A DNA stretch of 64,000 bases from Pseudomonas sp. R84 (GTDB lineage: Bacteria > Pseudomonadota > Gammaproteobacteria > Pseudomonadales > Pseudomonadaceae). The stretch covers positions 3,771,501 through 3,835,500 of the forward strand of contig NZ_CP019426.1 of the NCBI RefSeq assembly GCF_009834515.1, given 5' to 3'. The position numbers were made by a program, and so were the translations under genes. Below the pieces are notes generated by a model. It was not told the origin of the DNA. It did not search any database and saw only the letters and a list, made by a program, of their open reading frames with translations. Position 1 is the stretch's first letter, and the number at the start of each line of letters is the position of its first letter. Below, piece by piece: positions 1-64,000 of this stretch.

Positions 1-675
1 CTGCGGGCTCCACGCATAGCTTGGGCTGCGGTAGCGGCCGGGGTTCTGCACCATCAGGTATTTGACCGAAGACTGGTCGGTGGCGGCGGCATCGGCGCGG
101 CCGGAGTTAACAGCCTGATACATCAGGTCGACGCTGTCGTACTGATCGACCTTGGCTTTTGGCAGTGCCTGATGCACCAGCTCTTCGGCATAGACGTTTT
201 GCAGCACCGCCACGGTGACGCTGTCGCCGCCGGCTTGCAGGTCTTCGATTTCCTTGTACTTGCTGTTGTTCGGCAACAGCAGGCCAACGCCTTCGCGGTA
301 GTACGGCAAGGTGAACGCGACTTGCTGCGCGCGGCTGGCGGTAACGGTGATGAACTGGCAGCTCATGTCGACTTTGTCGGTGAGCAGATTGGGAATCCGC
401 GCATCGGACGACTGCACCACGAACTCGACCTTGCTCGGGTCGTTGAACAGACCCTTGGCGACGATTCTGGCGATGTCGATATCAAAGCCCTGCAACTTGC
501 CGTCCGCGCCCTGAAAGTGCCACGGCGCATTGGTGCTGCCGGTGCCGACAATCAATTTGCCACGGGCCAGAACACTGTCGAGCTTGCTGTCGGCGGCCTG
601 GGCCATACCCATGACAGCGGACGAAGCCGCAAGAACAAAAACACATGCTTTGAACAACGAAGGACGGCGATGCAT
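1..675 (-). CDS. Periplasmic transporter substrate-binding protein (amino-acid type), 3' end outside the window
   Basis: The first 225 residues are visible and the C-terminus runs off the window edge. The protein opens with a typical signal peptide (MHRRPSLFKACVFVLAASSA, cleavage probably after AQA near residue 27). A type II solute-binding fold follows: a GKLIVGTG strand, a QGFDIDIAR segment, SSDARIPNLLTDKVDM, and ITVTASRAQQVAFTLPYY. This order is typical of the amino-acid (His/Glu/Gln) ABC binding proteins. The ATG at 675 is preceded by GGAG eight bases upstream, which fixes the start. No transporter membrane or ATPase gene is visible because the window ends. It would deliver a small polar solute to an inner-membrane ABC permease; the ligand cannot be read from the sequence. 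Confidence 0.85.
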   Translation of the reverse strand, partial: MHRRPSLFKACVFVLAASSAVMGMAQAADSKLDSVLARGKLIVGTGSTNAPWHFQGADGKLQGFDIDIARIVAKGLFNDPSKVEFVVQSSDARIPNLLTDKVDMSCQFITVTASRAQQVAFTLPYYREGVGLLLPNNSKYKEIEDLQAGGDSVTVAVLQNVYAEELVHQALPKAKVDQYDSVDLMYQAVNSGRADAAATDQSSVKYLMVQNPGRYRSPSYAWSPQ

Positions 676-1012
676 GGCAAGCACTCCAGAATTGTGTTTA
701 TTCCGCTATACCGGAACACGGTTTGCTACTACGGAATAGACAGCAGAAAGTGTGCCACAGGATTGTTGGAGAATCTGTAGTGCAATGAAATGTTTTCGAA
801 ATCAAAGAGATGCAGAAACAGACAGCGCCGCTGCTTCCAGAGACGCCAAGTAGACTCGCTACCGTAGGCTACACACGCCGGGTATTCGCGCCACATTTCG
901 AGGCGCCCTGCACAAAACAAGGCGCGTTGCACCTGTCAGGTCTGACAGTAGGCGGACGCCTCGCGCTGGATTACCGTCAAGAGATACAGCTACACCTGAA
1001 ACGGAGATTCTG
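676..1012. other. Intergenic region between divergent genes; no gene seen
   Basis: This 337-base gap separates the minus-strand binding protein from the plus-strand thioredoxin-like gene, so it should hold both promoters. The frames here have no coding character or family resemblance, and I see no REP element, hairpin or clear operator. Confidence 0.5.
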
Positions 1013-1450
1013 ATGAGCGCGAATATCCCTCTCGCTACTTTGCCGCCCACCTACCGCAAAGCCCTGAAAACCTGGCGCCCGGTAATCCTGTATTTCGCCA
1101 ACGAACATTGCCCCGCCTGCGAATGGGCCGGGCCGATTTTTCGCCAGACGGCCGAGCCATACCGGCATCGCGCCAATATCTACATGCTCAATACCAGCGA
1201 GTCCCCGCGCCATCCGCTGGTCACCGGCACGCCCACCGTGCTGTTTTACAAGAACGGTAGACTGGTGAAAAAACTCAAAGGCATCGGCACCGAAGAAACC
1301 CTCGCACGGGATTTCGCCGAGCATATCGGCAAGACCAAAGCGCCCGTTGCGCCTCGCAAACAGCTGCATGACCTGCCTTGGCTGCGTCAGACACTTCGTA
1401 CTCTGCGCACTGTTGCACGTGCTCGCTTGCGGAAATTCCTCGACCGGTGA
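1013..1450 (+). CDS. Thioredoxin-like protein with a CPAC active site
   Basis: This 145-residue protein has a single thioredoxin fold. A hydrophobic strand (VILYFAN) leads into the redox motif CPAC at residues 33-36, and the cis-proline loop appears as TGTPTVLFY followed by a KNGRLVKKLKG strand-turn, as in thioredoxins. The dipeptide between the cysteines (Pro-Ala) differs from the classical Gly-Pro, so the redox potential and partners may differ. There is no signal peptide, so it is probably cytoplasmic. The C-terminal ~45 residues are basic (many Arg and Lys) and extend beyond the fold. An upstream GGAGATTCTG places a ribosome binding site correctly for the ATG at 1013. It is monocistronic, with a REP doublet downstream. 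Confidence 0.8.
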   Translation: MSANIPLATLPPTYRKALKTWRPVILYFANEHCPACEWAGPIFRQTAEPYRHRANIYMLNTSESPRHPLVTGTPTVLFYKNGRLVKKLKGIGTEETLARDFAEHIGKTKAPVAPRKQLHDLPWLRQTLRTLRTVARARLRKFLDR

Positions 1451-1600
1451 CCACCAGTATCGGTGAGACCCGGGTCGAGGATTGCGATTCGCTGAATCAG
1501 GCGGCGCTCAAGGCGTAAGGGGCGTTGTTTGCGTCAAAGCATATCGGGAAGGATCGCTACACTTTTCATCAGTGAATACTGCGGTGCCTGAACCCAAGCA

Positions 1601-1664
1601 TTCGCGAGCAGGCTCGCCCCCCTTTGAAACGCATTCCATTGTGGGAGCGAGCCTGCTCGCGAAG
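1601..1664. repeat. REP doublet (inverted pair)
   Basis: Two inverted copies of the GCGAGCAGGCTC / GAGCCTGCTCGC core, about 30 bases apart, lie between the thioredoxin-like gene and the convergent TerC/CBS gene. This is the Pseudomonas REP-type intergenic palindrome, here in the GTGGGAGCGAG variant. Confidence 0.9.
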
Positions 1665-1695
1665 AGGCCGGGACAGTCAGTAGAGAACTCAAGTA

Positions 1696-3255
1696 TTACG
1701 CGGCAGCACGCACCAACAACACCCGAGTCACCCGCCGCTCTTCCACGGCTTTGACCGTCATCTGCCAGCCCTCCAGCTCCAGACGGTCACCGATCACCGG
1801 CAATCGATCCAGCAGGCTCATCACCAACCCGGCCATGGTCTGATAGTCCTCGGTCGGCTGCGCACCAAACCCGGTGCGCTGGCGCACGCGCGACAGGTTC
1901 AATGCACCACTGACGATAAACCCGCCCTGCTCCTCGACCACGTCCGGGCCTTCGACTTCGCTGGCATCCGGCAACTCACCGGCAATCGATTCGAGGATGT
2001 CGGTCATGGTCAACACGCCGACAAAATCACCGAATTCGTTGACCACAAAGGCAATGTGCGTCGAGGCTGCGCGCATCTGCTCCAGTGCGTTGAGGATCGA
2101 ATAACTGTCGAGCAGGTTGATGGTCTTGCGCGCCAGATGTTCCAGGTTCGGCTCGGTGCCGGCCAGGTATTCCTTGAGCAGTTCCTTCTTGTGCACGAAG
2201 CCCAACGGCTCATCCACCGCACCATTACGAATCAACGGCAGACGCGAGTAGGACGAGTGCATCAAGCGGGTACGAAGCGCCTCGCGGTCATCGGCCAGAT
2301 CAAGCGTGTCGACATCGGCGCGCACGGTCATCAGCCCGCGAATCGGGCGCTCGGCCAGTTGCAGCACGCCGCTGATCATCACCCGTTCGCGACGGTCGAA
2401 CAGTTCGGCACTTGGCGCGTCACCGTCGTCGAGCAGGTCGGAGATCTCCTCGCCCAACTCTTCCGCCGCCAGTTTGCGCCCGCCCAGCAAGCGCATGACC
2501 GCATGAGCCGTGCGCTCGCGTATCGGTCGCAAGCCTTGCATCGAACGCTTGCGTCGGGCCCGGGCGATCTGGTTGAACACCTCGATCAGGATCGAGAAAC
2601 CAATGGCGGCGTACAGATAACCTTTCGGAATGTGGAAGCCCAGACCTTCGGCGGTCAGGGCAAAACCGATCATCATCAGGAAGCCCAGGCACAACATGAT
2701 CACCGTCGGGTGCGCGTTGACGAAGCGCGTCAGCGGCTTGCTCGCGACGATCATCAAGCCAATCGAGATGATCACCGCGATCATCATCACTGCCAGTTCA
2801 TCGACCATGCCCACGGCCGTGATCACCGCATCCAGCGAGAACACCGCGTCGAGTACCACGATCTGCGCAACGATCGGCCAGAACATCGCATAAGCGGCGT
2901 TGGTCGTGCGTTCGCCGACATGGCCTTCAAGGCGTTCGTGCAATTCCATGGTCGCCTTGAACAACAGGAACACACCACCGAACAGCATGATCAGGTCACG
3001 GCCGGAGAAGCTCTTGTCGAACACCTCGAACAACGGCTGCGTGAGGGTCACCAGCCAGGAAATACTCGCCAACAGGCCAAGGCGCATGATCAGCGCCAGC
3101 GACAGGCCGATGATCCGCGCACGGTCACGCTGATGCGGTGGCAGTTTGTCCGCGAGGATTGCGATGAACACCAGGTTGTCGATACCCAACACCAGTTCCA
3201 GCACGATCAAAGTCAACAAGCCTAACCAGGCCGTGGGATCCGCTAACCATTCCAT
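1696..3255 (-). CDS. TerC family membrane protein with CBS and CorC/HlyC domains
   Basis: This is a 519-residue inner-membrane protein. Residues ~1-230 are a TerC domain of about seven hydrophobic helices with the family's acidic membrane signatures ([15 protein letters not shown] near the start and [18 protein letters not shown]). A cytoplasmic part follows, with a CBS pair at ~300-420 ([29 protein letters not shown]) and a CorC_HlyC domain at ~435-519. The family is called YoaE/YegH-type and is linked to metal ion handling or efflux, sometimes to metalation of exported proteins; the exact substrate is not established. The start codon at 3255 begins directly with the first membrane helix. 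It appears monocistronic. Confidence 0.9.
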
Positions 3256-3601
3256 AAAACGTCTCTATCTCTCTCGGTTGATTCAGGCTGCCGGACACGG
3301 CAAAGCGCAACGCGAAGGCTCTGGAGCCGCGTTAACAACGATAGTCGGATGTCGGAAAACTGGATGCTGCGAGTGCGTCAAGACCGCGCCATGGCGCGAG
3401 GGGAAGGTGCGACTGGGAGGCTCCGAGAGGGTGTTCATGCAAATCCTGAATGAAAAATGGCCTTGGAGCGTACAGGCTTTGGGAACATTTCCTACAGCGG
3501 CAAATCATTTCAAAATCTGTACAGTCTGGAGAGATGTGTTGATTGTGCTGGCCTCATCGCGAGCAGGCTCACTCCTACGGGGGGCGTATTGCAACTTCGT
3601 G
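3256..3601. other. Intergenic region with a single REP unit; no gene seen
   Basis: This 346-base gap lies between two minus-strand genes. It contains a lone REP half-element at 3554-3580 (GCGAGCAGGCTCACTCCTAC). No open frame here resembles a protein. Confidence 0.6.
3554..3580. repeat. Single REP unit
   Basis: One copy of the GCGAGCAGGCTCACTCCTAC repeat without an inverted partner nearby. It is the same family as the doublets at 5333, 8701, 17948 and 51271. Confidence 0.8.
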
Positions 3602-5248
3602 TCAACGGCCGGCAAAACGCAAACGCGACAACTGCCGTAAATCCCCTTCGACGTAGTAATCGTTAGTCCAACTGTCATCCACCGCCAATGGATTCACCTG
3701 CTTCAACGCCAGTTTTTTTGCGAAATAACGAAAGCGGTAATGCTCGTAAAATCGCAACAGCTCCAGGCCGTAACGATCCGCCAGATCGGTGTCGCCACGA
3801 ATGATCAGGTAATTTTCGTCGTTGCCGTTGCTCGCTGAGGCACTGAGGTTGTGGCTGCCGCTGATGATCGTCGGCGTGTCGGTGGTGAAGTCGGTGACTA
3901 CCGCTTTAGTGTGCACCAGCAGATTGCCTTTCTGGCCTTTCATGTTCTCGCGCAGCCAGCCTTCCAGACCGGTGTTGAGCAACGCGGTGGCAGCGAATTC
4001 GGCGCTGCGGTCGGCGTGGAACCCGGTGATGCGGCTGGCAGTGTTCTGCAGGCCATAACGCAAAATGTCGTCGTGGGGCTGGCCGAGTAACGCGTTAAGA
4101 ATCGCGTCCGGCAGCGAGAACGCGGTGACGAACAGCACGTCCTTTTTCGCCGCGCTGATGATCTGCACGAACGCCTGCAGATCAGCCCCGCCGGTGCGCG
4201 GCGAGAACCCGGCGAACAAAGGTTGCTGCGGATTCATCGGGTTGTGTTCAGTAATCCAGTCACGGGTAACGCCGATATCATCCGGCTGCGCCCAGATCTG
4301 CTCGAACGTCTGCAGATAACTGGCGGCAATCGATGCATCGTCCAGCACATGCACCACGTTGGCCTGACGATAAACTCCGTTGGCGGTGAAATTGGTGCTG
4401 CCACATAAAACCGCTTCAGGCTGATGAGTGCCGCTGGCATCAACGCGGCTGAGGACCATGAATTTGTTGTGAAAGATATTGTGGGTCACTCGCCCGCGTT
4501 TGCTCGCGAGAGGCAGTGCCGCCAGGCTCGCTTCGTTGATCCTGGTGTCTTCATCATCGGGCCGGGCGTGATACAGCACCCGCACCTTTACGCCACGCAT
4601 GAACGCCGCGTTCACCGCATCGACGATTGCCTGCAACTGATACTCGTAAATCGCGATATCCAGCGCCCACTGACCATCGACCGCACGCTCGATAAACCCG
4701 CGCAATCGTGCGAGCAAGCCGTTTTCCAACCATTGCCGCGGCGCATCGGGCCAGGCTCCGATGGGCATGTTTTTGTTGGCGCTGATCTGCGCGTCGAGAT
4801 CGGGAAACTTGCGCTGGAACGCCTGACTGGCGGCGACCGCACGGTTGAATATCACGCTTTGATTGCTCGGGTGACCGTCATCGGGGGTGATCGTCAGTTC
4901 CAACGACTCTCCCAAGTACACGGCATCCGCGGTGCCGTAGGCCAGATGCACGCGATAGTGAAGGGTCATGCCCGGATTGACCGCATAATCGGCCCAGCGA
5001 AATTTCTGCAGCGGGGCTTTATCGCTTGGGGTGGCGTGGAACTGGGGGAAGGTATGCGCCTTGCCAGGGAAGGTGAGGCTGTTGAACAGGAACAACCAGG
5101 GTTTGCCGCCCTGCTGCTTTTCGATGGCGAAACCCAACAGGCCTTTGCGCCGGGATTCGGCCAGATCCATGGCCAGCAGCACGCCGTTGGTGCCGGCGTA
5201 GGCCTTTACACGGAAATCGTCCTGAGGGTTTTTGACCACAACGCGCAT
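3602..5248 (-). CDS. Phospholipase D-like domain protein
   Basis: This 548-residue protein has two PLD-type half-sites. The second is canonical: HTKAVVTDF from His446 (HxKxxxxD) followed by ISGSHNLS. The first reads HNKFMVLS from His260, so the usual Asp is Ser, but it is followed by the expected GSTNF segment. Two HKD half-sites normally make one phosphodiesterase active site. Residues ~1-170 are an N-terminal region without a motif I recognise. No signal peptide is seen. AAGGAG nine bases before ATG 5248 supports the start. The substrate could be phospholipid or nucleic acid. It stands alone between REP elements, with no partner gene suggesting secretion or defence. Confidence 0.8.
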   Translation of the reverse strand: MRVVVKNPQDDFRVKAYAGTNGVLLAMDLAESRRKGLLGFAIEKQQGGKPWLFLFNSLTFPGKAHTFPQFHATPSDKAPLQKFRWADYAVNPGMTLHYRVHLAYGTADAVYLGESLELTITPDDGHPSNQSVIFNRAVAASQAFQRKFPDLDAQISANKNMPIGAWPDAPRQWLENGLLARLRGFIERAVDGQWALDIAIYEYQLQAIVDAVNAAFMRGVKVRVLYHARPDDEDTRINEASLAALPLASKRGRVTHNIFHNKFMVLSRVDASGTHQPEAVLCGSTNFTANGVYRQANVVHVLDDASIAASYLQTFEQIWAQPDDIGVTRDWITEHNPMNPQQPLFAGFSPRTGGADLQAFVQIISAAKKDVLFVTAFSLPDAILNALLGQPHDDILRYGLQNTASRITGFHADRSAEFAATALLNTGLEGWLRENMKGQKGNLLVHTKAVVTDFTTDTPTIISGSHNLSASASNGNDENYLIIRGDTDLADRYGLELLRFYEHYRFRYFAKKLALKQVNPLAVDDSWTNDYYVEGDLRQLSRLRFAGR

Positions 5249-5332
5249 CGCTCACTCCTTGTGATTGGGGCTGGGTGCAGCATAGAGCAGTGATTCGGGT
5301 TTTGAGTGTTCGGCTCTAGACCGGGTCGATGC

Positions 5333-5400
5333 AATCGCGAGCAGGCTCACTCCTACATTTGGAATGCGTTCCCCTGTAGGAGTGAGCCTGCTCGCGATGA
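5333..5400. repeat. REP doublet (inverted pair)
   Basis: Inverted GCGAGCAGGCTCACTCCTAC and GTAGGAGTGAGCCTGCTCGC copies separated by about 20 bases, in the gap between the PLD-like gene and the chelatase gene. Confidence 0.9.
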
Positions 5401-5423
5401 GGCCCGACCAGACACAGAAAGTA

Positions 5424-7090
5424 TCAGAGGGAAATCAGTTCATCGATATGTCGATACTGCGCATCCAATGCCGTCGCCAGATCCTTGGCCCGGCCCAACC
5501 GGATCGGCCCACGCTCGATATCGATCAACAACCCCGGGCACGCCAGCGCCGGTAATCCCGCCCACTGTTTCAGACGCCCATCGGTCACCACCAGCAAGCG
5601 TTGCTGCTCGGCAGGAAAGCGCTTGCGCCGCACCGTCAGCCACTGCCCGGCCTGCTCCAGCGCCGCCAGCAACGGCGTGCCACCGCCTGCACCTAAAGCT
5701 TCCAGCCACACCCGCAAGCCGCTGGACGCCTTCAATCCCTGCACCTGCCATTTCGGCACCGAGCCACTGGCCGTCAACAATGCGAGTCGCGCCCGTTGCC
5801 GGTAAGCATCATCGAACAATTGCGCGAGCAAACCTTTGGCATCGCTCAAGGCCTGATGGCGGCGGGTCGAGGCGGAGGCATCGACGATCACCAGCCACAA
5901 TTCATGCGGTGAGCGCGTGCGCAGTTGAAACAGCAGATCTTCGCGCGTTCGAGGCCGCCCGTTGAGTAACGAACCCGGCCAATTCACCGTACCGCTGCGC
6001 GCCTTATGGCGCTTGCCTTGGCGTCCGTTGTCCAGCTGTCCGGCGCGGGGTCTGGCATTCGCCCCCGCGTCGGATCGGGGGCGAATGCCTAAGGCTTTTT
6101 TGGCCAGCTCGGCACTTCACGGCGAGCGCCGGTGGCAAGAGCAGGCGCCGGCAGGTCGCCCCACTGGCCCTGCCCTTCGCTCGACGAGGCCTGGGTTTCG
6201 GCAGGCGACTGGGCAGGTTGCTGCGGACTCGATGGCGCTTGCTCACGCCGACGATGGCGCAGGGCAAACTCGGCCACAGCGTCGATATCCTCTTCGCCAA
6301 TCTCCTCAGCGCCGCGCCAAGCCGCATGGGCGCGAGCCGCGCGCAACCAGACCAGATCGGCACGCAAACCGTCGACGCCAGCGGCAAAACAACGCTCGGT
6401 GATCTGCGCCAGTGCGGCATCGTCCAGCGCAATATTGGCCAAGACAGCGCGAGCATTTTCGCAACGCACACGCAGGGCTTGTTGCTCGGCTTCCCACTGT
6501 GCGCAGAACGCTTGCGGATCGCTGTCGAAATCCAGACGCCGACGAATGATTTGCCCGCGCTCGGTCGGTGCGGTGTGGCCACTGAGGGCGACGTTCAGGC
6601 CAAAGCGGTCGAGCAGCTGCGGACGCAACTCGCCCTCTTCCGGGTTCATGGTGCCGATCAGCACGAACCTCGCCGAATGCCGATGGGAAATACCGTCGCG
6701 CTCGATCAGGTTGGTGCCGCTGGCGGCAACGTCGAGCAGCAGATCCACCAGGTGATCAGGCAGCAGATTGACTTCATCGACGTAGAGTACGCCGCCGTCA
6801 GCCTTGGCCAGCACGCCCGGCGAGAACTGCGCGCGCCCCTCGCTGAGCGCGGCGTCGAGGTCGAGGGTGCCGACCAGACGTTCTTCGGTGGCGCCCAGTG
6901 GCAAAGTGACAAACTGGCCGCTGGCGAGCAGATCAGCCAGGCCACGGGCCAGGGTGGACTTGGCCATGCCGCGCGGGCCTTCGATCAGCACACCGCCGAT
7001 TTTCGGGTCGATGGCGGTGAGGCACAGGGCGAGCTTGAGGTCATCGGCGCCGACCACGGCGGAGAGGGGAAAATGTGGGGTGTCGGTCAT
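5424..7090 (-). CDS. chlD: ChlD-like cobaltochelatase subunit made by predicted -1 frameshift (AAA+ domain joined to vWA domain)
   Basis: This is the predicted long product of the chlI locus. Translation from ATG 7090 reads the AAA+ domain to codon 332 (AAG, ending at 6095), slips back one base on A_AAA_AAG, and continues in the -1 frame to the stop at 5424, giving about 555 residues. The joined protein has the ChlD/BchD order: AAA+ module, Pro/Gln/Ser-rich linker, a basic stretch (NGRQGKRHKARSG), and a vWA domain with the MIDAS motif DASAS and the later VVTDGR segment. The vWA frame alone (5424-5987) opens only at a GTG inside recognisable family sequence. Upstream of it the frame stays open with no ATG, GTG or TTG as far as the slip site. 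The product should partner ChlI and CobN in ATP-driven cobalt insertion. The joining is inferred from sequence, not shown. Confidence 0.75.
6055..6101 (-). promoter_or_regulatory. Predicted programmed -1 ribosomal frameshift signal: slippery heptamer plus stimulatory hairpin
   Basis: On the minus strand, 6101-6095 is A_AAA_AAG in the ChlI frame, the same heptamer used in E. coli dnaX. A 6-base spacer (6094-6089) holds one codon and the chlI stop TAG. A perfect 13-base-pair hairpin follows: arms 6088-6076 and 6067-6055, GC-rich, with an 8-base loop. Heptamer, spacer length and hairpin all match the classical design, and the -1 frame after the slip runs without a stop through 36 codons into the vWA domain. 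Confidence 0.8.
6089..7090 (-). CDS. chlI: ChlI-like AAA+ chelatase subunit (short product)
   Basis: This 333-residue AAA+ ATPase of the magnesium/cobalt chelatase I type has Walker A as GPRGMAKSTLARGLADLL near residue 40, Walker B as GGVLYVDEVNLLPDHLVDLLLDVA, and the sensor segment GTMNPEEGELRPQLLDRFGLNV. The C-terminal ~45 residues form a Pro/Gln/Ser-rich linker ending PSWPKKP. Together with CobN and a vWA subunit it would power ATP-dependent cobalt insertion into the corrin ring. It follows cobN, separated by a TIR-type repeat at 7152-7310, on the same strand. The stop codon sits inside the frameshift signal described above, so this is the non-shifted product. The ribosome binding site before ATG 7090 is weak. 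Confidence 0.88.
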   Translation of the reverse strand: MTDTPHFPLSAVVGADDLKLALCLTAIDPKIGGVLIEGPRGMAKSTLARGLADLLASGQFVTLPLGATEERLVGTLDLDAALSEGRAQFSPGVLAKADGGVLYVDEVNLLPDHLVDLLLDVAASGTNLIERDGISHRHSARFVLIGTMNPEEGELRPQLLDRFGLNVALSGHTAPTERGQIIRRRLDFDSDPQAFCAQWEAEQQALRVRCENARAVLANIALDDAALAQITERCFAAGVDGLRADLVWLRAARAHAAWRGAEEIGEEDIDAVAEFALRHRRREQAPSSPQQPAQSPAETQASSSEGQGQWGDLPAPALATGARREVPSWPKKP

Positions 7091-7151
7091 TTGGGGTTTC
7101 TCTGTCGTGGTCGTGGGTGTACTTGGTGTGGTGGCGTGTCAGTTGGGGTGG

Positions 7152-7310
7152 CCCTCACCCTAGCCCTCTCCCGGAGGGAGAGGGAACTGACCGAGGTGTT
7201 CTTTCAAGGTACGCCGACCTGAATTATCGAGTTGACTTCGATTCTGAACAGCACACAAATCGGCTCCCTTTCCCCCTCGCCCCCTTGGGGGAGAGGGCTG
7301 GGGTGAGGGG
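7152..7310. repeat. ~160-bp intergenic element with terminal inverted repeats
   Basis: The left end CCCTCACCCTAGCCCTCTCC is mirrored at the right end by GGAGAGGGCTGGGGTGAGGG. The interior (GAATTATCGAGTTGACTTCG) resembles the interiors at 12928-13187. It lies between cobN and chlI. There is no coding capacity, so it looks like a non-autonomous, MITE-like repeat. A third copy is at 61968-62150. Confidence 0.75.
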
Positions 7311-7328
7311 GTGACTTTCCTGAGGACG

Positions 7329-10300
7329 CTACATATCTTCCTCAATATCCAGCAGCAGATTCTCCAGCGCCTCTTTATAAGCCCCCGGTTCCTGCCACAT
7401 CCCCCGCTGCTGCGCTTCCAGCATGCGTTCGGTCATATCGCGCAGCGCATGCGGATTATGCTCACGTACAAAATCCCGCGTCGCCGGATCGAGCAAATAG
7501 GCATCCGCCAACAACGCGTACTGGTGGTCATCGATCAACTGCGTCGTCGCGTCAAACGCAAACAGGTTATCAACCGTCGCCGCCATTTCGAACGCGCCTT
7601 TATAGCCGTGGCGCTTGACCCCGTCGATCCATTTCGGATTGGCCGCCCGCGAGCGGATCACCCGATTCAGCTCTTCTTTGAGCGTGCGAATCTTCGGCAG
7701 ATCCGGTTGGCTGTGATCGCCGTGATAACTGGCCGTTGCTTCACCGCGCAGGCTTTCCACGGCGGCGAGCATGCCGCCCTGGAACTGGTAATAGTCGTTG
7801 GAGTCGAGCAGGTCGTGCTCGCGGTTATCCTGATTCTGCAGCACCGCTTGCACCTGGCTCAGACGCTGAACGAATTGCTCGCGGGCGGCGGTGCCTTCGT
7901 CGGAACCGCCGTAAGCGTAGGCGCCCCAATTCAGATAAACCTCGGCCAGATCGTCGCGGCTCTGCCATAAACGACCGTCGATAGCGCCCTGCACGCCCGC
8001 ACCGTAGGCACCGGGCTTGGCCCCGAAGATTCGCCAACCGGCCTGACGCCGCGCCGTTTCTTCATCAAGACCCGATTGCAGCAGAGACTCACGCTCGGCG
8101 CGCACTTTTGCCGCCAGCGGATTGAGATCGTCCGGTTCATCCAGTGCCGCTACTGCCTGCACCGCCGCGTCGAACAGACGAATCAGGTTGGCAAACGCAT
8201 CGCGGAAAAACCCGGAAACTCGCAGCGTGACATCGACGCGCGGGCGGTCGAGCAGACTCAGCGGCAGGATCTCGAAATCGTCGACACGCTGACTGCCGGT
8301 AGCCCACACCGGCCGCACGCCCATCAGCGCCATCGCCTGAGCGATATCGTCGCCACCGGTGCGCATGGTTGCCGTGCCCCAGACCGACAAACCGAGCTGG
8401 CGCAGGTGATCGCCGTGATCTTGCAGGTGTCGCTCAAGAATCAACGTGGCTGACTGGAAACCGATGCGCCATGCGGTGGTGGTCGGCAGGTTGCGCACGT
8501 CCACGGAATAGAAATTGCGGCCAGTCGGTAGCACGTCGAGGCGACCACGGCTGGGCGCACCGCTCGGGCCGGCGGGAACGAATCGGCCGCTGAGGGCGTC
8601 GAGCAGGCCGCGCATTTCGGCGGGGCCGCAGGCATCCAGGCGTGGGGCGACGACTTCGCGCAGGTGGTCGATGATTGCGCCGACTTCAGCCCAACGCGGT
8701 CCCTGTAGGAGTGAGCCTGCTCGCGATAGCGGTGTGTCAGGCAAATCTGTATCGCATGACACTCCGCTATCGCGAGCAGGCTCACTCCTACAAGGGGATT
8801 GCAGCGTCTGGAAAATCAGTTCAGTGGCAAACAGTTCGAGGCGTTCGCGGGTATCGCCAGCGGTGCGCCAGACTTCGTCGCTTTGCGATTGCAGGTGCTC
8901 GGGGCGTGGGCCTGCCCATGGATCGGCTAGTGCGCAATCGAGCGGATCGAATCCGAGTTCGAATGCTTTGGCCAGTGCGCGCAGCAGGCTCGATTGCGCG
9001 CCCTTCCCGTCTCCGCGTGGAATGCGCAGCAACGCCAGCAACGTATCAATCCGCAAACGCCCCGTCGGTGACTCACCGAAGACGTGCAAGCCATCGCGAA
9101 TCTGCGATTCCTTCAAATCACACAAATACGTATCGAGACGCGGTAGCCAGATCGCCGCATCAGCATCGCTGTCCAGCCCGGCATCGAGTTGCAGTTCGCG
9201 GTCGATCTGCGTTTCGCGCACCAGTTGCAGAATGTCGCGTTGCAACTCGCGGGCACGGCGCGGATCAAGCAGTTGCGCTTCGTAATACTCGTCGGCCAGC
9301 AGCTCCAGATTGCGCAGCGGGCCGTAGGTTTCGGCGCGGGTCAGCGGCGGCATCAGGTGGTCGATGATCACCGCTTGCGTGCGCCGCTTGGCCTGGGCGC
9401 CCTCGCCCGGGTCGTTGACGATAAACGGATAGATGTTCGGCAGCGGCCCGAGCAACGCATCCGGCCAGCAGTTTTCCGAAAGCCCGACGCCTTTGCCCGG
9501 CAGCCATTCAAGGTTGCCGTGCTTGCCGACGTGGATCACGCCGTGCGCGCCGTAGGTATTGCGCAGCCAGAAATAGAACGCCAGATACGCGTGCGGCGGC
9601 ACCAGATCCGGGTCGTGATAGACCGCACTCGGGTCAACCTGATAACCGCGCGCCGGTTGAATGCCGACGAAGGTCAGGCCGAAGCGCAGACCGGCAATCA
9701 TCATCCGCCCGTCGCGGCACATTGGATCGTTTTGCGGCGCGCCCCAGCGCTCGATCACTGCGGTTCGATTGGCCTCGGGCAGCGCGTTGAACATCGTCAG
9801 GTAAGCGTCCATCGCCAGGCTTTGCTGGCACGGGCGCAGGTCAATCGTGTCGAGATCGTTGCTGACGCCGCCGAGCAATTGCTGGATCAACTCGGTGCCG
9901 CTATTCGGCAGCTCTGCCGTGATCGGATAACCCTCAGCCTGCAACGCGCGAAGAATATTCAGCGCCGCCGCCGGCGTGTCGAGGCCGACGCCGTTGCCGA
10001 TGCGTCCGTCGCGGGTCGGGTAGTTGGCGAGGATCAGCGCGATGCGTTTTTCGCCATTCGGCACCCGCGCCAGATCGATCCAGCGCCGCGCCAGTTCGGC
10101 GACAAAATCCATGCGTTCGGGTTGCGCACGATAGCAGACCACATCGGACTGACTGCGCTCACTGCGCCAGGCCAGATCCTTGAAGCTGATCGGCCGGCTG
10201 ATGATGCGCCCGTCGAGTTCCGGCAAGGCAATGTGCATCGCCAGATCGCGCGGGCCGAGGCCTTGCTCGCTGTCGCGCCAGCCGGGCTCGTTGTCCTGCG

Positions 10301-11177
10301 CGCAGATCGCCTGGATCACCGGAATATTGCGGCGAAACGGCCGCAGATGCGGCGCTTCGGGGCTGGACTGAGCGAATCCGGTGGTGTTGAGAATCACCCC
10401 CGCCTCGACTTCATCCAGCCAATCCTCGACCACCGCCAGGCAGCCGGGTTCTTTCAGACTGGCCACGGCGATCGGCAGCGGATTCAACCCCGCTGCCTGC
10501 AAGCGCTGGCAGAACACATCGATGAACGCGGTGTTCGCCGCTTGCAAATGCGAGCGGTAAAACAGCACCGCCGCAACCGGGTTTTCCGGCAGCCATTCGG
10601 CTTGCCAGTCACTCAGTGCGGCGCTGGTTTTATTCGGGTGGTAAATCGCCGTGCGCGGCAGGGTCTGCGGTTCTTCCCAGGCGTAATCGCGGGAGAGCCA
10701 ACGGCTGGCCAGACAGCGGAAGAAATCCAGCGCATTGCCCATGCCGCCCTGACGCAGGAATTGCCAGAGCCGGTCGCGTTCCTCGGCGTTGACGGTGCTC
10801 AAGTCGCTGAGTTCCGGATCGGGACGGTCATCGCCCGGTACCAGAATCAACTGCACACCACGCTCGGACAGCTCGACCAGCCGCTCGACACCATAGCGCC
10901 AATAGGCAATGCCGCCATGCAGCGAAATCAGAATCACCTTGGCGTGGCGCAGCACTTCATCGACGTACAGATCGACCGAGGCGTGATTCTGCACCTGCAT
11001 CGGATTGGCCAGACGCAGGCTCGGATAATCTTCCGGCAACTGCTGCGCGGCTTCGGCGAGCAGCGCCAGGCTGGAGTCGCCGCTGCACAGGATCACCAGC
11101 TCGGCGGGGGTTTGTCCAAGGTCGGCAATGTTGTCATCCGAGACGAATCCGCCGGGCTGAGTCCTGAGCAGGTGCAT
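7329..11177 (-). CDS. cobN: Cobaltochelatase large subunit CobN
   Basis: This 1282-residue protein is the large, corrin-binding subunit of aerobic cobaltochelatase, which inserts Co2+ into hydrogenobyrinate a,c-diamide with ATP-driven partners. Family landmarks seen are RIALILANYPTRDGRIGNGVGLDTP, the YLAFYFWLRNTYGAHGVIHVGKHGN segment (HVGKHGNLEWLPGKGV), and the C-terminal PKWIDGVKRHGYKGAFEMAATVDNLFAFD. It starts at ATG 11177, three bases after the cobW stop, so the two are one operon below the cobalamin riboswitch. About 33 residues (CRSEPARDSG to SLLQG) are encoded by a REP doublet at 8701-8798 inserted in frame, just before the conserved PRWAEVGAIIDHL. The chelatase partners ChlI/ChlD lie directly downstream. 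Confidence 0.95.
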   Translation of the reverse strand: MHLLRTQPGGFVSDDNIADLGQTPAELVILCSGDSSLALLAEAAQQLPEDYPSLRLANPMQVQNHASVDLYVDEVLRHAKVILISLHGGIAYWRYGVERLVELSERGVQLILVPGDDRPDPELSDLSTVNAEERDRLWQFLRQGGMGNALDFFRCLASRWLSRDYAWEEPQTLPRTAIYHPNKTSAALSDWQAEWLPENPVAAVLFYRSHLQAANTAFIDVFCQRLQAAGLNPLPIAVASLKEPGCLAVVEDWLDEVEAGVILNTTGFAQSSPEAPHLRPFRRNIPVIQAICAQDNEPGWRDSEQGLGPRDLAMHIALPELDGRIISRPISFKDLAWRSERSQSDVVCYRAQPERMDFVAELARRWIDLARVPNGEKRIALILANYPTRDGRIGNGVGLDTPAAALNILRALQAEGYPITAELPNSGTELIQQLLGGVSNDLDTIDLRPCQQSLAMDAYLTMFNALPEANRTAVIERWGAPQNDPMCRDGRMMIAGLRFGLTFVGIQPARGYQVDPSAVYHDPDLVPPHAYLAFYFWLRNTYGAHGVIHVGKHGNLEWLPGKGVGLSENCWPDALLGPLPNIYPFIVNDPGEGAQAKRRTQAVIIDHLMPPLTRAETYGPLRNLELLADEYYEAQLLDPRRARELQRDILQLVRETQIDRELQLDAGLDSDADAAIWLPRLDTYLCDLKESQIRDGLHVFGESPTGRLRIDTLLALLRIPRGDGKGAQSSLLRALAKAFELGFDPLDCALADPWAGPRPEHLQSQSDEVWRTAGDTRERLELFATELIFQTLQSPCRSEPARDSGVSCDTDLPDTPLSRAGSLLQGPRWAEVGAIIDHLREVVAPRLDACGPAEMRGLLDALSGRFVPAGPSGAPSRGRLDVLPTGRNFYSVDVRNLPTTTAWRIGFQSATLILERHLQDHGDHLRQLGLSVWGTATMRTGGDDIAQAMALMGVRPVWATGSQRVDDFEILPLSLLDRPRVDVTLRVSGFFRDAFANLIRLFDAAVQAVAALDEPDDLNPLAAKVRAERESLLQSGLDEETARRQAGWRIFGAKPGAYGAGVQGAIDGRLWQSRDDLAEVYLNWGAYAYGGSDEGTAAREQFVQRLSQVQAVLQNQDNREHDLLDSNDYYQFQGGMLAAVESLRGEATASYHGDHSQPDLPKIRTLKEELNRVIRSRAANPKWIDGVKRHGYKGAFEMAATVDNLFAFDATTQLIDDHQYALLADAYLLDPATRDFVREHNPHALRDMTERMLEAQQRGMWQEPGAYKEALENLLLDIEEDM
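8701..8798. repeat. REP doublet inside the cobN coding sequence
   Basis: Inverted TGTAGGAGTGAGCCTGCTCG copies about 98 bases end to end lie entirely within cobN and are translated without interrupting the frame. The same sequence occurs at 17948-18046 in an intergenic region. Confidence 0.92.
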
Positions 11178-11180
11178 GGT

Positions 11181-12254
11181 TTAAACGCTGAGCGCAGCGC
11201 GCAGTTGCGCTTCGAGTTGGGCGGCGTCGAGTTCCTGACCGATCAACACCAGACGCGTGACGCGCGCTTCATCGGCGCCCCACTGACGGTCGAAGTGCTT
11301 GTCGAAACGCGTGCCGACGCCTTGAATCAGCAAGCGCATTGGCTTGTTCGGGATGGCGGCGAAACCTTTGACACGGAGGATGCCGTGCTTGACCACCAGT
11401 TGCGTCAGGGCGTCGAGCAGCAGGCTTTCATCGGCTTGCGGCAGTTCGATGGAGATCGAATCGAAGGCGTCGTGATCGTGGTCATCGTGGTCGTCATCGC
11501 CTTCACCGTGGTGATGATCATGGTGGCTGTGGCGACTGTCGATGTGTTCTTCGGAACCGGCGCCAAGGCCGATCAGCACGTCCAGCGGCAGACGGCCGTT
11601 GCTGGCTTCGATGATTTTCACCGCCGGTGGCAGCTCTTCGGCGACTTCAGCGCGCACGCGAGCGAGATCTTCCGGACTGGTCTGGTCGGCCTTGTTGAGA
11701 ATGACGAGGTCGGCGCTGGCCAGTTGGTCAGCGAACAGTTCGTGCAGCGGCGATTCGTGATCGAGATTCGGATCGAGTTTGCGCTGGGCGTCGACCTGAT
11801 CCGGGAACGCGGCGAAGGTGCCAGCGGCTACGGCCGGGCTGTCGACCACGGTGATCACCGCGTCAACGGTGCAGGCGCTGCGGATTTCCGGCCACTGGAA
11901 CGCTTGCACCAGTGGTTTTGGCAGGGCCAGGCCCGAGGTTTCGATGAGGATGTGGTCGAGGTCGCCGCGACGCGCGACCAGTTCGCGCATCACCGGGAAG
12001 AATTCTTCCTGAACGGTGCAGCACAGGCAGCCGTTGGCCAGTTCGTAAACGCGGCCGGTGGCTTCTTCTTCGGTGCAGCCGATGGTGCATTGCTTGAGGA
12101 TTTCACCGTCGATGCCCAACTCGCCAAACTCATTGACGATCACCGCGATACGACGGCCCTGCGCGTTGTCGAGCATGTGCCGCAGCAATGTGGTCTTGCC
12201 CGAGCCGAGGAAGCCGGTGACGATGGTGACGGGGAGTTTGGCCAGTGTTTTCAT
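11181..12254 (-). CDS. cobW: CobW-type GTP-binding metallochaperone
   Basis: This 357-residue G3E P-loop GTPase has Walker A GFLGSGKTT at residues 14-22, the metal-binding CxCC-type motif GCLCC at 75-79, and a NKAD guanine-specificity motif. A His/Asp-rich metal-binding stretch of about 25 residues sits near 237-262. G3E proteins deliver metals to target enzymes; next to cobN the likely metal is cobalt. The start was moved to ATG 12254 (MKTLAKLPVTIVTGFLG), because the family begins here and the longer frame adds 16 unrelated residues. It is the first gene after the minus-strand cobalamin riboswitch, followed by cobN three bases on. The His-rich loop may buffer or sense metal. Confidence 0.92.
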   Translation of the reverse strand: MKTLAKLPVTIVTGFLGSGKTTLLRHMLDNAQGRRIAVIVNEFGELGIDGEILKQCTIGCTEEEATGRVYELANGCLCCTVQEEFFPVMRELVARRGDLDHILIETSGLALPKPLVQAFQWPEIRSACTVDAVITVVDSPAVAAGTFAAFPDQVDAQRKLDPNLDHESPLHELFADQLASADLVILNKADQTSPEDLARVRAEVAEELPPAVKIIEASNGRLPLDVLIGLGAGSEEHIDSRHSHHDHHHGEGDDDHDDHDHDAFDSISIELPQADESLLLDALTQLVVKHGILRVKGFAAIPNKPMRLLIQGVGTRFDKHFDRQWGADEARVTRLVLIGQELDAAQLEAQLRAALSV

Positions 12255-12256
12255 CG

Positions 12257-12285
12257 GTATGCCCTTTGGCAAGCGGCGGGCATAC
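12257..12285 (-). promoter_or_regulatory. Hairpin over the cobW ribosome binding site
   Basis: On the minus strand GTATGCCC (12285-12278) pairs perfectly with GGGCATAC (12264-12257), which lies two bases before the cobW ATG and takes in part of the AAAGGG ribosome-binding segment. It fits a translation-blocking arm of the upstream cobalamin riboswitch; the pairing switch itself is inferred. Confidence 0.5.
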
Positions 12286-12364
12286 GGGACGAGAACCGGC
12301 AACGCACGTGCGCGCCCGGAGAGTTCGCCACCGGATCACCCCGCCCGGTTGAATTGAGAATCTG

Positions 12365-12540
12365 TGACGAGGCAGGTCTCCTGGCTGACGGCGTTCAGGC
12401 GCTGGGCCTGGCGTTGGCTGCGCCTTCCCGCGGGCTCATCGATTGAGCTGGCAGTGGCGTGGCAGCGAACATCACCGTTCACAGTTGCGGGGGCAGCCGC
12501 GGCATTGACCGCGTTCCCTTCTTAGCTTCGGCAACGGCCG
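12365..12540 (-). ncRNA. Cobalamin riboswitch upstream of cobW-cobN
   Basis: Read on the minus strand, the conserved order is present: GGGAA near the 5' side, GGCTGCCCCCGCAACTGTGA, GCCACTG, GGGAAGGCGCAGCC, and the B12-box-like GTCAGCCAGGAGACCTGCC. In this class adenosylcobalamin binding shuts down expression of downstream synthesis or uptake genes. Here the target is cobW, cobN and the chelatase gene. The aptamer ends about 110 bases before the cobW start. Confidence 0.93.
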
Positions 12541-12604
12541 AAGAACCTCGAATGCGCAAGGCTACGCATCGTCGAAGGGTGGGTCAATGGGCGTTGAGTT
12601 TTGG

Positions 12605-12875
12605 TTTTGGGGGCATATCCGTTGCTGCGGGTGCTGCCGCTGGCGGTTTCGCTCTTACAGCGAGTCACCTTTTCCAAACGCCGAAAAGGTAACCCAAAAG
12701 GCTTTGCCCCGGCGTACGGCACTTCGCTGAGGCTCAGTGTTCCCTCGCTACGGTGTCCATCCGGGGGCATCGCCTACGGTTTGCTTCGCTGCACCTCCTC
12801 TCGATGTGTTCGACTTCGTCGAACGGCGCTGCGCGCCTAACCCCGGATGAACACCTTCGCTCGGCCTTCCGAAGG
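12605..12875 (+). repeat. ~270-bp intergenic repeat, copy 1
   Basis: This stretch (from CATATCCGTTGCTGCGGGTG through CGGTTTGCTTCGCTGCACC) is clearly similar to the reverse complement of 13270-13552. Open frames in it are by-products: the same pseudo-peptide appears in both copies and matches no protein family I know. Confidence 0.75.
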
Positions 12876-12927
12876 GGTAAAAGATCAAAAACCAAAGCCA
12901 AAGCAAGATCACAAGCCAAATCAAAAG

Positions 12928-13187
12928 CCCCTCACCCTAGCCCTCTCCCAAAGGGAGAGGGGACTGATCGTGGTGTTTAGGAGAGATGCGCCGACTTGAA
13001 ATACCGAGTCGAACTCAGATTCTGAAACAGATCAAAAGCCCCTCACCCTAGCCCTCTCCCGGAGGGAGAGGGGACTGATTGCGTGGAATGGAAGAGGTAC
13101 ACCGACGTGGAATACCGAGTGGAACGCACATTTTGAAGCACCTACCAATCGGCTCCCTCTCCCTCGGGAGAGGGCTGGGGTGAGGGG
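12928..13187. repeat. TIR-type intergenic element with a duplicated left end
   Basis: Two direct copies of the left end CCCCTCACCCTAGCCCTCTC (at 12928 and 13039) are followed by one inverted right end (GAGAGGGCTGGGGTGAGGGG, ending 13187). The interiors share a TACCGAGT(C/G)GAAC segment with the element at 7152. It looks like one element inserted beside, or recombined with, part of another. Confidence 0.75.
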
Positions 13188-13269
13188 CAGCAACAACGCA
13201 AATCAAAAGCCGAACGCGCCCCGCTCCTCACCACTCAATAGGCCGAGTGTCAGCTCGCCTGCTCTTGAT

Positions 13270-13552
13270 CTTGATCCACGGGCGACATCGGAAGGCTGAG
13301 TGGAGGGATTGATCCGGGGGTGGGAGCGCAGCGACCGTTTGGCGCAGCCAAACACAGCGGGAGTAGGTGCAGCGAAGCAAACCGGAGACGCTGCGCCCGG
13401 ATCGATCCCGGAGCGAAGGAACCCCGAGCCCCAGCGAGCGGGCCGCACGCAGGAGCAAGCCTTTTTGGTTACTTTTTCGGCGTCTGGAAAAAGTGACCCG
13501 CCGTAAGGGCGGAACCCTAATCAGCAACACCCGCAGCAACGGATATACACCC
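13270..13552 (-). repeat. ~270-bp intergenic repeat, copy 2 (inverted)
   Basis: This is the inverted partner of 12605-12875. Shared blocks on the minus strand include TATCCGTTGCTGCGGGTG, a GTAACC(A/C)AAAAGGCTT block and GGTTTGCTTCGCTGCACC. It holds no credible gene. Confidence 0.75.
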
Positions 13553-13595
13553 AAAAATTGACCAAAACCCCACCCCCATGCTCTCCTACACAACT

Positions 13596-13795
13596 TGTTA
13601 CGGGTGCCCTTCACAGGGTGAAACGGGAAACCGGTGAATCATGTGCTTTACTCAAGCCCATGTCAGTCCGGTGCTGCCCCCGCAACGGTAAGCGAGCGAA
13701 GCGTCAAAACCACTGTGCCCGTGCGGCATGGGAAGGAGACGCTTGCAGGTCGGCCTGACGCCAACCCCTCGTGAGCCCGGAGACCGGCCCGCAAC
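13596..13795 (+). ncRNA. Cobalamin riboswitch upstream of cbtB-cbtA-cobE-cobM
   Basis: Conserved elements appear in order: GGGTGAAACGGGAAACCGGTG, GTCCGGTGCTGCCCCCGCAACG, ACCACTGTGC, GGCATGGGAAGG, and GTGAGCCCGGAGACCGGCC as the B12 box. A terminator-like hairpin with a T run follows at 13860-13888, suggesting transcriptional control of the cbtB arm. Confidence 0.95.
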
Positions 13796-13859
13796 ACACA
13801 GCCCGCACCTTGTGCGTCGCTGAACATAACAAACCCGCGGTGGGCGGGCGCTGTTCGAA

Positions 13860-13888
13860 CCTCTGCGAGCCCGACCCGCAGGGGTTTT
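13860..13888 (+). terminator. Terminator-like hairpin below the cbtB riboswitch
   Basis: CCTCTGCG pairs with CGCAGGGG (with one T-G pair) and is followed directly by TTTT. It sits between the riboswitch B12 box and the cbtB start, where an expression platform is expected. Confidence 0.6.
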
Positions 13889-13930
13889 CATGCGCTCGAT
13901 TCACCCACTGACATTCCAGAGGGAAGCGCC

Positions 13931-14128
13931 ATGTCGATCATCAGCAGCACCGGCAGCAACACGGACAAAATCACCAGCACCACGACTCTGAGCCAACGCC
14001 TGACCGCCGCCGTCTTCGCGTCGATCCTCGGCGCCTGCCTGGTTTATTTCGCCGGCTTCTCGCACATCGAAGCGGTGCACAACGCCGCCCACGATACCCG
14101 CCACAGCGCCGCGTTCCCGTGCCACTGA
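13931..14128 (+). CDS. cbtB: CbtB, small cobalt-transport subunit
   Basis: This 65-residue protein has one membrane helix (about residues 23-45, LTAAVFASILGACLVYFAGF) and a C-terminal histidine-bearing tail (HIEAVHNAAHDTRH) that could bind cobalt. CbtB and CbtA form a predicted cobalt transporter, usually found under cobalamin riboswitch control, as here. It begins about 40 bases after the terminator-like hairpin. The cbtA start lies 11 bases after its stop. Confidence 0.9.
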   Translation: MSIISSTGSNTDKITSTTTLSQRLTAAVFASILGACLVYFAGFSHIEAVHNAAHDTRHSAAFPCH

Positions 14129-14139
14129 GACCTGCCGAC

Positions 14140-14841
14140 ATGATCAAGCGAATTGCGCAAACCGCAGGTTTCACCGGACTGCTGGCCGCTCTGCTCCTCA
14201 CTCTGCTGCAAAGTTTCTGGGTATCGCCACTGATTCTTCAGGCCGAGACGTTCGAGAAAGCCGAACCGGTTGCCGAAGTTCACGAGCACGCCGCCGGCAC
14301 CGCTGCGCACACCCACGACACTGAAGCCTGGGAGCCGGAAGACGGCTGGCAACGTGTGGTCTCGACCACGGGCGGCAATCTGGTGGTGGCTGTCGGCTTC
14401 GCCCTGATGCTCGCAGGTCTCTACACCCTGCGCGCGCCGACCAAAACCTCGCAAGGCCTGCTCTGGGGCCTGGCCGGTTACGCGACATTCGTACTGGCAC
14501 CGACGATGGGCCTGCCACCTGAATTGCCGGGCACTGCCGCTGCTGATCTGGCCTCACGCCAGACGTGGTGGATCGGCACCGCCGCTTCGACCGCTGTCGG
14601 CCTGTCGTTGATCGCGTTCAGTCGTCACTGGCTGATGAAGATCCTCGGCGTGGCCATCCTCGCCGTGCCGCACGTGATCGGCGCGCCGCAACCGGAAGTG
14701 CATTCGATGCTCGCCCCCGAGGCATTGGAAGCTCAGTTCAAAATCGCTTCGCAGTTGACCAACGTGGCGTTCTGGCTGGCCTTGGGCCTGATCAGCGCCT
14801 GGTTGTTCCGCCGCAAAAGTGCTGGCCAATACCACTCATGA
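14140..14841 (+). CDS. cbtA: CbtA, cobalt-transport membrane protein
   Basis: This 233-residue protein has five or six hydrophobic segments (ALLLTLLQSFWVSPLILQAE; GNLVVAVGFALMLAGLYTL; GLLWGLAGYATFVLAPTMGL; WWIGTAASTAVGLSLIAF; ILGVAILAVPHVIGAP; VAFWLALGLISAWLF) and a His-containing loop (VHEHAAGTAAHTHD). It is the membrane partner of CbtB in cobalt uptake. ATG 14140 was chosen over the longer frame from 14119 because it lies just after the cbtB stop and begins the first helix. Its stop overlaps the cobE start as ATGA, implying translational coupling. Confidence 0.9.
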   Translation: MIKRIAQTAGFTGLLAALLLTLLQSFWVSPLILQAETFEKAEPVAEVHEHAAGTAAHTHDTEAWEPEDGWQRVVSTTGGNLVVAVGFALMLAGLYTLRAPTKTSQGLLWGLAGYATFVLAPTMGLPPELPGTAAADLASRQTWWIGTAASTAVGLSLIAFSRHWLMKILGVAILAVPHVIGAPQPEVHSMLAPEALEAQFKIASQLTNVAFWLALGLISAWLFRRKSAGQYHS

Positions 14842-15251
14842 CCGATGACAGCGCAGCGCCGACCTTTGTAGTCGGCCTGGGCTGCCAGCGCGGCTGCCCG
14901 GCCAGCACGCTGCGCGCGTTACTCGACCAAGCCTTACAGGCGCACCGCATAGAGCTTGAAACGGTCAAGGCGTTGGCCAGCATCGACCTGAAGCGCGACG
15001 AGCCGGGGCTGCAAGAACTTGCTACGCAACTCGCCCTGCCCTTGCTGTACTTCAGCAGCGAAGAACTGGCCAGTTATCAACAACGACTCAGCCACCATTC
15101 GCAAATTGCCTACGAACGCACCGGTTGCTACGGCGTGGCGGAAAGTGCAGCGTTGGCACTCGCCGAACAGCTGATTCAGGCCCCGGCAAAACTGCTGATT
15201 TCCCGGCAGAAATACGCTCAGGCCACGTTGGCATTGGCCGGCGCGGCGTAA
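14838..15251 (+). CDS. cobE: CobE, cobalamin biosynthesis protein (CbiG C-terminal type)
   Basis: This 137-residue protein matches the CobE/CbiG C-terminal domain: an N-terminal VVGLGCQRGCPASTLRALL, then SIDLKRDEPGLQELATQL, LLYFSSEEL, and TGCYGVAESAALAL. CbiG family members open the C20 lactone in the corrin path; the stand-alone CobE of aerobic organisms is required for cobalamin synthesis but its exact step is less defined. The ATG at 14838 overlaps the cbtA stop (ATGA). cobM follows about 80 bases downstream. Confidence 0.9.
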   Translation: MTDDSAAPTFVVGLGCQRGCPASTLRALLDQALQAHRIELETVKALASIDLKRDEPGLQELATQLALPLLYFSSEELASYQQRLSHHSQIAYERTGCYGVAESAALALAEQLIQAPAKLLISRQKYAQATLALAGAA

Positions 15252-15332
15252 ATTCCCGATAATCCCCACCATTGATCATGAGCGTTGTTCATCTGCAACG
15301 CGGTCGTGCCCTCTTTTACTCAGGATTTAACG

Positions 15333-16079
15333 ATGACCGTTTACTTCATCGGCGCCGGCCCCGGCGACCCGGAACTGATCACCGTCAAAGGCCAGCGGCT
15401 GATCCGCAGTTGCCCGGTGATTATCTACGCAGGTTCCCTGGTGCCCGCGGCGGTGCTCGCCGGCCATCAAGCCGAAACGGTGGTCAACAGCGCTGAATTG
15501 CATCTGGAACAGATCATCGAATTGATCAAAACCGCGCATGCCAATGACCAGGATGTGGCGCGGGTGCACTCCGGCGACCCGAGTCTGTACGGTGCGATTG
15601 GTGAGCAGATTCGTTACCTGCGTGAGCTGAATATTCCGTTCGAGATCATTCCCGGCGTGACCGCGACCGCCGCGTGTGCGGCGTTGCTGGGTGCGGAACT
15701 GACCCTGCCGGACGTGTCGCAAAGCGTGATTCTGACCCGTTACGCCGACAAGACCGCCATGCCGGCAGGCGAAGAACTCGGCAGTCTGGCGCAGCACGGC
15801 GCGACCATGGCGATTCATCTGGGGGTCAACCATCTGGAGAAGATTCTGGCGGAACTGCTACCGCATTACGGCGCCGATTGCCCGATCGCGGTGATTCACC
15901 GGGCGACGTGGCCGGATCAGGATTGGGTGGTCGGGACGCTGGCGGATATCGCCGGAAAGGTCGAGGCCAAAGGGTTTCGGCGTACGGCGTTAATTTTGGT
16001 GGGCCGGGTGTTGGGTAGTGAGGTGTTTAGCGAGTCATCGTTGTATCGCGCTGGGCATGCTCACCTCTATCGCCCATGA
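15333..16079 (+). CDS. cobM: Precorrin-4 C11-methyltransferase CobM
   Basis: This 248-residue SAM-dependent tetrapyrrole methylase adds the C11 methyl of the corrin ring. The family motifs are the N-terminal VYFIGAGPGDPELITVKG, VHSGDPSLYGAI, and IPFEIIPGVTATAACAALLG. The pyrrole methylase fold covers the whole protein. ATG 15333 was chosen because the family starts at this strand; the longer frame from 15285 adds 16 unrelated residues. It is the last gene of the riboswitch-controlled plus arm and is followed by a REP doublet and a terminator. Confidence 0.94.
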   Translation: MTVYFIGAGPGDPELITVKGQRLIRSCPVIIYAGSLVPAAVLAGHQAETVVNSAELHLEQIIELIKTAHANDQDVARVHSGDPSLYGAIGEQIRYLRELNIPFEIIPGVTATAACAALLGAELTLPDVSQSVILTRYADKTAMPAGEELGSLAQHGATMAIHLGVNHLEKILAELLPHYGADCPIAVIHRATWPDQDWVVGTLADIAGKVEAKGFRRTALILVGRVLGSEVFSESSLYRAGHAHLYRP

Positions 16080-16086
16080 AGGCCCC

Positions 16087-16162
16087 TTCGCGAGCAGGCT
16101 CGCTCCCACATTGGGAATGCGATCGAAGGTGGGAGCGAGCCTGCTCGCGAAGGCGTCGGTAC
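16087..16162. repeat. REP doublet (inverted pair)
   Basis: Inverted GCGAGCAGGCTCGCTCCCAC and GTGGGAGCGAGCCTGCTCGC copies separated by about 20 bases, just after cobM. Confidence 0.92.
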
Positions 16163-16189
16163 ATTTCATCCATAAAAAACTCACCCATA

Positions 16190-16219
16190 AAAAAACGGCG
16201 CTCACGGGGCGCCGTTTTT
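16190..16219. terminator. Bidirectional intrinsic terminator between cobM and nfuA
   Basis: AAAAACGGCGC and GCGCCGTTTTT form a perfect stem with a short loop. Flanking A and T runs let it serve both convergent genes. Confidence 0.85.
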
Positions 16220-16242
16220 CATGTCCGCAGTGAACACCTTAC

Positions 16243-16884
<642 letters not shown>

Positions 16885-17907
16885 CTAGTATTTTTGTCGG
16901 GAAAGATTCTCGTCCGCCCCGTCGTCGATCCGCGTCTTGAGCCAGCGATAGCTGCGTTTTTCCACCCATTCGTAGCTCAACCAGGAGCCGACAGCGATGG
17001 CCAGCGCGCACACGACAAACATCAAATACGGGTTGATGCCGTAGCGGCGGGCCAGATAACCGCCTGCCGACAACACCAGAACGTGCATCAGATACACCGA
17101 ATACGAGCAATCGCCGAGCAGTTTGAGGACACGACTACGTTCGACATAACGCTCCAGTGAGATACACGCCATCACCAGCACCGCACTCGGCACCCCCCAG
17201 TTGAGCAGCCTCGGCGCCGGTGCCCAATGATAAATCGCCAGCAACGCCGCGACGATGGCCGCCAGCGGCAACCACAGTCCCGCACCGATCCAGCCCCGGC
17301 GATAAAGCATGCCGATGCCGATCCCCAGCAGAAACTCATAGACGATGTCCGACCGATAGAACTCGCTGATCCAGCCAAACCCGGTCCATGCCTGACTCAC
17401 TGCAAACAGCAACGCCGCGACTACCAGCAGGCGCACCTGCAAGCGAAACAGCAGCGCCCAGGCGAACAGCACGTAAAAAAGGATTTCGTAATTAAGCGTC
17501 CAGCCGACATTCAGCGTCGGATAAATGCCGTAGCCGCCGGGGTTCTCAGTCGGAATGAACAGCAACGACAACAACACATGGCCCCAATCCACGGTTTGGT
17601 CCGGCAGCAACGGCTGGGCAAACACCACCAGCAGCGCCATCAGCAGCGTATACAGCCAATACGCCGGGACGATGCGAAACAGCCGATACAACAGAAAGCG
17701 CGCGGGCGGCAGCGGTTTGTTTTCGGTCGAGAGGAAAATCACCAGACCGCTGATGACGAAGAAGATATCGACGCCTACCGCGCCCTTGTCGATGAAAAGC
17801 TGCCCGATTGGCCCGCGTGATTTGAAGTCAAAGAAAATCTGCATGAAGTGGTGGCAGACCACCGTCCACGCGGCCAGCGCACGCAGGGCTTGCACTGAAA
17901 TCAACAT
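16885..17907 (-). CDS. Membrane acyltransferase of the acyltransferase 3 family
   Basis: This 340-residue integral membrane protein has about ten hydrophobic helices. The N-terminal ISVQALRALAAWTVVCHHF carries the family's catalytic-region histidine, followed by GVDIFFVISGLVIFLS, the signature of OafA/YrhL-type O-acyltransferases. These transfer acetyl or other acyl groups to extracytoplasmic sugars; the acceptor here is unknown. ATG 17907 is the correct start. The longer frame (from 18033) is translated REP sequence and lacks family resemblance. The C-terminal tail is short and basic to acidic (RWLKTRIDDGADENL). There is no polysaccharide operon nearby. Confidence 0.88.
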   Translation of the reverse strand: MLISVQALRALAAWTVVCHHFMQIFFDFKSRGPIGQLFIDKGAVGVDIFFVISGLVIFLSTENKPLPPARFLLYRLFRIVPAYWLYTLLMALLVVFAQPLLPDQTVDWGHVLLSLLFIPTENPGGYGIYPTLNVGWTLNYEILFYVLFAWALLFRLQVRLLVVAALLFAVSQAWTGFGWISEFYRSDIVYEFLLGIGIGMLYRRGWIGAGLWLPLAAIVAALLAIYHWAPAPRLLNWGVPSAVLVMACISLERYVERSRVLKLLGDCSYSVYLMHVLVLSAGGYLARRYGINPYLMFVVCALAIAVGSWLSYEWVEKRSYRWLKTRIDDGADENLSRQKY

Positions 17908-17947
17908 CGGCCGCTCCCGATCACAATTCCTGAAACCACCGCAGACC

Positions 17948-18046
17948 CCTTGTAGGAGTGAGCCTGCTCGCGATGGCGGCGGCACATTCAACATCTCCAG
18001 TGCCTGATTCTCCGCTATCGCGAGCAGGCTCACTCCTACAAGGGGT
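17948..18046. repeat. REP doublet (inverted pair)
   Basis: Inverted TTGTAGGAGTGAGCCTGCTC and GAGCAGGCTCACTCCTACAA copies about 60 bases apart. It is nearly identical in layout to the doublet within cobN (8701-8798). Confidence 0.92.
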
Positions 18047-18092
18047 TTTGCGGTGTCGCTTGAAGTTGGGACAGCAGCCTCGCTTCAAACGA

Positions 18093-20399
18093 TCAAAGAT
18101 TCTCGTAGCGGTTCATGTCCAGCACGCCCTCTTCCACCGGATCGGTTTCGTGAATGTACTGACTCAAATCGTGGAAATAGAACCAGAATTGCGGATGACT
18201 GCGGCGGATCCCCCAACGTTCGACGATTTTCTCGAAGCGGTTGGCATCCTTGGCGTTTTCCATTGCATCGACAAACGCCGGCACCTGATCGGCCGGGACA
18301 TTAAAGATGAAGTTCGGATAGCTGCTGAGCACGCCCGGGTAAATGGTCAGCGTATCCAGCCCGGGCTGATAACGCCGTGACTCGCCGAGCAGGAACGCCA
18401 CGTTACTGTGCGCGCGGTTGCGCAACAGGCTGTACACCTCGCGTTTGCCACCGGCGGTTTCGACACGCAGCATGGTCGCTTCCGGAAGTTGGTCGATGAC
18501 CTGCAATCCGGCCGCCGGGCGCGATGTCAGGCGACTCAATGCCTGTTCGGCATTTTGCAGCGCCGGGTCGATATTTGGCCGTGAGCAGTAAGCGCCGGCG
18601 CAACGATTGATCGGATCCGGCCGCGCATTGAGATCACCGTAACGCGCGAGCAATTGCATGGCGAAATCGTATTTCGGGTCTTTCTCGTCGAGTTTCAGCG
18701 CAGTCGGCTTATCGTCGTCAATCGCCTCGTAATCGAGCCACATCTTGAACTGGCCGCCGCTCTGGTACCAATCGTCGAGGAAATCCTCACGAGAGTCGGC
18801 GGGCATCAGGCGCAAGAAATTCTGCTCAGCGCCGTTGCGGATCAGGTCAAAATACAGGCGGGTCTGCGCCTGATGCGAGACATTGCCGAACACATCGAAA
18901 TTGACCGCCAACTGATAATAAGTGCGCTCGAGCAAGGGGTAGTCGAATAGCCACATTGTCTGCGGCACCTCGCCAATCAGGCCTTTGGTCACCGAGGCGC
19001 TGTCGAAGTGGCGAAAAATGCTCAGCAGCGCGTTGTCGTTGCCGGCCCACAGGGTCGACCAGCTCGGTTCGGGGAGATCGGCGTAGCTGTCGCGGCGCAG
19101 AGCCTCATATTCATTGCGCTTGTCGCGGTAGTTGCGCCACAGGCTCAACACGCTGCCGACATCGTCGTTCTGCCCAGGCATGGCCAGTAAAGGCGTGGCT
19201 TGGCCGCGATAGTTCGGGTCTGTGATGTAGAGGTCGTGCTCCGGCGCCTGGAACAGCGCCCAGAAGTTGTCGCGAATCACGTCGGTCGCAATCTGCCCAC
19301 GGCACACCGGGCCGCGAATAAAGGTGCGGACAAAGTACTCGGCGTTGTCGAGCATGAATTGGTAACGCGCCTGCGCCGGAATCGCCTCGAATGTCGCGAA
19401 GGGATTCGCGCGGCTCTGCGGGCCGTAACCCGGCAAGGCATTGACCTGCCAGTTGCCGCTGTAAAACAGGCTTTTCACCCGCGCCATCTTCGCCGCGCTC
19501 AGCAGATAGGTGATATGGGTTTTGTGCACGATCACCCCTTGCACCGGCCACAAGCGGTAATACACCTGGGTGCCCGGATCGTCGTTGGGACGACGGGTGG
19601 CGATCAGGTCGATCGGCTGCCCGCTCGGTGTGCGCGAACGCACCCACTGGAAGTAATGCCCCGGCTCGCCATCCTTGAAATAGATGTGCGCGAGGTACAA
19701 GTGCTCGTAAAGCCACCGTCCGACCAGACTCTGCCGGGCGCCGGGAGTATTAAGCAGATTTTCCCACTGGACGATTTGCAGCGCCTCTTTCGCGCTCGGC
19801 GCCAGGCCTTGTTCGTCAATCGGGGCACCCGAGGCCAGCCAGCGCTGCAGCGTCTGATATTGCTGATCGGTCAGCCCGGTCACCGCCAGCGGCATGCCTT
19901 CTTTCGGATGGGCGCCGGCGTAGCCCTCAAACTCGGCGGGCAGCGAGCACATGTTCTCGCGGTTCAGGCCCAGCACAATCTCTTCCGGGAGTTTGGCGTT
20001 GGGCGTCAGCGGCGTCTTGTGCCCGAGCTCGAGCATGCGCGCCATCAGCGCCGCCTGACTGCCCTGCGCATCGAGCACCGAATAGAAGTCTTTCTGCTGC
20101 CAGGCGCGTTTACCGAAGGCGTCGTAAAACAGTCGCGTGGTCGGTGCCGCTTGTGTGCGCTCGCCGTCATAGACCGGCATTTTGCTCGCGCCACGGGCCG
20201 CACCCTCGCCACTGCCCAGATTCAACTGGCAGGCCGAGTCGTAGCAGGCATGGCAGGCCACGCACTTCTCGGTGAAGATTGGCTGGATGTCGCGGACGTA
20301 CGAAATCGACTGAGAAATGGCCGGCACAGTCGCTGGCTCTTGCGCCACGGCGCCCCAGCTGAGAAACAGCAACACAAAACCAATGACGCGGTAAGACAT
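18093..20399 (-). CDS. cti: Fatty acid cis-trans isomerase
   Basis: This 768-residue periplasmic enzyme converts cis-unsaturated fatty acids in membrane phospholipids to trans, a fast response to solvents and heat known from Pseudomonas and Vibrio. A signal peptide (YRVIGFVLLFLSWGAVAQ) is followed at about residue 40-50 by a c-type heme site CVACH in IFTEKCVACHACYDSACQ, as in known Cti. ATG 20399 starts exactly at the signal peptide; the longer frame adds 26 unrelated residues. It is divergent from metH and monocistronic. Confidence 0.94.
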   Translation of the reverse strand: MSYRVIGFVLLFLSWGAVAQEPATVPAISQSISYVRDIQPIFTEKCVACHACYDSACQLNLGSGEGAARGASKMPVYDGERTQAAPTTRLFYDAFGKRAWQQKDFYSVLDAQGSQAALMARMLELGHKTPLTPNAKLPEEIVLGLNRENMCSLPAEFEGYAGAHPKEGMPLAVTGLTDQQYQTLQRWLASGAPIDEQGLAPSAKEALQIVQWENLLNTPGARQSLVGRWLYEHLYLAHIYFKDGEPGHYFQWVRSRTPSGQPIDLIATRRPNDDPGTQVYYRLWPVQGVIVHKTHITYLLSAAKMARVKSLFYSGNWQVNALPGYGPQSRANPFATFEAIPAQARYQFMLDNAEYFVRTFIRGPVCRGQIATDVIRDNFWALFQAPEHDLYITDPNYRGQATPLLAMPGQNDDVGSVLSLWRNYRDKRNEYEALRRDSYADLPEPSWSTLWAGNDNALLSIFRHFDSASVTKGLIGEVPQTMWLFDYPLLERTYYQLAVNFDVFGNVSHQAQTRLYFDLIRNGAEQNFLRLMPADSREDFLDDWYQSGGQFKMWLDYEAIDDDKPTALKLDEKDPKYDFAMQLLARYGDLNARPDPINRCAGAYCSRPNIDPALQNAEQALSRLTSRPAAGLQVIDQLPEATMLRVETAGGKREVYSLLRNRAHSNVAFLLGESRRYQPGLDTLTIYPGVLSSYPNFIFNVPADQVPAFVDAMENAKDANRFEKIVERWGIRRSHPQFWFYFHDLSQYIHETDPVEEGVLDMNRYENL

Positions 20400-20553
20400 G
20401 CTGCTGATCCCGATTGTTAAAAAACGCCGCGATTCTACAGTATGACGCCCGTACCAACATGAGCGATATTCATGCAAAAGCCCAACATGCTCTAAAAGCG
20501 CACAGGTTTGCTATGATCCCGCTCCTTCGTAATGGTCTTTCCGAGTAGTCCAA

Positions 20554-24264
<3,711 letters not shown>

Positions 24265-24274
24265 GTCTGGCCAA

Positions 24275-24303
24275 GGGCCTGGGAACCTTCTGCTCCCAGG
24301 CCC
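24275..24303. terminator. Hairpin between convergent metH and the NEL gene
   Basis: GGGCCTGGGA pairs perfectly with TCCCAGGCCC across a 9-base loop. It lacks a T run, so it is only a probable transcription stop for the two converging genes. Confidence 0.5.
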
Positions 24304-24317
24304 GCCCCATCACTGCG

Positions 24318-27300
24318 TCACGGCCGCCACGAGGGCCCCGGTTGCGGTGACGAAGGGCCCGGCTGCGGCCCCTCTTCATGCGCTCCTGCCAATTTCTGCA
24401 TTTCCTGGCGGGTCAGCGCCTGCAGCGTCGCGGAACGCGCATCGGCCAGTTCGATCCTTAACGCTTGCATCGCATCGAGATACGTCTGGAGCGATTCTGC
24501 ACTGTCGTTTCTGTCGGGATGTGCATCCTCAACCTCTTCCATGCGCCTTGCGGCGTTCTGTTCAAGCGCCTGGAACTCGGCGGGATATTGTTCTTGCAGA
24601 TAGACACCCCAGTAATCACGCGCACTAAGATCCTCCACGAATATGTTCGACGCCTCATCCGCCAGTACAGAGGCGCGTGCGTTGATCAATCGCCGCCCCC
24701 GGATGGGCGTGCCGTACAGCATATGCTCCGGTTGTGCCGGTAATTCCAGCCCGTCCGGCCAACCGCGGATCATGCCGATGCGATACTGCAGTCGCACTTC
24801 CGCTCTGTCCTGGTTAACGGCAACGGCTTCAGCCAGCCTGTCGACCCTGTCAAGTCGAAACAGGCGTCGGGTCATATCCAACAGGGCTCTGCCTCGCAGA
24901 TCCGCACGATGACGAGGTATATCGCGTAAAGCGGTGTACACATAAACCCGTGTTTCCAGTTCGCTGAAAGAAAGAATGCGGCCATCAGGACAGGTGCCAT
25001 GGGTCTCGGCGTTGGCAAATAACAGCTCGCGCAATTCGGTATTTTCACTCGCTGCCTGAATGACTTGCCATACCCGGTGAGTCAGATCGCCACCCGCCAG
25101 CCTGAACTCGGCGGTATCGTGCAGCGTCGAGAGCAAATGAAAGAACGACTCATGATTGGCTTCTTGCGCCAATTGCTGCCACATCTTTTGCCGAGCGGAG
25201 CGCGCATCGACGGGTGTGTAAGTCAGCCAGGTTTCCATGGCCGGCGCAGCCACGTCGTGTTGCGGGTTGGCAATAACCTCAAGTGCCTCGACACCCGCAT
25301 GCACATCTGCACCCGGCACAACCGCTGCGCCGCCACCGGCCCCCCCGCCATCACTGTCATCGCTGTCATCGCTGTCATCGCTCCCGGACCCCGATTCATA
25401 GTCAAAATCGGACTCGCTGTCGGCATGTAACTGGCGCTGCACGATTTCATGATCCAGAGTGGCTCGCGACAGTCCCATCACAGGGCGGCCATCGTTGGCC
25501 ACGCTGTAATCCCTGAGCTGTTCCAGACTATTGAGAAGCAGTGGATTTTCGGACAGGTCAGTGCCGGCAACCAGTGGTTGATGCGCGCCCCCCAACAACC
25601 AGCCAGGTATGTTCATGATGCGGTTGAGCGTCAGGTTCAACGTTTGCAGATGTTCCAGCTCCATTATTCCGTCTGGCCAATGCTGCAGACCATTGTTGGC
25701 GAGATTGAGGGTTTCCAGTCGGCTGAACGCGCTGGCGTTGAAGTCGTCCAGACGGTTGTGACTGAGGTCCAGCCATCGCAGGCGATCCCCTCCGACCTGG
25801 GAATAAAGGCTTTGCGCATCCCCAAAGCGATTGCCGCTCAACTCCAGCCGCGACAACTGGCTCAGGTTGCCGACGCCCCCCGGCAGCACCTCCAGCGCAT
25901 TGCCATTGAGCGTCAGCGTGGTCACCTCAGGGAAAGCGCGGCAAAACCCGCTGAAACTTTGCAACGTGAATCGGGTACCGGTCAGATTGAGCGTGCGGAC
26001 ATGGGAAAGCACTGTCGACAGTGGCGGTAAATCGCCTGTGTGCACCCCGGTAAGATTCAGTGTCTGCCCTGCGCCATCGGCATGACCGGTCACGCCATCC
26101 TGCCAGCATTCACGGATTTTCAGCGCAGCCATTTCTCGACTGTACGCCGAGACCAGACTGCCGTAGACATTGGCCTCACGGGCAAAGATCCAGCCATTCA
26201 ATTCGCGGGTCATTGATACGGCGGTTTCTTGCCATTCGCGCAACCGGGCATCGATCCCTGCATCAGTCAGCCCCTCCAGACGTAATCGGGCCACGCATTG
26301 CTGCGCCTCTTCCGGGGAAATGATCGGGTTCAGATCCTGCACCCGCTGTGCAAAACCTGTGGGACCTTCAACCACGGTGGTCTCGAGAAGCGGCGGCAAC
26401 AGGCGTTCAACGAGAGAAAACGCTGTCTCGGCCGGCATCTCGCCCGGAGGCATCAGCAGCGGTACAGGTTGCAAGTCAAATTGCCCCAAGGCACCGATGG
26501 GCAGACCTCTGGCGCTTTCGATACGCCCTTGCGCCGCCGTCAAGGCCGCCGCCCCTTCAACACTGAAAGGATTGTTGGTCATCAGGCTGGTGCGCAGCAG
26601 CATGTCTGCGTGGCCGAGCACGGATTTCGGCAGTGCAGCGATGTTGTTGTAGCGCAGGTCCAGCCATTTCAATTGTGGAAGGTTTTCAGCGCCCCTTGGC
26701 CACGCACCGAGTGCATTCGAGCTGAGGTTCAATGTCTTGAGGCGGGTCAGGCCCGACACATCCAGTTCGGTCAGCCGATTGAGGCGCATGCTCAGATGTT
26801 CAAGGTTTACCAGACCATTGATCCGGCTCTGCAGCGCAGGGGTGGATTCGATCTGGTTAAAGGAGAGGTCCAGTCGCGTCAGTTGCGCCAGGTCGCCCGG
26901 CCTGAACGGCACCTCAGTCAAAACGCTCGAAGTGATTTCCAGGTTACGCACGCCACTGAAGGCCATGAGAAAATCGCGAACCTGCTCGACCGGCGCAACC
27001 ATACGGTCAAAGCGCACGGTCCGCACGTGGGAAAATGTGCCGGCCGGTAACCGGGGTAGCTCGCTGACGGTGATTTCGTTCTGCGTCCAGGTCGAGTCAT
27101 ACAGCTCGAATACGCCGGCATCGTCGCGGTTCACGGGAAGTTCCCGCTCCAGTGGGCCAGGCGGTTGCACATTGGAGTCCAGGCTATAGCGCTTGCGTAT
27201 GGCAGCACGCCAGTTTTTTTCGAGTGCGCGCAGCACCCGGACATTGGGTTGCGTCTGCCAGCGCGGCAATAGCATGGTCGTTCTCAGTCCATCGGACGCC

Positions 27301-30300
27301 GTGGGGTGATAAAACTGCCGGAAGATCCCGGCGTGCTCTGCACGTAAAGCCTCGACGGCGTTGAGTCTGGTTTCGGGGGTGTTCCACAGGTTCATGATGC
27401 GCGCAGGCAACGGATTGATATGCCCGGCCTCCCCCGTGAGAAACTCCAGCTCGCCGGCACAGTAGCGGCGAACCATCAAGTCGAGATCAACCAGATGTCC
27501 GAATTCCCCCATGTACTTTTTGACGTACTCATAAGCGGGCTTGAACGCCTCATGGGAAAACCTCGACCAGTCCAGCGATAGCCCCGCCCAGAGTCGTTCA
27601 TGTCCGGTGTAGAGCGAGTCAGGAATGGAACTGATGGCGGTGCGCGACAGGTCCAGACGCTGCAGTGCAGGAAGCCCTTGCACATAGGCAGGCCACTGCA
27701 CCAGGCTCAAGCCTTCGATCTTGATTTTTTCCAGGTGTGTGAGTGGTGCCAGGTCAAGCACCGGGGCGGGAGTGAACAATCCCGCGTAGTTGAGGTGAAG
27801 CTCTTCAAGCCCGGTCAATGCTCGCAATCTGGCTGGAAAAGAGATCGCCAATGCAGGCGCCGCTGTTCTGAACTTCAGACTTTTCAGCGAGGCCATTCTG
27901 GTCACCGCCTCGGGCAAGGTGGTCAATGCCATTTGTTGCAGCGCATAGATGCCATAGTGATTGCTCCGCTGCCCCAGCGACAATTTCTCGACATTGGGCA
28001 GCAGAGCCAGAAACGCTTCGGCATTGCCGTCGGTCATACCGTTGCCACCAATGGTCAGTTCGCGCACATGGGTAAAATCCGCCGCAAGTGCCGGCAAAGG
28101 ATCGTAGGTGATGAACGCGAGCTGGTCTGCCCCGGGCATCTCGGCGGCTAACGGTGCCTTGCGCCAGCACGCCTTCAGCGCTTGCGCAGCCCGCAACCGG
28201 TGGCCCTGCTCGCCGCGCGCAGCCGTCGAATGCTCCACCCATTGATCAAGTGTCGTCTCAAGGTTGTTCCATTCAAGCAGGCGGTCCTGCAACATCTGAG
28301 CGATCTGGCTCTCGTTATCGCCCGCCCGCACTCGTCCCAGAATGAAGTCGTCAGCCTGCCTTTCGGTGAGATCGGGATAGATATCGCGCGCCCGTGCACT
28401 CAGCGCCGGATTGAGCCTGGGCCCCCTTCCGCTGGCGGCGTAACCGGTCAAGGTTTCGCTGACCCGCACAGGTGCCTTGAACCACTTGCCCTGCGGCTCC
28501 AGAAAGGCCAGCGTGGTGCTGTAATGCTGATCGGCGTATTCGATGATCTTTTTTTGCAGTTCGGGCCACTGACTGACCTCCGGCATGCCCAGGCTACGGC
28601 GCGCATCATCGGGCAAGGCGTGCATGATCGATGCGTAAAAGTTGCCTGCGCTTCGAGGCAGGCTATTGAGTTCTTCACCGCGATCATTGAATGCCTGGAA
28701 TTGCGGGCCCTTTTTGATCAGGTATTTTTTTTCGCGGGCCGTCTCGCTGCCAATGCTGTCGAGCAACGTGCCACTGTCCTTGCCTTCGCGGACTTCCAGC
28801 CGCACGTTGTCTGGCCAGCCCGGCAGACGTTCCAGGGTGCGCAGCGCCAGGTGGCGGCTGTCCGCCGAGGCGATGTTTTCGCTGCGCAAGCCGGCATAGG
28901 CCGTGACTTGCCGACTTCGCCGCGCGTACCAACGAGCGTCCTCCAGCATCCGCAACGGGACTCGATGGGGAGAGCCCAGCCGCGCAAGATCATCGGTGTG
29001 ACTGTGTGCAAGGATCTCTTGCGCAGCCGCGTCGCTGAGTCCCGGACAGGCGTTCTGCAAGAGCGTGACCCTGGCGTCGACGGGTTCGGTGCCCTTGTAA
29101 ATACTGTCGTGAATCGCTGGTTGACGGGTTTGCGCGTGAGCGGCCATTTGCTTGCCAAATTCTGCCGGCCTCGCGTCATGCACGCGCGCGCCTTCCCCTC
29201 CTAGCAGTCGAGTGATTTCGGACTCGTCGAGCTGCGCCAGAATTCGCGCTGGCATATCCCCGCTCAGGATCTCGGGCCGGGTGACCTGGATCGGTACCTT
29301 GACGCTCACACCCCGAACCCGGCGTTCGGATCCGTACTTGACGGATTTACCGGACATCTGCGGCCCTTCGAAGACCTCCAGCACCCGGTTCGCCGGCCAG
29401 CGCGGCATTTCAGTCACCAGCGGTAACGCATAAAAGTACATTTCGTCGATCGGCTGCGTCCCCTGCAACTGCTCCATGACGCGCGCCGTATCCGCATCAG
29501 CCTTGAACAGTTGCATGGCCTGAGTCAGCTCTGGCGGCGGCGCGGCTTTATCCAGATGCATCTTGCGCAACGCATTGTCACTGACGCCGCTGATATCGCC
29601 AGCCTTGATCAGTTCGGCGTCGGAAAATACGTCGGTGACATGCCCCATGCGCCGTAACAGGGTGAGGCGATCCCACGCCAGAGGCCGTTCCAGTGAATGA
29701 CGCCAGGCCCCCCGGCCATTGCTTTCGAGCACAGGCTGATAGGCGCTGGCGTCAGTGGGATGCCTGATGCGCCACTTGCTGATCGATTCGTCATAAAACT
29801 GCTCGTAAACCTTACCGTCCTGACGAATAAAGGTTTTGCCATCGATCACGTACTGTCCCTGCGTGTTCGGGCCAGGACTGGCCTCCAGCGTCACCGTGGA
29901 TTCGTACGCGCCGAGATCGGGCTTCCACAGTCGCGTCTGGCCATTGGGCAGCTTCACCGGGCTGAGTTGTTCGATGACCGGAACCGCACTGGCGGCTGAG
30001 AATTTGCGCACACCCACGCCCACCCCCGCCATCACCACGATCTGGGCCAGGTTCTCGGCGACGTCGATCAGATGATCCTTGGCCGCCCTGCGATCGCCTT
30101 CACTCCACTCGATCGCGCCCTCCAGGGTCTCGTACAACAATTGCCCGGCCATCACCACCATCATGACTTCGCCCAACACCGGCACAAACATCGACACCAT
30201 GTTCAATCCCAGCATGCCGATTTGCATCAAGTGCGCCAGCTTGGCCTCACGCGCTTTCACATCGACGTCAGCCGTCGGCACGGCGTGACTTCGGGCGTCG

Positions 30301-31694
30301 GCCAGGACCTTCTTGCAGTTCTGTTTATACAGGTACTCCCAAAGATCCTGGTTGGGCGCCCAGATACCCCGCCCCTCGCGACTTACCGTCGACGCGGCGA
30401 TGTACGGATCAGGCTCAGGCACAAGCTTGACATTGCGCTCCGGCGGCAGCTCCCGGATTCGCGAAAACACCGAACCGGGGGTGATCGATTCAATAAATGC
30501 CAGCCATGGATTGCGCTTCAGGCGCCAGGCATCGTTCGGAGAGTCGTCGGCCTTCTTCGTGAACTGACTGAAATAGTATGGGCGCTGGTCATAGGGCAGG
30601 AACTGACTGAGGAAGCGCTGGTAGGACGTCGGCTGCGCACTCGAAGCCTGTGCAGCATCGCGCGCTGTGAGCAAGCGCTTGAACTCGTCGCGCATTTGCG
30701 CACTGCTGTAGCGCTTTAGCGGATGCTCCGGATCGTGGGGGATGTACACGATCACCTCATCGCTGTAGCGGTATTTTTCACAAATATCGAAAACCACACA
30801 GCCGGTCATTCTTTTTTTCATCACCCCCAGATCGGCAAACCAGACCGGTTTTTCGCCAATCCACGGATGCATCTGGCCATCGATCACTGACACAATCATG
30901 GCGTGATCCGCCGGTTCGATGTCCTTCTGCAACAGTGCCTGTTCGGCCGCGGCGCGCAGGGTCGCCTTCTGGCTGCTGATGAATCGCTCGCGCAGTTCGG
31001 CTTCAGCCGCCGCGTCCGTCGGATGAAAGAAGCCCTGCAGATAGGTCTGGTATTGCTTGCCGATATCCAGGCGGCGGCACAAGCCCAGAAACTGGCTGAC
31101 GGTCAAGCCGGGGCTCACGGACTCGTAGGTGTCCGGCGTGGTCGTCGCGACAACGAAACCGGAGGTGCTGTGAAACGCGTCTGCCGCGCATTCGTAGGCT
31201 TCAAAGTTATGCAGCGCGGCGTCCAGCAGCGAAAGTTTGAAGAGCTCGAACGATGCCAGTTCAATCTTCAGAACACCCATTTCTACCGGACGTTTAAGGC
31301 ACAAGAGTGTCTTTTCGACATCCACTTGCACCTGGTACTGGTCTTTCAAGGCCTTGATCAGCAGGGGTTTGGCGAACGCTTCAACCGGCTGGAACGTCGA
31401 CATGCGCTTGTCCAGGCGGTTCTGCGCATCGACACTGGCCTTGAAGCTGTCACTCAACGCCGTTCGCTGAGCGGGCGTGGCGTCTTGATACCAGGACGGC
31501 AGCACCGTCGAGACGTTCTTGAGCGCATCGCGTCGTTGCGTCGTTGCGTCGGTCAACCATTGTGGTGCGTTTTTTTCGAGGAAGACGCCGTGAAGGCTGC
31601 GCGTCGCAGCCAGCTTCACGGGCCGGTTTTCGTTTGCGGGCGGAGTCGGCGAAACAGGCTGCGCCGATACCGGGTCGGGTGGGATAGCGATCAT
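24318..31694 (-). CDS. Giant leucine-rich-repeat protein with C-terminal NEL-type E3 ubiquitin ligase domain
   Basis: This protein is 2458 residues long. The N-terminal ~1150 residues form a large region resembling the dermonecrotic-toxin-like (DUF6543) regions of Pseudomonas proteins, with a hydrophobic segment near 488-522 (MLGLNMVSMFVPVLGEVMMV). Three LRR blocks follow at ~1200-1370, ~1550-1700 and ~1890-2035 (for example LSQLSRLELSGNRF and LETLNLANNGLQHWPDGI). An Asp/Ser acidic linker is at ~2099-2120. The C-terminal domain has the NEL core ELRELLFANAETHGTCPDGR, with the catalytic CxD motif as Cys2235-Pro-Asp. NEL ligases (IpaH, SspH) ubiquitinate host proteins via this Cys. ATG 31694 has AAGGAG upstream; the longer frame adds 68 non-family residues. 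No secretion genes or signal peptide are seen. The intact paralogue of 31840-39077. Confidence 0.9.
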   Translation of the reverse strand: MIAIPPDPVSAQPVSPTPPANENRPVKLAATRSLHGVFLEKNAPQWLTDATTQRRDALKNVSTVLPSWYQDATPAQRTALSDSFKASVDAQNRLDKRMSTFQPVEAFAKPLLIKALKDQYQVQVDVEKTLLCLKRPVEMGVLKIELASFELFKLSLLDAALHNFEAYECAADAFHSTSGFVVATTTPDTYESVSPGLTVSQFLGLCRRLDIGKQYQTYLQGFFHPTDAAAEAELRERFISSQKATLRAAAEQALLQKDIEPADHAMIVSVIDGQMHPWIGEKPVWFADLGVMKKRMTGCVVFDICEKYRYSDEVIVYIPHDPEHPLKRYSSAQMRDEFKRLLTARDAAQASSAQPTSYQRFLSQFLPYDQRPYYFSQFTKKADDSPNDAWRLKRNPWLAFIESITPGSVFSRIRELPPERNVKLVPEPDPYIAASTVSREGRGIWAPNQDLWEYLYKQNCKKVLADARSHAVPTADVDVKAREAKLAHLMQIGMLGLNMVSMFVPVLGEVMMVVMAGQLLYETLEGAIEWSEGDRRAAKDHLIDVAENLAQIVVMAGVGVGVRKFSAASAVPVIEQLSPVKLPNGQTRLWKPDLGAYESTVTLEASPGPNTQGQYVIDGKTFIRQDGKVYEQFYDESISKWRIRHPTDASAYQPVLESNGRGAWRHSLERPLAWDRLTLLRRMGHVTDVFSDAELIKAGDISGVSDNALRKMHLDKAAPPPELTQAMQLFKADADTARVMEQLQGTQPIDEMYFYALPLVTEMPRWPANRVLEVFEGPQMSGKSVKYGSERRVRGVSVKVPIQVTRPEILSGDMPARILAQLDESEITRLLGGEGARVHDARPAEFGKQMAAHAQTRQPAIHDSIYKGTEPVDARVTLLQNACPGLSDAAAQEILAHSHTDDLARLGSPHRVPLRMLEDARWYARRSRQVTAYAGLRSENIASADSRHLALRTLERLPGWPDNVRLEVREGKDSGTLLDSIGSETAREKKYLIKKGPQFQAFNDRGEELNSLPRSAGNFYASIMHALPDDARRSLGMPEVSQWPELQKKIIEYADQHYSTTLAFLEPQGKWFKAPVRVSETLTGYAASGRGPRLNPALSARARDIYPDLTERQADDFILGRVRAGDNESQIAQMLQDRLLEWNNLETTLDQWVEHSTAARGEQGHRLRAAQALKACWRKAPLAAEMPGADQLAFITYDPLPALAADFTHVRELTIGGNGMTDGNAEAFLALLPNVEKLSLGQRSNHYGIYALQQMALTTLPEAVTRMASLKSLKFRTAAPALAISFPARLRALTGLEELHLNYAGLFTPAPVLDLAPLTHLEKIKIEGLSLVQWPAYVQGLPALQRLDLSRTAISSIPDSLYTGHERLWAGLSLDWSRFSHEAFKPAYEYVKKYMGEFGHLVDLDLMVRRYCAGELEFLTGEAGHINPLPARIMNLWNTPETRLNAVEALRAEHAGIFRQFYHPTASDGLRTTMLLPRWQTQPNVRVLRALEKNWRAAIRKRYSLDSNVQPPGPLERELPVNRDDAGVFELYDSTWTQNEITVSELPRLPAGTFSHVRTVRFDRMVAPVEQVRDFLMAFSGVRNLEITSSVLTEVPFRPGDLAQLTRLDLSFNQIESTPALQSRINGLVNLEHLSMRLNRLTELDVSGLTRLKTLNLSSNALGAWPRGAENLPQLKWLDLRYNNIAALPKSVLGHADMLLRTSLMTNNPFSVEGAAALTAAQGRIESARGLPIGALGQFDLQPVPLLMPPGEMPAETAFSLVERLLPPLLETTVVEGPTGFAQRVQDLNPIISPEEAQQCVARLRLEGLTDAGIDARLREWQETAVSMTRELNGWIFAREANVYGSLVSAYSREMAALKIRECWQDGVTGHADGAGQTLNLTGVHTGDLPPLSTVLSHVRTLNLTGTRFTLQSFSGFCRAFPEVTTLTLNGNALEVLPGGVGNLSQLSRLELSGNRFGDAQSLYSQVGGDRLRWLDLSHNRLDDFNASAFSRLETLNLANNGLQHWPDGIMELEHLQTLNLTLNRIMNIPGWLLGGAHQPLVAGTDLSENPLLLNSLEQLRDYSVANDGRPVMGLSRATLDHEIVQRQLHADSESDFDYESGSGSDDSDDSDDSDGGGAGGGAAVVPGADVHAGVEALEVIANPQHDVAAPAMETWLTYTPVDARSARQKMWQQLAQEANHESFFHLLSTLHDTAEFRLAGGDLTHRVWQVIQAASENTELRELLFANAETHGTCPDGRILSFSELETRVYVYTALRDIPRHRADLRGRALLDMTRRLFRLDRVDRLAEAVAVNQDRAEVRLQYRIGMIRGWPDGLELPAQPEHMLYGTPIRGRRLINARASVLADEASNIFVEDLSARDYWGVYLQEQYPAEFQALEQNAARRMEEVEDAHPDRNDSAESLQTYLDAMQALRIELADARSATLQALTRQEMQKLAGAHEEGPQPGPSSPQPGPSWRP
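25340..25400 (-). repeat. 9-base tandem repeat encoding an Asp/Ser acidic linker
   Basis: Three consecutive TGTCATCGC-type units (plus strand) encode repeating Ser-Asp-Asp on the minus strand. The repeat forms the acidic linker between the last LRR block and the NEL domain, and is a place where copy number could change by slippage without breaking frame. Confidence 0.7.
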
Positions 31695-31839
31695 GGTCAC
31701 TCCTTGGTTGATGGAGTGAAAAGCAGACCACTCAGGAGCATCCCGACTGCGGTATCCCTGTATCGCCCGACCCGCAGTTGGTAACCGCGTATGTAAGTTG
31801 CAGCGGGGCCGGGTACGCTGCCCCGCTGCCAAAACGCGG

Positions 31840-34800
31840 TTACGGGCGCCGGGAAGGCCCGGGCATGGGTGGAAGAGTGCCCGGACGTTCCGACTCATCG
31901 GCCAGGCTGCGCAGATCGTTGATCTCTCGACGAGTCAACTCGACCACCTTCTGCACGCGCTGGGTATCAATCGCCTTGCTCACTTCAATCAGCTCCAGAT
32001 TGTATTGATCGGTATCGATTTCCCCGGCTGACCGAAGATCCTCAAGTTCGCTCAAACGTTGATGGCGTTGCTCGGTGACGGCGGTGCTGATCGCGTTCAT
32101 GTCTTGCGGGTGACGCGTTTGCAGATATTCGTTCCAGTAATCGCGCGACGCCATGCTCACCAGCAGTGCGTCGGTTTGCTCCGCCTCCAGAATCGACGCC
32201 CGGGCTTGCACCAGCATGTCATCACTGATCGGCGTGCCGTAAAGCATGTACGCCGGTTGGCCGGGCAGATCCAGACCATCGCCCCAGCCACTGGTCAGAC
32301 CGATCCGGTAACGCAAGCGTATTTCCGCGCGATCATGGCCCTGCCCTGCGGCTTCGGCGAGAATCTCTACCCGTTCCAGACGAAACAACTGTCGGGACAA
32401 CCTCAACAGCGCCCGTCCCCTGACCAACACTCGATTCGGTGGAATATCGCGCAGGGCCTGATACACCGCTACATGCACTTCGAGTTCACTGAACGTCAGA
32501 ATGCGTCCATCAGTGCAGGTGCCGTGGGTTTCAGCGTTCTGGAACAGCAACTCCCGCAGTTCGGTGTTTTCGCTCGCGGCATCCATGACACCCCAAACCC
32601 TGCGCGTCAGATCGGCCTGCGCCAGTCGGTAATCGCGGGTATCGCGCAACAGTCGAATCAACTGGAAAAACCGTTCATGGTCCGGCTCGTGCGCCAATTG
32701 CGTCCAGCGCACTCTTCGCGCTTCGGCCAATGCCGGTGAAGCCCCTTCGAGCCAGGGACTCAGTGCCCTCGGCGAGACATCATTGGCCGGATCCAAAATG
32801 CTTTCGGCAGGCAGCACGGCTGCATGGGGGTCAAACCCAGTGGCATGGCCACCTTCACCGCCTGCGGCGCCTTCGTTTACTTCCCCGGCATGTTCGGCGA
32901 CAGGGTTGACGTCGGCGCCAAAAAGCTGAGCGCGAATCATCTCGTCAATGTTTGCGCGTGAAATGCCTATAACGTGAGAGGCCGCATGCACGCGGCTGTA
33001 GTACCTGAGCCGCTGCAGTGCGGAGAGTGTCAGGTCATGGTTTGCGGACAAATCAGTGCCTGCAACCAGCCGCGCGTGATTGCCATCGAAAAGAGACTCG
33101 GGAAGTCGCGTGATGTTGTTGCTGCGCAAGTCGAGCCGGCGCAGGTATCGGCTCTGCAAAACGCCGGCGGGCCAATCGTTCAATGCGTTGTAGCGCAGGT
33201 CCAGGGTTTCGAGGGTGCCGAAATCTGGCGGGTTGAAGGACTGCAGCGTGTTGTAGCCCAGATCGAGTCTGCGCAGACGATTGCGGCCCAGCAAAGGGTA
33301 AACACTCGTGGCGCTGGAGAGGTTGCAGTGCTGCATTTCCAGTTGTTGCAATTCAGGCAGGTGCAGCACCGCGCCTGGAACGCTGGTCAGGTCATTGCCA
33401 CTGATGATCAATGTACTGAGGTCGGGAAATGCCCGCAGAAAATCGTTCGAGCCTTGTGCGGTCATTCGCACACCGCGCAGATTCAATGTCGTCACCCTTG
33501 CCAGCGGCGCATTCAGGGGCGGCAGATCGCCGGTCTGCAACCCTTGCAACCTGAGCTCCAGGCCTTCGCCAGCGGGGCCTCGCGTCTGCCCCTCAAGCCA
33601 GGCTTCACAGATACGCAATGCTGCGAGCGAGCGACTTTGCGCCGATATGTGCGTCCTGACAATGCGTACTTCCCGGGTATACAGCCAGTCATTCAACGGG
33701 CGAATCAGTGCCTCACTGGTTTGATGCCATTGGCTTATTTGCGCGTCTATCTGCGCATCGCTTTGCCCCGCTGCACGCAGCCTGCGCAATGCCAGCCGGG
33801 CGCGCTCAGGGGTCATGCTGGGGGTCAGTCGCTGCAAGTGCGCCAGTCTCCCCGCCTCGTCCGGGATCAAGGCGCCCCGCTCAGGCAGGGGTAGCAACAG
33901 GTGCGCCAGGGACGTCCCCGTTTCCGTCGGCGGAAACTGCGCGGGCACAGGCTCTGCGGCGAATCGCGCCAGTGTGCCTTGCCCCAGCCCTTTGGCTGCT
34001 TCGATGCGGCGCAATGCCGTGTTCAGCGCGGTCTCACCTTCAGCGCTGAAAGCGTTGCCTGTCAGATTGACTTTCAACAGCGCATCGGGATCAGACAGTA
34101 CCTGGGCCGAGAGCGAGGCGATTTGATTGTCACGCAAGTCGAGCCAGGACAACTGCGGCAGGCTTTCGGCCCCTGTGGGCCAGGATTGCAGCTGCGTCGA
34201 TCTGAGGTTCAGCGCCTGCAGCCCGGTCATCGCGCTGACATCCAGATGGTGCAACGGGTTCTGCCCCAGATTGAGCTTCTCGATGCGCTGCAACGCATTG
34301 AATTGCGCTTGCACTGGCGGTGTGACGACGAGCTGATTACTGGACACGTCGAGTTCGGTCAACGCCGGCAGCTCCTCGGCGGCGAACGGCAATTCGGAGA
34401 ACGCATTGCCACTGATATCGAGGACTTCGGCACCGCTGAAAGCCCTGATAAATCCGCGGGCCTGTGCGACGGGAATATCCAGCAAGCTCAGACGCAACGT
34501 GTGAACGTGGGGGAAACTGCCCGCCGGCAATGGCGGCAGCGTAAGGATTTTCTCGACCGATGCCGATCCTCCGAGGTCGGGTCCCGACTCAGGCAGGGCA
34601 AACGTGGAAAGGTCTGCCGCCACGCCGTAACGCTGACGAAGCGCGCCATTCCAGTTGTTCTTGAGGGCCCTCAAGATGCCGGCGCTGCGTCCCGTCGCCC
34701 ATTGCCACCGGAGCGCGGGGTTGCGCGGTCCACCCTGCTGGGACGGGGCGTAGAACTGGGCAAAGATTTCATCGTGTTCGGCCCTGACCTGATCAATCGC

Positions 34801-37800
34801 CATCAGTCTCGCTTCGGGCGTTGTCCAGACCTCATTGAATCGCTGCGGCAGCGGATCGCTGAAGTTCGGCATCAGCGCCATGAAGTCCAGTTCTGCGTGG
34901 CAATACTCGCTCACCATTTGATTCAGATCGACCAGATGACCGAAGGCGCCTGAGGCGTTTTTGATGTATTCGAAGGTGCGCATGAACGCCGCCCGGTTCA
35001 GTTTCGACCAGTCCAGCGACAGCCCGGCCCAGAGCCGTTCGTGTCCGCTGTAGAGGGAATCGGGCAATGTGTCTATCGAGGTGTGTGTCAAATCCAGACG
35101 TTCAAGCTGTCCAAGTCGCTCGACGAATTCCGGCCATTGCCGCATAGCGTAGGGAGCGTTGATTCGCAGCGTGCGCAAACCACTCAATCCCGACAGGTCC
35201 AGCGTATGCAGGGTGGTCGAGTCGAATCCCGAATAGTCGATGCGCAGCGCCTGCAGAGACGTCAGCGCACCGAGCCTGCGCGCAAAACTCTCCGCCAGAG
35301 CAGGCGCATGGGTCGAGAACCGCAGATGGGTCAGCCCGGACAACCGGCTGACCGACTCGGGCAATGAGGTCAGTGGTTGAGGCCTGACGGACAGTTGGCC
35401 GTAGCTGTGCCCCCGATCTCCCAGGGTCAGCCAGGTGACATTGGGGAACAGTTCCAGGAGCGCATCAGCATCGGCGTCGGTGATGCCGTTGCCCATCACC
35501 GAAAGCTCGCGCACATGGGGAAAACGGCTGGTGATCACCGGTAAAGGCGTCTCACAAACCAGCGACAGCCGCGTCGCCTCGGCGTAGTGCTCCGCCAGCG
35601 GGCCATTGCGCCAAGCCTCCCTGAGCGCTTGGGAAAGTTGCCCGCGATGCTGTCCTTCCTGGCTGTTTGTCGGGCTGTCCTGCCATCGCTCCAGTGTGGC
35701 GTTGAGCACCTCCCAGTCCTGCCGACGCTTGCCCAGTTCGGTGAAAATCTGTCTGTCGGTCTGACCCCGCTGCTGACGCAGAAATGCCTCGGCCTGTTGC
35801 GGGTTTGGGTACAGCTCCGTGACGCTCGCTACGATGGAAGCATGCAGGTTCGTGCCACGCCCGCTCGCGTAGTAGCCCTTCAGCGTCGCGCTGATTCGTA
35901 CCGGAGGCTTGTACCATTTGGGTTGCGGCGCCAACAGTTGTGCGGCCTCACGACGATGAATATGGGCGTATTCGATGATTTTCGCTTGTAGTTCACGGCT
36001 GCGACTGACGTCGGGCAAACCGATCGCCGAACGTGCGTCATCCGGCAGCGCATGCATGAGCGAGCGGTAGAAGTTGTCGCCCGGGCCGGAGGTAAAATTG
36101 AGCATTTCCCCGCGCTCATTGAATGCCCGATAAAAAGCCCCGTTCTTGACCAGGTAGCTTTTTTCGGGCGCGGTGTGTTCACCGATGCTGTCGAGCAGTG
36201 CGCCGCGGATGCTGCCTTCGCGAACTTCCAGACGCAGCGTAGACGGCCAGCCCGGCAGTTGCTGCAAGGCGTGCAAGGCCAGTCGTCGACTGTCCGCCGT
36301 GGCCAGGTTGGCACTGCGCAACCCGGCGAAGGCGCGTGTCTGGCGTCCCTGACGGGCATGCCAGCGAGCCTCTTCGAGCATCTTCAAGGGCGAACGCCGC
36401 GTATGATCGAGACGGGCCAGCTCAGCCGCTGTGGCATGATCCAGCACATCCTGCGCAGCCGCATCGCTGAGGCCGGGACACTCGCCCTGCAGAATGCGCA
36501 CGCGCGCATTGGCCGGGTCAGTGCCCGCGTAGAGGCTGGCAAAGATCTCTGGCTGGCGCGTATCGGCAAACTCGGCCAGTTGCTGCCGGAATGCGTCAGT
36601 CCTCGCTGAAGCCGTTCGCGCGGCGTCCCTGCCGAGCAAATAGTTGATTTCGATTTCGTCCAGTGCCGCCAGAATCCGCGCCGGCATTTCCCCGTTCAAC
36701 ACCTGGGCCCGATTGAGCTGGATGACCGGTCTGGTGAGAGTGCCAGGCAGCTGTTTCCCGGCGCCATACTGGATGGACGGCCCCGACAGCTCGACACCTT
36801 CGAACACTTCCAGCACCCGCCCACGCGGCCAGCGTGGCATCTCGGTGACCAACGCAAGCGCGAACAGGTAGCGCTCATCAATTCGCGCCGTCCCCCGCAG
36901 TTGCTCGATTACCTGCCCTGCCGCCGCGTCCGCCTTGAACAGACGCAAGGCGTCGCGCCATTCGGGCGGTGGTGGCAAATGGTCCATGTGCATCTTGCGC
37001 AAGGTGCTGTCACTGAGGTCGCTGATCTCGGCCAGCATCAGCAACGTCTCATCCGAGAGGCCGTCGGTTGTATGGCCCATGCGCCGCAGGAGCGTCAGGG
37101 TGTCCCAGGACATGGGGCGTTCCAGCGTGTGGCGCCAGGCACCCTGACCGTTGTGTTCAAGCACAGGCTGGTAAGCATCGGGGTCAGTGGGATGCCGAAG
37201 GCGCCATTGCGACGTCGCTGGATCAAGAATCTGCTCGTAAACCTTGCCCCCGAGGCGGATGCAGGTTTTGCCATCGACCTGGTGCTGCCCCAGAGCATTC
37301 GGTCCGGTCGACTCGCTCAGCGTGACAGCCTGCTCATAGCCGCGCAGATCGGCATTCCACAAGCGTGTTTCGCCGTTGGGCAATGTCACTGGGTGCAGAT
37401 TTTCGATCACCGGCTCCGGCTTGACGGCAGCAAGGCGGTTGAACACCGCGCCCGCACCGACCATCGCGCCGATCAGCGCAAGGTTTTCTGCCACATCCAC
37501 CAGATGCGCCCTCGCCGCGTGCTTGTCCCCTTCGCTCCACTCCTTCACGCCCTCGAAGGTCTCGTATAACAGTTGCCCGGCCATGATCACCATCATGACC
37601 TCGCCCAGCACCGGAACGAACATCGACACCATATTCAGCGCCAGCAGCCCGACTTGCAGCAGGGCCGCCAGTTTGGCATCGCGGGTCTTGATGTTGACGT
37701 CGGCAGTCGGCACCGCATGGCTGCGGGCATCCGCCAGCACCCGGTCACGATGCTGTTCATAAAGATAGACCCACAGGTCGGTGTTGTCGGCCCAGGGGTC

Positions 37801-39077
37801 ATTGCCCTCGTGAAGCATCAGCGAGGCGCCGAGGTAAGGGTCAGGGTCCGGCTGCATTTTCGTGCGCTTGGGTGGCAGTTCCCGAATCTCGATAAACGGA
37901 AAAGCCGGGGTGATGACCTCGATGATCCGGCGCCACGGCGACCACAGCACATCCGCAGGTGCGTCGTCTGCTTCCTTGACGAACTGGCTGAAGTAATAGG
38001 GCGTTTGTCATAAGGCATGAACTGGCTGAAAAACCGTTGGTAAGGCGTCGGCTCGGCGCTCTGTGCCTGTCGTGCATCGCGGGCGGTAAACAGGCGCTTG
38101 AACGTGTCGTTGACTTGCTTGCCGGTGTAGCGCTTGAGCGGATGTTCAGGATCATTGGGCACATAGAGAATCACCGCCTCGAACGAACGACGCTTTTCAG
38201 CAATCGTGAAGACGACGCAGCCGACCAGTCTTTCCCGCATCAGCCCCAAGTCACGAAACCAGACCGGTTTCCCTCCCACTCTGGGGCGTTTTTCACCCTT
38301 GATGACCGAGAGGATCATTGCGTGATCTTCCGGCTCGATATCCTTGGCCAGCAATGCTCGTTCGGCGGCGGCCCTCAGGGCGGCTTTCTGGCTGGCAATG
38401 AAATGCTCGCGCAAGGTCGTTTCAGTCGCCGTGTCCTCCGGGTGGAAAAACGACTTGAGATATGCCTGGTATTTCGCCCCGATGTCGAGATCTCTGCACA
38501 GGCTCAGAAAGCCTCTGACCGACACGTTAACGGGCACTGACGTGTAAGTGCCGGGGGTTGCGGTTTCCACGATAAACCCGGAACTGCGGTGAAAGGCACC
38601 GTACTCGCATTCCCGACTTTCGAAGTTGTGCAGCGCAGCCTGCAGCATCGGCAACTTCAAGACTTCGAAAGAACCGATTTCCACCGCAAGAACCCCCATG
38701 GACAAAGGGCGCTTCAGGCATATAAAGGTCTTGTCGACGTCGACATCGACCTGATGCCGGCTTTTCAACGCCTCAATCAGTAAAGGCCGGGCAAAGGCGT
38801 CGATGTCTTTGAACGTGGACATGGTTTTGTCCAGTTGAATCTGCGCCGTGACACTGTCCTTGAAACGGGCATCGAGATGCTGCCGTTGTTGCACCGACGC
38901 ACTCGTGTACCAGCCCGGTCTGGTCGTCCCGGCGCGTTTGATCGCGGCTTTTCTCGGGCCGCTGGCATCGATCAGCCATTGCGGCACAGAGGCTTCAAGG
39001 AACTGCGCATGAAGACTGTCCGTGGCCAGAGGTTTGCTCGGCGCATCGACCTGGGAAGTAAGGGAATTGGGGGACAT
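31840..39077 (-). pseudogene. Second giant LRR/NEL E3 ligase gene, split by a single-base frameshift
   Basis: This is a full-length paralogue of the downstream gene, split into two overlapping frames. The 5' part runs from ATG 39077 (good AGGAG site) to 37818 (419 codons) and the 3' part is open from 37950 to 31840. Homology breaks at 37998-38002. The intact paralogue reads YDQRPYYFSQF; here YDKRP is followed by out-of-frame ITSASS, while the -1 frame reads YYFSQF. One base is missing, most simply a C from a CCCC run. The rest is well preserved: hydrophobic segment, LRR blocks (LPALTELDVSSNQL, LSWLDLRDNQIASL) and the NEL core NAETHGTCTDGRILTFSELE with the CxD motif as Cys-Thr-Asp. No classical slippery heptamer is present. 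It is either a fresh pseudogene or a sequencing error, as the remaining ~6 kb shows no further decay. Confidence 0.82.
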
Positions 39078-39245
39078 AGATCGCTCCTGTAAATGGAGCG
39101 ACAGGACACCATCTCAGTCCCTCGGTACTGCGATACATAGTTATAGCGGCCACGGAACAGTTGTAACGACTCATCTGGTCGAGAAAAGTCAGGCACTGCC
39201 GGCCGCGTTGACTATGCTTTAAGGCACGATTTCGAAGGGGGATTT

Positions 39246-39464
39246 ATGGACGATCCAGTCGACAACAAACCACCGACCTTCTGGCAGATGCTGCACAGCG
39301 TGATGGCAGCGGCGTTCGGAGTGCAGAGCGGCAAGAACCGGGCAAGGGACTTCACCCATGGCAAGCCCAGCCATTTCGTGATGCTGGGCATTCTGTTCAC
39401 CGCGGTGTTTGCATTGACGCTGTTTGCCATCGTCAAACTGGTGCTGCATTTCGCCGGTGTCTGA
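39246..39464 (+). CDS. DUF2970 small membrane protein
   Basis: This 72-residue protein starts MDDPVDNKPPTFWQMLHSVM and has a central AAFGVQSGKNRARDFTHGKP segment followed by one C-terminal membrane helix (FVMLGILFTAVFALTLFAIVKLVL). This matches the DUF2970 family, common in Gamma- and Betaproteobacteria and of unknown function. GAAGGGGGATTT upstream of ATG 39246 is a good ribosome binding site. It stands alone; the convergent binding-protein gene ends six bases after it. Confidence 0.88.
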   Translation: MDDPVDNKPPTFWQMLHSVMAAAFGVQSGKNRARDFTHGKPSHFVMLGILFTAVFALTLFAIVKLVLHFAGV

Positions 39465-39469
39465 CGCGG

Positions 39470-40543
39470 TCAGCGCATCAGCGTTTGCAAGGTAAACGGA
39501 TAGCGATAGGACTCCGGCTGCCCCTTGGCCGAGAGCTTGCGGAAATTCACCCCGTAGTCCGGCGACGCGCCCATGGCCAGCATTTGCCGGGCATGCGCTT
39601 TGTCGATCAATGGCAACAAGGGAATCTGCCGGTCACGGCCGCCGTAGCGATTCAAATCGACGCCCTGCTCAACGTCATGCAACTCGACCAGCGCCCAACC
39701 GCCCAGGGTGAAGTGTCCGCCGACCAATGCGCTCAGGCGCCCGTCAACCAACGCCTGCAAGGCCGCCGGTGAGGTATTGATCGCACTGAACAAGGCATCT
39801 TTGCCGGGGACTTTGCCCGTTTCGGCGTACGCGCGCATCGCGCCGAAGGCCATTTCATCATTGGCCGACCACACCAGCGACACCTTCGGATAACGCGCAA
39901 ACAACTGTCTGGCTTGTTCATAGGCGCGCTCTTGCGTCCAGCCGCTGTAAACCAGCTGTCGCAAGCGTGTTTGTGGATGTTCGGCCAACGCCCGCTGCAT
40001 GCCGCGCTCGCGCAACTGCGCCGAGGGGGTGACCTTCAGGCCGGAGAACGCCAACACTTCAATCGGCTCAGCGTTTGCCGCCGAAGAATGCAGGCGGATC
40101 AGCTCCTTCATCATCAAGTAACCGCCCTCCTCGTCGTTCGGCACCAGGCTGCCGATGCGGTCGGCACGCTCACCGACCAACGCCTGCTGGTCCGGGGTCA
40201 GCGCGGCGTTGACCATAAACAGTTTTACGCCACTGTTCTCGGCCAGACGCAGGATTTGCGGCGCGACGTATTGCTCGTTGACGAAAATCAGATACTCGGG
40301 ACGATTCGGCCCCTGCAACGCAAGGCGCGCCTGAGCCAGGGTCAGTTCGGGCTGGCGCTGGGAATAGAGAATCTGCAGATCGATACCCAGATCCTCGGCG
40401 GCCGCCTGCATGAATTGCGAATAACTGACCCAGAAGGCTTCCTGCGTCGAACCCGGGTTTAAAAACAGCACAGACTCCGCCCGCGCGCTGGTCTGAAACA
40501 GCGCGCCGAACAACAGAAGACTGAGGTGGAAAAACTTGAACAT
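39470..40543 (-). CDS. Periplasmic type I substrate-binding-like protein
   Basis: This 357-residue protein has a clear signal peptide (MFKFFHLSLLLFGALFQTSA, cleavage after ARA). The mature part has the type I periplasmic-binding (sugar/LuxP-like) layout: VLFLNPGSTQEAFWVSYSQFM, EYLIFVNEQYVAPQILRLAE, VSLVWSANDEMAFGAMRAY and a later ALVGGHFTLGGWALVELHD. It resembles ribose- or autoinducer-binding-type proteins but no ligand can be assigned. There is no ABC permease, ATPase or sensor kinase next to it, so it may feed a signalling receptor encoded elsewhere. ATG 40543 was chosen at the signal peptide; the longer frame adds 16 residues. Confidence 0.82.
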   Translation of the reverse strand: MFKFFHLSLLLFGALFQTSARAESVLFLNPGSTQEAFWVSYSQFMQAAAEDLGIDLQILYSQRQPELTLAQARLALQGPNRPEYLIFVNEQYVAPQILRLAENSGVKLFMVNAALTPDQQALVGERADRIGSLVPNDEEGGYLMMKELIRLHSSAANAEPIEVLAFSGLKVTPSAQLRERGMQRALAEHPQTRLRQLVYSGWTQERAYEQARQLFARYPKVSLVWSANDEMAFGAMRAYAETGKVPGKDALFSAINTSPAALQALVDGRLSALVGGHFTLGGWALVELHDVEQGVDLNRYGGRDRQIPLLPLIDKAHARQMLAMGASPDYGVNFRKLSAKGQPESYRYPFTLQTLMR

Positions 40544-40660
40544 GAAACATCCGGGCCCAAGGAAAAATGGCCGCGCATTATAGCCATCCATCCCCGGCTA
40601 TTGATGCCTGATCCCACTTTTTGTCCGACAATTCGTCGGGCACGGGCCCGGACGGGTCGT

Positions 40661-40774
40661 TTACTGATGGCTGACCCAGAATACCGCTGTCCCTACTACG
40701 AGAATGATCAGGAACAGAATGGCCCACGCATCGACACTGCTGTCGCTTTTTCTTGCCTTGGTCGGGTTGCTCAT
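40661..40774 (-). CDS. 37-residue single-pass membrane peptide
   Basis: This short frame reads MSNPTKARKSDSSVDAWAIL and continues with a hydrophobic helix FLIILVVGTAVFWVS, ending HQ. A GAGG ribosome binding site lies about six bases before ATG 40774. The polar N-terminus with a single C-terminal helix is typical of small bacterial inner-membrane proteins. The function is unknown. It lies upstream of, and divergent from, cysI. Coding is supported by the ribosome binding site, composition and clean layout. Confidence 0.65.
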   Translation of the reverse strand: MSNPTKARKSDSSVDAWAILFLIILVVGTAVFWVSHQ

Positions 40775-41067
40775 TGCATCGCCTCTTGTCGGTTTTATCG
40801 GTGATTGCAGAAAGACTCGACCACAGTTAAGACGATGATTGTCGGCACGACAAATGTGGGTTAGTTGACAGCCATTCTCGTTAGGCGATTTGGTTCTTTA
40901 CATATACTCAAACATCACTTTTGCGCATAACTGCAAACGGGTATATTGCCCCGGCTCCTCTAGGGAGTGCGCGGCCGTGCGCGCAGAATTGCAGAGGCAA
41001 AATCGGACTCCAGCACGCGAAAACGCAGCGTTTTCCGAGTAGCCCAAAGCCTGAGAACAGGACTTAT

Positions 41068-42726
41068 ATGTACGTATATGACGAGTACGATCAGCGGATC
41101 ATCGAGGACCGCGTCAAGCAGTTCCGTGATCAGACCCGACGCTATCTGGCAGGTGAGCTGAGCGAAGAAGAATTCCGCCCCCTGCGCCTGCAAAATGGCC
41201 TGTACATCCAGCGCTTCGCGCCGATGTTGCGGGTGGCGGTGCCTTACGGCCAGCTGACTTCGCGTCAGACGCGGATGATGGCCAAGATTGCCCGCGACTA
41301 CGACAAGGGCTACGCCCACATCAGTACGCGGCAGAACGTGCAGTTCAACTGGCCGGCGGTGGAAGACATCCCGGACATTCTGGCTGAACTGGCCACCGTG
41401 CAGATGCACGCGATCCAGACCAGCGGTAACTGCCTGCGCAACGTCACCACCGACCAGTTCGCCGGTGTCGCGGCCGACGAAGTGATCGATCCGCGCCCAT
41501 GGTGCGAGATCGTCCGTCAGTGGACCACGTTCCACCCGGAATTCGCTTACCTGCCACGCAAGTTCAAAATCGCCGTCAACGGTTCGACCGCTGACCGCGC
41601 CGCCATTGAAGTCCACGACATCGGCCTTGAGCCGGTGCACAACGCCGCTGGCGAACTGGGTTTCCGTGTCTTGGTCGGCGGTGGCCTTGGCCGTACCCCG
41701 GTAGTCGGCGCGTTCATCAACGAGTTCCTGCCATGGCAGGACCTGTTGAGCTACCTCGACGCCATCCTGCGCGTATACAACCGCTACGGCCGTCGCGACA
41801 ACAAATACAAGGCGCGGATCAAGATCCTCGTCAAAGCCCTCACGCCGGAAGTGTTCGCGCAGAAAGTCGATGCGGAAATGGAACACCTGCGCGGTGGCCA
41901 GACCACATTGACCGACGCTGAGCTGCAGCGTGTGGCCAAGCACTTCGTCGATCCGGACTACAAGGCGCTGGACAACCAGACCGCGCAATTGGCCGATCTC
42001 GACAAGGAACATCCGGGTTTCGCCCGCTGGCGCACCCGCAACACTCTGGCGCACAAGAAGCCGGGTTATGTGGCCGTGACCCTGTCGCTGAAGCCGACCG
42101 GCGTTGCCCCGGGCGACATCACCGACAAGCAGCTCGATGCCGTCGCCGATCTGGCCGACCGCTACAGCTTCGGCCAACTGCGCACCTCGCACGAACAGAA
42201 CATCATTCTCGCCGACGTCGAGCAAAGCCAGCTGTTTACCCTGTGGGGCGAACTGCGTGAAGGCGGTTTCGCCACGCCGAACATCGGCTTGCTGACCGAC
42301 ATCATCTGCTGCCCTGGCGGTGACTTCTGCTCGCTGGCCAACGCCAAGTCGATCCCGATTGCCGAATCGATCCAGCGCCGCTTCGACGACCTCGATTACC
42401 TGTTCGACATCGGCGAGCTGGATCTGAATATCTCCGGTTGCATGAACGCCTGCGGTCACCACCATGTCGGCCACATCGGTATCCTTGGCGTCGACAAGAA
42501 AGGCGAAGAGTTCTATCAGGTCTCCCTCGGCGGCAGCGCCAGCCGTGATGCGAGCCTGGGCAAGATCCTCGGCCCATCCTTCGCTCAGGAAGCCATGCCT
42601 GACGTGATCTCGAAGCTGATCGACGTGTACGTTGAACAACGTACCGAAGACGAGCGCTTCATCGACACCTACCAGCGTATTGGCATCGACCTCTTCAAGG
42701 AACGCGTCTATGCAGCGAATCATTAA
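41068..42726 (+). CDS. cysI: Sulfite/nitrite reductase hemoprotein (CysI)
   Basis: This 552-residue siroheme/4Fe-4S enzyme of assimilatory sulfite reduction belongs to the single-chain class common in pseudomonads. The four cluster-ligating cysteines are visible: CCPGGDFC (Cys415 and Cys421) and GCMNACGHH (Cys458 and Cys462). The two ferredoxin-like half domains are recognisable from VPYGQLTSRQ and ISTRQNVQFNW. ATG 41068 (MYVYDEYDQRIIEDRVKQF) is the family start; the longer frame adds 49 residues. Its 3' end overlaps the DUF934 gene by 17 bases. Confidence 0.94.
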   Translation: MYVYDEYDQRIIEDRVKQFRDQTRRYLAGELSEEEFRPLRLQNGLYIQRFAPMLRVAVPYGQLTSRQTRMMAKIARDYDKGYAHISTRQNVQFNWPAVEDIPDILAELATVQMHAIQTSGNCLRNVTTDQFAGVAADEVIDPRPWCEIVRQWTTFHPEFAYLPRKFKIAVNGSTADRAAIEVHDIGLEPVHNAAGELGFRVLVGGGLGRTPVVGAFINEFLPWQDLLSYLDAILRVYNRYGRRDNKYKARIKILVKALTPEVFAQKVDAEMEHLRGGQTTLTDAELQRVAKHFVDPDYKALDNQTAQLADLDKEHPGFARWRTRNTLAHKKPGYVAVTLSLKPTGVAPGDITDKQLDAVADLADRYSFGQLRTSHEQNIILADVEQSQLFTLWGELREGGFATPNIGLLTDIICCPGGDFCSLANAKSIPIAESIQRRFDDLDYLFDIGELDLNISGCMNACGHHHVGHIGILGVDKKGEEFYQVSLGGSASRDASLGKILGPSFAQEAMPDVISKLIDVYVEQRTEDERFIDTYQRIGIDLFKERVYAANH

Positions 42727-43204
42727 AAACAACGAGGTCGTCGACGAAACCTGGCACTTGCTGCCCAAGGATTTCAACATCGACGAGATCAGCAACTGCG
42801 ACGATCTGATCGTGCCACTGCAACTGTGGCGCGAACACAGCCGCATGCTCAAGGCCCGCGACGGTGGTCTGGGCATCTGGCTGGATGCCGACGAAGAAGC
42901 CGAAGAAATCGGTGAAGACGTCGCCGAGTTTCAGGTGATTGCGCTGAATTTCCCGGCGTTCACCGACGGCCGCAACTATTCCAACGCCCGTCTGCTGCGT
43001 GACCGTTACGGTTTCAAAGGCGAACTGCGGGCGATTGGCGATGTACTGCGCGATCAGCTGTTTTATATGCATCGCTGCGGTTTCGACGCCTTTGCCATTC
43101 GCGCGGACAAAGACCCGTACGAAGCGCTGGAAGGCCTCAAGGACTTCTCGGTGACCTATCAGGCCGCCACTGACGAGCCGCTGCCGCTGTTCCGTCGCCG
43201 CTAA
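42710..43204 (+). CDS. DUF934 protein, partner of CysI
   Basis: This 164-residue protein (MQRIIKNNEVVDETWHLLPK) has the DUF934 segments LGIWLDADEEAEEI, ALNFPAFTDGRNYSNARLLR and GFKGELRAIGDVLRDQLFYM. DUF934 genes sit directly after cysI in many proteobacteria and are assumed to act in sulfite reduction, possibly linked to electron supply; the biochemical role is not established. Its ATG lies 17 bases inside cysI, implying translational coupling. The operon ends at the terminator at 43226-43260. Confidence 0.9.
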   Translation: MQRIIKNNEVVDETWHLLPKDFNIDEISNCDDLIVPLQLWREHSRMLKARDGGLGIWLDADEEAEEIGEDVAEFQVIALNFPAFTDGRNYSNARLLRDRYGFKGELRAIGDVLRDQLFYMHRCGFDAFAIRADKDPYEALEGLKDFSVTYQAATDEPLPLFRRR

Positions 43205-43225
43205 GTCTTCAGGTTTAGCGCGGAC

Positions 43226-43260
43226 AAAAAAACGCCGGTCATGTGACCGGCGTTTTTTTA
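43226..43260. terminator. Bidirectional intrinsic terminator
   Basis: AACGCCGGTC pairs with GACCGGCGTT across a 4-base ATGT loop, with A and T runs on either side. It serves both the cysI-DUF934 operon and the convergent sohB gene. Confidence 0.93.
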
Positions 43261-43272
43261 TGCCTGCTCGTG

Positions 43273-44304
43273 TTACCAGAAGCGCTGCTGAGTCAGACGA
43301 CTCCACCAGCTCAGCAGTACGCGGTCGACCGAGCCGCTGGCGGCCATGCCGATACGCTCCTGTAAGCTTTTGCGCTCGGCGTAGTGCAGGTGATAGACCT
43401 CGGCTTTTTTTGCCCGGTCCGCCAGGTATTCATCACTGGTCTTCAGTTCATCAACCAGTTGTTTATCCAGCGCCGCGACGCCGAGCCAGACTTCACCGGT
43501 GGCGACATCGTCAATCGCCAGTTGCGGGCGATAACGGGCGACGAAGTTCTTGAACAGTTGATGAGTGATGTCGAGGTCTTCCTGGAACTTCTCCCGGCCC
43601 TTTTCGGTGTTTTCGCCGAACACCGTCAGAGTGCGTTTGTATTCGCCAGCCGTCAGCACTTCGAAGTCGATATCGTGCTTCTTCAGCAAGCGATTGACGT
43701 TAGGCAACTGCGCCACAACACCGATCGAACCGAGGATCGCGAACGGCGCACTGATGATCTTCTCGCCGATGCACGCCATCATGTAGCCGCCGCTGGCCGC
43801 GACCTTGTCGATGCAAACGGTCAACGGCACACCGGCCTCGCGAATACGCGCCAGTTGCGACGACGCCAGGCCGTAGCTGTGGACCATGCCGCCGCCACTT
43901 TCCAGACGCAGGACCACTTCGTCCTTGGCTGTAGCGAGGGTCAGCAGCGCGGTGATTTCATGGCGCAGGCTTTCGGTGGCCGAGGCCTTGATGTCGCCGT
44001 CGAAATCCAGCACGAACACACGAGGTTTGGCCTCGGGCTTGTTCTTCTGCTTCTTCTCGCTTTTCTCGGACTTGGCTTCGCCCTTGCGCAAAGCCTTGAG
44101 CTGATCCTTGTCGAGCAAGGTCTGCTCCAGGCGCTCACGCAGGCCCTTGTAGAAATCATTGAGCTTGCTGACCTGCAACTGACCGGCCGACTTGCGCCGG
44201 CCCTTGCTGCGCAATGCGGCAAAACTGGCGAGCACCACCAGAATGGCGATCACCAGAGTGACGGTCTTGGCCAGGAAGCTGGCGTATTCGGTGAAAAACT
44301 CCAC
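43273..44304 (-). CDS. sohB: Inner-membrane serine protease SohB
   Basis: This 343-residue member of the S49 (signal peptide peptidase A-like) family has an N-terminal membrane anchor (TVTLVIAILVVLASFAAL). A charged Lys/Glu-rich linker (GEAKSEKSEKKQKNKPEAKP) follows, then the protease domain. The catalytic Ser171 lies in AASGGYMMA and the Lys223 partner in GEYKRTLTVFGENTEKG. Length matches E. coli SohB. It degrades peptides or signal peptides at the periplasmic face. It is monocistronic and divergent from the phosphatase gene. Confidence 0.94.
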   Translation of the reverse strand: MEFFTEYASFLAKTVTLVIAILVVLASFAALRSKGRRKSAGQLQVSKLNDFYKGLRERLEQTLLDKDQLKALRKGEAKSEKSEKKQKNKPEAKPRVFVLDFDGDIKASATESLRHEITALLTLATAKDEVVLRLESGGGMVHSYGLASSQLARIREAGVPLTVCIDKVAASGGYMMACIGEKIISAPFAILGSIGVVAQLPNVNRLLKKHDIDFEVLTAGEYKRTLTVFGENTEKGREKFQEDLDITHQLFKNFVARYRPQLAIDDVATGEVWLGVAALDKQLVDELKTSDEYLADRAKKAEVYHLHYAERKSLQERIGMAASGSVDRVLLSWWSRLTQQRFW

Positions 44305-44508
44305 AGAGACTCCTTAGAACAGTGCGTGGATGTGAAACACACGCGGGATGGCTCCAGCATACCCATGCGCCGGCTCATCGGCCAGCCGTGAAACCTCTGG
44401 CAACACCCCTGTAACGGGCATTTCAAACAAGCGTATGTTTTTTCATTGACAGCTCCCCGCCATCCTCATAACCTCGCCAAACCTTCAACGTACCGGGATG
44501 ACGCGGAC

Positions 44509-45219
44509 GTGGGCAGTATCTACTTGATTCGACATGGCCAGGCCTCCTTTGGTGCAGACGACTATGACGTCCTGTCGCCGACCGGTGTGCGCCAGGCAGA
44601 AATCCTCGGTCAGCACCTCGCTGAACTGGGTATCAGCTTCGATCGCTGCCTCGCCGGTGACCTGCGTCGCCAACAGCACACGGCCACCAGCGCGCTGGCG
44701 CAGTACGCCGCCAAAGGCCTGCCGGTGCCGACGCTGGAAACCGATTCTGCGTTCAACGAATTCGATGCCGACGCGGTCATTCGCGCGCTGCTCCCGGACA
44801 TGCTGGCAGACGAGCCGGAAGCCCTCGACATCCTGCGCAACGCCGCGCAGAACCGTGGCGAATTCCAACGCATTTTCGCCCTGATCATCGAGCGCTGGCT
44901 GGCCGGCACTTACGACACACCGGGGCTGGAAAGCTGGCTGGGTTTCGTCGAACGCGTCCAGGCCGGGCTGCACCGCATTCTTGATCTGGCCGATAAAAAC
45001 CAGAAAATCGCCGTGTTCACCTCCGGCGGCACCATCACCGCCCTGCTCCACCTCATTACGCAAATGCCTGCCAGACAGGCCTTTGAATTGAACTGGCAAA
45101 TCGTCAACACCTCGCTCAACCAGCTGAAGTTCCGCGGTCGCGAGGTGGCTTTGGCCTCCTTCAACAGTCATGCACATTTGCAGTTGTTGAAGGCTCCGGA
45201 ACTCATCACTTTCCGTTGA
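44509..45219 (+). CDS. Histidine phosphatase family protein
   Basis: This 236-residue protein has the RHGQAS signature with its phospho-accepting His nine residues from the start (GSIYLIRHGQASFGADDYD), plus later AGDLRRQQHTATSAL and VFTSGGTITALL segments of the phosphoglycerate mutase-like fold. I choose GTG 44509 because the fold starts there; a longer TTG start at 44446 adds about 21 non-family residues and lacks support. The substrate is unknown. It lies directly upstream of the SCP2-like gene on the same strand, about 50 bases apart, so a two-gene operon is possible. Confidence 0.82.
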   Translation: MGSIYLIRHGQASFGADDYDVLSPTGVRQAEILGQHLAELGISFDRCLAGDLRRQQHTATSALAQYAAKGLPVPTLETDSAFNEFDADAVIRALLPDMLADEPEALDILRNAAQNRGEFQRIFALIIERWLAGTYDTPGLESWLGFVERVQAGLHRILDLADKNQKIAVFTSGGTITALLHLITQMPARQAFELNWQIVNTSLNQLKFRGREVALASFNSHAHLQLLKAPELITFR

Positions 45220-45269
45220 GTCCGGTTAACTGTGAACCTTGCTGTAATCAACCTCATAAGGATCGAACC

Positions 45270-45587
45270 ATGACCTCCGTAGCCGATGCCGTAAAAGCAA
45301 TGCAAGCCAAGTTCAACCCAGCCGCTGCTGCCGGTCTGGATCTGGTTTTCGGTTTCAACATCACCGACGAAGACAAGCAGTACTCGCTGATTGTCAAAGA
45401 CGGCACCTGCGACATCCAGGAAGGCGAAAACCCGGACGCCAACTGCACGCTGGTACTGGATAGCGAAACCCTGAAAGGTATCGTCAGCGGCGAAACCGAC
45501 GGCATGCAGGCTTTCATGGGCGGCAAGCTGCGCGTTGAAGGCGACATGATGCTGTCGATGAAACTGTCCGAGCTGTTCCCGGCGTAA
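45270..45587 (+). CDS. SCP2 sterol-binding domain protein
   Basis: This 105-residue protein consists only of an SCP2 (sterol carrier protein 2) domain: VADAVKAMQAKFNPAAAAGL, YSLIVKDGTCDIQEGE, ANCTLVLDSETLKGIVSGE and FMGGKLRVEGDMMLSMKL. Such proteins bind lipids or acyl chains in a hydrophobic pocket; the bacterial role is unknown. ATG 45270 follows an AAGGATCGA ribosome site. A strong terminator follows. Confidence 0.92.
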   Translation: MTSVADAVKAMQAKFNPAAAAGLDLVFGFNITDEDKQYSLIVKDGTCDIQEGENPDANCTLVLDSETLKGIVSGETDGMQAFMGGKLRVEGDMMLSMKLSELFPA

Positions 45588-45610
45588 TAGCGACGTTCAG
45601 TGACACAAGA

Positions 45611-45636
45611 ATCCCGCCCCCAGTGGCGGGATTTTT
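45611..45636 (+). terminator. Intrinsic terminator after the SCP2-like gene
   Basis: ATCCCGCC and GGCGGGAT form a stem directly followed by TTTTTG. Confidence 0.93.
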
Positions 45637-45646
45637 GCGTTTCGGC

Positions 45647-45745
45647 CCTGTAGGAGCTGCGGCACGCTGCGATCTTTTGATCTGTTTTTTTTAGAACGCA
45701 AAGTCAAAAGATCGCAGCCTCGTTTCACTCGACAGTTCCTACAGG
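45647..45745. repeat. Long inverted repeat of a second family
   Basis: The outer CTGTAGGA...TCCTACAG and inner GCTGCGATCTTTTGA...TCAAAAGATCGCAGC arms make a ~100-base palindrome. It shares TGTAGGA tips with the REP doublets but has a different core (GATCTTTTGA). It lies between the SCP2-like gene and the convergent yejF. Confidence 0.8.
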
Positions 45746-45746
45746 G

Positions 45747-47321
45747 TTACCCAGTGAACGAAGCCGCCAGCAACTCTCGGGTATACGGATGCTGCGCCGC
45801 ATCAAACAGCGCATTCGTCTCGCCACGCTCCACCACTTCACCGTCCTTCATCACGATCAAGTCATGCGCCAGTGCTCGCACCACCGCCAGATCGTGGCTG
45901 ATGAACAGATAGGTCAGGCCGTGCTCCGCCTGCAAACGCCGCAGCAAAGCCACGATCTGCTTTTGCACCGTGCGATCCAGTGCCGACGTCGGCTCATCCA
46001 GCAGGATCAAGTCGGGCTTGAGCACCAGCGCCCGGGCAATCGCGATGCGTTGCCGCTGACCACCGGAAAACTCGTGGGGATAGCGATGCCGTGTGGCAGG
46101 GTCGAGACCGACTTCACGCAACACATCGATCACCGCCCGTTCGCGCTCAGCGGCATCCAAATCGCTGTGCACCTGTAGTCCTTCGGCGATGATCTGCTCC
46201 ACACACAGGCGCGGACTGAGGCTGCCAAACGGATCCTGAAACACCACTTGCAGGCGTTTGCGTAGCGGCCGGAGTTGTTTGCCGCTCAAGTGCTCCAGCG
46301 CCTCGCCTTGAAAGCGAATACTGCCTTGCGCATCGAGCAAACGCAGAATCGCCTGGCCCAGCGTCGACTTGCCGGAACCGGATTCACCGACAATCCCCAA
46401 GGTCTTGCCGCGCTGAAGCTTCAAGTCAATGCCGTTGACCGCGTGCAAGTACGACTTCGCGCGCAGCCAACCACCGCCCAAACGGAAGCGCACATTGAGA
46501 TCGCGCACCTCCAGCAAATCCTCCGCAGGCTCCCGGCACAACGCTTCGCCACCCGGTTCGGCGTTGAGCAACTCGATGCTGTAAGGATGTTGCGGTGCGT
46601 TGAACAACTGTTCACACGACGCCTGTTCGACAATCACCCCGCCGCGCATGACCGCCACCCGCTGAGCGATGTTTCGCACCAGATTCAGATCATGACTGAT
46701 GATCAACAGCGCCATGCCCAGCCGCTCCTGCAGTTCTTTGAGCAACAGCAGAATCTTGCGTTGCACGGTCACGTCCAGCGCGGTGGTCGGCTCGTCGGCG
46801 ATCAGCAATTGCGGCTCGCAGGCCAGCGCCATGGCGATCATCACCCGTTGTCGCTGACCGCCCGAGAGCTGATGCGGATAGGCCTTGAGCCGTTCGCGCG
46901 GGCGTTGAATGCCGACCAGTTCGAGCAACTGCAGAATCCGTTGGCGCGCCGCCGCGCCGGCCAGACCTTTGTGCAGGGCGAGGCTTTCACCCAGTTGTCG
47001 CTCAATCGTGTGCAAAGGGTTCAGCGAGCTCATCGGCTCCTGAAAAATCATCGCGATGCGGTGACCGCGCAGTTGCCGCAGATAGCGTTCATGTACGCCC
47101 AGCAACTCCTCGCCGGCATAACGGATGCTGCCGTCGATCCGGGTGATGGCCGGGTCAAGCAATTGCAGAATACTGTGCGCCGTCACCGATTTACCCGAGC
47201 CGGATTCGCCGACCAGCGCCAGACACTCGCCGGGGCGGATATCGAGGTCGATGCCATGCACCACAGGCTGGCCATTGAAGGCGACACGCAGGTCGCGTAT
47301 TTCGATCAGATGTTCAGGCAT
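45747..47321 (-). CDS. yejF: Peptide ABC transporter double ATPase YejF
   Basis: This 524-residue protein has two tandem ABC ATPase domains. Walker A is GESGSGKS in both halves (about residues 40 and 320), with signatures LSGGQRQR and FSGGQRQR and Walker B LLIADEPT and LILLDEPT. It energises the YejABE importer for oligopeptides, and microcin C in enterobacteria. ATG 47321 ([17 protein letters not shown]) lies one base after the yejE stop. The longer frame from 47345 overlaps yejE and is not needed. It is the last gene of the yej operon. Confidence 0.95.
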
Positions 47322-47322
47322 A

Positions 47323-48345
47323 TCAAGTCCTCGGATCAAACGCATCGCGGCAGGCTTCGCCGATGAATACCAGCAGCGAAAGAATCAGCGCCAAAGCAAA
47401 GAACGCGGTCAAACCGAGCCACGGCGCTTGCAGGTTGCTCTTGCCCTGGCCGATCAACTCACCCAGCGAAGCGCTGCCGGCCGGCATGCCGAAACCGAGA
47501 AAATCCAGCGCCGACAAGGTCGCGATCGCTCCGGTGAGAATGAACGGCAGATAAGTCAGCGTCGCGCTCATGGCATTGGGCAGGATGTGCCGAAAGATCA
47601 CTTGCGCATCGCCAACCCCCAGTGCCCGGGCGGCTTTCACGTACTCCAGACCGCGACTGCGCAGGAACTCGGCCCGCACCACATCGACCAGGCTCAACCA
47701 GGAAAACAGCGCCATGATCCCCAGCAACCACCAGAAATTCGGCTCGACAAACCCGGACAGAATGATCAGCAGGTACAACACCGGCAGTCCCGACCAGACC
47801 TCCAGCACGCGCTGACCGATCAGGTCGACCCAACCGCCGTAGTAACCCTGCAATGCGCCGGCGGCGATGCCGATCAGCGCACTCGCCGCCGTCAGCGCCA
47901 AGGCAAACAGCAGCGAAACGCGCGTGCCGAAAATCACCCGTGCCAGCACGTCGCGTGCCTGATCATCGGTGCCCAGCCAGTTGTCGCCACTGGGCGGACT
48001 CGGTGCCGGCTCCGTGAGGTCGTAATTGACCGTGTCGAAAGCGAACGGAATCGGCGCAAACCACAGCCGCCCGCCCTGCCCCTCGATCAACTGCCGCACC
48101 TGCGCGCTGCGATAGTCCGGTTGAAACGGCAACTCGCCGCCGAAGTCCTGCTCGGTGTAGCGCTTGAACGCCGGGAAATACCAGTCGCCCTGATACGTCA
48201 CCAGCAGCGGTTTGTCATTGGCTACCAACTCACCGCCGAGGCTCGCGCCAAACAACAAGAGAAACAGCCACAGCGACCACCAGCCGCGCCGATGTGCCTT
48301 GAAGCGCGCCCAGCGGCGCTGGCCGATTGGAGATAACGTCAGCAT
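47323..48345 (-). CDS. yejE: Peptide ABC transporter permease YejE
   Basis: This 340-residue inner-membrane permease has the N-terminal helix WWSLWLFLLLFGASLGGELV, a periplasmic loop (~30-140) and the DppC-type transmembrane domain with the conserved ATPase-contact loop EYVKAARALGVGDAQVIFRH. ATG 48345 overlaps the yejB stop by one base (TGATG). It forms the channel with YejB. Confidence 0.94.
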   Translation of the reverse strand: MLTLSPIGQRRWARFKAHRRGWWSLWLFLLLFGASLGGELVANDKPLLVTYQGDWYFPAFKRYTEQDFGGELPFQPDYRSAQVRQLIEGQGGRLWFAPIPFAFDTVNYDLTEPAPSPPSGDNWLGTDDQARDVLARVIFGTRVSLLFALALTAASALIGIAAGALQGYYGGWVDLIGQRVLEVWSGLPVLYLLIILSGFVEPNFWWLLGIMALFSWLSLVDVVRAEFLRSRGLEYVKAARALGVGDAQVIFRHILPNAMSATLTYLPFILTGAIATLSALDFLGFGMPAGSASLGELIGQGKSNLQAPWLGLTAFFALALILSLLVFIGEACRDAFDPRT

Positions 48346-49409
48346 CAGGCAGCCCTCGCGGTGAAGTCGATGCGCGGGTCGACCAGTGTGTAGCAAAGGT
48401 CGCCGAGCAGTTTTATCAGCAGGCCGAACAAGGTGAAGATGAACAGCGAACCGAACACCACCGGATAGTCGCGCGCCACCGCCGCTTCATAACTGAGGCG
48501 GCCGAGGCCATCCAGCGAGAAGATCACTTCGATCAGCAGCGAACCGCCGAAGAACACCGTCACCAATGCTTGCGGCAATCCGGCGACGACCAGCAGCATC
48601 GCATTGCGAAACACATGGCCGTACAACACCTGTTTTTCACTCAGGCCCTTGGCGCGCGCCGTCACCACATACAGGCGCGAGATCTCGTTGAGAAAGCTGT
48701 TCTTGGTCAGGATGGTCAATGTGGCAAAACCGCCAATGACCAAGGCGATCACCGGCAGCACCAAGTGCCAGAAATAGTCGGCCACCTTGCCCCATGGTGA
48801 CAGTTCGGCGAAGTTGTCCGAGACCAGCCCGCGCACCGGAAACCAGTCCAGCGCCATGCCACCGGCAAACACCACGATCAGCAGCAGCGCAAAGAGAAAT
48901 CCCGGCAGCGCATAACCGATGATGATCGCCACGCTGCTCCAGACATCGAACGCCGAGCCGTTGTGCACCGCTTTGCGAATGCCCAGCGGAATCGACACCA
49001 GATAGGTGATCAGTGTCGCCCACAGGCCCAGCGACAAGGTCACCGGCAGTTTCTGCCAGATCAATTCGGTGACGCTGGCACCGCGAAAGAAACTCTGGCC
49101 AAAGTCCAGTTGCGCATACCTTTTGAGCATCAGCCACAAGCGCTCGCTGGCCGGTTTATCGAAGCCGTACTGGCGCTCGATATCGGCCACCAGTTTCGGG
49201 TCCAGCCCTCGGGTCGCGCGGGACTCACCTCCAACGGTTTCGACATGGCTGGAACCCACCGCCGCGCCCACGCCAATCCCCTGCAAGCGCGCGATGGCCT
49301 GCTCGACCGGGCCACCGGGCGCGGCTTGCACGATAACGAAATTGACCAGCAGGATCGCCAGCAACGTCGGCACGATCAGCAGCAGGCGGCGCAGGCTATA
49401 ACCCCACAT
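48345..49409 (-). CDS. yejB: Peptide ABC transporter permease YejB
   Basis: This 354-residue DppB-type permease has the start [20 protein letters not shown], a family periplasmic insert ([14 protein letters not shown] loop, [20 protein letters not shown]), and the EAA-type loop [20 protein letters not shown]. It has six membrane helices. It overlaps the end of yejA by 14 bases, so expression is coupled. Confidence 0.94.
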
Positions 49410-51237
49410 GGCTGTACTCCTTGGGCTTCTGAGTTGTGGTCAGTGCGGTCGGGCTGATTTCCCACCAGGTGTCGAGGCCAGCGTCGTATAACGGCGCAAT
49501 CGCCGGTCGGCCGAAGCGGTTCCACCACACCGTGGAAATCCCCGGCGGGTAATAGTTGGGCACCCAGTAATAGCCCCACTGCAACACCCGATCCAACGCA
49601 TGAGCATGACGCAGCAGACTCTGGCGATTGTCGGCCTGCACCAGCCCTTCGAGCAGTGCATCGACAGCCGGATCACGCAGGACCATGTAATTGTTCGAGC
49701 CGGGATCAGCGGCGCCGTCGGAGCCAAAGTAATTGAACATCTCGCGCCCCGGTGCCTGACTCACCGGGTAACCGGCGACGATCATGTCGTAGTCGCGATT
49801 GCGCACGCGGTTGGTGTATTGCGCGGTGTCGACCTGGCGAATATCGAAGCCGATGCCGATCTGCGCCAGGTTGCGTTTGAACGGTAACAACAGCCGTTCG
49901 AAACCTTTCTGGCCATTGAGAAACGTGAAGTGCAGCAGCTCGCCACCGGCATTCACCAACTGATCGCCCTGAGGTTTCCAGCCAGCGGCTTCGAGCAGTT
50001 TCAGTGCCTGCAATTGTTCGGCGCGGATGTTGCCACTGCCGTCGGTTTTCGGTGGTTCAAACACCGTAGTGAACACTTCCTCGGGAATCTGCCCGCGCAA
50101 CGGCTCAAGAATCTTCAGCTCTTCGGCATCCGGCAACGCAGTGGCCGCCAGTGCGCTGTGGGAGAAGTAGCTGCGCTGACGCAGGTACATGCTGCGCATC
50201 ATCTGCCGGTTGCTCCATTCGAAATCCCAAAGCATGGCGATCGCCTGACGCACGCGACGATCCTGAAACAGTGGTTTTTGCAGGTTGAACACAAAACCCT
50301 GCGCACCTTGCGCAGCACCGGGCGCGAGGTGCTCACGGAGCAATTTGCCTTGCTCGAGTGCAGCGCCCGCGTAGCCGATGGTGAAACTGGTGGCGGAGAA
50401 CTCGCGGTTGTAATCGAAGCCGCCGGCCTTGAGCACCTGCCGCGACACGTCGGTGTCGGCGAAGAACTCCACGCTCAGTTGATCGAAGTTGTAGAGGCCG
50501 CGCGTGATCGGCAGGTCCTTGGCCCACCAGTCCTGCACCCGTTGAAATTGCACGCTACGCCCGGCATCCACCGCGCTGATGCGGTACGGGCCGCTGCCCG
50601 GCGGAATCTCGAAACCGCCGCCCTCGGCGAAGTCCCGCGTACGCCACCAATGTTCGGGCAGCACCGGCAGTGTCGCCAGGTCCAGCGGCAAGGTGCGGCT
50701 GTCGTTGTTCTTGAAGAGAAAGCGCACCTGCGTCGGCGACTCGACGACGACCTCGGCGACATCGCGAAACTGCTGGCGGTATTTGAGACTGCCCTGAGTG
50801 GTGAACAGGTTGAAGGTGTAGCGCACGTCTTCGGCGGTGATCGGCGTGCCATCGTCGAAACGCGCCTTCGGGTTCAGGTAGAAGCGTATCCAGCGACGAT
50901 CCGGATCCAGCTCCATCTGCTGCGCCACCAGACCGTAGACGCTATAGGGTTCGTCCTTGCTGCGATAGGCCAGTGGCGCGTAGAGCCAGCCATCGATATC
51001 GGCCACGCCGGTGCCTTTGTCGGTGTAGGGAATCAGGTGGTCGAACGGGCCGCTTTCCAGCGAAGAACGGCGCAGGCTGCCGCCCTTCGGCGCGTCGGGG
51101 TTGGCGTAGGCCAGATGCTGGAAGTCGGGAGCGTATTTGGCGGGTTCGCCGTAAACCGTTAACGCCGGTTGCGGGGCGGCCCAACTGAGCGGTGTTAGAA
51201 GCGCGAAAGCGCTGAATAAAATGAGCCTTGAGAACAT
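49396..51237 (-). CDS. yejA: Peptide ABC transporter substrate-binding protein YejA
   Basis: This 613-residue type II (SBP_bac_5) oligopeptide-binding protein has signal peptide [20 protein letters not shown] and segments [36 protein letters not shown] and [23 protein letters not shown] regions of the YejA branch. It delivers peptides to YejBEF and is the first gene of the four-gene operon. A REP doublet lies just upstream. Confidence 0.95.
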
Positions 51238-51270
51238 GGGCAGATCCTTTTACACGGTGCTGCTACTGGC

Positions 51271-51350
51271 CTCTTCGCGAGCAGGCTCACTCCTACCGGG
51301 ACTGCGGTGAACACAAATCCAATGTAGGAGTGAGCCTGCTCGCGATAACG
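51271..51350. repeat. REP doublet (inverted pair)
   Basis: Inverted GCGAGCAGGCTCACTCCTAC and GTAGGAGTGAGCCTGCTCGC copies about 32 bases apart, between yejA and the first TonB receptor gene. Confidence 0.92.
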
Positions 51351-51462
51351 CCGGGCCAGTCACCACACATCCTGCCTACCTGTGATGTGCAACAGGCCGG
51401 CGATTTTTATAGGGCGTGCTTTAGATCAATAGGTGACTAAAACCCGCCATCTCTGAGCATTT

Positions 51463-54117
51463 TCAAAACTTGTAACTGACCCGCGTGTACAGCGTCCGCC
51501 CGAACGGATCGCCATATTTCGGGTCGTAGCCGCTCTGGAACGTGTAGGTCTGGTTGCTGAACGGCGGTTCGCGGTCGAACAGGTTTTTTGCGCCGAGGGT
51601 CACGCTCAGGGTCTTGCGCCAGGTGTAGGTGCCGGCCAGATCCCAGACGTTGTACGAGCCGACGTAATCGTGGGTGTCGCGATCGGAGTCGTGGTAACCG
51701 CTGGTGTAGCGGTTGGTGAGCGCGGCGCCGAACGGGCCGTAATTCCAGCTGCCAGTCAGGCTGTGGCGCCAGCGCGCCACGGCACCCGCCGACGCAAAAT
51801 CACCGCCACGGAAATCGCCGAGCTTGTCGATGTAGTCGCCCTTGAGCTGTTGCTGGTAGTCATAACGAGTGACGTAGGTGCCTTGCAGGCCGATGCCGAA
51901 GTTGCCGTACGGTGTGCTCGGCAAACGGTAATCGAAGCTGACGTCGACGCCATTGGTCTTGATCTTGCCGAGGTTGGCCAACCCGGTGACGATGTGATCG
52001 ATGGAGCCATCCGGCTTGCGGATCAGGCGATCCGGGTACAGCTCAGGATTCTCGAACACCGCCGATTCGGGGAACTCGGCAATCTGGTTGGCGATGTCGA
52101 TCCACCAGAAATCCAACCCGGCGCTCAGGCGCTCGAACGGCTGATAAACAAACCCGAGGGTGACGTTGCGCGCGGTTTCCGGGCTCAGGTCAGTATTGCC
52201 GCCGCTGGTGCGATTGAACTGCTGCGCGCAATCGCGGTTGGCGATGCCGCCATTGCTCGGATTACCGCCTGCGCACAAACGCGGGTCGTTGTAGTTGGCG
52301 TTGGTGAAACTGCTGAACGTCGGGTTGTACAACTCATACAACGACGGCGCACGGAATCCTTCGCTGTAGGCGCCGCGCACCACCAGTTCCTTGAATGGCT
52401 GGAAGCGGAACGAGTATTTCGGGTTAGTGGTGCTGCCGAAGTCGCTGTACTTGTCGTGGCGTACGGCGGCGGACAGTTCGAGGCTGTCGAGCACCGGCAC
52501 ATTGACCTCGGCGTATTCGGCCGAGACGCTGCGATCCCCGGCAACACTGCCGTTCGGATCAACACCGAGGCTTTGCACGTCTCCGGCAAATGCGGCGAAA
52601 TCCTGATGGAAGTCTTCCTTGCGATACTCGCCGCCCAGTGCCAATGCTGAAGGGCCGGCGCCGAACCAGTCGCCGATTTCACGACTGATGCGCCCGTCGA
52701 TGGCCTTCACCCGCCCGACCGCCGTGGCGTAATCACCGTCCACCGCGTTGGCCGCCAACAGCGCGGAACCGGCAGCCGTCTGCGGACCGAACGGGTTGAT
52801 CACACCGTTGGCAATGCCGGCGCTGACCGCACGATCGTTGACGTAGCCGTCCTGAATGCTGTTGATCACTTTGTTCTGGTTGTACGAAGCGCCGAGGTTG
52901 TAATCCCAGCCGGCGAGCGTGCCATCGAAACTCAAGAGCAAGCGCTGACTGGTGTTGTCGTCCTCATGCTGCCGCGCACCGACGGCGGTTTCACGCCAGT
53001 TGACGTCAACCGCTTGCGTCGGGTCGAGGGCGAAGCCGTTCGGCCCTGGCGTGATGCCGTTACCCGGATAGAACGCCGTGCCGGGATTGACCTGATTGCC
53101 CATCAATGTGCCGGGGCCGATTTGCGTGCGGTTTTCGTTGCGTGCCCAAAAGTATTCGAGGCTGACGTTGTGATCGTCCGACAGCTTGCCGGTGGCTTTG
53201 GCGAAGGCCGAGGTCTTTTCGGTTTCCGGCACCAGATCAAGGTAGTTCCACAGGCTCTGCCGGCAGATGCCGTTGCGTGCCAGCAAACCCGGTGCGTTGC
53301 AGCCGGAACCGGCCAAAGGGTTGGTGGCGTTGCTGCCCTGACTCCAGTTGGCCGGCGAGGCGGTGCCGGAGGTGTAATCGAGTCCGCGGTTCGGCTGATA
53401 GTTGTAGGTGTAGCCGCGATCTTCGGCGGCCAGGCGTTGCTGCTTGTCGTAGCTGACCACGCCGAACACGTTGAAGCGATCCTCCTGCAAATCACCGAAA
53501 CCCCAACTGCCGCTGAAGTTACGGCTTTCACCGCCACCCGAATGCGTCGGCGTGTCGTAACTCGTGCTGATCTGCCCTTCGGTGAGACTGGTTTTGGTGA
53601 TGAAGTTGATCACCCCGCCAATCGCATCGGTGCCGTACAGCGCCGAGGCGCCATCGCGCAGCACCTCCACACGATCGATGGCCGCGAACGGGATGGTGTT
53701 GAGGTCGACACCGGAGCCGTTGATCGCATTGGTGGCGTTGTTACTCAGGCGCCGACCATTGAGAAGCACCAAGGTTTTGTTGGCGCCGATGCCGCGCAGA
53801 TCCGCATAAGACGCACCGCCACTGCTCGAGCCCACCGAACGCCCGGAGCCAACCGAAGACTGGTTAGCGGAAATACGGCTGACCAGCTCCTCGGTGGTAG
53901 TAACACCCTGCTCGCGCAGCTCTTCGACGCGCAGGATGGTGACCGGCACTGCGGTTTCCGCATCGACCCGGCGGATTGCCGTCCCCGTGACTTCGACACG
54001 CTGCAGTTGAGTGGTCGGTTCGGTTGCCGTGCTATCGGCGGCGATCGCCGGCAGTGTGTTGATTGCCAGCAGCAAGGCCAGGCTCAAAGGTGATTTGACG
54101 GGTGAAAACTGAATCAT
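51463..54117 (-). CDS. TonB-dependent outer-membrane receptor
   Basis: This 884-residue protein has a signal peptide (SLALLLAINTLPAIAA), a TonB-box-like N-terminus (QLQRVEVTGTAIRRV), a plug domain at ~40-165 (RVEVLRDGASALYGTDAIGG) and a 22-strand barrel ending in the aromatic C-terminus YTRVSYKF. It lacks an STN domain, so it is a transporter only. The extracellular loops contain CNAPGLLARNGIC and CAGGNPSNGGIANRDC, possible disulfide loops. The substrate is unknown; this branch is often assigned to peptides or carbohydrates rather than siderophores. It is a paralogue of the receptor at 55483. Confidence 0.92.
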   Translation of the reverse strand: MIQFSPVKSPLSLALLLAINTLPAIAADSTATEPTTQLQRVEVTGTAIRRVDAETAVPVTILRVEELREQGVTTTEELVSRISANQSSVGSGRSVGSSSGGASYADLRGIGANKTLVLLNGRRLSNNATNAINGSGVDLNTIPFAAIDRVEVLRDGASALYGTDAIGGVINFITKTSLTEGQISTSYDTPTHSGGGESRNFSGSWGFGDLQEDRFNVFGVVSYDKQQRLAAEDRGYTYNYQPNRGLDYTSGTASPANWSQGSNATNPLAGSGCNAPGLLARNGICRQSLWNYLDLVPETEKTSAFAKATGKLSDDHNVSLEYFWARNENRTQIGPGTLMGNQVNPGTAFYPGNGITPGPNGFALDPTQAVDVNWRETAVGARQHEDDNTSQRLLLSFDGTLAGWDYNLGASYNQNKVINSIQDGYVNDRAVSAGIANGVINPFGPQTAAGSALLAANAVDGDYATAVGRVKAIDGRISREIGDWFGAGPSALALGGEYRKEDFHQDFAAFAGDVQSLGVDPNGSVAGDRSVSAEYAEVNVPVLDSLELSAAVRHDKYSDFGSTTNPKYSFRFQPFKELVVRGAYSEGFRAPSLYELYNPTFSSFTNANYNDPRLCAGGNPSNGGIANRDCAQQFNRTSGGNTDLSPETARNVTLGFVYQPFERLSAGLDFWWIDIANQIAEFPESAVFENPELYPDRLIRKPDGSIDHIVTGLANLGKIKTNGVDVSFDYRLPSTPYGNFGIGLQGTYVTRYDYQQQLKGDYIDKLGDFRGGDFASAGAVARWRHSLTGSWNYGPFGAALTNRYTSGYHDSDRDTHDYVGSYNVWDLAGTYTWRKTLSVTLGAKNLFDREPPFSNQTYTFQSGYDPKYGDPFGRTLYTRVSYKF

Positions 54118-54235
54118 GAACAGCCATCCCTGCGTTTTGGTTTATGCAGGGATGTGCGATGACGAATCAGGATTTATAGAGGCCGATTTAGACTGTTGGG
54201 TGCTGAGGTTATGCAAAAAAATCCATGCCTCGATA

Positions 54236-54739
54236 TCAACCCGATGCCATCTCCCTCAGCAACCTTGTATCCAGGCCAAAACGTTCTTGAGAAACCATTT
54301 TGAACTGCCCCTGTGCCAGGTCGCAGCTCACCAGCAGATTCCACGAGTGGCGGGTTGCCGCCGAGGGGATCAGGACAAACGGATGCTCATCCAGTAAAGC
54401 GTCGGCAAACCGCTGTTGATTGGGCGACGGCCAAGCGGGACTCAACCAGTAAGGATTCGGGACCTCTTCGGGCTGAACGACTTTGACCCGTGCATCGCCG
54501 ATGACCTCAAAGCACGTCAGCACATAAGGTTCTCTGTCCAGTACATCGAAACTATTATTGGCGGCCACCTCCAGAATGGCCGAGGACGGGTCGACAGATG
54601 CATAGACGACTCGCCGGCCAGGCGCATTCCATCGACCGCCCTTCAGTTTTGGACCCATCCCGCTGTCCCACGTATCTCCGTAGGCCTCCTGATCCAGGCG
54701 CCAGCCATACCAGTGTCCTTCCCAGGGCAAGGGATTCAT
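54236..54739 (-). CDS. RES domain toxin
   Basis: This 167-residue RES-domain protein is named for its conserved Arg, Glu and Ser. Candidates here are the Arg in WYGWRLDQEAYGDTWD, the Glu in SSAILEVAAN and the Ser in IPSAATRHSWNLL. RES toxins degrade NAD+ and stop growth. ATG 54739 overlaps the antitoxin stop as ATGA, which decides the start over the longer frame from 54859 that would overlap the antitoxin by 124 bases. It pairs with the gene directly upstream. Confidence 0.88.
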   Translation of the reverse strand: MNPLPWEGHWYGWRLDQEAYGDTWDSGMGPKLKGGRWNAPGRRVVYASVDPSSAILEVAANNSFDVLDREPYVLTCFEVIGDARVKVVQPEEVPNPYWLSPAWPSPNQQRFADALLDEHPFVLIPSAATRHSWNLLVSCDLAQGQFKMVSQERFGLDTRLLREMASG

Positions 54740-55308
54740 GGGTAACCCCCGTACAGGAGCCGACACAAGTATTGCTCGACCATCTGGAAGCCCAGTGGAT
54801 GACGGGTCAATTCCAACGGTACGTAGCCGTTCAGGTAAGGGGTGGACTTCTGCATCCATATTTCCGCCTGTGGCAGCCCCCCGAACGCCCGAGTGGCCAT
54901 CTCCAGCACCAGCGCATATTGGTAGGCGACGACACTCTGTTGCGAGTCAAGCCGCACCGATTTGCCTTCCTTCAACAGCCGCTGCACGGTTCTGACAGAT
55001 TTGCCGGTGATGCGTTTGACCATGTCCTCGCACAGGTACATTTCGGAAGTTGAAAGCATGTTGACGACGTCGCTCAGCTCAAAGCCCTCCTCGGTAAGGC
55101 GGACAATCAGCATGGCGTCGTCACCGAGGTCCTGGCCATGCACGAGCAAATCGACAGGCTTGCCCGCGACCTTCTTCAGCCCCGTCAGCCGGGGCACTTT
55201 TGCTGTGGGCATCGCGACATCCTCCATGGGGCATCTGGCGCGATCGTCGATCCAGAAGTTGCGCAGGGAATAAACAGAGGTTTCATGCTCGATGTGTGGG
55301 GTACGCAT
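54736..55308 (-). CDS. Xre/MbcA/ParS-type antitoxin
   Basis: This 190-residue protein has an N-terminal Xre-like DNA-binding region (DAMLIVRLTEEGFELSDVVN) and a C-terminal DUF2384 (MbcA/ParS toxin-binding) region ending in ARAFGGLPQAEIWMQKSTPY and GYVPLELTRHPLGFQMVEQY. This is the standard partner of RES toxins and should repress its own promoter and neutralise the toxin. AGGATCG precedes ATG 55308. The ATGA overlap with the toxin supports a two-gene operon. Confidence 0.9.
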   Translation of the reverse strand: MRTPHIEHETSVYSLRNFWIDDRARCPMEDVAMPTAKVPRLTGLKKVAGKPVDLLVHGQDLGDDAMLIVRLTEEGFELSDVVNMLSTSEMYLCEDMVKRITGKSVRTVQRLLKEGKSVRLDSQQSVVAYQYALVLEMATRAFGGLPQAEIWMQKSTPYLNGYVPLELTRHPLGFQMVEQYLCRLLYGGYP

Positions 55309-55482
55309 AATCGATCCTTTATCTGGGAGCCTGAGCGTTCAAGCCACTCAGCGACTTCAATGTCAGGTCCGATGCTATAGATCGCGCTTCCGACGACCAA
55401 CCTGAAAAAGTCGTCGGAAATATCCGCTGCTTGCCGCAAAACCTGCCATTTTCCGTAGGACGTAAACGCGAGATTCCTGCCC

Positions 55483-58392
55483 TCAGCCGCCGAAGTGATA
55501 ACTCACATCCAGCCACCACTGCCGTCCGTACGGGTCATAGTTGCCGGTCGGGTAATACGGCCACCCCGCCGAGTCATCGTGTTTGACCTGATTGAGCACG
55601 TTGTTCACGGTCAGCCCGACACTCGCCCGGTCATTGAGCTTGTAACGCGCGCTGGCGTTGAACACCGTCCACGGTGACAGGCGACCGTCCCCCGCGCCGT
55701 TGGTGACCGAACCGTAACGAATGCCCATCAGAGTCGCCGTGGCTTTCTGGTAATCCCAGGTCAGGCTGGCGTTGACCTTGCTGCGCCAGTCGTAGTTGGT
55801 GCGTGAGGTGCGCCAGTCTTGCGTGGGTGCCTCTTCCGACTCCTTGTAGTAATGCGACAACACCAGGGTGTAACCCAGCGCAGAACTGAACGCGCCGTAC
55901 TGCCCGGCGCCCCAGCGAATGTTGCTCTTGAAATCCAGACCACTGACCCGCTCGCTGGCGGCGTTGATCGCATTGACCCGCACGCGGTTCAACTGGTTCG
56001 GATCGACCGCCGCATTGCCGGCGTTGCGATCGATGCGCGCCAGGGTCGATTGGCAATTGGCCGAGTTGATGTCCTGCGTGCCATTGCGGCATTCGTTTTC
56101 CTGCTGTAGCAGTCGGTTTTCATCGACAGTGGTCAGCAGATCGTCGATCTCGACACGCCAGAAATCGGTGGAGAAATCGAAGTTGCGCGACGGCGACCAG
56201 ACAAACCCGTACGTCCACGATTTGCCACGTTCGGACTCCAGATTCGCTGTACCGCTCTGGGTGTAATCGACCCGCCCACGATCACAGGCACCCTCCACGC
56301 CCTGGCTGCAACCGTAGTAATCGATCTGCGCCGGGTAGTAGCCGTTGCTGTCGGACTGATAGATGTAATTCAGATCCGGCGCGCGGAAACTGGTGCCGTA
56401 ACTGCCGCGCAGCAACAGGCTGGTGACCGGGCGCCATTCCAGTCCCAGGTTGTAGGTTTTCTGCTGTTCGGTGCGGCCGCTGAATTTGTATTGATCCCAG
56501 CGTCCGGCGGCGGTCGCCAGCAGCGTGTCAGTCAGCGGAATGCTGAACTCGCCACCCGCCGCGTAGCGTTTGCGCGAGCCACCGGAACTCTGCTGTGGGC
56601 TCACGCCGTAAAAAATGCCGTCATTGAGGCCATCGTCCGGGTCAACGCGGTATTCCTGCTTGCCCGCTTCCAGCACCCCGGCGAAGCCCACCGGACCCGC
56701 CGGCAAGTCGAACAGGTCACCATTGACCGAGGCGTTGTAACTGGTCGACACCGACTTGCTGCTCTGGGTGAGGTTGCCGCGAAACTGCTGCCACTCCTGC
56801 GGCGTCAGCGGCCGGTCGAGCCGTGAAGCATCCGGGGCGAATACTGGATAACCGCCGCTGACACCGAGTTGCGGGCCAAGGTAGAAATCCTGAATCGATG
56901 ACAGTGGCGTGTAGCGCGTGGTCCTGACGCTGCGATATTCCGAGCGATTGGCTGCCAGATCGTAACTCCAGCCGGTGTCGGCGATCTTGTCCGAGAGCCC
57001 CAGGGTGCCGGTCCATGAGGTGTCGCGCCACTTGCTGTTGTTGCTGGTGCGACCACCGATTTCCTCTTCGCCGAAGCGTCGATACCAGCGCTCCAGATTG
57101 CCGCTGTTCTGGTTGATGAAATCCGGTGAGGTGAAGGTCGGCCCGCGCGTGTTGTTCTGGATATGGTCGAGGCCGTACATCAAATCGGCGAAGACCTGGC
57201 CGCTGTCGCTGAAATGCCAGGTGCCACGGGTATAGCCGTCGTAGTTTTCCTTCTGGGTCTGCACGGTCCAGTAATCGTTGTACATCTGATCGGTGCGGCA
57301 GCGCCCGCCGCTGTTGACCAGTTTGTTGTCGAAGGTGCCCTGATAAGCACCGCAACCCGGTCCCCGATAACGATTGTTGCTCAGGTCGCGGCGGTAACCG
57401 ACATCTGCCAGCGGGCCGTTTTGCATAAAGCCACGGTCATCGGCCCAGATCGGATCGCGGTTAGTCAGCTCCAGACCGAACAAGCCGTCAAAATCCCCCC
57501 AACTGCCGCCGCCGCTGATCTGCAAGCGCTGGTTGTCACCGCCGCCGCGCTCGCTGGTGCCGCCCTTGAGATTGACGTCGACACCGTTGATCTTGTCCTT
57601 GAGGATGATGTTGACCACCCCGGCGATCGCGTCCGAGCCGTAAATCGCCGAGGCGCCGCTGCTGAGGATTTCGATGCGTTCGATGACCGCCGACGGAATG
57701 TTCGCCAGGTTGGTGAAATTGACCTTGCCGTCGTACGGCGTTGGGTAGTCGGCGACGCGACGGCCATTGATCAACACCAGCGTATGGTTCGGGCCGAGGC
57801 CGCGCAGGTTGAGTGCGCTGGCCGCCGGTTGCCAGGTGTTGCCGTAATCTTCGCCTTGGGTCATTCCGGTGTTTTGCGTCTGCGTCGCCAGGGCGTCGTA
57901 GACGTTTTTGTAGCCGCGCGCTTCCATTTCTTCGTGGGTAATGACGTTGACCGGTGTGGCGCCATCGCTCTGCGCGCGGGCAATGCGCGAACCGGTCACG
58001 GTGACTTTTTCCATACGGTAATCGGCGCTGGTGACCGGCGCCACAGCGGTGACTTTCGCCGGCACATCAGCCGCGCGAACCGTTAAACCCTGGGTGCTTT
58101 GTTCGACTTGCAGACCGCTGCCAAGCAAGGCCTTTTCCACCGCCTGACGACCGCCCAATGCCCCACGCACCGCCGCGCTGTGTTTGCCTTTCACCAGTTC
58201 TTGGCTGAAAGAAATCGGTACACCGCTCTGCCGCGAGATGTCCAGCAACACTTCGTCGAGCGGTCCGCTGGCGATGTCGAAGGTGAACACCGCCGCTGCC
58301 GATTCCTGGGCCACCGCCGCCCATGGACTGATGCCCATCGCCAATGCAGCAGCAAGAGTCAATCGAGGTAATTTTTGTTTGATTGAGAACAT
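55483..58392 (-). CDS. TonB-dependent receptor with STN signalling domain
   Basis: This 969-residue outer-membrane protein has a signal peptide (KLPRLTLAAALAMGISPWAA) followed by an STN domain at ~35-90 (FTFDIASGPLDEVLLDISRQ), which contacts FecR in the periplasm. The plug domain lies at ~120-240 (RIEILSSGASAIYGSDAIAG) and the barrel ends QWWLDVSYHFGG. The STN domain and the fecR/sigma genes immediately upstream make it a transducing receptor that switches on its own transcription when ligand binds. The ligand is unknown. ATG 58392 was chosen at the signal peptide; the longer frame adds 64 residues. Confidence 0.94.
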   Translation of the reverse strand: MFSIKQKLPRLTLAAALAMGISPWAAVAQESAAAVFTFDIASGPLDEVLLDISRQSGVPISFSQELVKGKHSAAVRGALGGRQAVEKALLGSGLQVEQSTQGLTVRAADVPAKVTAVAPVTSADYRMEKVTVTGSRIARAQSDGATPVNVITHEEMEARGYKNVYDALATQTQNTGMTQGEDYGNTWQPAASALNLRGLGPNHTLVLINGRRVADYPTPYDGKVNFTNLANIPSAVIERIEILSSGASAIYGSDAIAGVVNIILKDKINGVDVNLKGGTSERGGGDNQRLQISGGGSWGDFDGLFGLELTNRDPIWADDRGFMQNGPLADVGYRRDLSNNRYRGPGCGAYQGTFDNKLVNSGGRCRTDQMYNDYWTVQTQKENYDGYTRGTWHFSDSGQVFADLMYGLDHIQNNTRGPTFTSPDFINQNSGNLERWYRRFGEEEIGGRTSNNSKWRDTSWTGTLGLSDKIADTGWSYDLAANRSEYRSVRTTRYTPLSSIQDFYLGPQLGVSGGYPVFAPDASRLDRPLTPQEWQQFRGNLTQSSKSVSTSYNASVNGDLFDLPAGPVGFAGVLEAGKQEYRVDPDDGLNDGIFYGVSPQQSSGGSRKRYAAGGEFSIPLTDTLLATAAGRWDQYKFSGRTEQQKTYNLGLEWRPVTSLLLRGSYGTSFRAPDLNYIYQSDSNGYYPAQIDYYGCSQGVEGACDRGRVDYTQSGTANLESERGKSWTYGFVWSPSRNFDFSTDFWRVEIDDLLTTVDENRLLQQENECRNGTQDINSANCQSTLARIDRNAGNAAVDPNQLNRVRVNAINAASERVSGLDFKSNIRWGAGQYGAFSSALGYTLVLSHYYKESEEAPTQDWRTSRTNYDWRSKVNASLTWDYQKATATLMGIRYGSVTNGAGDGRLSPWTVFNASARYKLNDRASVGLTVNNVLNQVKHDDSAGWPYYPTGNYDPYGRQWWLDVSYHFGG

Positions 58393-58483
58393 CGAAGGGT
58401 TTCCCTGTTGGAGGCATCTGCAGGGAATGAGCAGCGGGCCGGCGCTTTTTATAGGGCGGCGATTAGGCCAAGAAGTTATGGGT

Positions 58484-59431
58484 TTATAACCGCGCGTCGA
58501 TGCTGACCCAGTACGGGTTGTGCCAGGTGATGCGGATCGGCAGCGAGCGTTCCAGCAGTTGCAACGTGCGATCGCTGTCGTCAAGCGGATAGAGGCCGCT
58601 GAGGCGCAGGTCGGCGACTTCCGGGCTTAGATGCAAGATGCCGCGACGGTAGCGGCGCAAGCTGTCGATGACTTCGTACAAAGGCCGGTCGCGGACTTCC
58701 AGGCGACCTTGCACCCATGCACTTTCCTGGCCGTTGCTACGTTCCAGCGACAGCACTCCAGCGCCGTTGAACAACAGACTTTCGCCGGCCTGCACCACTT
58801 GCCGCGCACCGCCGGCGGTGACCACTTCGACCTGCGAATGGAGCATCACCAAACGCGTCGCCTCCTCGCGGTACTGCACGAGAAACTTCGTCCCCAGCGC
58901 GCGCAGGCGACCGTGCTCGGTCTCGACCACAAAGGGCCGCGCCGGCTCTTTCGCCACATCCACCAACAACTCACCGCTGCGCAAGGCGAGCAGGCGCTGT
59001 TGGCTATCGAACAAAGGCACCACACGACTGCGCGCGTTGAGGGTCAGCGCACTGCCGTCGGCCAGGGTGAAGTCACGTCGCTCGCCGGTCCCGGTCGACA
59101 ACTCCCCCGCCTCCGGCAGCCAGCCGTAACGCCGCCCGAGCAGCCCGGCCAACAGCCCGATGCCGAGCACACTCAGACTGCCGCTGATAAAGCGTCGCCG
59201 ACTCGATGGCGCGTTAAGGCTGTGCAGCAGACTGCTGCGCGGCAAGGTGCGCAGGGTCGGGTTGCGTAGCAGATTGAGGCCGCCGCCCATTTGCTCGATG
59301 ACCTGCTGATGCCGTGGGTCGGCAACGCGCCAAGCCTCGAATGCGGCCCGCTCAGCCATGCCCGCCTCGCCCGACTGCAACAACGCCAGCCATTGCGCGG
59401 CCTCATCGATCACCGCTTCGTCCGGCCTCAT
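58484..59431 (-). CDS. FecR-type anti-sigma regulator
   Basis: This 315-residue membrane regulator has a cytoplasmic DUF4880 N-terminus (DEAAQWLALLQSGEAGMAERAAF), one membrane helix (ISGSLSVLGIGLLAGLLG) and a periplasmic FecR domain with a C-terminal STN-like part (LYEVIDSLRRYRRGILHLSP). It transmits the receptor signal to the ECF sigma factor. ATG 59431 overlaps the sigma stop as ATGA. Confidence 0.93.
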   Translation of the reverse strand: MRPDEAVIDEAAQWLALLQSGEAGMAERAAFEAWRVADPRHQQVIEQMGGGLNLLRNPTLRTLPRSSLLHSLNAPSSRRRFISGSLSVLGIGLLAGLLGRRYGWLPEAGELSTGTGERRDFTLADGSALTLNARSRVVPLFDSQQRLLALRSGELLVDVAKEPARPFVVETEHGRLRALGTKFLVQYREEATRLVMLHSQVEVVTAGGARQVVQAGESLLFNGAGVLSLERSNGQESAWVQGRLEVRDRPLYEVIDSLRRYRRGILHLSPEVADLRLSGLYPLDDSDRTLQLLERSLPIRITWHNPYWVSIDARL

Positions 59432-59934
59432 GCCTGCATCGCCTGATAGCAACGCTTGAACGCTTCGACCATGTATTGCTGCACGCGGCTGGTGGACACC
59501 CCGAGGCGCTCGCCGATCTCGCTGTAGGTCAAGCCGTCGAGCTGGTGGTAGAGAAACGCCGCTTTGGCTTTGGCCGACAACCCGTTGAGCAAACGATCGA
59601 CCGCCAGCAGCGCTTCGATCACCAGCGCCCGCTCTTCCGGAGACGGATGCACCGGTTCTGGCGCCAGCGCCAGGCTTTCCAGATAGGCGCGTTCCAGGTC
59701 CTGGCGACGCCAGCCTTCATAGACCAGCCGCCGGGCGATGGTAGTGAGCAGCGCGCGTGGCTCGCGAATGGCCGTCGGGTCCGGCAATGCCAGCACCCGC
59801 AGAAAGGTTTCCGAGGCGATGTCCTGCGCACTGTGCGGGCAACCCAGCGTGCGGCCAACGGCAGCGCACAGCCAGCGATAGTCCTTTTGGAACATCTGCC
59901 CGATGATCTGGTAATGCGGGTTGTACCCACCCAT
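59428..59934 (-). CDS. FecI-like ECF sigma factor
   Basis: This 168-residue sigma-70 protein has region 2 (QKDYRWLCAAVGRTLGCPHS, DIASETFLRV) and a region 4 helix-turn-helix (LDGLTYSEIGERLGVSTSRV). It is the ECF partner of the FecR protein and probably drives the downstream receptor gene. ATG 59934 has GGGAG at seven bases; the longer frame adds 72 residues without family match. Confidence 0.93.
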   Translation of the reverse strand: MGGYNPHYQIIGQMFQKDYRWLCAAVGRTLGCPHSAQDIASETFLRVLALPDPTAIREPRALLTTIARRLVYEGWRRQDLERAYLESLALAPEPVHPSPEERALVIEALLAVDRLLNGLSAKAKAAFLYHQLDGLTYSEIGERLGVSTSRVQQYMVEAFKRCYQAMQA

Positions 59935-60230
59935 GCCTTGCTCCCTGAAACGGGTCCCACCCGCTGCGAAAAACCATCGTTCTGCCGGGATCGTCCGGCT
60001 CTGATCAGGCGCGACTGTGCAATAGCCTCGAAGACATTTGAAGTAATAAAAAATCAGCACAAGCAAACCATTAAGCATAAGGCACTTGGTCGCCGCAGAA
60101 ACACTGGCTGACAGAACGTTGACCTCGATCACTGGCGCGTGGCCGGCCACTGATTAATCTCGCGGCTCCATCGAAAGCCAGGGACGGCTCACCGAGAGCC
60201 CACGGCGAACCCACTCAAGGAAGAGCAAGC

Positions 60231-61949
60231 ATGCGACCACTCAACATCATTCTGCTGTCGTCAGCGTTCAATGGCCTGACCCAACGCGCCTGGCTGGAAC
60301 TGCGTGAGGCCGGGCACTCGCCGAGCGTCGTGTTGTTTACCGATGAACAAGTGGTGTGCGAGCAGATCGAACACAGCGGCGCCGATCTGGTGATCTGCCC
60401 GTTCCTCAAGGACCGTGTGCCCGAAGCACTGTGGAGCAATACCCAGCGTCCGGTGGTGATCATTCATCCCGGCATCGTCGGCGATCGCGGCGCCAGCGCC
60501 CTCGATTGGGCGATTACCAATGAGTTGCCGAGTTGGGGCGTTACCGCGTTGCAGGCCGTTGAGGAGATGGACGCCGGCCCGGTGTGGGCCACCTGCGAAT
60601 TCAACCTGCCGGCGGGCCTGCGCAAATCCGAGCTGTACAACGGTCGGGTCAGTGACGCGGCGATTCGCTGCATTCGCGAAGTGGTGGAGAAATTCATCGA
60701 AGGCTTCGCGCCAGTGGCTCTGGACTATGCCGATGCGCGAGTACGTGGGCGTTTGCAACCGAACATGAAACAGGTCGACCGCAGCTTCAGCTGGCACGAC
60801 TGCGCGCGCTTCATCAAACGCTGCATCGATGCCGCCGATGGCCAGCCCGGCGTGCTGGCGAGCCTGGCCGGCGGTCAGTATTACGTGTACGACGCGCACC
60901 TCGATTCGCGCAGCGGCATGCCCGGCGAGATTCTCGCGGTGCATGACGATGCGGTGCTGGTCGCGGCTGGTGATCAGAGTTTGTGGCTTGGTTCGTTGCG
61001 ACGCAAACCGCAACCCGGCGAAGAAACCTTCAAGCAACCGGCGCGGCACCTGTTGGCCGAGCAATTGGCCGACGTGCCGGTGCTCGACTGGTCGATCGCC
61101 ACACAGCCGTTCAGTGACGAAGCCTATCAACCGCTGCGGTATCGCGAATCCGGCAACGTCGGTGAGCTGACCTTCGAGTTCTACAACGGCGCCATGAGCA
61201 CCGAGCAATGCCAGCGCATGGTCGCCGCGCTGCGCTGGGCCAAGTCCCGTGATACTCAAGTGCTGTTGATCAAGGGCGGACGCGGCAGCTTTTCCAACGG
61301 CGTGCATTTGAACGTGATTCAAGCCGCGCAGGATCCCGGAGCTGAAGCCTGGGCGAATATTCAGGCGATCGACGATGTCTGCGCAGAACTGCTGACGGCC
61401 CGGCAACTGGTGGTCAGCGGTGTCACCGGCAATGCCGGCGCCGGCGGTGTGATGCTCGCACTGGCGGCCGATATTGTGTTTGCCCGCACCGATATCGTGC
61501 TCAACCCGCATTACAAGAGCATGGGTTTGTATGGTTCCGAATACTGGACCTACAGCCTGCCCCGCGCGGTCGGCCCGGCCATGGCCGAGCAATTGACCCA
61601 GGCGTGTCTGCCGGTGAGCGCGGTACAGGCGTGGCAACTGGGCATGGTCCAGGAAATCGGCCCGCGCTGCCCGGACGAGTTTTCGTTGTGGTTGCTGCAA
61701 CGGGCCAACGGTGCGGTGAGCGATCCGACCTATGCCGCGGTGCGTGAGCGCAAGGCGCGGTTTGATCAGGTGTTGATCCAGCAATGCCGCGAAACCGAGC
61801 TGCAGGAGATGCAGGAGGACATGCTTTACAACCGCAATCAGTTTGCCGAGAAGTGCCGGAACTTCGTGTACAAGCGCAAGGTCTGTGGCACGCCGGCGCG
61901 GTTGATTGAGGAGTGGGCGCGGGTGCGTTTGACCGAGTTGGCCAGTTGA
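60231..61949 (+). CDS. hoxX: HoxX-like hydrogenase maturation protein (formyltransferase plus crotonase fold)
   Basis: This 572-residue protein fuses an N-terminal formyltransferase-like domain (~1-270; HPGIVGDRGASALDWAI around residue 80) to a C-terminal enoyl-CoA hydratase/crotonase domain (~310-520; VLLIKGGRGSFSNGVHLNVI, SGVTGNAGAGGVMLALAADI). This is the architecture of HoxX/HypX, which makes the CO ligand of NiFe hydrogenase from formyl groups under aerobic conditions. AAGGAAGAG precedes ATG 60231. No hydrogenase structural or hyp gene is in the window; the neighbours are an ECF/TonB receptor system and a LysR regulator. Confidence 0.88.
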   Translation: MRPLNIILLSSAFNGLTQRAWLELREAGHSPSVVLFTDEQVVCEQIEHSGADLVICPFLKDRVPEALWSNTQRPVVIIHPGIVGDRGASALDWAITNELPSWGVTALQAVEEMDAGPVWATCEFNLPAGLRKSELYNGRVSDAAIRCIREVVEKFIEGFAPVALDYADARVRGRLQPNMKQVDRSFSWHDCARFIKRCIDAADGQPGVLASLAGGQYYVYDAHLDSRSGMPGEILAVHDDAVLVAAGDQSLWLGSLRRKPQPGEETFKQPARHLLAEQLADVPVLDWSIATQPFSDEAYQPLRYRESGNVGELTFEFYNGAMSTEQCQRMVAALRWAKSRDTQVLLIKGGRGSFSNGVHLNVIQAAQDPGAEAWANIQAIDDVCAELLTARQLVVSGVTGNAGAGGVMLALAADIVFARTDIVLNPHYKSMGLYGSEYWTYSLPRAVGPAMAEQLTQACLPVSAVQAWQLGMVQEIGPRCPDEFSLWLLQRANGAVSDPTYAAVRERKARFDQVLIQQCRETELQEMQEDMLYNRNQFAEKCRNFVYKRKVCGTPARLIEEWARVRLTELAS

Positions 61950-61967
61950 TTTAGCGGTGGCTGCTTT

Positions 61968-62150
61968 CCCCTCACCCTAGCCCTCTCCCCAAGGAGAGGG
62001 AACTGACCGAGGTGTCTGGCGCCCTGCATCGACCTGAAAAAACGTGTCGATTATGGATTCAACGCTGATCGTTCAAGTCAGTGCATTTCTTCAATATCCC
62101 CCAATCAGTCCCCTCTCCCTCCGGGAGAGGGTTAGGGTGAGGGTGAGGGG
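61968..62150. repeat. TIR-type intergenic element, third copy
   Basis: The left end CCCCTCACCCTAGCCCTCTC and right end GAGAGGGTTAGGGTGAGGGT flank about 140 bases between hoxX and the LysR gene. It matches the ends of 7152-7310 and 12928-13187. Confidence 0.75.
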
Positions 62151-62194
62151 CTTTTGCCTTTACAATGCCCGACACCTCAAACACCGGCCCGCCC

Positions 62195-63058
62195 ATGGAC
62201 ATCGATCTCGCTCGCACCTTTCTGGAAATCGTCCGTCACGGCAGCCTCGCCGCTGCCGCGCAGAAGTTGTTCGTCACACAAACGGCGATCACCGCCCGGG
62301 TGCAGAAGCTCGAAAGCCAACTGGGCAGCACACTGTTCGTGCGCAACCGTGCCGGGGCAAAGCTGACGCCCAATGGCGAGGCCTTTGTGATCTACGCCAA
62401 TCAACTGGTGCAGACCTGGGAAGCCGCGCGCCGTGATCTGCCGCTGCCCGAGGGCTATCACAACGTGCTGCACATCGGCGGCGAAGTCAGCCTGTGCAAC
62501 CCGTTGATGCTGAGTTGGGCGGCGGAGCTGCGCGAGAAGATTCCCGGGCACGCCCTGCGCATGGAAATCCGCGATGGCGAAAACCTGCTGCGCCAACTGG
62601 AACTCGGCGTGCTCGACGCGGCGCTGGTCTATCAGCCGGAATACTGGCCGGGATTGCAGGTCGAGCAAGTGCTGGAAGAAAAACTGATTCTGGTGCGTGC
62701 GCCCGAGCGCCCCGATCCCTACGTCTACATCGACTGGGGCCCGGACTTTCGCCGCCAGCATGACGCCGCCCTGCCGGAAAAAGCCAAAGCGGCGCTGAGT
62801 TTCAACCTCGGCCCGCTAGCCCTGCAATACATCCTCGAACACGGCGGCAGCGGCTACTTCCGCACCCGTGTGGTACGCACGTATCTGGAAAGCGGCGCCC
62901 TGGAAGCAGTGACCAAAGCCCCGGAATTCGGCTACCCGACTTATCTTGTCTACTCACGCGACCGCGATTCGGCAACGCTGCAACAAGCCTTCCATCTGCT
63001 GCGCGAAGTGATCCGCACCGATGACGACTGGTCGCAACGCTGGAACCCGCTGAGCTGA
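62195..63058 (+). CDS. LysR-type transcriptional regulator
   Basis: This 287-residue regulator has an N-terminal winged helix-turn-helix (DIDLARTFLEIVRHGSLAAA, FVTQTAITARVQKLESQLG) and a C-terminal effector-binding domain of type II binding fold (VLHIGGEVSLCNPLMLSWAA onward). I choose ATG 62195 because the LysR fold starts there; ATG 62165 would add ten residues (MPDTSNTGPP). The target is unknown; the next gene is the fatty acid hydroxylase on the same strand. Confidence 0.92.
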   Translation: MDIDLARTFLEIVRHGSLAAAAQKLFVTQTAITARVQKLESQLGSTLFVRNRAGAKLTPNGEAFVIYANQLVQTWEAARRDLPLPEGYHNVLHIGGEVSLCNPLMLSWAAELREKIPGHALRMEIRDGENLLRQLELGVLDAALVYQPEYWPGLQVEQVLEEKLILVRAPERPDPYVYIDWGPDFRRQHDAALPEKAKAALSFNLGPLALQYILEHGGSGYFRTRVVRTYLESGALEAVTKAPEFGYPTYLVYSRDRDSATLQQAFHLLREVIRTDDDWSQRWNPLS

Positions 63059-63169
63059 AGCGGCGGCTTTGCACCGGAGCATGGCGCAAGTGACACCGAG
63101 GTCCGGCCTGCACAAACGGCCGGATCGGCTAATCTGCCGGGTATAACAACAATCCCCGCAGGTGATGCA

Positions 63170-64000
63170 GTGAGGCAGACCACCGAGGCATTCCGCAGTC
63201 GCTACCGTGCGGCCATTCACCCGTTGTACAACCCATGGCTGCACGGTGCCTTCGTGCTGCTGTTCGGTGTGCTGGCCATCGCTGCGTTCTCGGCCAGCGT
63301 GCAGCAGGTCAGTCTGCTGGAATGGCTGACGGTGCCGTTGACCCTGCTGTTGTTCAATTTCGGTGTGTACATGGTCCATCGCCATCTCGGCCACCACAAA
63401 AAAACCTTCGCGAAAATGTTCTACGCCCGGCACGCGGGCGATCATCACAGCTTCTTCACTCCCGGCCATATGACCTACGACAGTGCGCGTGACTGGCGGG
63501 TGATTCTGTTCCCCGCCTGGCTGATTGTGCTGCATACGCTGGTGATCACCGTACCGTTGTGGTGGCTGTTGGCACCGGTAAACGCCAACGTTGCCGGGTT
63601 GTTCGGCGGTTGCATGGTGCTGGGTTATCTGACTTACGAAGTGTTTCATGCCTGCGAGCATTTGCCGGCAGACAACCCTTTGGCACGCCTGCCATGGATC
63701 CGCCAGATGCGCCGTTTGCATGAGCTGCATCACCGCCGCGAACGCATGCAGGAGCGCAATTTCAACATCGTCCTGCCGCTGATGGACTACCTGTTCGGCA
63801 CCCTGTACTGGGAGCCGGAAACCACCCCTTTGAGCTATTCGAAAATGCCCATGACCCGCATGCAGCACAGCATCGATATCGCTGGCGATCCCATTGCCGT
63901 ACTGGCCTACGCCGCCAGTGTCGGTCGCTGGCCTGAGTGGCACCCCTCGTCGCTGAAAATCGACGGCCCACACGGCCCGCTGCATGCCGGCGCGCGCTTT
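63170..64000 (+). CDS. Fatty acid hydroxylase fused to an SRPBCC domain (3' end outside the window)
   Basis: The first 277 codons are visible. A membrane hydroxylase domain (~20-220) carries the di-iron histidine boxes HRHLGHH (from His70), HAGDHHSFF and HELHHRRERMQERNFN. From ~231 a second domain starts (MQHSIDIAGDPIAVLAYAAS, GRWPEWHPSS), matching the N-terminus of SRPBCC (polyketide-cyclase-like) lipid-binding folds. The GTG start at 63170 follows an AGGTGATG site. The enzyme would hydroxylate a lipid at the inner membrane; the SRPBCC part may present the substrate. Confidence 0.85.
   Translation, partial: MRQTTEAFRSRYRAAIHPLYNPWLHGAFVLLFGVLAIAAFSASVQQVSLLEWLTVPLTLLLFNFGVYMVHRHLGHHKKTFAKMFYARHAGDHHSFFTPGHMTYDSARDWRVILFPAWLIVLHTLVITVPLWWLLAPVNANVAGLFGGCMVLGYLTYEVFHACEHLPADNPLARLPWIRQMRRLHELHHRRERMQERNFNIVLPLMDYLFGTLYWEPETTPLSYSKMPMTRMQHSIDIAGDPIAVLAYAASVGRWPEWHPSSLKIDGPHGPLHAGARF

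What the first reader, a model, noticed from the sequence alone, without database searches (positions are those of the whole stretch)
6055..6101. Programmed -1 frameshift predicted to make ChlI and ChlD from one gene
The chlI frame ends in A_AAA_AAG, then 6 bases including the stop codon, then a perfect 13-bp hairpin with an 8-base loop. This is the dnaX layout. After a -1 slip the frame stays open for 36 codons and enters a vWA domain that has no proper start of its own (only a GTG within conserved sequence). The joined product has exactly the AAA+/linker/vWA order of ChlD. I recall reports that chlD-type chelatase genes generate two subunits by frameshifting, so the principle has precedent; the site here was derived directly from this sequence. 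Two of the three chelatase subunits, with CobN as the third, would thus come from one start codon at a fixed ratio.
Basis: partly seen in the sequence, partly recalled or inferred. Interest (0 to 1): 0.85.

Follow-up and report, generated by a model that had tools for sequence, protein, structure and literature searches.

The report
Frameshifted ChlI/ChlD cobalt-chelatase gene in Pseudomonas
A bacterial vitamin B12 gene carries a built-in ribosome slip site that should let one message make two enzyme subunits; the site is real and well kept among its relatives, but this kind of slip in this gene is already in print.

Summary
The finding is correct, but the phenomenon is already published.

On the minus strand, chlI (333 aa) ends in A_AAA_AAG (6101-6095), CCT, TAG (6091-6089). 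The G of that stop opens a perfect 14-bp hairpin with an 8-nt loop (6089-6054). A -1 slip adds 223 codons holding a vWA domain: a 555-aa, 60-kDa ChlD.

I sampled 199 genomes of the genus (Pseudomonas). The vWA part lies in 189 and the junction can be read in 188. A_AAA_AAG is present in 185 of 188; the other three loci carry further breaks. Among 182 clean loci the linker evolves as protein in the -1 frame, and 40 have no ATG, GTG or TTG from which a separate vWA gene could start ahead of its conserved W. One informative hairpin pair is never mismatched (0 of 171). No CobS, CobT or second ChlI/ChlD was found in this genome.

Antonov 2013, Atkins 2016 (printing the P. protegens hairpin) and Kuznetsov 2022 already describe this, naming Pseudomonas.

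One pattern I did not see in print: Pseudomonas sites end in AAG, with no tRNA-Lys(CUU) found in 66 survey genomes. Burkholderiales sites end in AAA, and three of three Caballeronia genomes carry tRNA-Lys(CUU). That is a single contrast, hence a hypothesis.

The parts
6089..7090 (-). chlI: 0-frame product, 333-aa AAA+ small subunit
   Evidence: AAA_5 and AAA_lid_2; N-terminal matches to TIGR02442 (415 bits) and TIGR02030 (349 bits), each below its curated cut-off
6095..6101 (-). slippery heptamer A_AAA_AAG (Lys-Lys)
   Evidence: present in 185 of 188 readable junctions of the genus sample
6089..6091 (-). 0-frame stop codon TAG, one codon after the heptamer; its G pairs in the hairpin
   Evidence: TAG 124, TGA 55, TAA 3 of 182 clean loci
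6054..6089 (-). downstream hairpin, 14 bp, 8-nt loop; both arms also code for protein in the -1 frame
5424..6095 (-). -1 frame extension: 223 codons, linker plus vWA domain (VWA_2); joined to ChlI residues 1-332 gives a 555-aa ChlD
5985..5987 (-). GTG, the first start-type codon of the vWA frame downstream of the slip site; not conserved as a start
   Evidence: GTG in 52 of 182 clean loci, otherwise ATC 86, GTC 27, ATT 14, GTA 2, GTT 1
7329..11177 (-). cobN, large subunit of the cobaltochelatase, upstream in the same direction
   Evidence: TIGR02257 1735 bits against a cut-off of 822
11181..12257 (-). cobW, upstream neighbour of cobN
   Evidence: TIGR02475 530 bits against a cut-off of 332

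Best explanation
The chlI/vWA pair is one gene, fs-chlD. Ribosomes that stay in frame stop at TAG and make the 333-aa AAA+ subunit (ChlI, the CobS-like role). A fraction slip back one base when two tRNA-Lys(UUU) sit on A_AAA_AAG and the hairpin hinders the ribosome; they read GCC TTA GGC and onwards and make the 555-aa AAA+/linker/vWA subunit (ChlD, the CobT-like role). With CobN these form the aerobic cobaltochelatase of B12 synthesis. Shown here: the anatomy, conservation, protein-level selection on the -1 linker, signs of selection on pairing, no alternative start ahead of the vWA core in many relatives, and no other small or medium subunit found in this genome. Inferred: that the slip is ribosomal, its rate, and the assembly of both products with CobN.
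For: Heptamer in 185 of 188 readable junctions; 182 of 182 clean loci use AAA then AAG for the two Lys, although AAG:AAA is 529:277 elsewhere in chlI. Between close pairs, 132 of 179 single-base codon differences in the linker are synonymous in the -1 frame, against 23 of 169 and 22 of 173 in the other frames. The one combination that would break hairpin pair 6 (ATC with AAT) is seen in 0 of 171 readable loci, although the Ile third base changed 17 times on the tree. 40 of 182 loci have no ATG/GTG/TTG for a separate vWA gene ahead of the conserved W. Own genome: no CobS, no CobT, and outside this locus only four weak matches to the chelatase model (E 3.6e-14 to 1.3e-5), the best being a 569-aa vWA protein without the AAA+ part (the other three were not looked at). 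Of lysine tRNAs only UUU was found in this genome by pattern, two genes. In print: a chelatase cluster that includes Pseudomonas, with three members tested at 63, 40 and 10%.
Against: No product was observed. The three cassettes tested in 2013 had runs of 11, 9 and 7 A, not A6-G, so the Pseudomonas site itself is not shown as tested in what I could read. The hairpin window is the most stable of its locus in only 107 of 182, and in 41 of 182 at least ten other windows fold as well, so the structure is weak in part of the sample. The window has no Shine-Dalgarno-like 4-mer (AGGA, GGAG, GAGG, AAGG) 5-18 nt upstream of the heptamer; 36 of 182 loci have one.
Confidence: 0.94

Rival explanations
1. 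Two separate genes: the vWA protein is made by reinitiation or translational coupling at GTG 5987 or another internal start, with no frameshift.
For: The window has a GTG at 5987 in the vWA frame; annotators list a separate VWA protein in relatives.
Against: GTG in only 52 of 182; no ATG/GTG/TTG ahead of the conserved W in 40 of 182 (rare starts such as ATT or ATC were not counted as starts); the codons before the GTG are under protein-level selection in the -1 frame; heptamer conservation would be unexplained. Some internal initiation besides the frameshift is not excluded.
Confidence: 0.03
2. The frame change happens in RNA polymerase (transcriptional slippage on the A run), giving a mixed mRNA pool rather than ribosomal slippage.
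For: The site is an A run; of the three published cassettes those with 9 and 11 A gave the highest efficiency.
Against: The run is 6 A in 179 and 7 A in 3 of 182 clean loci; runs of about 8 or more are usually needed (recalled). A selected downstream hairpin fits ribosomes better.
Confidence: 0.04
3. A sequencing error or a decayed pseudogene split by a frameshift.
For: A frame break inside a conserved domain order is the usual sign of an error.
Against: The same break at the same place in 185 of 188 genomes of the sample, and in named genomes. The three loci that lack the heptamer carry further breaks in chlI, the vWA part or cobN.
Confidence: 0.005
4. The hairpin is a transcription terminator or a scattered repeat element and not a frameshift stimulator.
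For: It is a strong G+C-rich palindrome next to a stop codon.
Against: The terminator scan finds none in 5300-7300; single copy in the genome; it lies inside the -1 reading frame and pairing is kept under substitution.
Confidence: 0.03

Closest known systems
fs-chlD / 'magnesium chelatase' frameshift family (Antonov et al. 2013 NAR, PMC3711429; Kuznetsov et al. 2022, PMC9227772; Antonov 2020 MBE recalled, not held)
   Same: Same gene pair, same -1 direction; Pseudomonas named as member genus in 2013, P. aeruginosa listed under the fs-chlD stage in 2022.
   Different: The three cassettes tested had A11, A9 and A7; the site here is A6-G. Of the 2013 paper I saw passages and the section on experimental tests in full; of the 2022 paper parts 1-2 of 4 and search passages.
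Pseudomonas A_AAA_AAR magnesium-chelatase site with hairpin (Atkins et al. 2016 NAR, PMC5009743; its section on magnesium chelatase read)
   Same: Heptamer under purifying selection; the printed P. protegens hairpin CTAGGCATCCGCCCCCG... is plainly the same element.
   Different: They call the sequence of the structure not strongly conserved and suggest a triplex; here one silent site in the stem is shown to follow its partner across 171 loci.
E. coli dnaX -1 frameshift signal
   Same: A_AAA_AAG, close downstream stem-loop, single tRNA-Lys (passages of PMC6787027).
   Different: In dnaX an upstream Shine-Dalgarno-like element helps and the frameshift product is the short one (recalled); here the frameshift product is the long one and the window has no such 4-mer.
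CobNST cobaltochelatase and ChlIDH/BchIDH magnesium chelatase
   Same: AAA+ small subunit, AAA+/vWA medium subunit, large CobN/ChlH subunit (PMC9227772).
   Different: There the small and medium subunits come from separate genes.

Membership tests
fs-chlD (-1 programmed frameshift chelatase gene) | Small-subunit frame followed by a vWA-coding frame reached by a -1 shift | tested here: met
   TIGR02442 matched in two pieces, profile 88-333 and 459-641; each half alone is below the curated cut-off (415 and 76 of 779 bits)
fs-chlD (-1 programmed frameshift chelatase gene) | A_AAA_AAR slip site conserved among relatives | tested here: met
   185 of 188 readable junctions among 189 vWA-bearing genomes of 199
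fs-chlD (-1 programmed frameshift chelatase gene) | RNA structure downstream of the slip site | tested here: met
   for the window and most loci; weaker in part of the sample
fs-chlD (-1 programmed frameshift chelatase gene) | cobN present and no separate small subunit in the genome | tested here: met
fs-chlD (-1 programmed frameshift chelatase gene) | Both products made in vivo | not testable with these tools
   needs reporter or mass spectrometry
dnaX-type signal (considered as what it works like) | Slip site plus close downstream stem-loop | tested here: met
dnaX-type signal (considered as what it works like) | Upstream Shine-Dalgarno-like stimulator | tested here: not met
   no AGGA/GGAG/GAGG/AAGG 5-18 nt upstream in the window; 36 of 182 loci have one; a simple 4-mer test
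CobNST with separate cobS and cobT | cobS and cobT genes | tested here: not met
   TIGR01650 none in own genome; PF06213 none in own genome

The most novel reading that the evidence does not exclude
The last base of the fs-chlD slip site is tuned to the host's lysine tRNAs. Where only tRNA-Lys(UUU) exists (Pseudomonadaceae) the site is A_AAA_AAG, on which that tRNA holds weakly; where a tRNA-Lys(CUU) that would hold AAG firmly is also present (shown here for Caballeronia, of the Burkholderiales) the site is A_AAA_AAA. The subunit ratio of the chelatase would then be set jointly by the gene and the tRNA pool.
Probability: 0.3. Interest if true: 0.5.

Novelty: already known. Interest (0 to 1): 0.33.

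Why it matters
Two of the three subunits of a B12 enzyme would come from one start codon, so ChlI and the AAA+ half of ChlD would be identical in sequence and their ratio set by translation. Annotated relatives seen here list two genes. The loci gathered give a natural series (stop moved, hairpin weak or strong, last base A or G) for testing what sets slip efficiency outside E. coli.

Tried and rejected
Separate-gene, sequencing-error and terminator/repeat readings were tested and rejected. Rfam gave no frameshift-element match at the site; three sub-threshold matches only. The best other match to the chelatase model in the genome (L197) is a 569-aa vWA protein without the AAA+ part. The sliding-window fold scan was less clear-cut than expected: the site was the strongest structure in 107 of 182. 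The tree-based sign test on the Ile/partner pair had too few independent pairs to reach significance (median p 0.25); the P of about 0.007 comes from a cruder placement of 17 changes by branch length on one FastTree. The 94.4% paired figure is inflated because I first kept loci with at least 11 of 14 pairs; the unselected spread is given in the report. Structure prediction and the large protein search were not used. The 2020 MBE paper is not held, so I could not check whether it measured a Pseudomonas site or discusses tRNA-Lys. Supplements of papers could not be read.

Full report
Observation. On the minus strand the chlI frame (7090-6089, 333 aa) ends CCA AAA AAG CCT TAG. The heptamer A_AAA_AAG is 6101-6095 and the stop 6091-6089. 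A hairpin GGCATTCGCCCCCG-ATCCGACG-CGGGGGCGAATGCC spans 6089-6054: 14 pairs, 8-nt loop, the first pair using the G of the stop. Its folding energy beats all 200 shuffles (z -4.2), and the pattern, with up to 3 mismatches, is found once in the genome. After a -1 slip the frame runs GCC TTA GGC ... for 223 codons to 5424 and holds a VWA_2 domain. The NCBIfam cobaltochelatase model TIGR02442 is matched in two pieces, one in each frame, each piece alone below the curated cut-off. The joined product is 555 aa, 60.0 kDa. cobN and cobW lie upstream in the same direction.

The genus. 

Conservation. I searched 199 genomes drawn from the genus, own genome included. In 150 the chlI stretch was fetched with its downstream flank (30 loci); all 150 have the vWA part beside chlI. 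Of the other 49 genomes, 39 have the vWA part and 10 do not; those 10 also gave only weak matches to chlI (best E between 6.6e-11 and 6.2e-8). So 189 of 199 carry the pair. One of these (L164) starts at a contig edge and its junction cannot be read; 188 can. A_AAA_AAG is present in 185 of 188: 182 clean loci (149 of 150, 33 of 39; total), L152 and L175 whose chlI is broken further upstream, and L165 at a contig edge. It is absent in three: L080 (C_AAA_AAG, with further breaks in the vWA part and a cobN split in two), L151 (five A, chlI in three frames) and L189 (chlI in two frames). Whether these are errors or decay I cannot tell. Among the 182, the 0-frame stop lies 10 nt from the start of the heptamer in 179, 7 nt in one, and 28 nt, inside the hairpin, in two (L094, L104). 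The A run is six long in 179 and seven in three. The two lysines are AAA and AAG in 182 of 182, while elsewhere in the same chlI genes AAG outnumbers AAA 529 to 277.

The linker is translated in the -1 frame. In 166 ungapped loci of the 182, the first 41 codons hold no stop in the -1 frame, while all 166 have one in the 0 frame and 101 in the +1 frame. Loci were admitted on being open to the heptamer, so the first count is partly by choice, but of the 150 only L080 failed that. Variation is highest at third positions of the -1 frame. Over 43 close pairs, 132 of 179 single-base codon differences after the hairpin are synonymous in the -1 frame, against 23 of 169 and 22 of 173 in the other frames. 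The codon at the GTG is GTG in 52 of 182, otherwise ATC 86, GTC 27, ATT 14, GTA 2, GTT 1. In 40 of 182 loci there is no ATG, GTG or TTG in the vWA frame between the last upstream in-frame stop and the conserved tryptophan; the window is not one of the 40. In those species the vWA part can hardly start on its own, short of a rare start codon or a truncated product.

The hairpin is selected as RNA. In the fixed 36-nt register, 80 of the 182 clean loci form all 14 pairs and 135 at least 11; with 66 named loci added, some of them the same genomes, it is 116 and 183 of 248. Pair 6 is informative: it joins the silent third base of an Ile codon in the 5' arm to the first base of an Asn/Asp codon in the 3' arm. 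Of 171 loci of the 182 in which both can be read, 57 are ATT with AAT, 88 ATC with GAT, 26 ATT with GAT (a G-U pair), and none ATC with AAT, the only mismatch. The Ile base changed 17 times on the tree: 13 times on branches where the partner stays G, four times on branches where the partner itself changes, and never where it stays A, about a quarter of the tree length (crude P 0.007). A sign test on independent pairs was too small to decide. Against: by sliding-window folding the site is the strongest structure in 107 of 182 loci, among the top 5% in 144, and in 41 of 182 at least ten other windows fold as well, so the stimulator is weak in part of the sample.

Genome context. No CobS and no CobT was found in the own genome. 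Outside this locus the chelatase model matches four places weakly (E 3.6e-14 to 1.3e-5); the best is a 569-aa vWA protein without the AAA+ part, the others were not looked at. CobT-like matches occur in 10 of 199 genomes, 8 over the cut-off. Of the 10 genomes without chlI/vWA, 6 have no CobN match and 4 have only a divergent relative with an open frame of 1,445-1,491 aa.

Outside the genus. Among 80 named loci (the best 80 of a capped list, most of them Pseudomonas), 66 have A_AAA_AAR with the vWA part in the -1 frame, 9 are fused in one frame, and 5 show no vWA part: four at or near contig ends and one masked. The 66 comprise 63 with AAG and three Caballeronia with AAA. In plasmid records I fetched 11 of 36 hits and analysed 10: Azotobacter has AAG; seven of eight Burkholderiales records (Caballeronia, Cupriavidus, Comamonas, Eleftheria, Methylibium) have A_AAA_AAA; Cupriavidus sp. 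EM10 stops earlier in the chlI frame and has six A followed by G further on; Granulicella is fused. Ten fused genes, the nine plus the masked L277, come from genomes with no second ChlI-like place better than E 7.6e-11. Five of these ten have a strong CobS match (E 1.2e-127 or better, one above the curated cut-off) and five do not, while three of three Caballeronia have a strong CobS match, below the cut-off, as well as the frameshift gene. The completeness of these genomes is not given.

tRNA. By pattern and ARAGORN the own genome has two tRNA-Lys(UUU) genes and no CUU match. A CUU pattern matched 0 of 66 survey genomes, 0 of 1 P. benzenivorans, 3 of 3 Caballeronia and 2 of 10 genomes with fused genes; all five hits are tRNA-Lys(CUU) by ARAGORN. 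A tRNA with another body could be missed. The hosts of the other Burkholderiales records were not tested. Sharma et al. 2014 (PMC4066793, passages) state that a CUU tRNA should reduce slipping on AAG, but also that insertion sequences with AAG sites occur in 46 of 83 species with both tRNAs, which speaks against a strict rule. The AAG/AAA split seen here is one contrast between two clades and is offered as a hypothesis.

What is known. Antonov et al. 2013 (PMC3711429, section on experimental tests read in full) found a -1 frameshift cluster of 23 chelatase genes including Pseudomonas and measured 63, 40 and 10% for three cassettes with 11, 9 and 7 A. Atkins et al. 2016 (PMC5009743, section on magnesium chelatase read) name the Pseudomonas A_AAA_AAR site and print the P. 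protegens hairpin. Kuznetsov et al. 2022 (PMC9227772, parts 1-2 of 4 and search passages) list P. aeruginosa under the stage in which fs-chlD makes both subunits. Antonov 2020 (MBE) is recalled only; it is not held. In seven paper searches, most results seen as listings only, and in the passages read, I saw no measurement on a Pseudomonas A6-G site and no tRNA-Lys link for this gene; supplements were not readable.

Verdict. Observation and interpretation are right; the principle and the genus are already in print. The additions are the counts across the genus sample, the coupled silent site in the hairpin, the loci that lack a separate start, and the possible link between the slip site's last base and the lysine tRNAs.

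Noticed in passing
L280 (Alphaproteobacterium MAG), fused ChlID gene, codon 375 from the match start: An in-frame fused ChlID gene has a nine-A run in its linker with a -1 stop five codons on: a possible mirror-image (dnaX-like) site that would give the short subunit by slipping. That genome matches tRNA-Lys(CUU) and CobS.
   Followed up: partly
L267, L269, L272, L275, L278: Genomes with a fused ChlID and CobN but no second ChlI-like place and no strong CobS match: the source of the small subunit is unclear.
   Followed up: partly
L271, L274, L276 (Caballeronia): Carry both a frameshift chlI/chlD and a strong CobS match, so a frameshift gene does not always mean that a separate small subunit is missing.
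   Followed up: partly
L094 and L104: The TAG after the heptamer is CAG; the 0-frame stop is a TGA inside the hairpin, so unslipped ribosomes must enter the hairpin before stopping.
   Followed up: no
G060, G082, G180, G185: Survey genomes without chlI/vWA but with a divergent CobN/ChlH-like match in an open frame of 1,445-1,491 aa; G060 and G185 also match CobT.
   Followed up: no
window 8695-8792, inside cobN: cobN contains an in-frame stretch (CRSEPARDSGV...LSRAGSLLQG) whose DNA holds the inverted GTAGGAGTGAGC / GCTCACTCCTAC repeat seen elsewhere in the window (3567, 5345/5376, 17952/18028, 51285/51324): possibly a repeat element inserted in the coding sequence; relatives were not compared.
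   Followed up: partly
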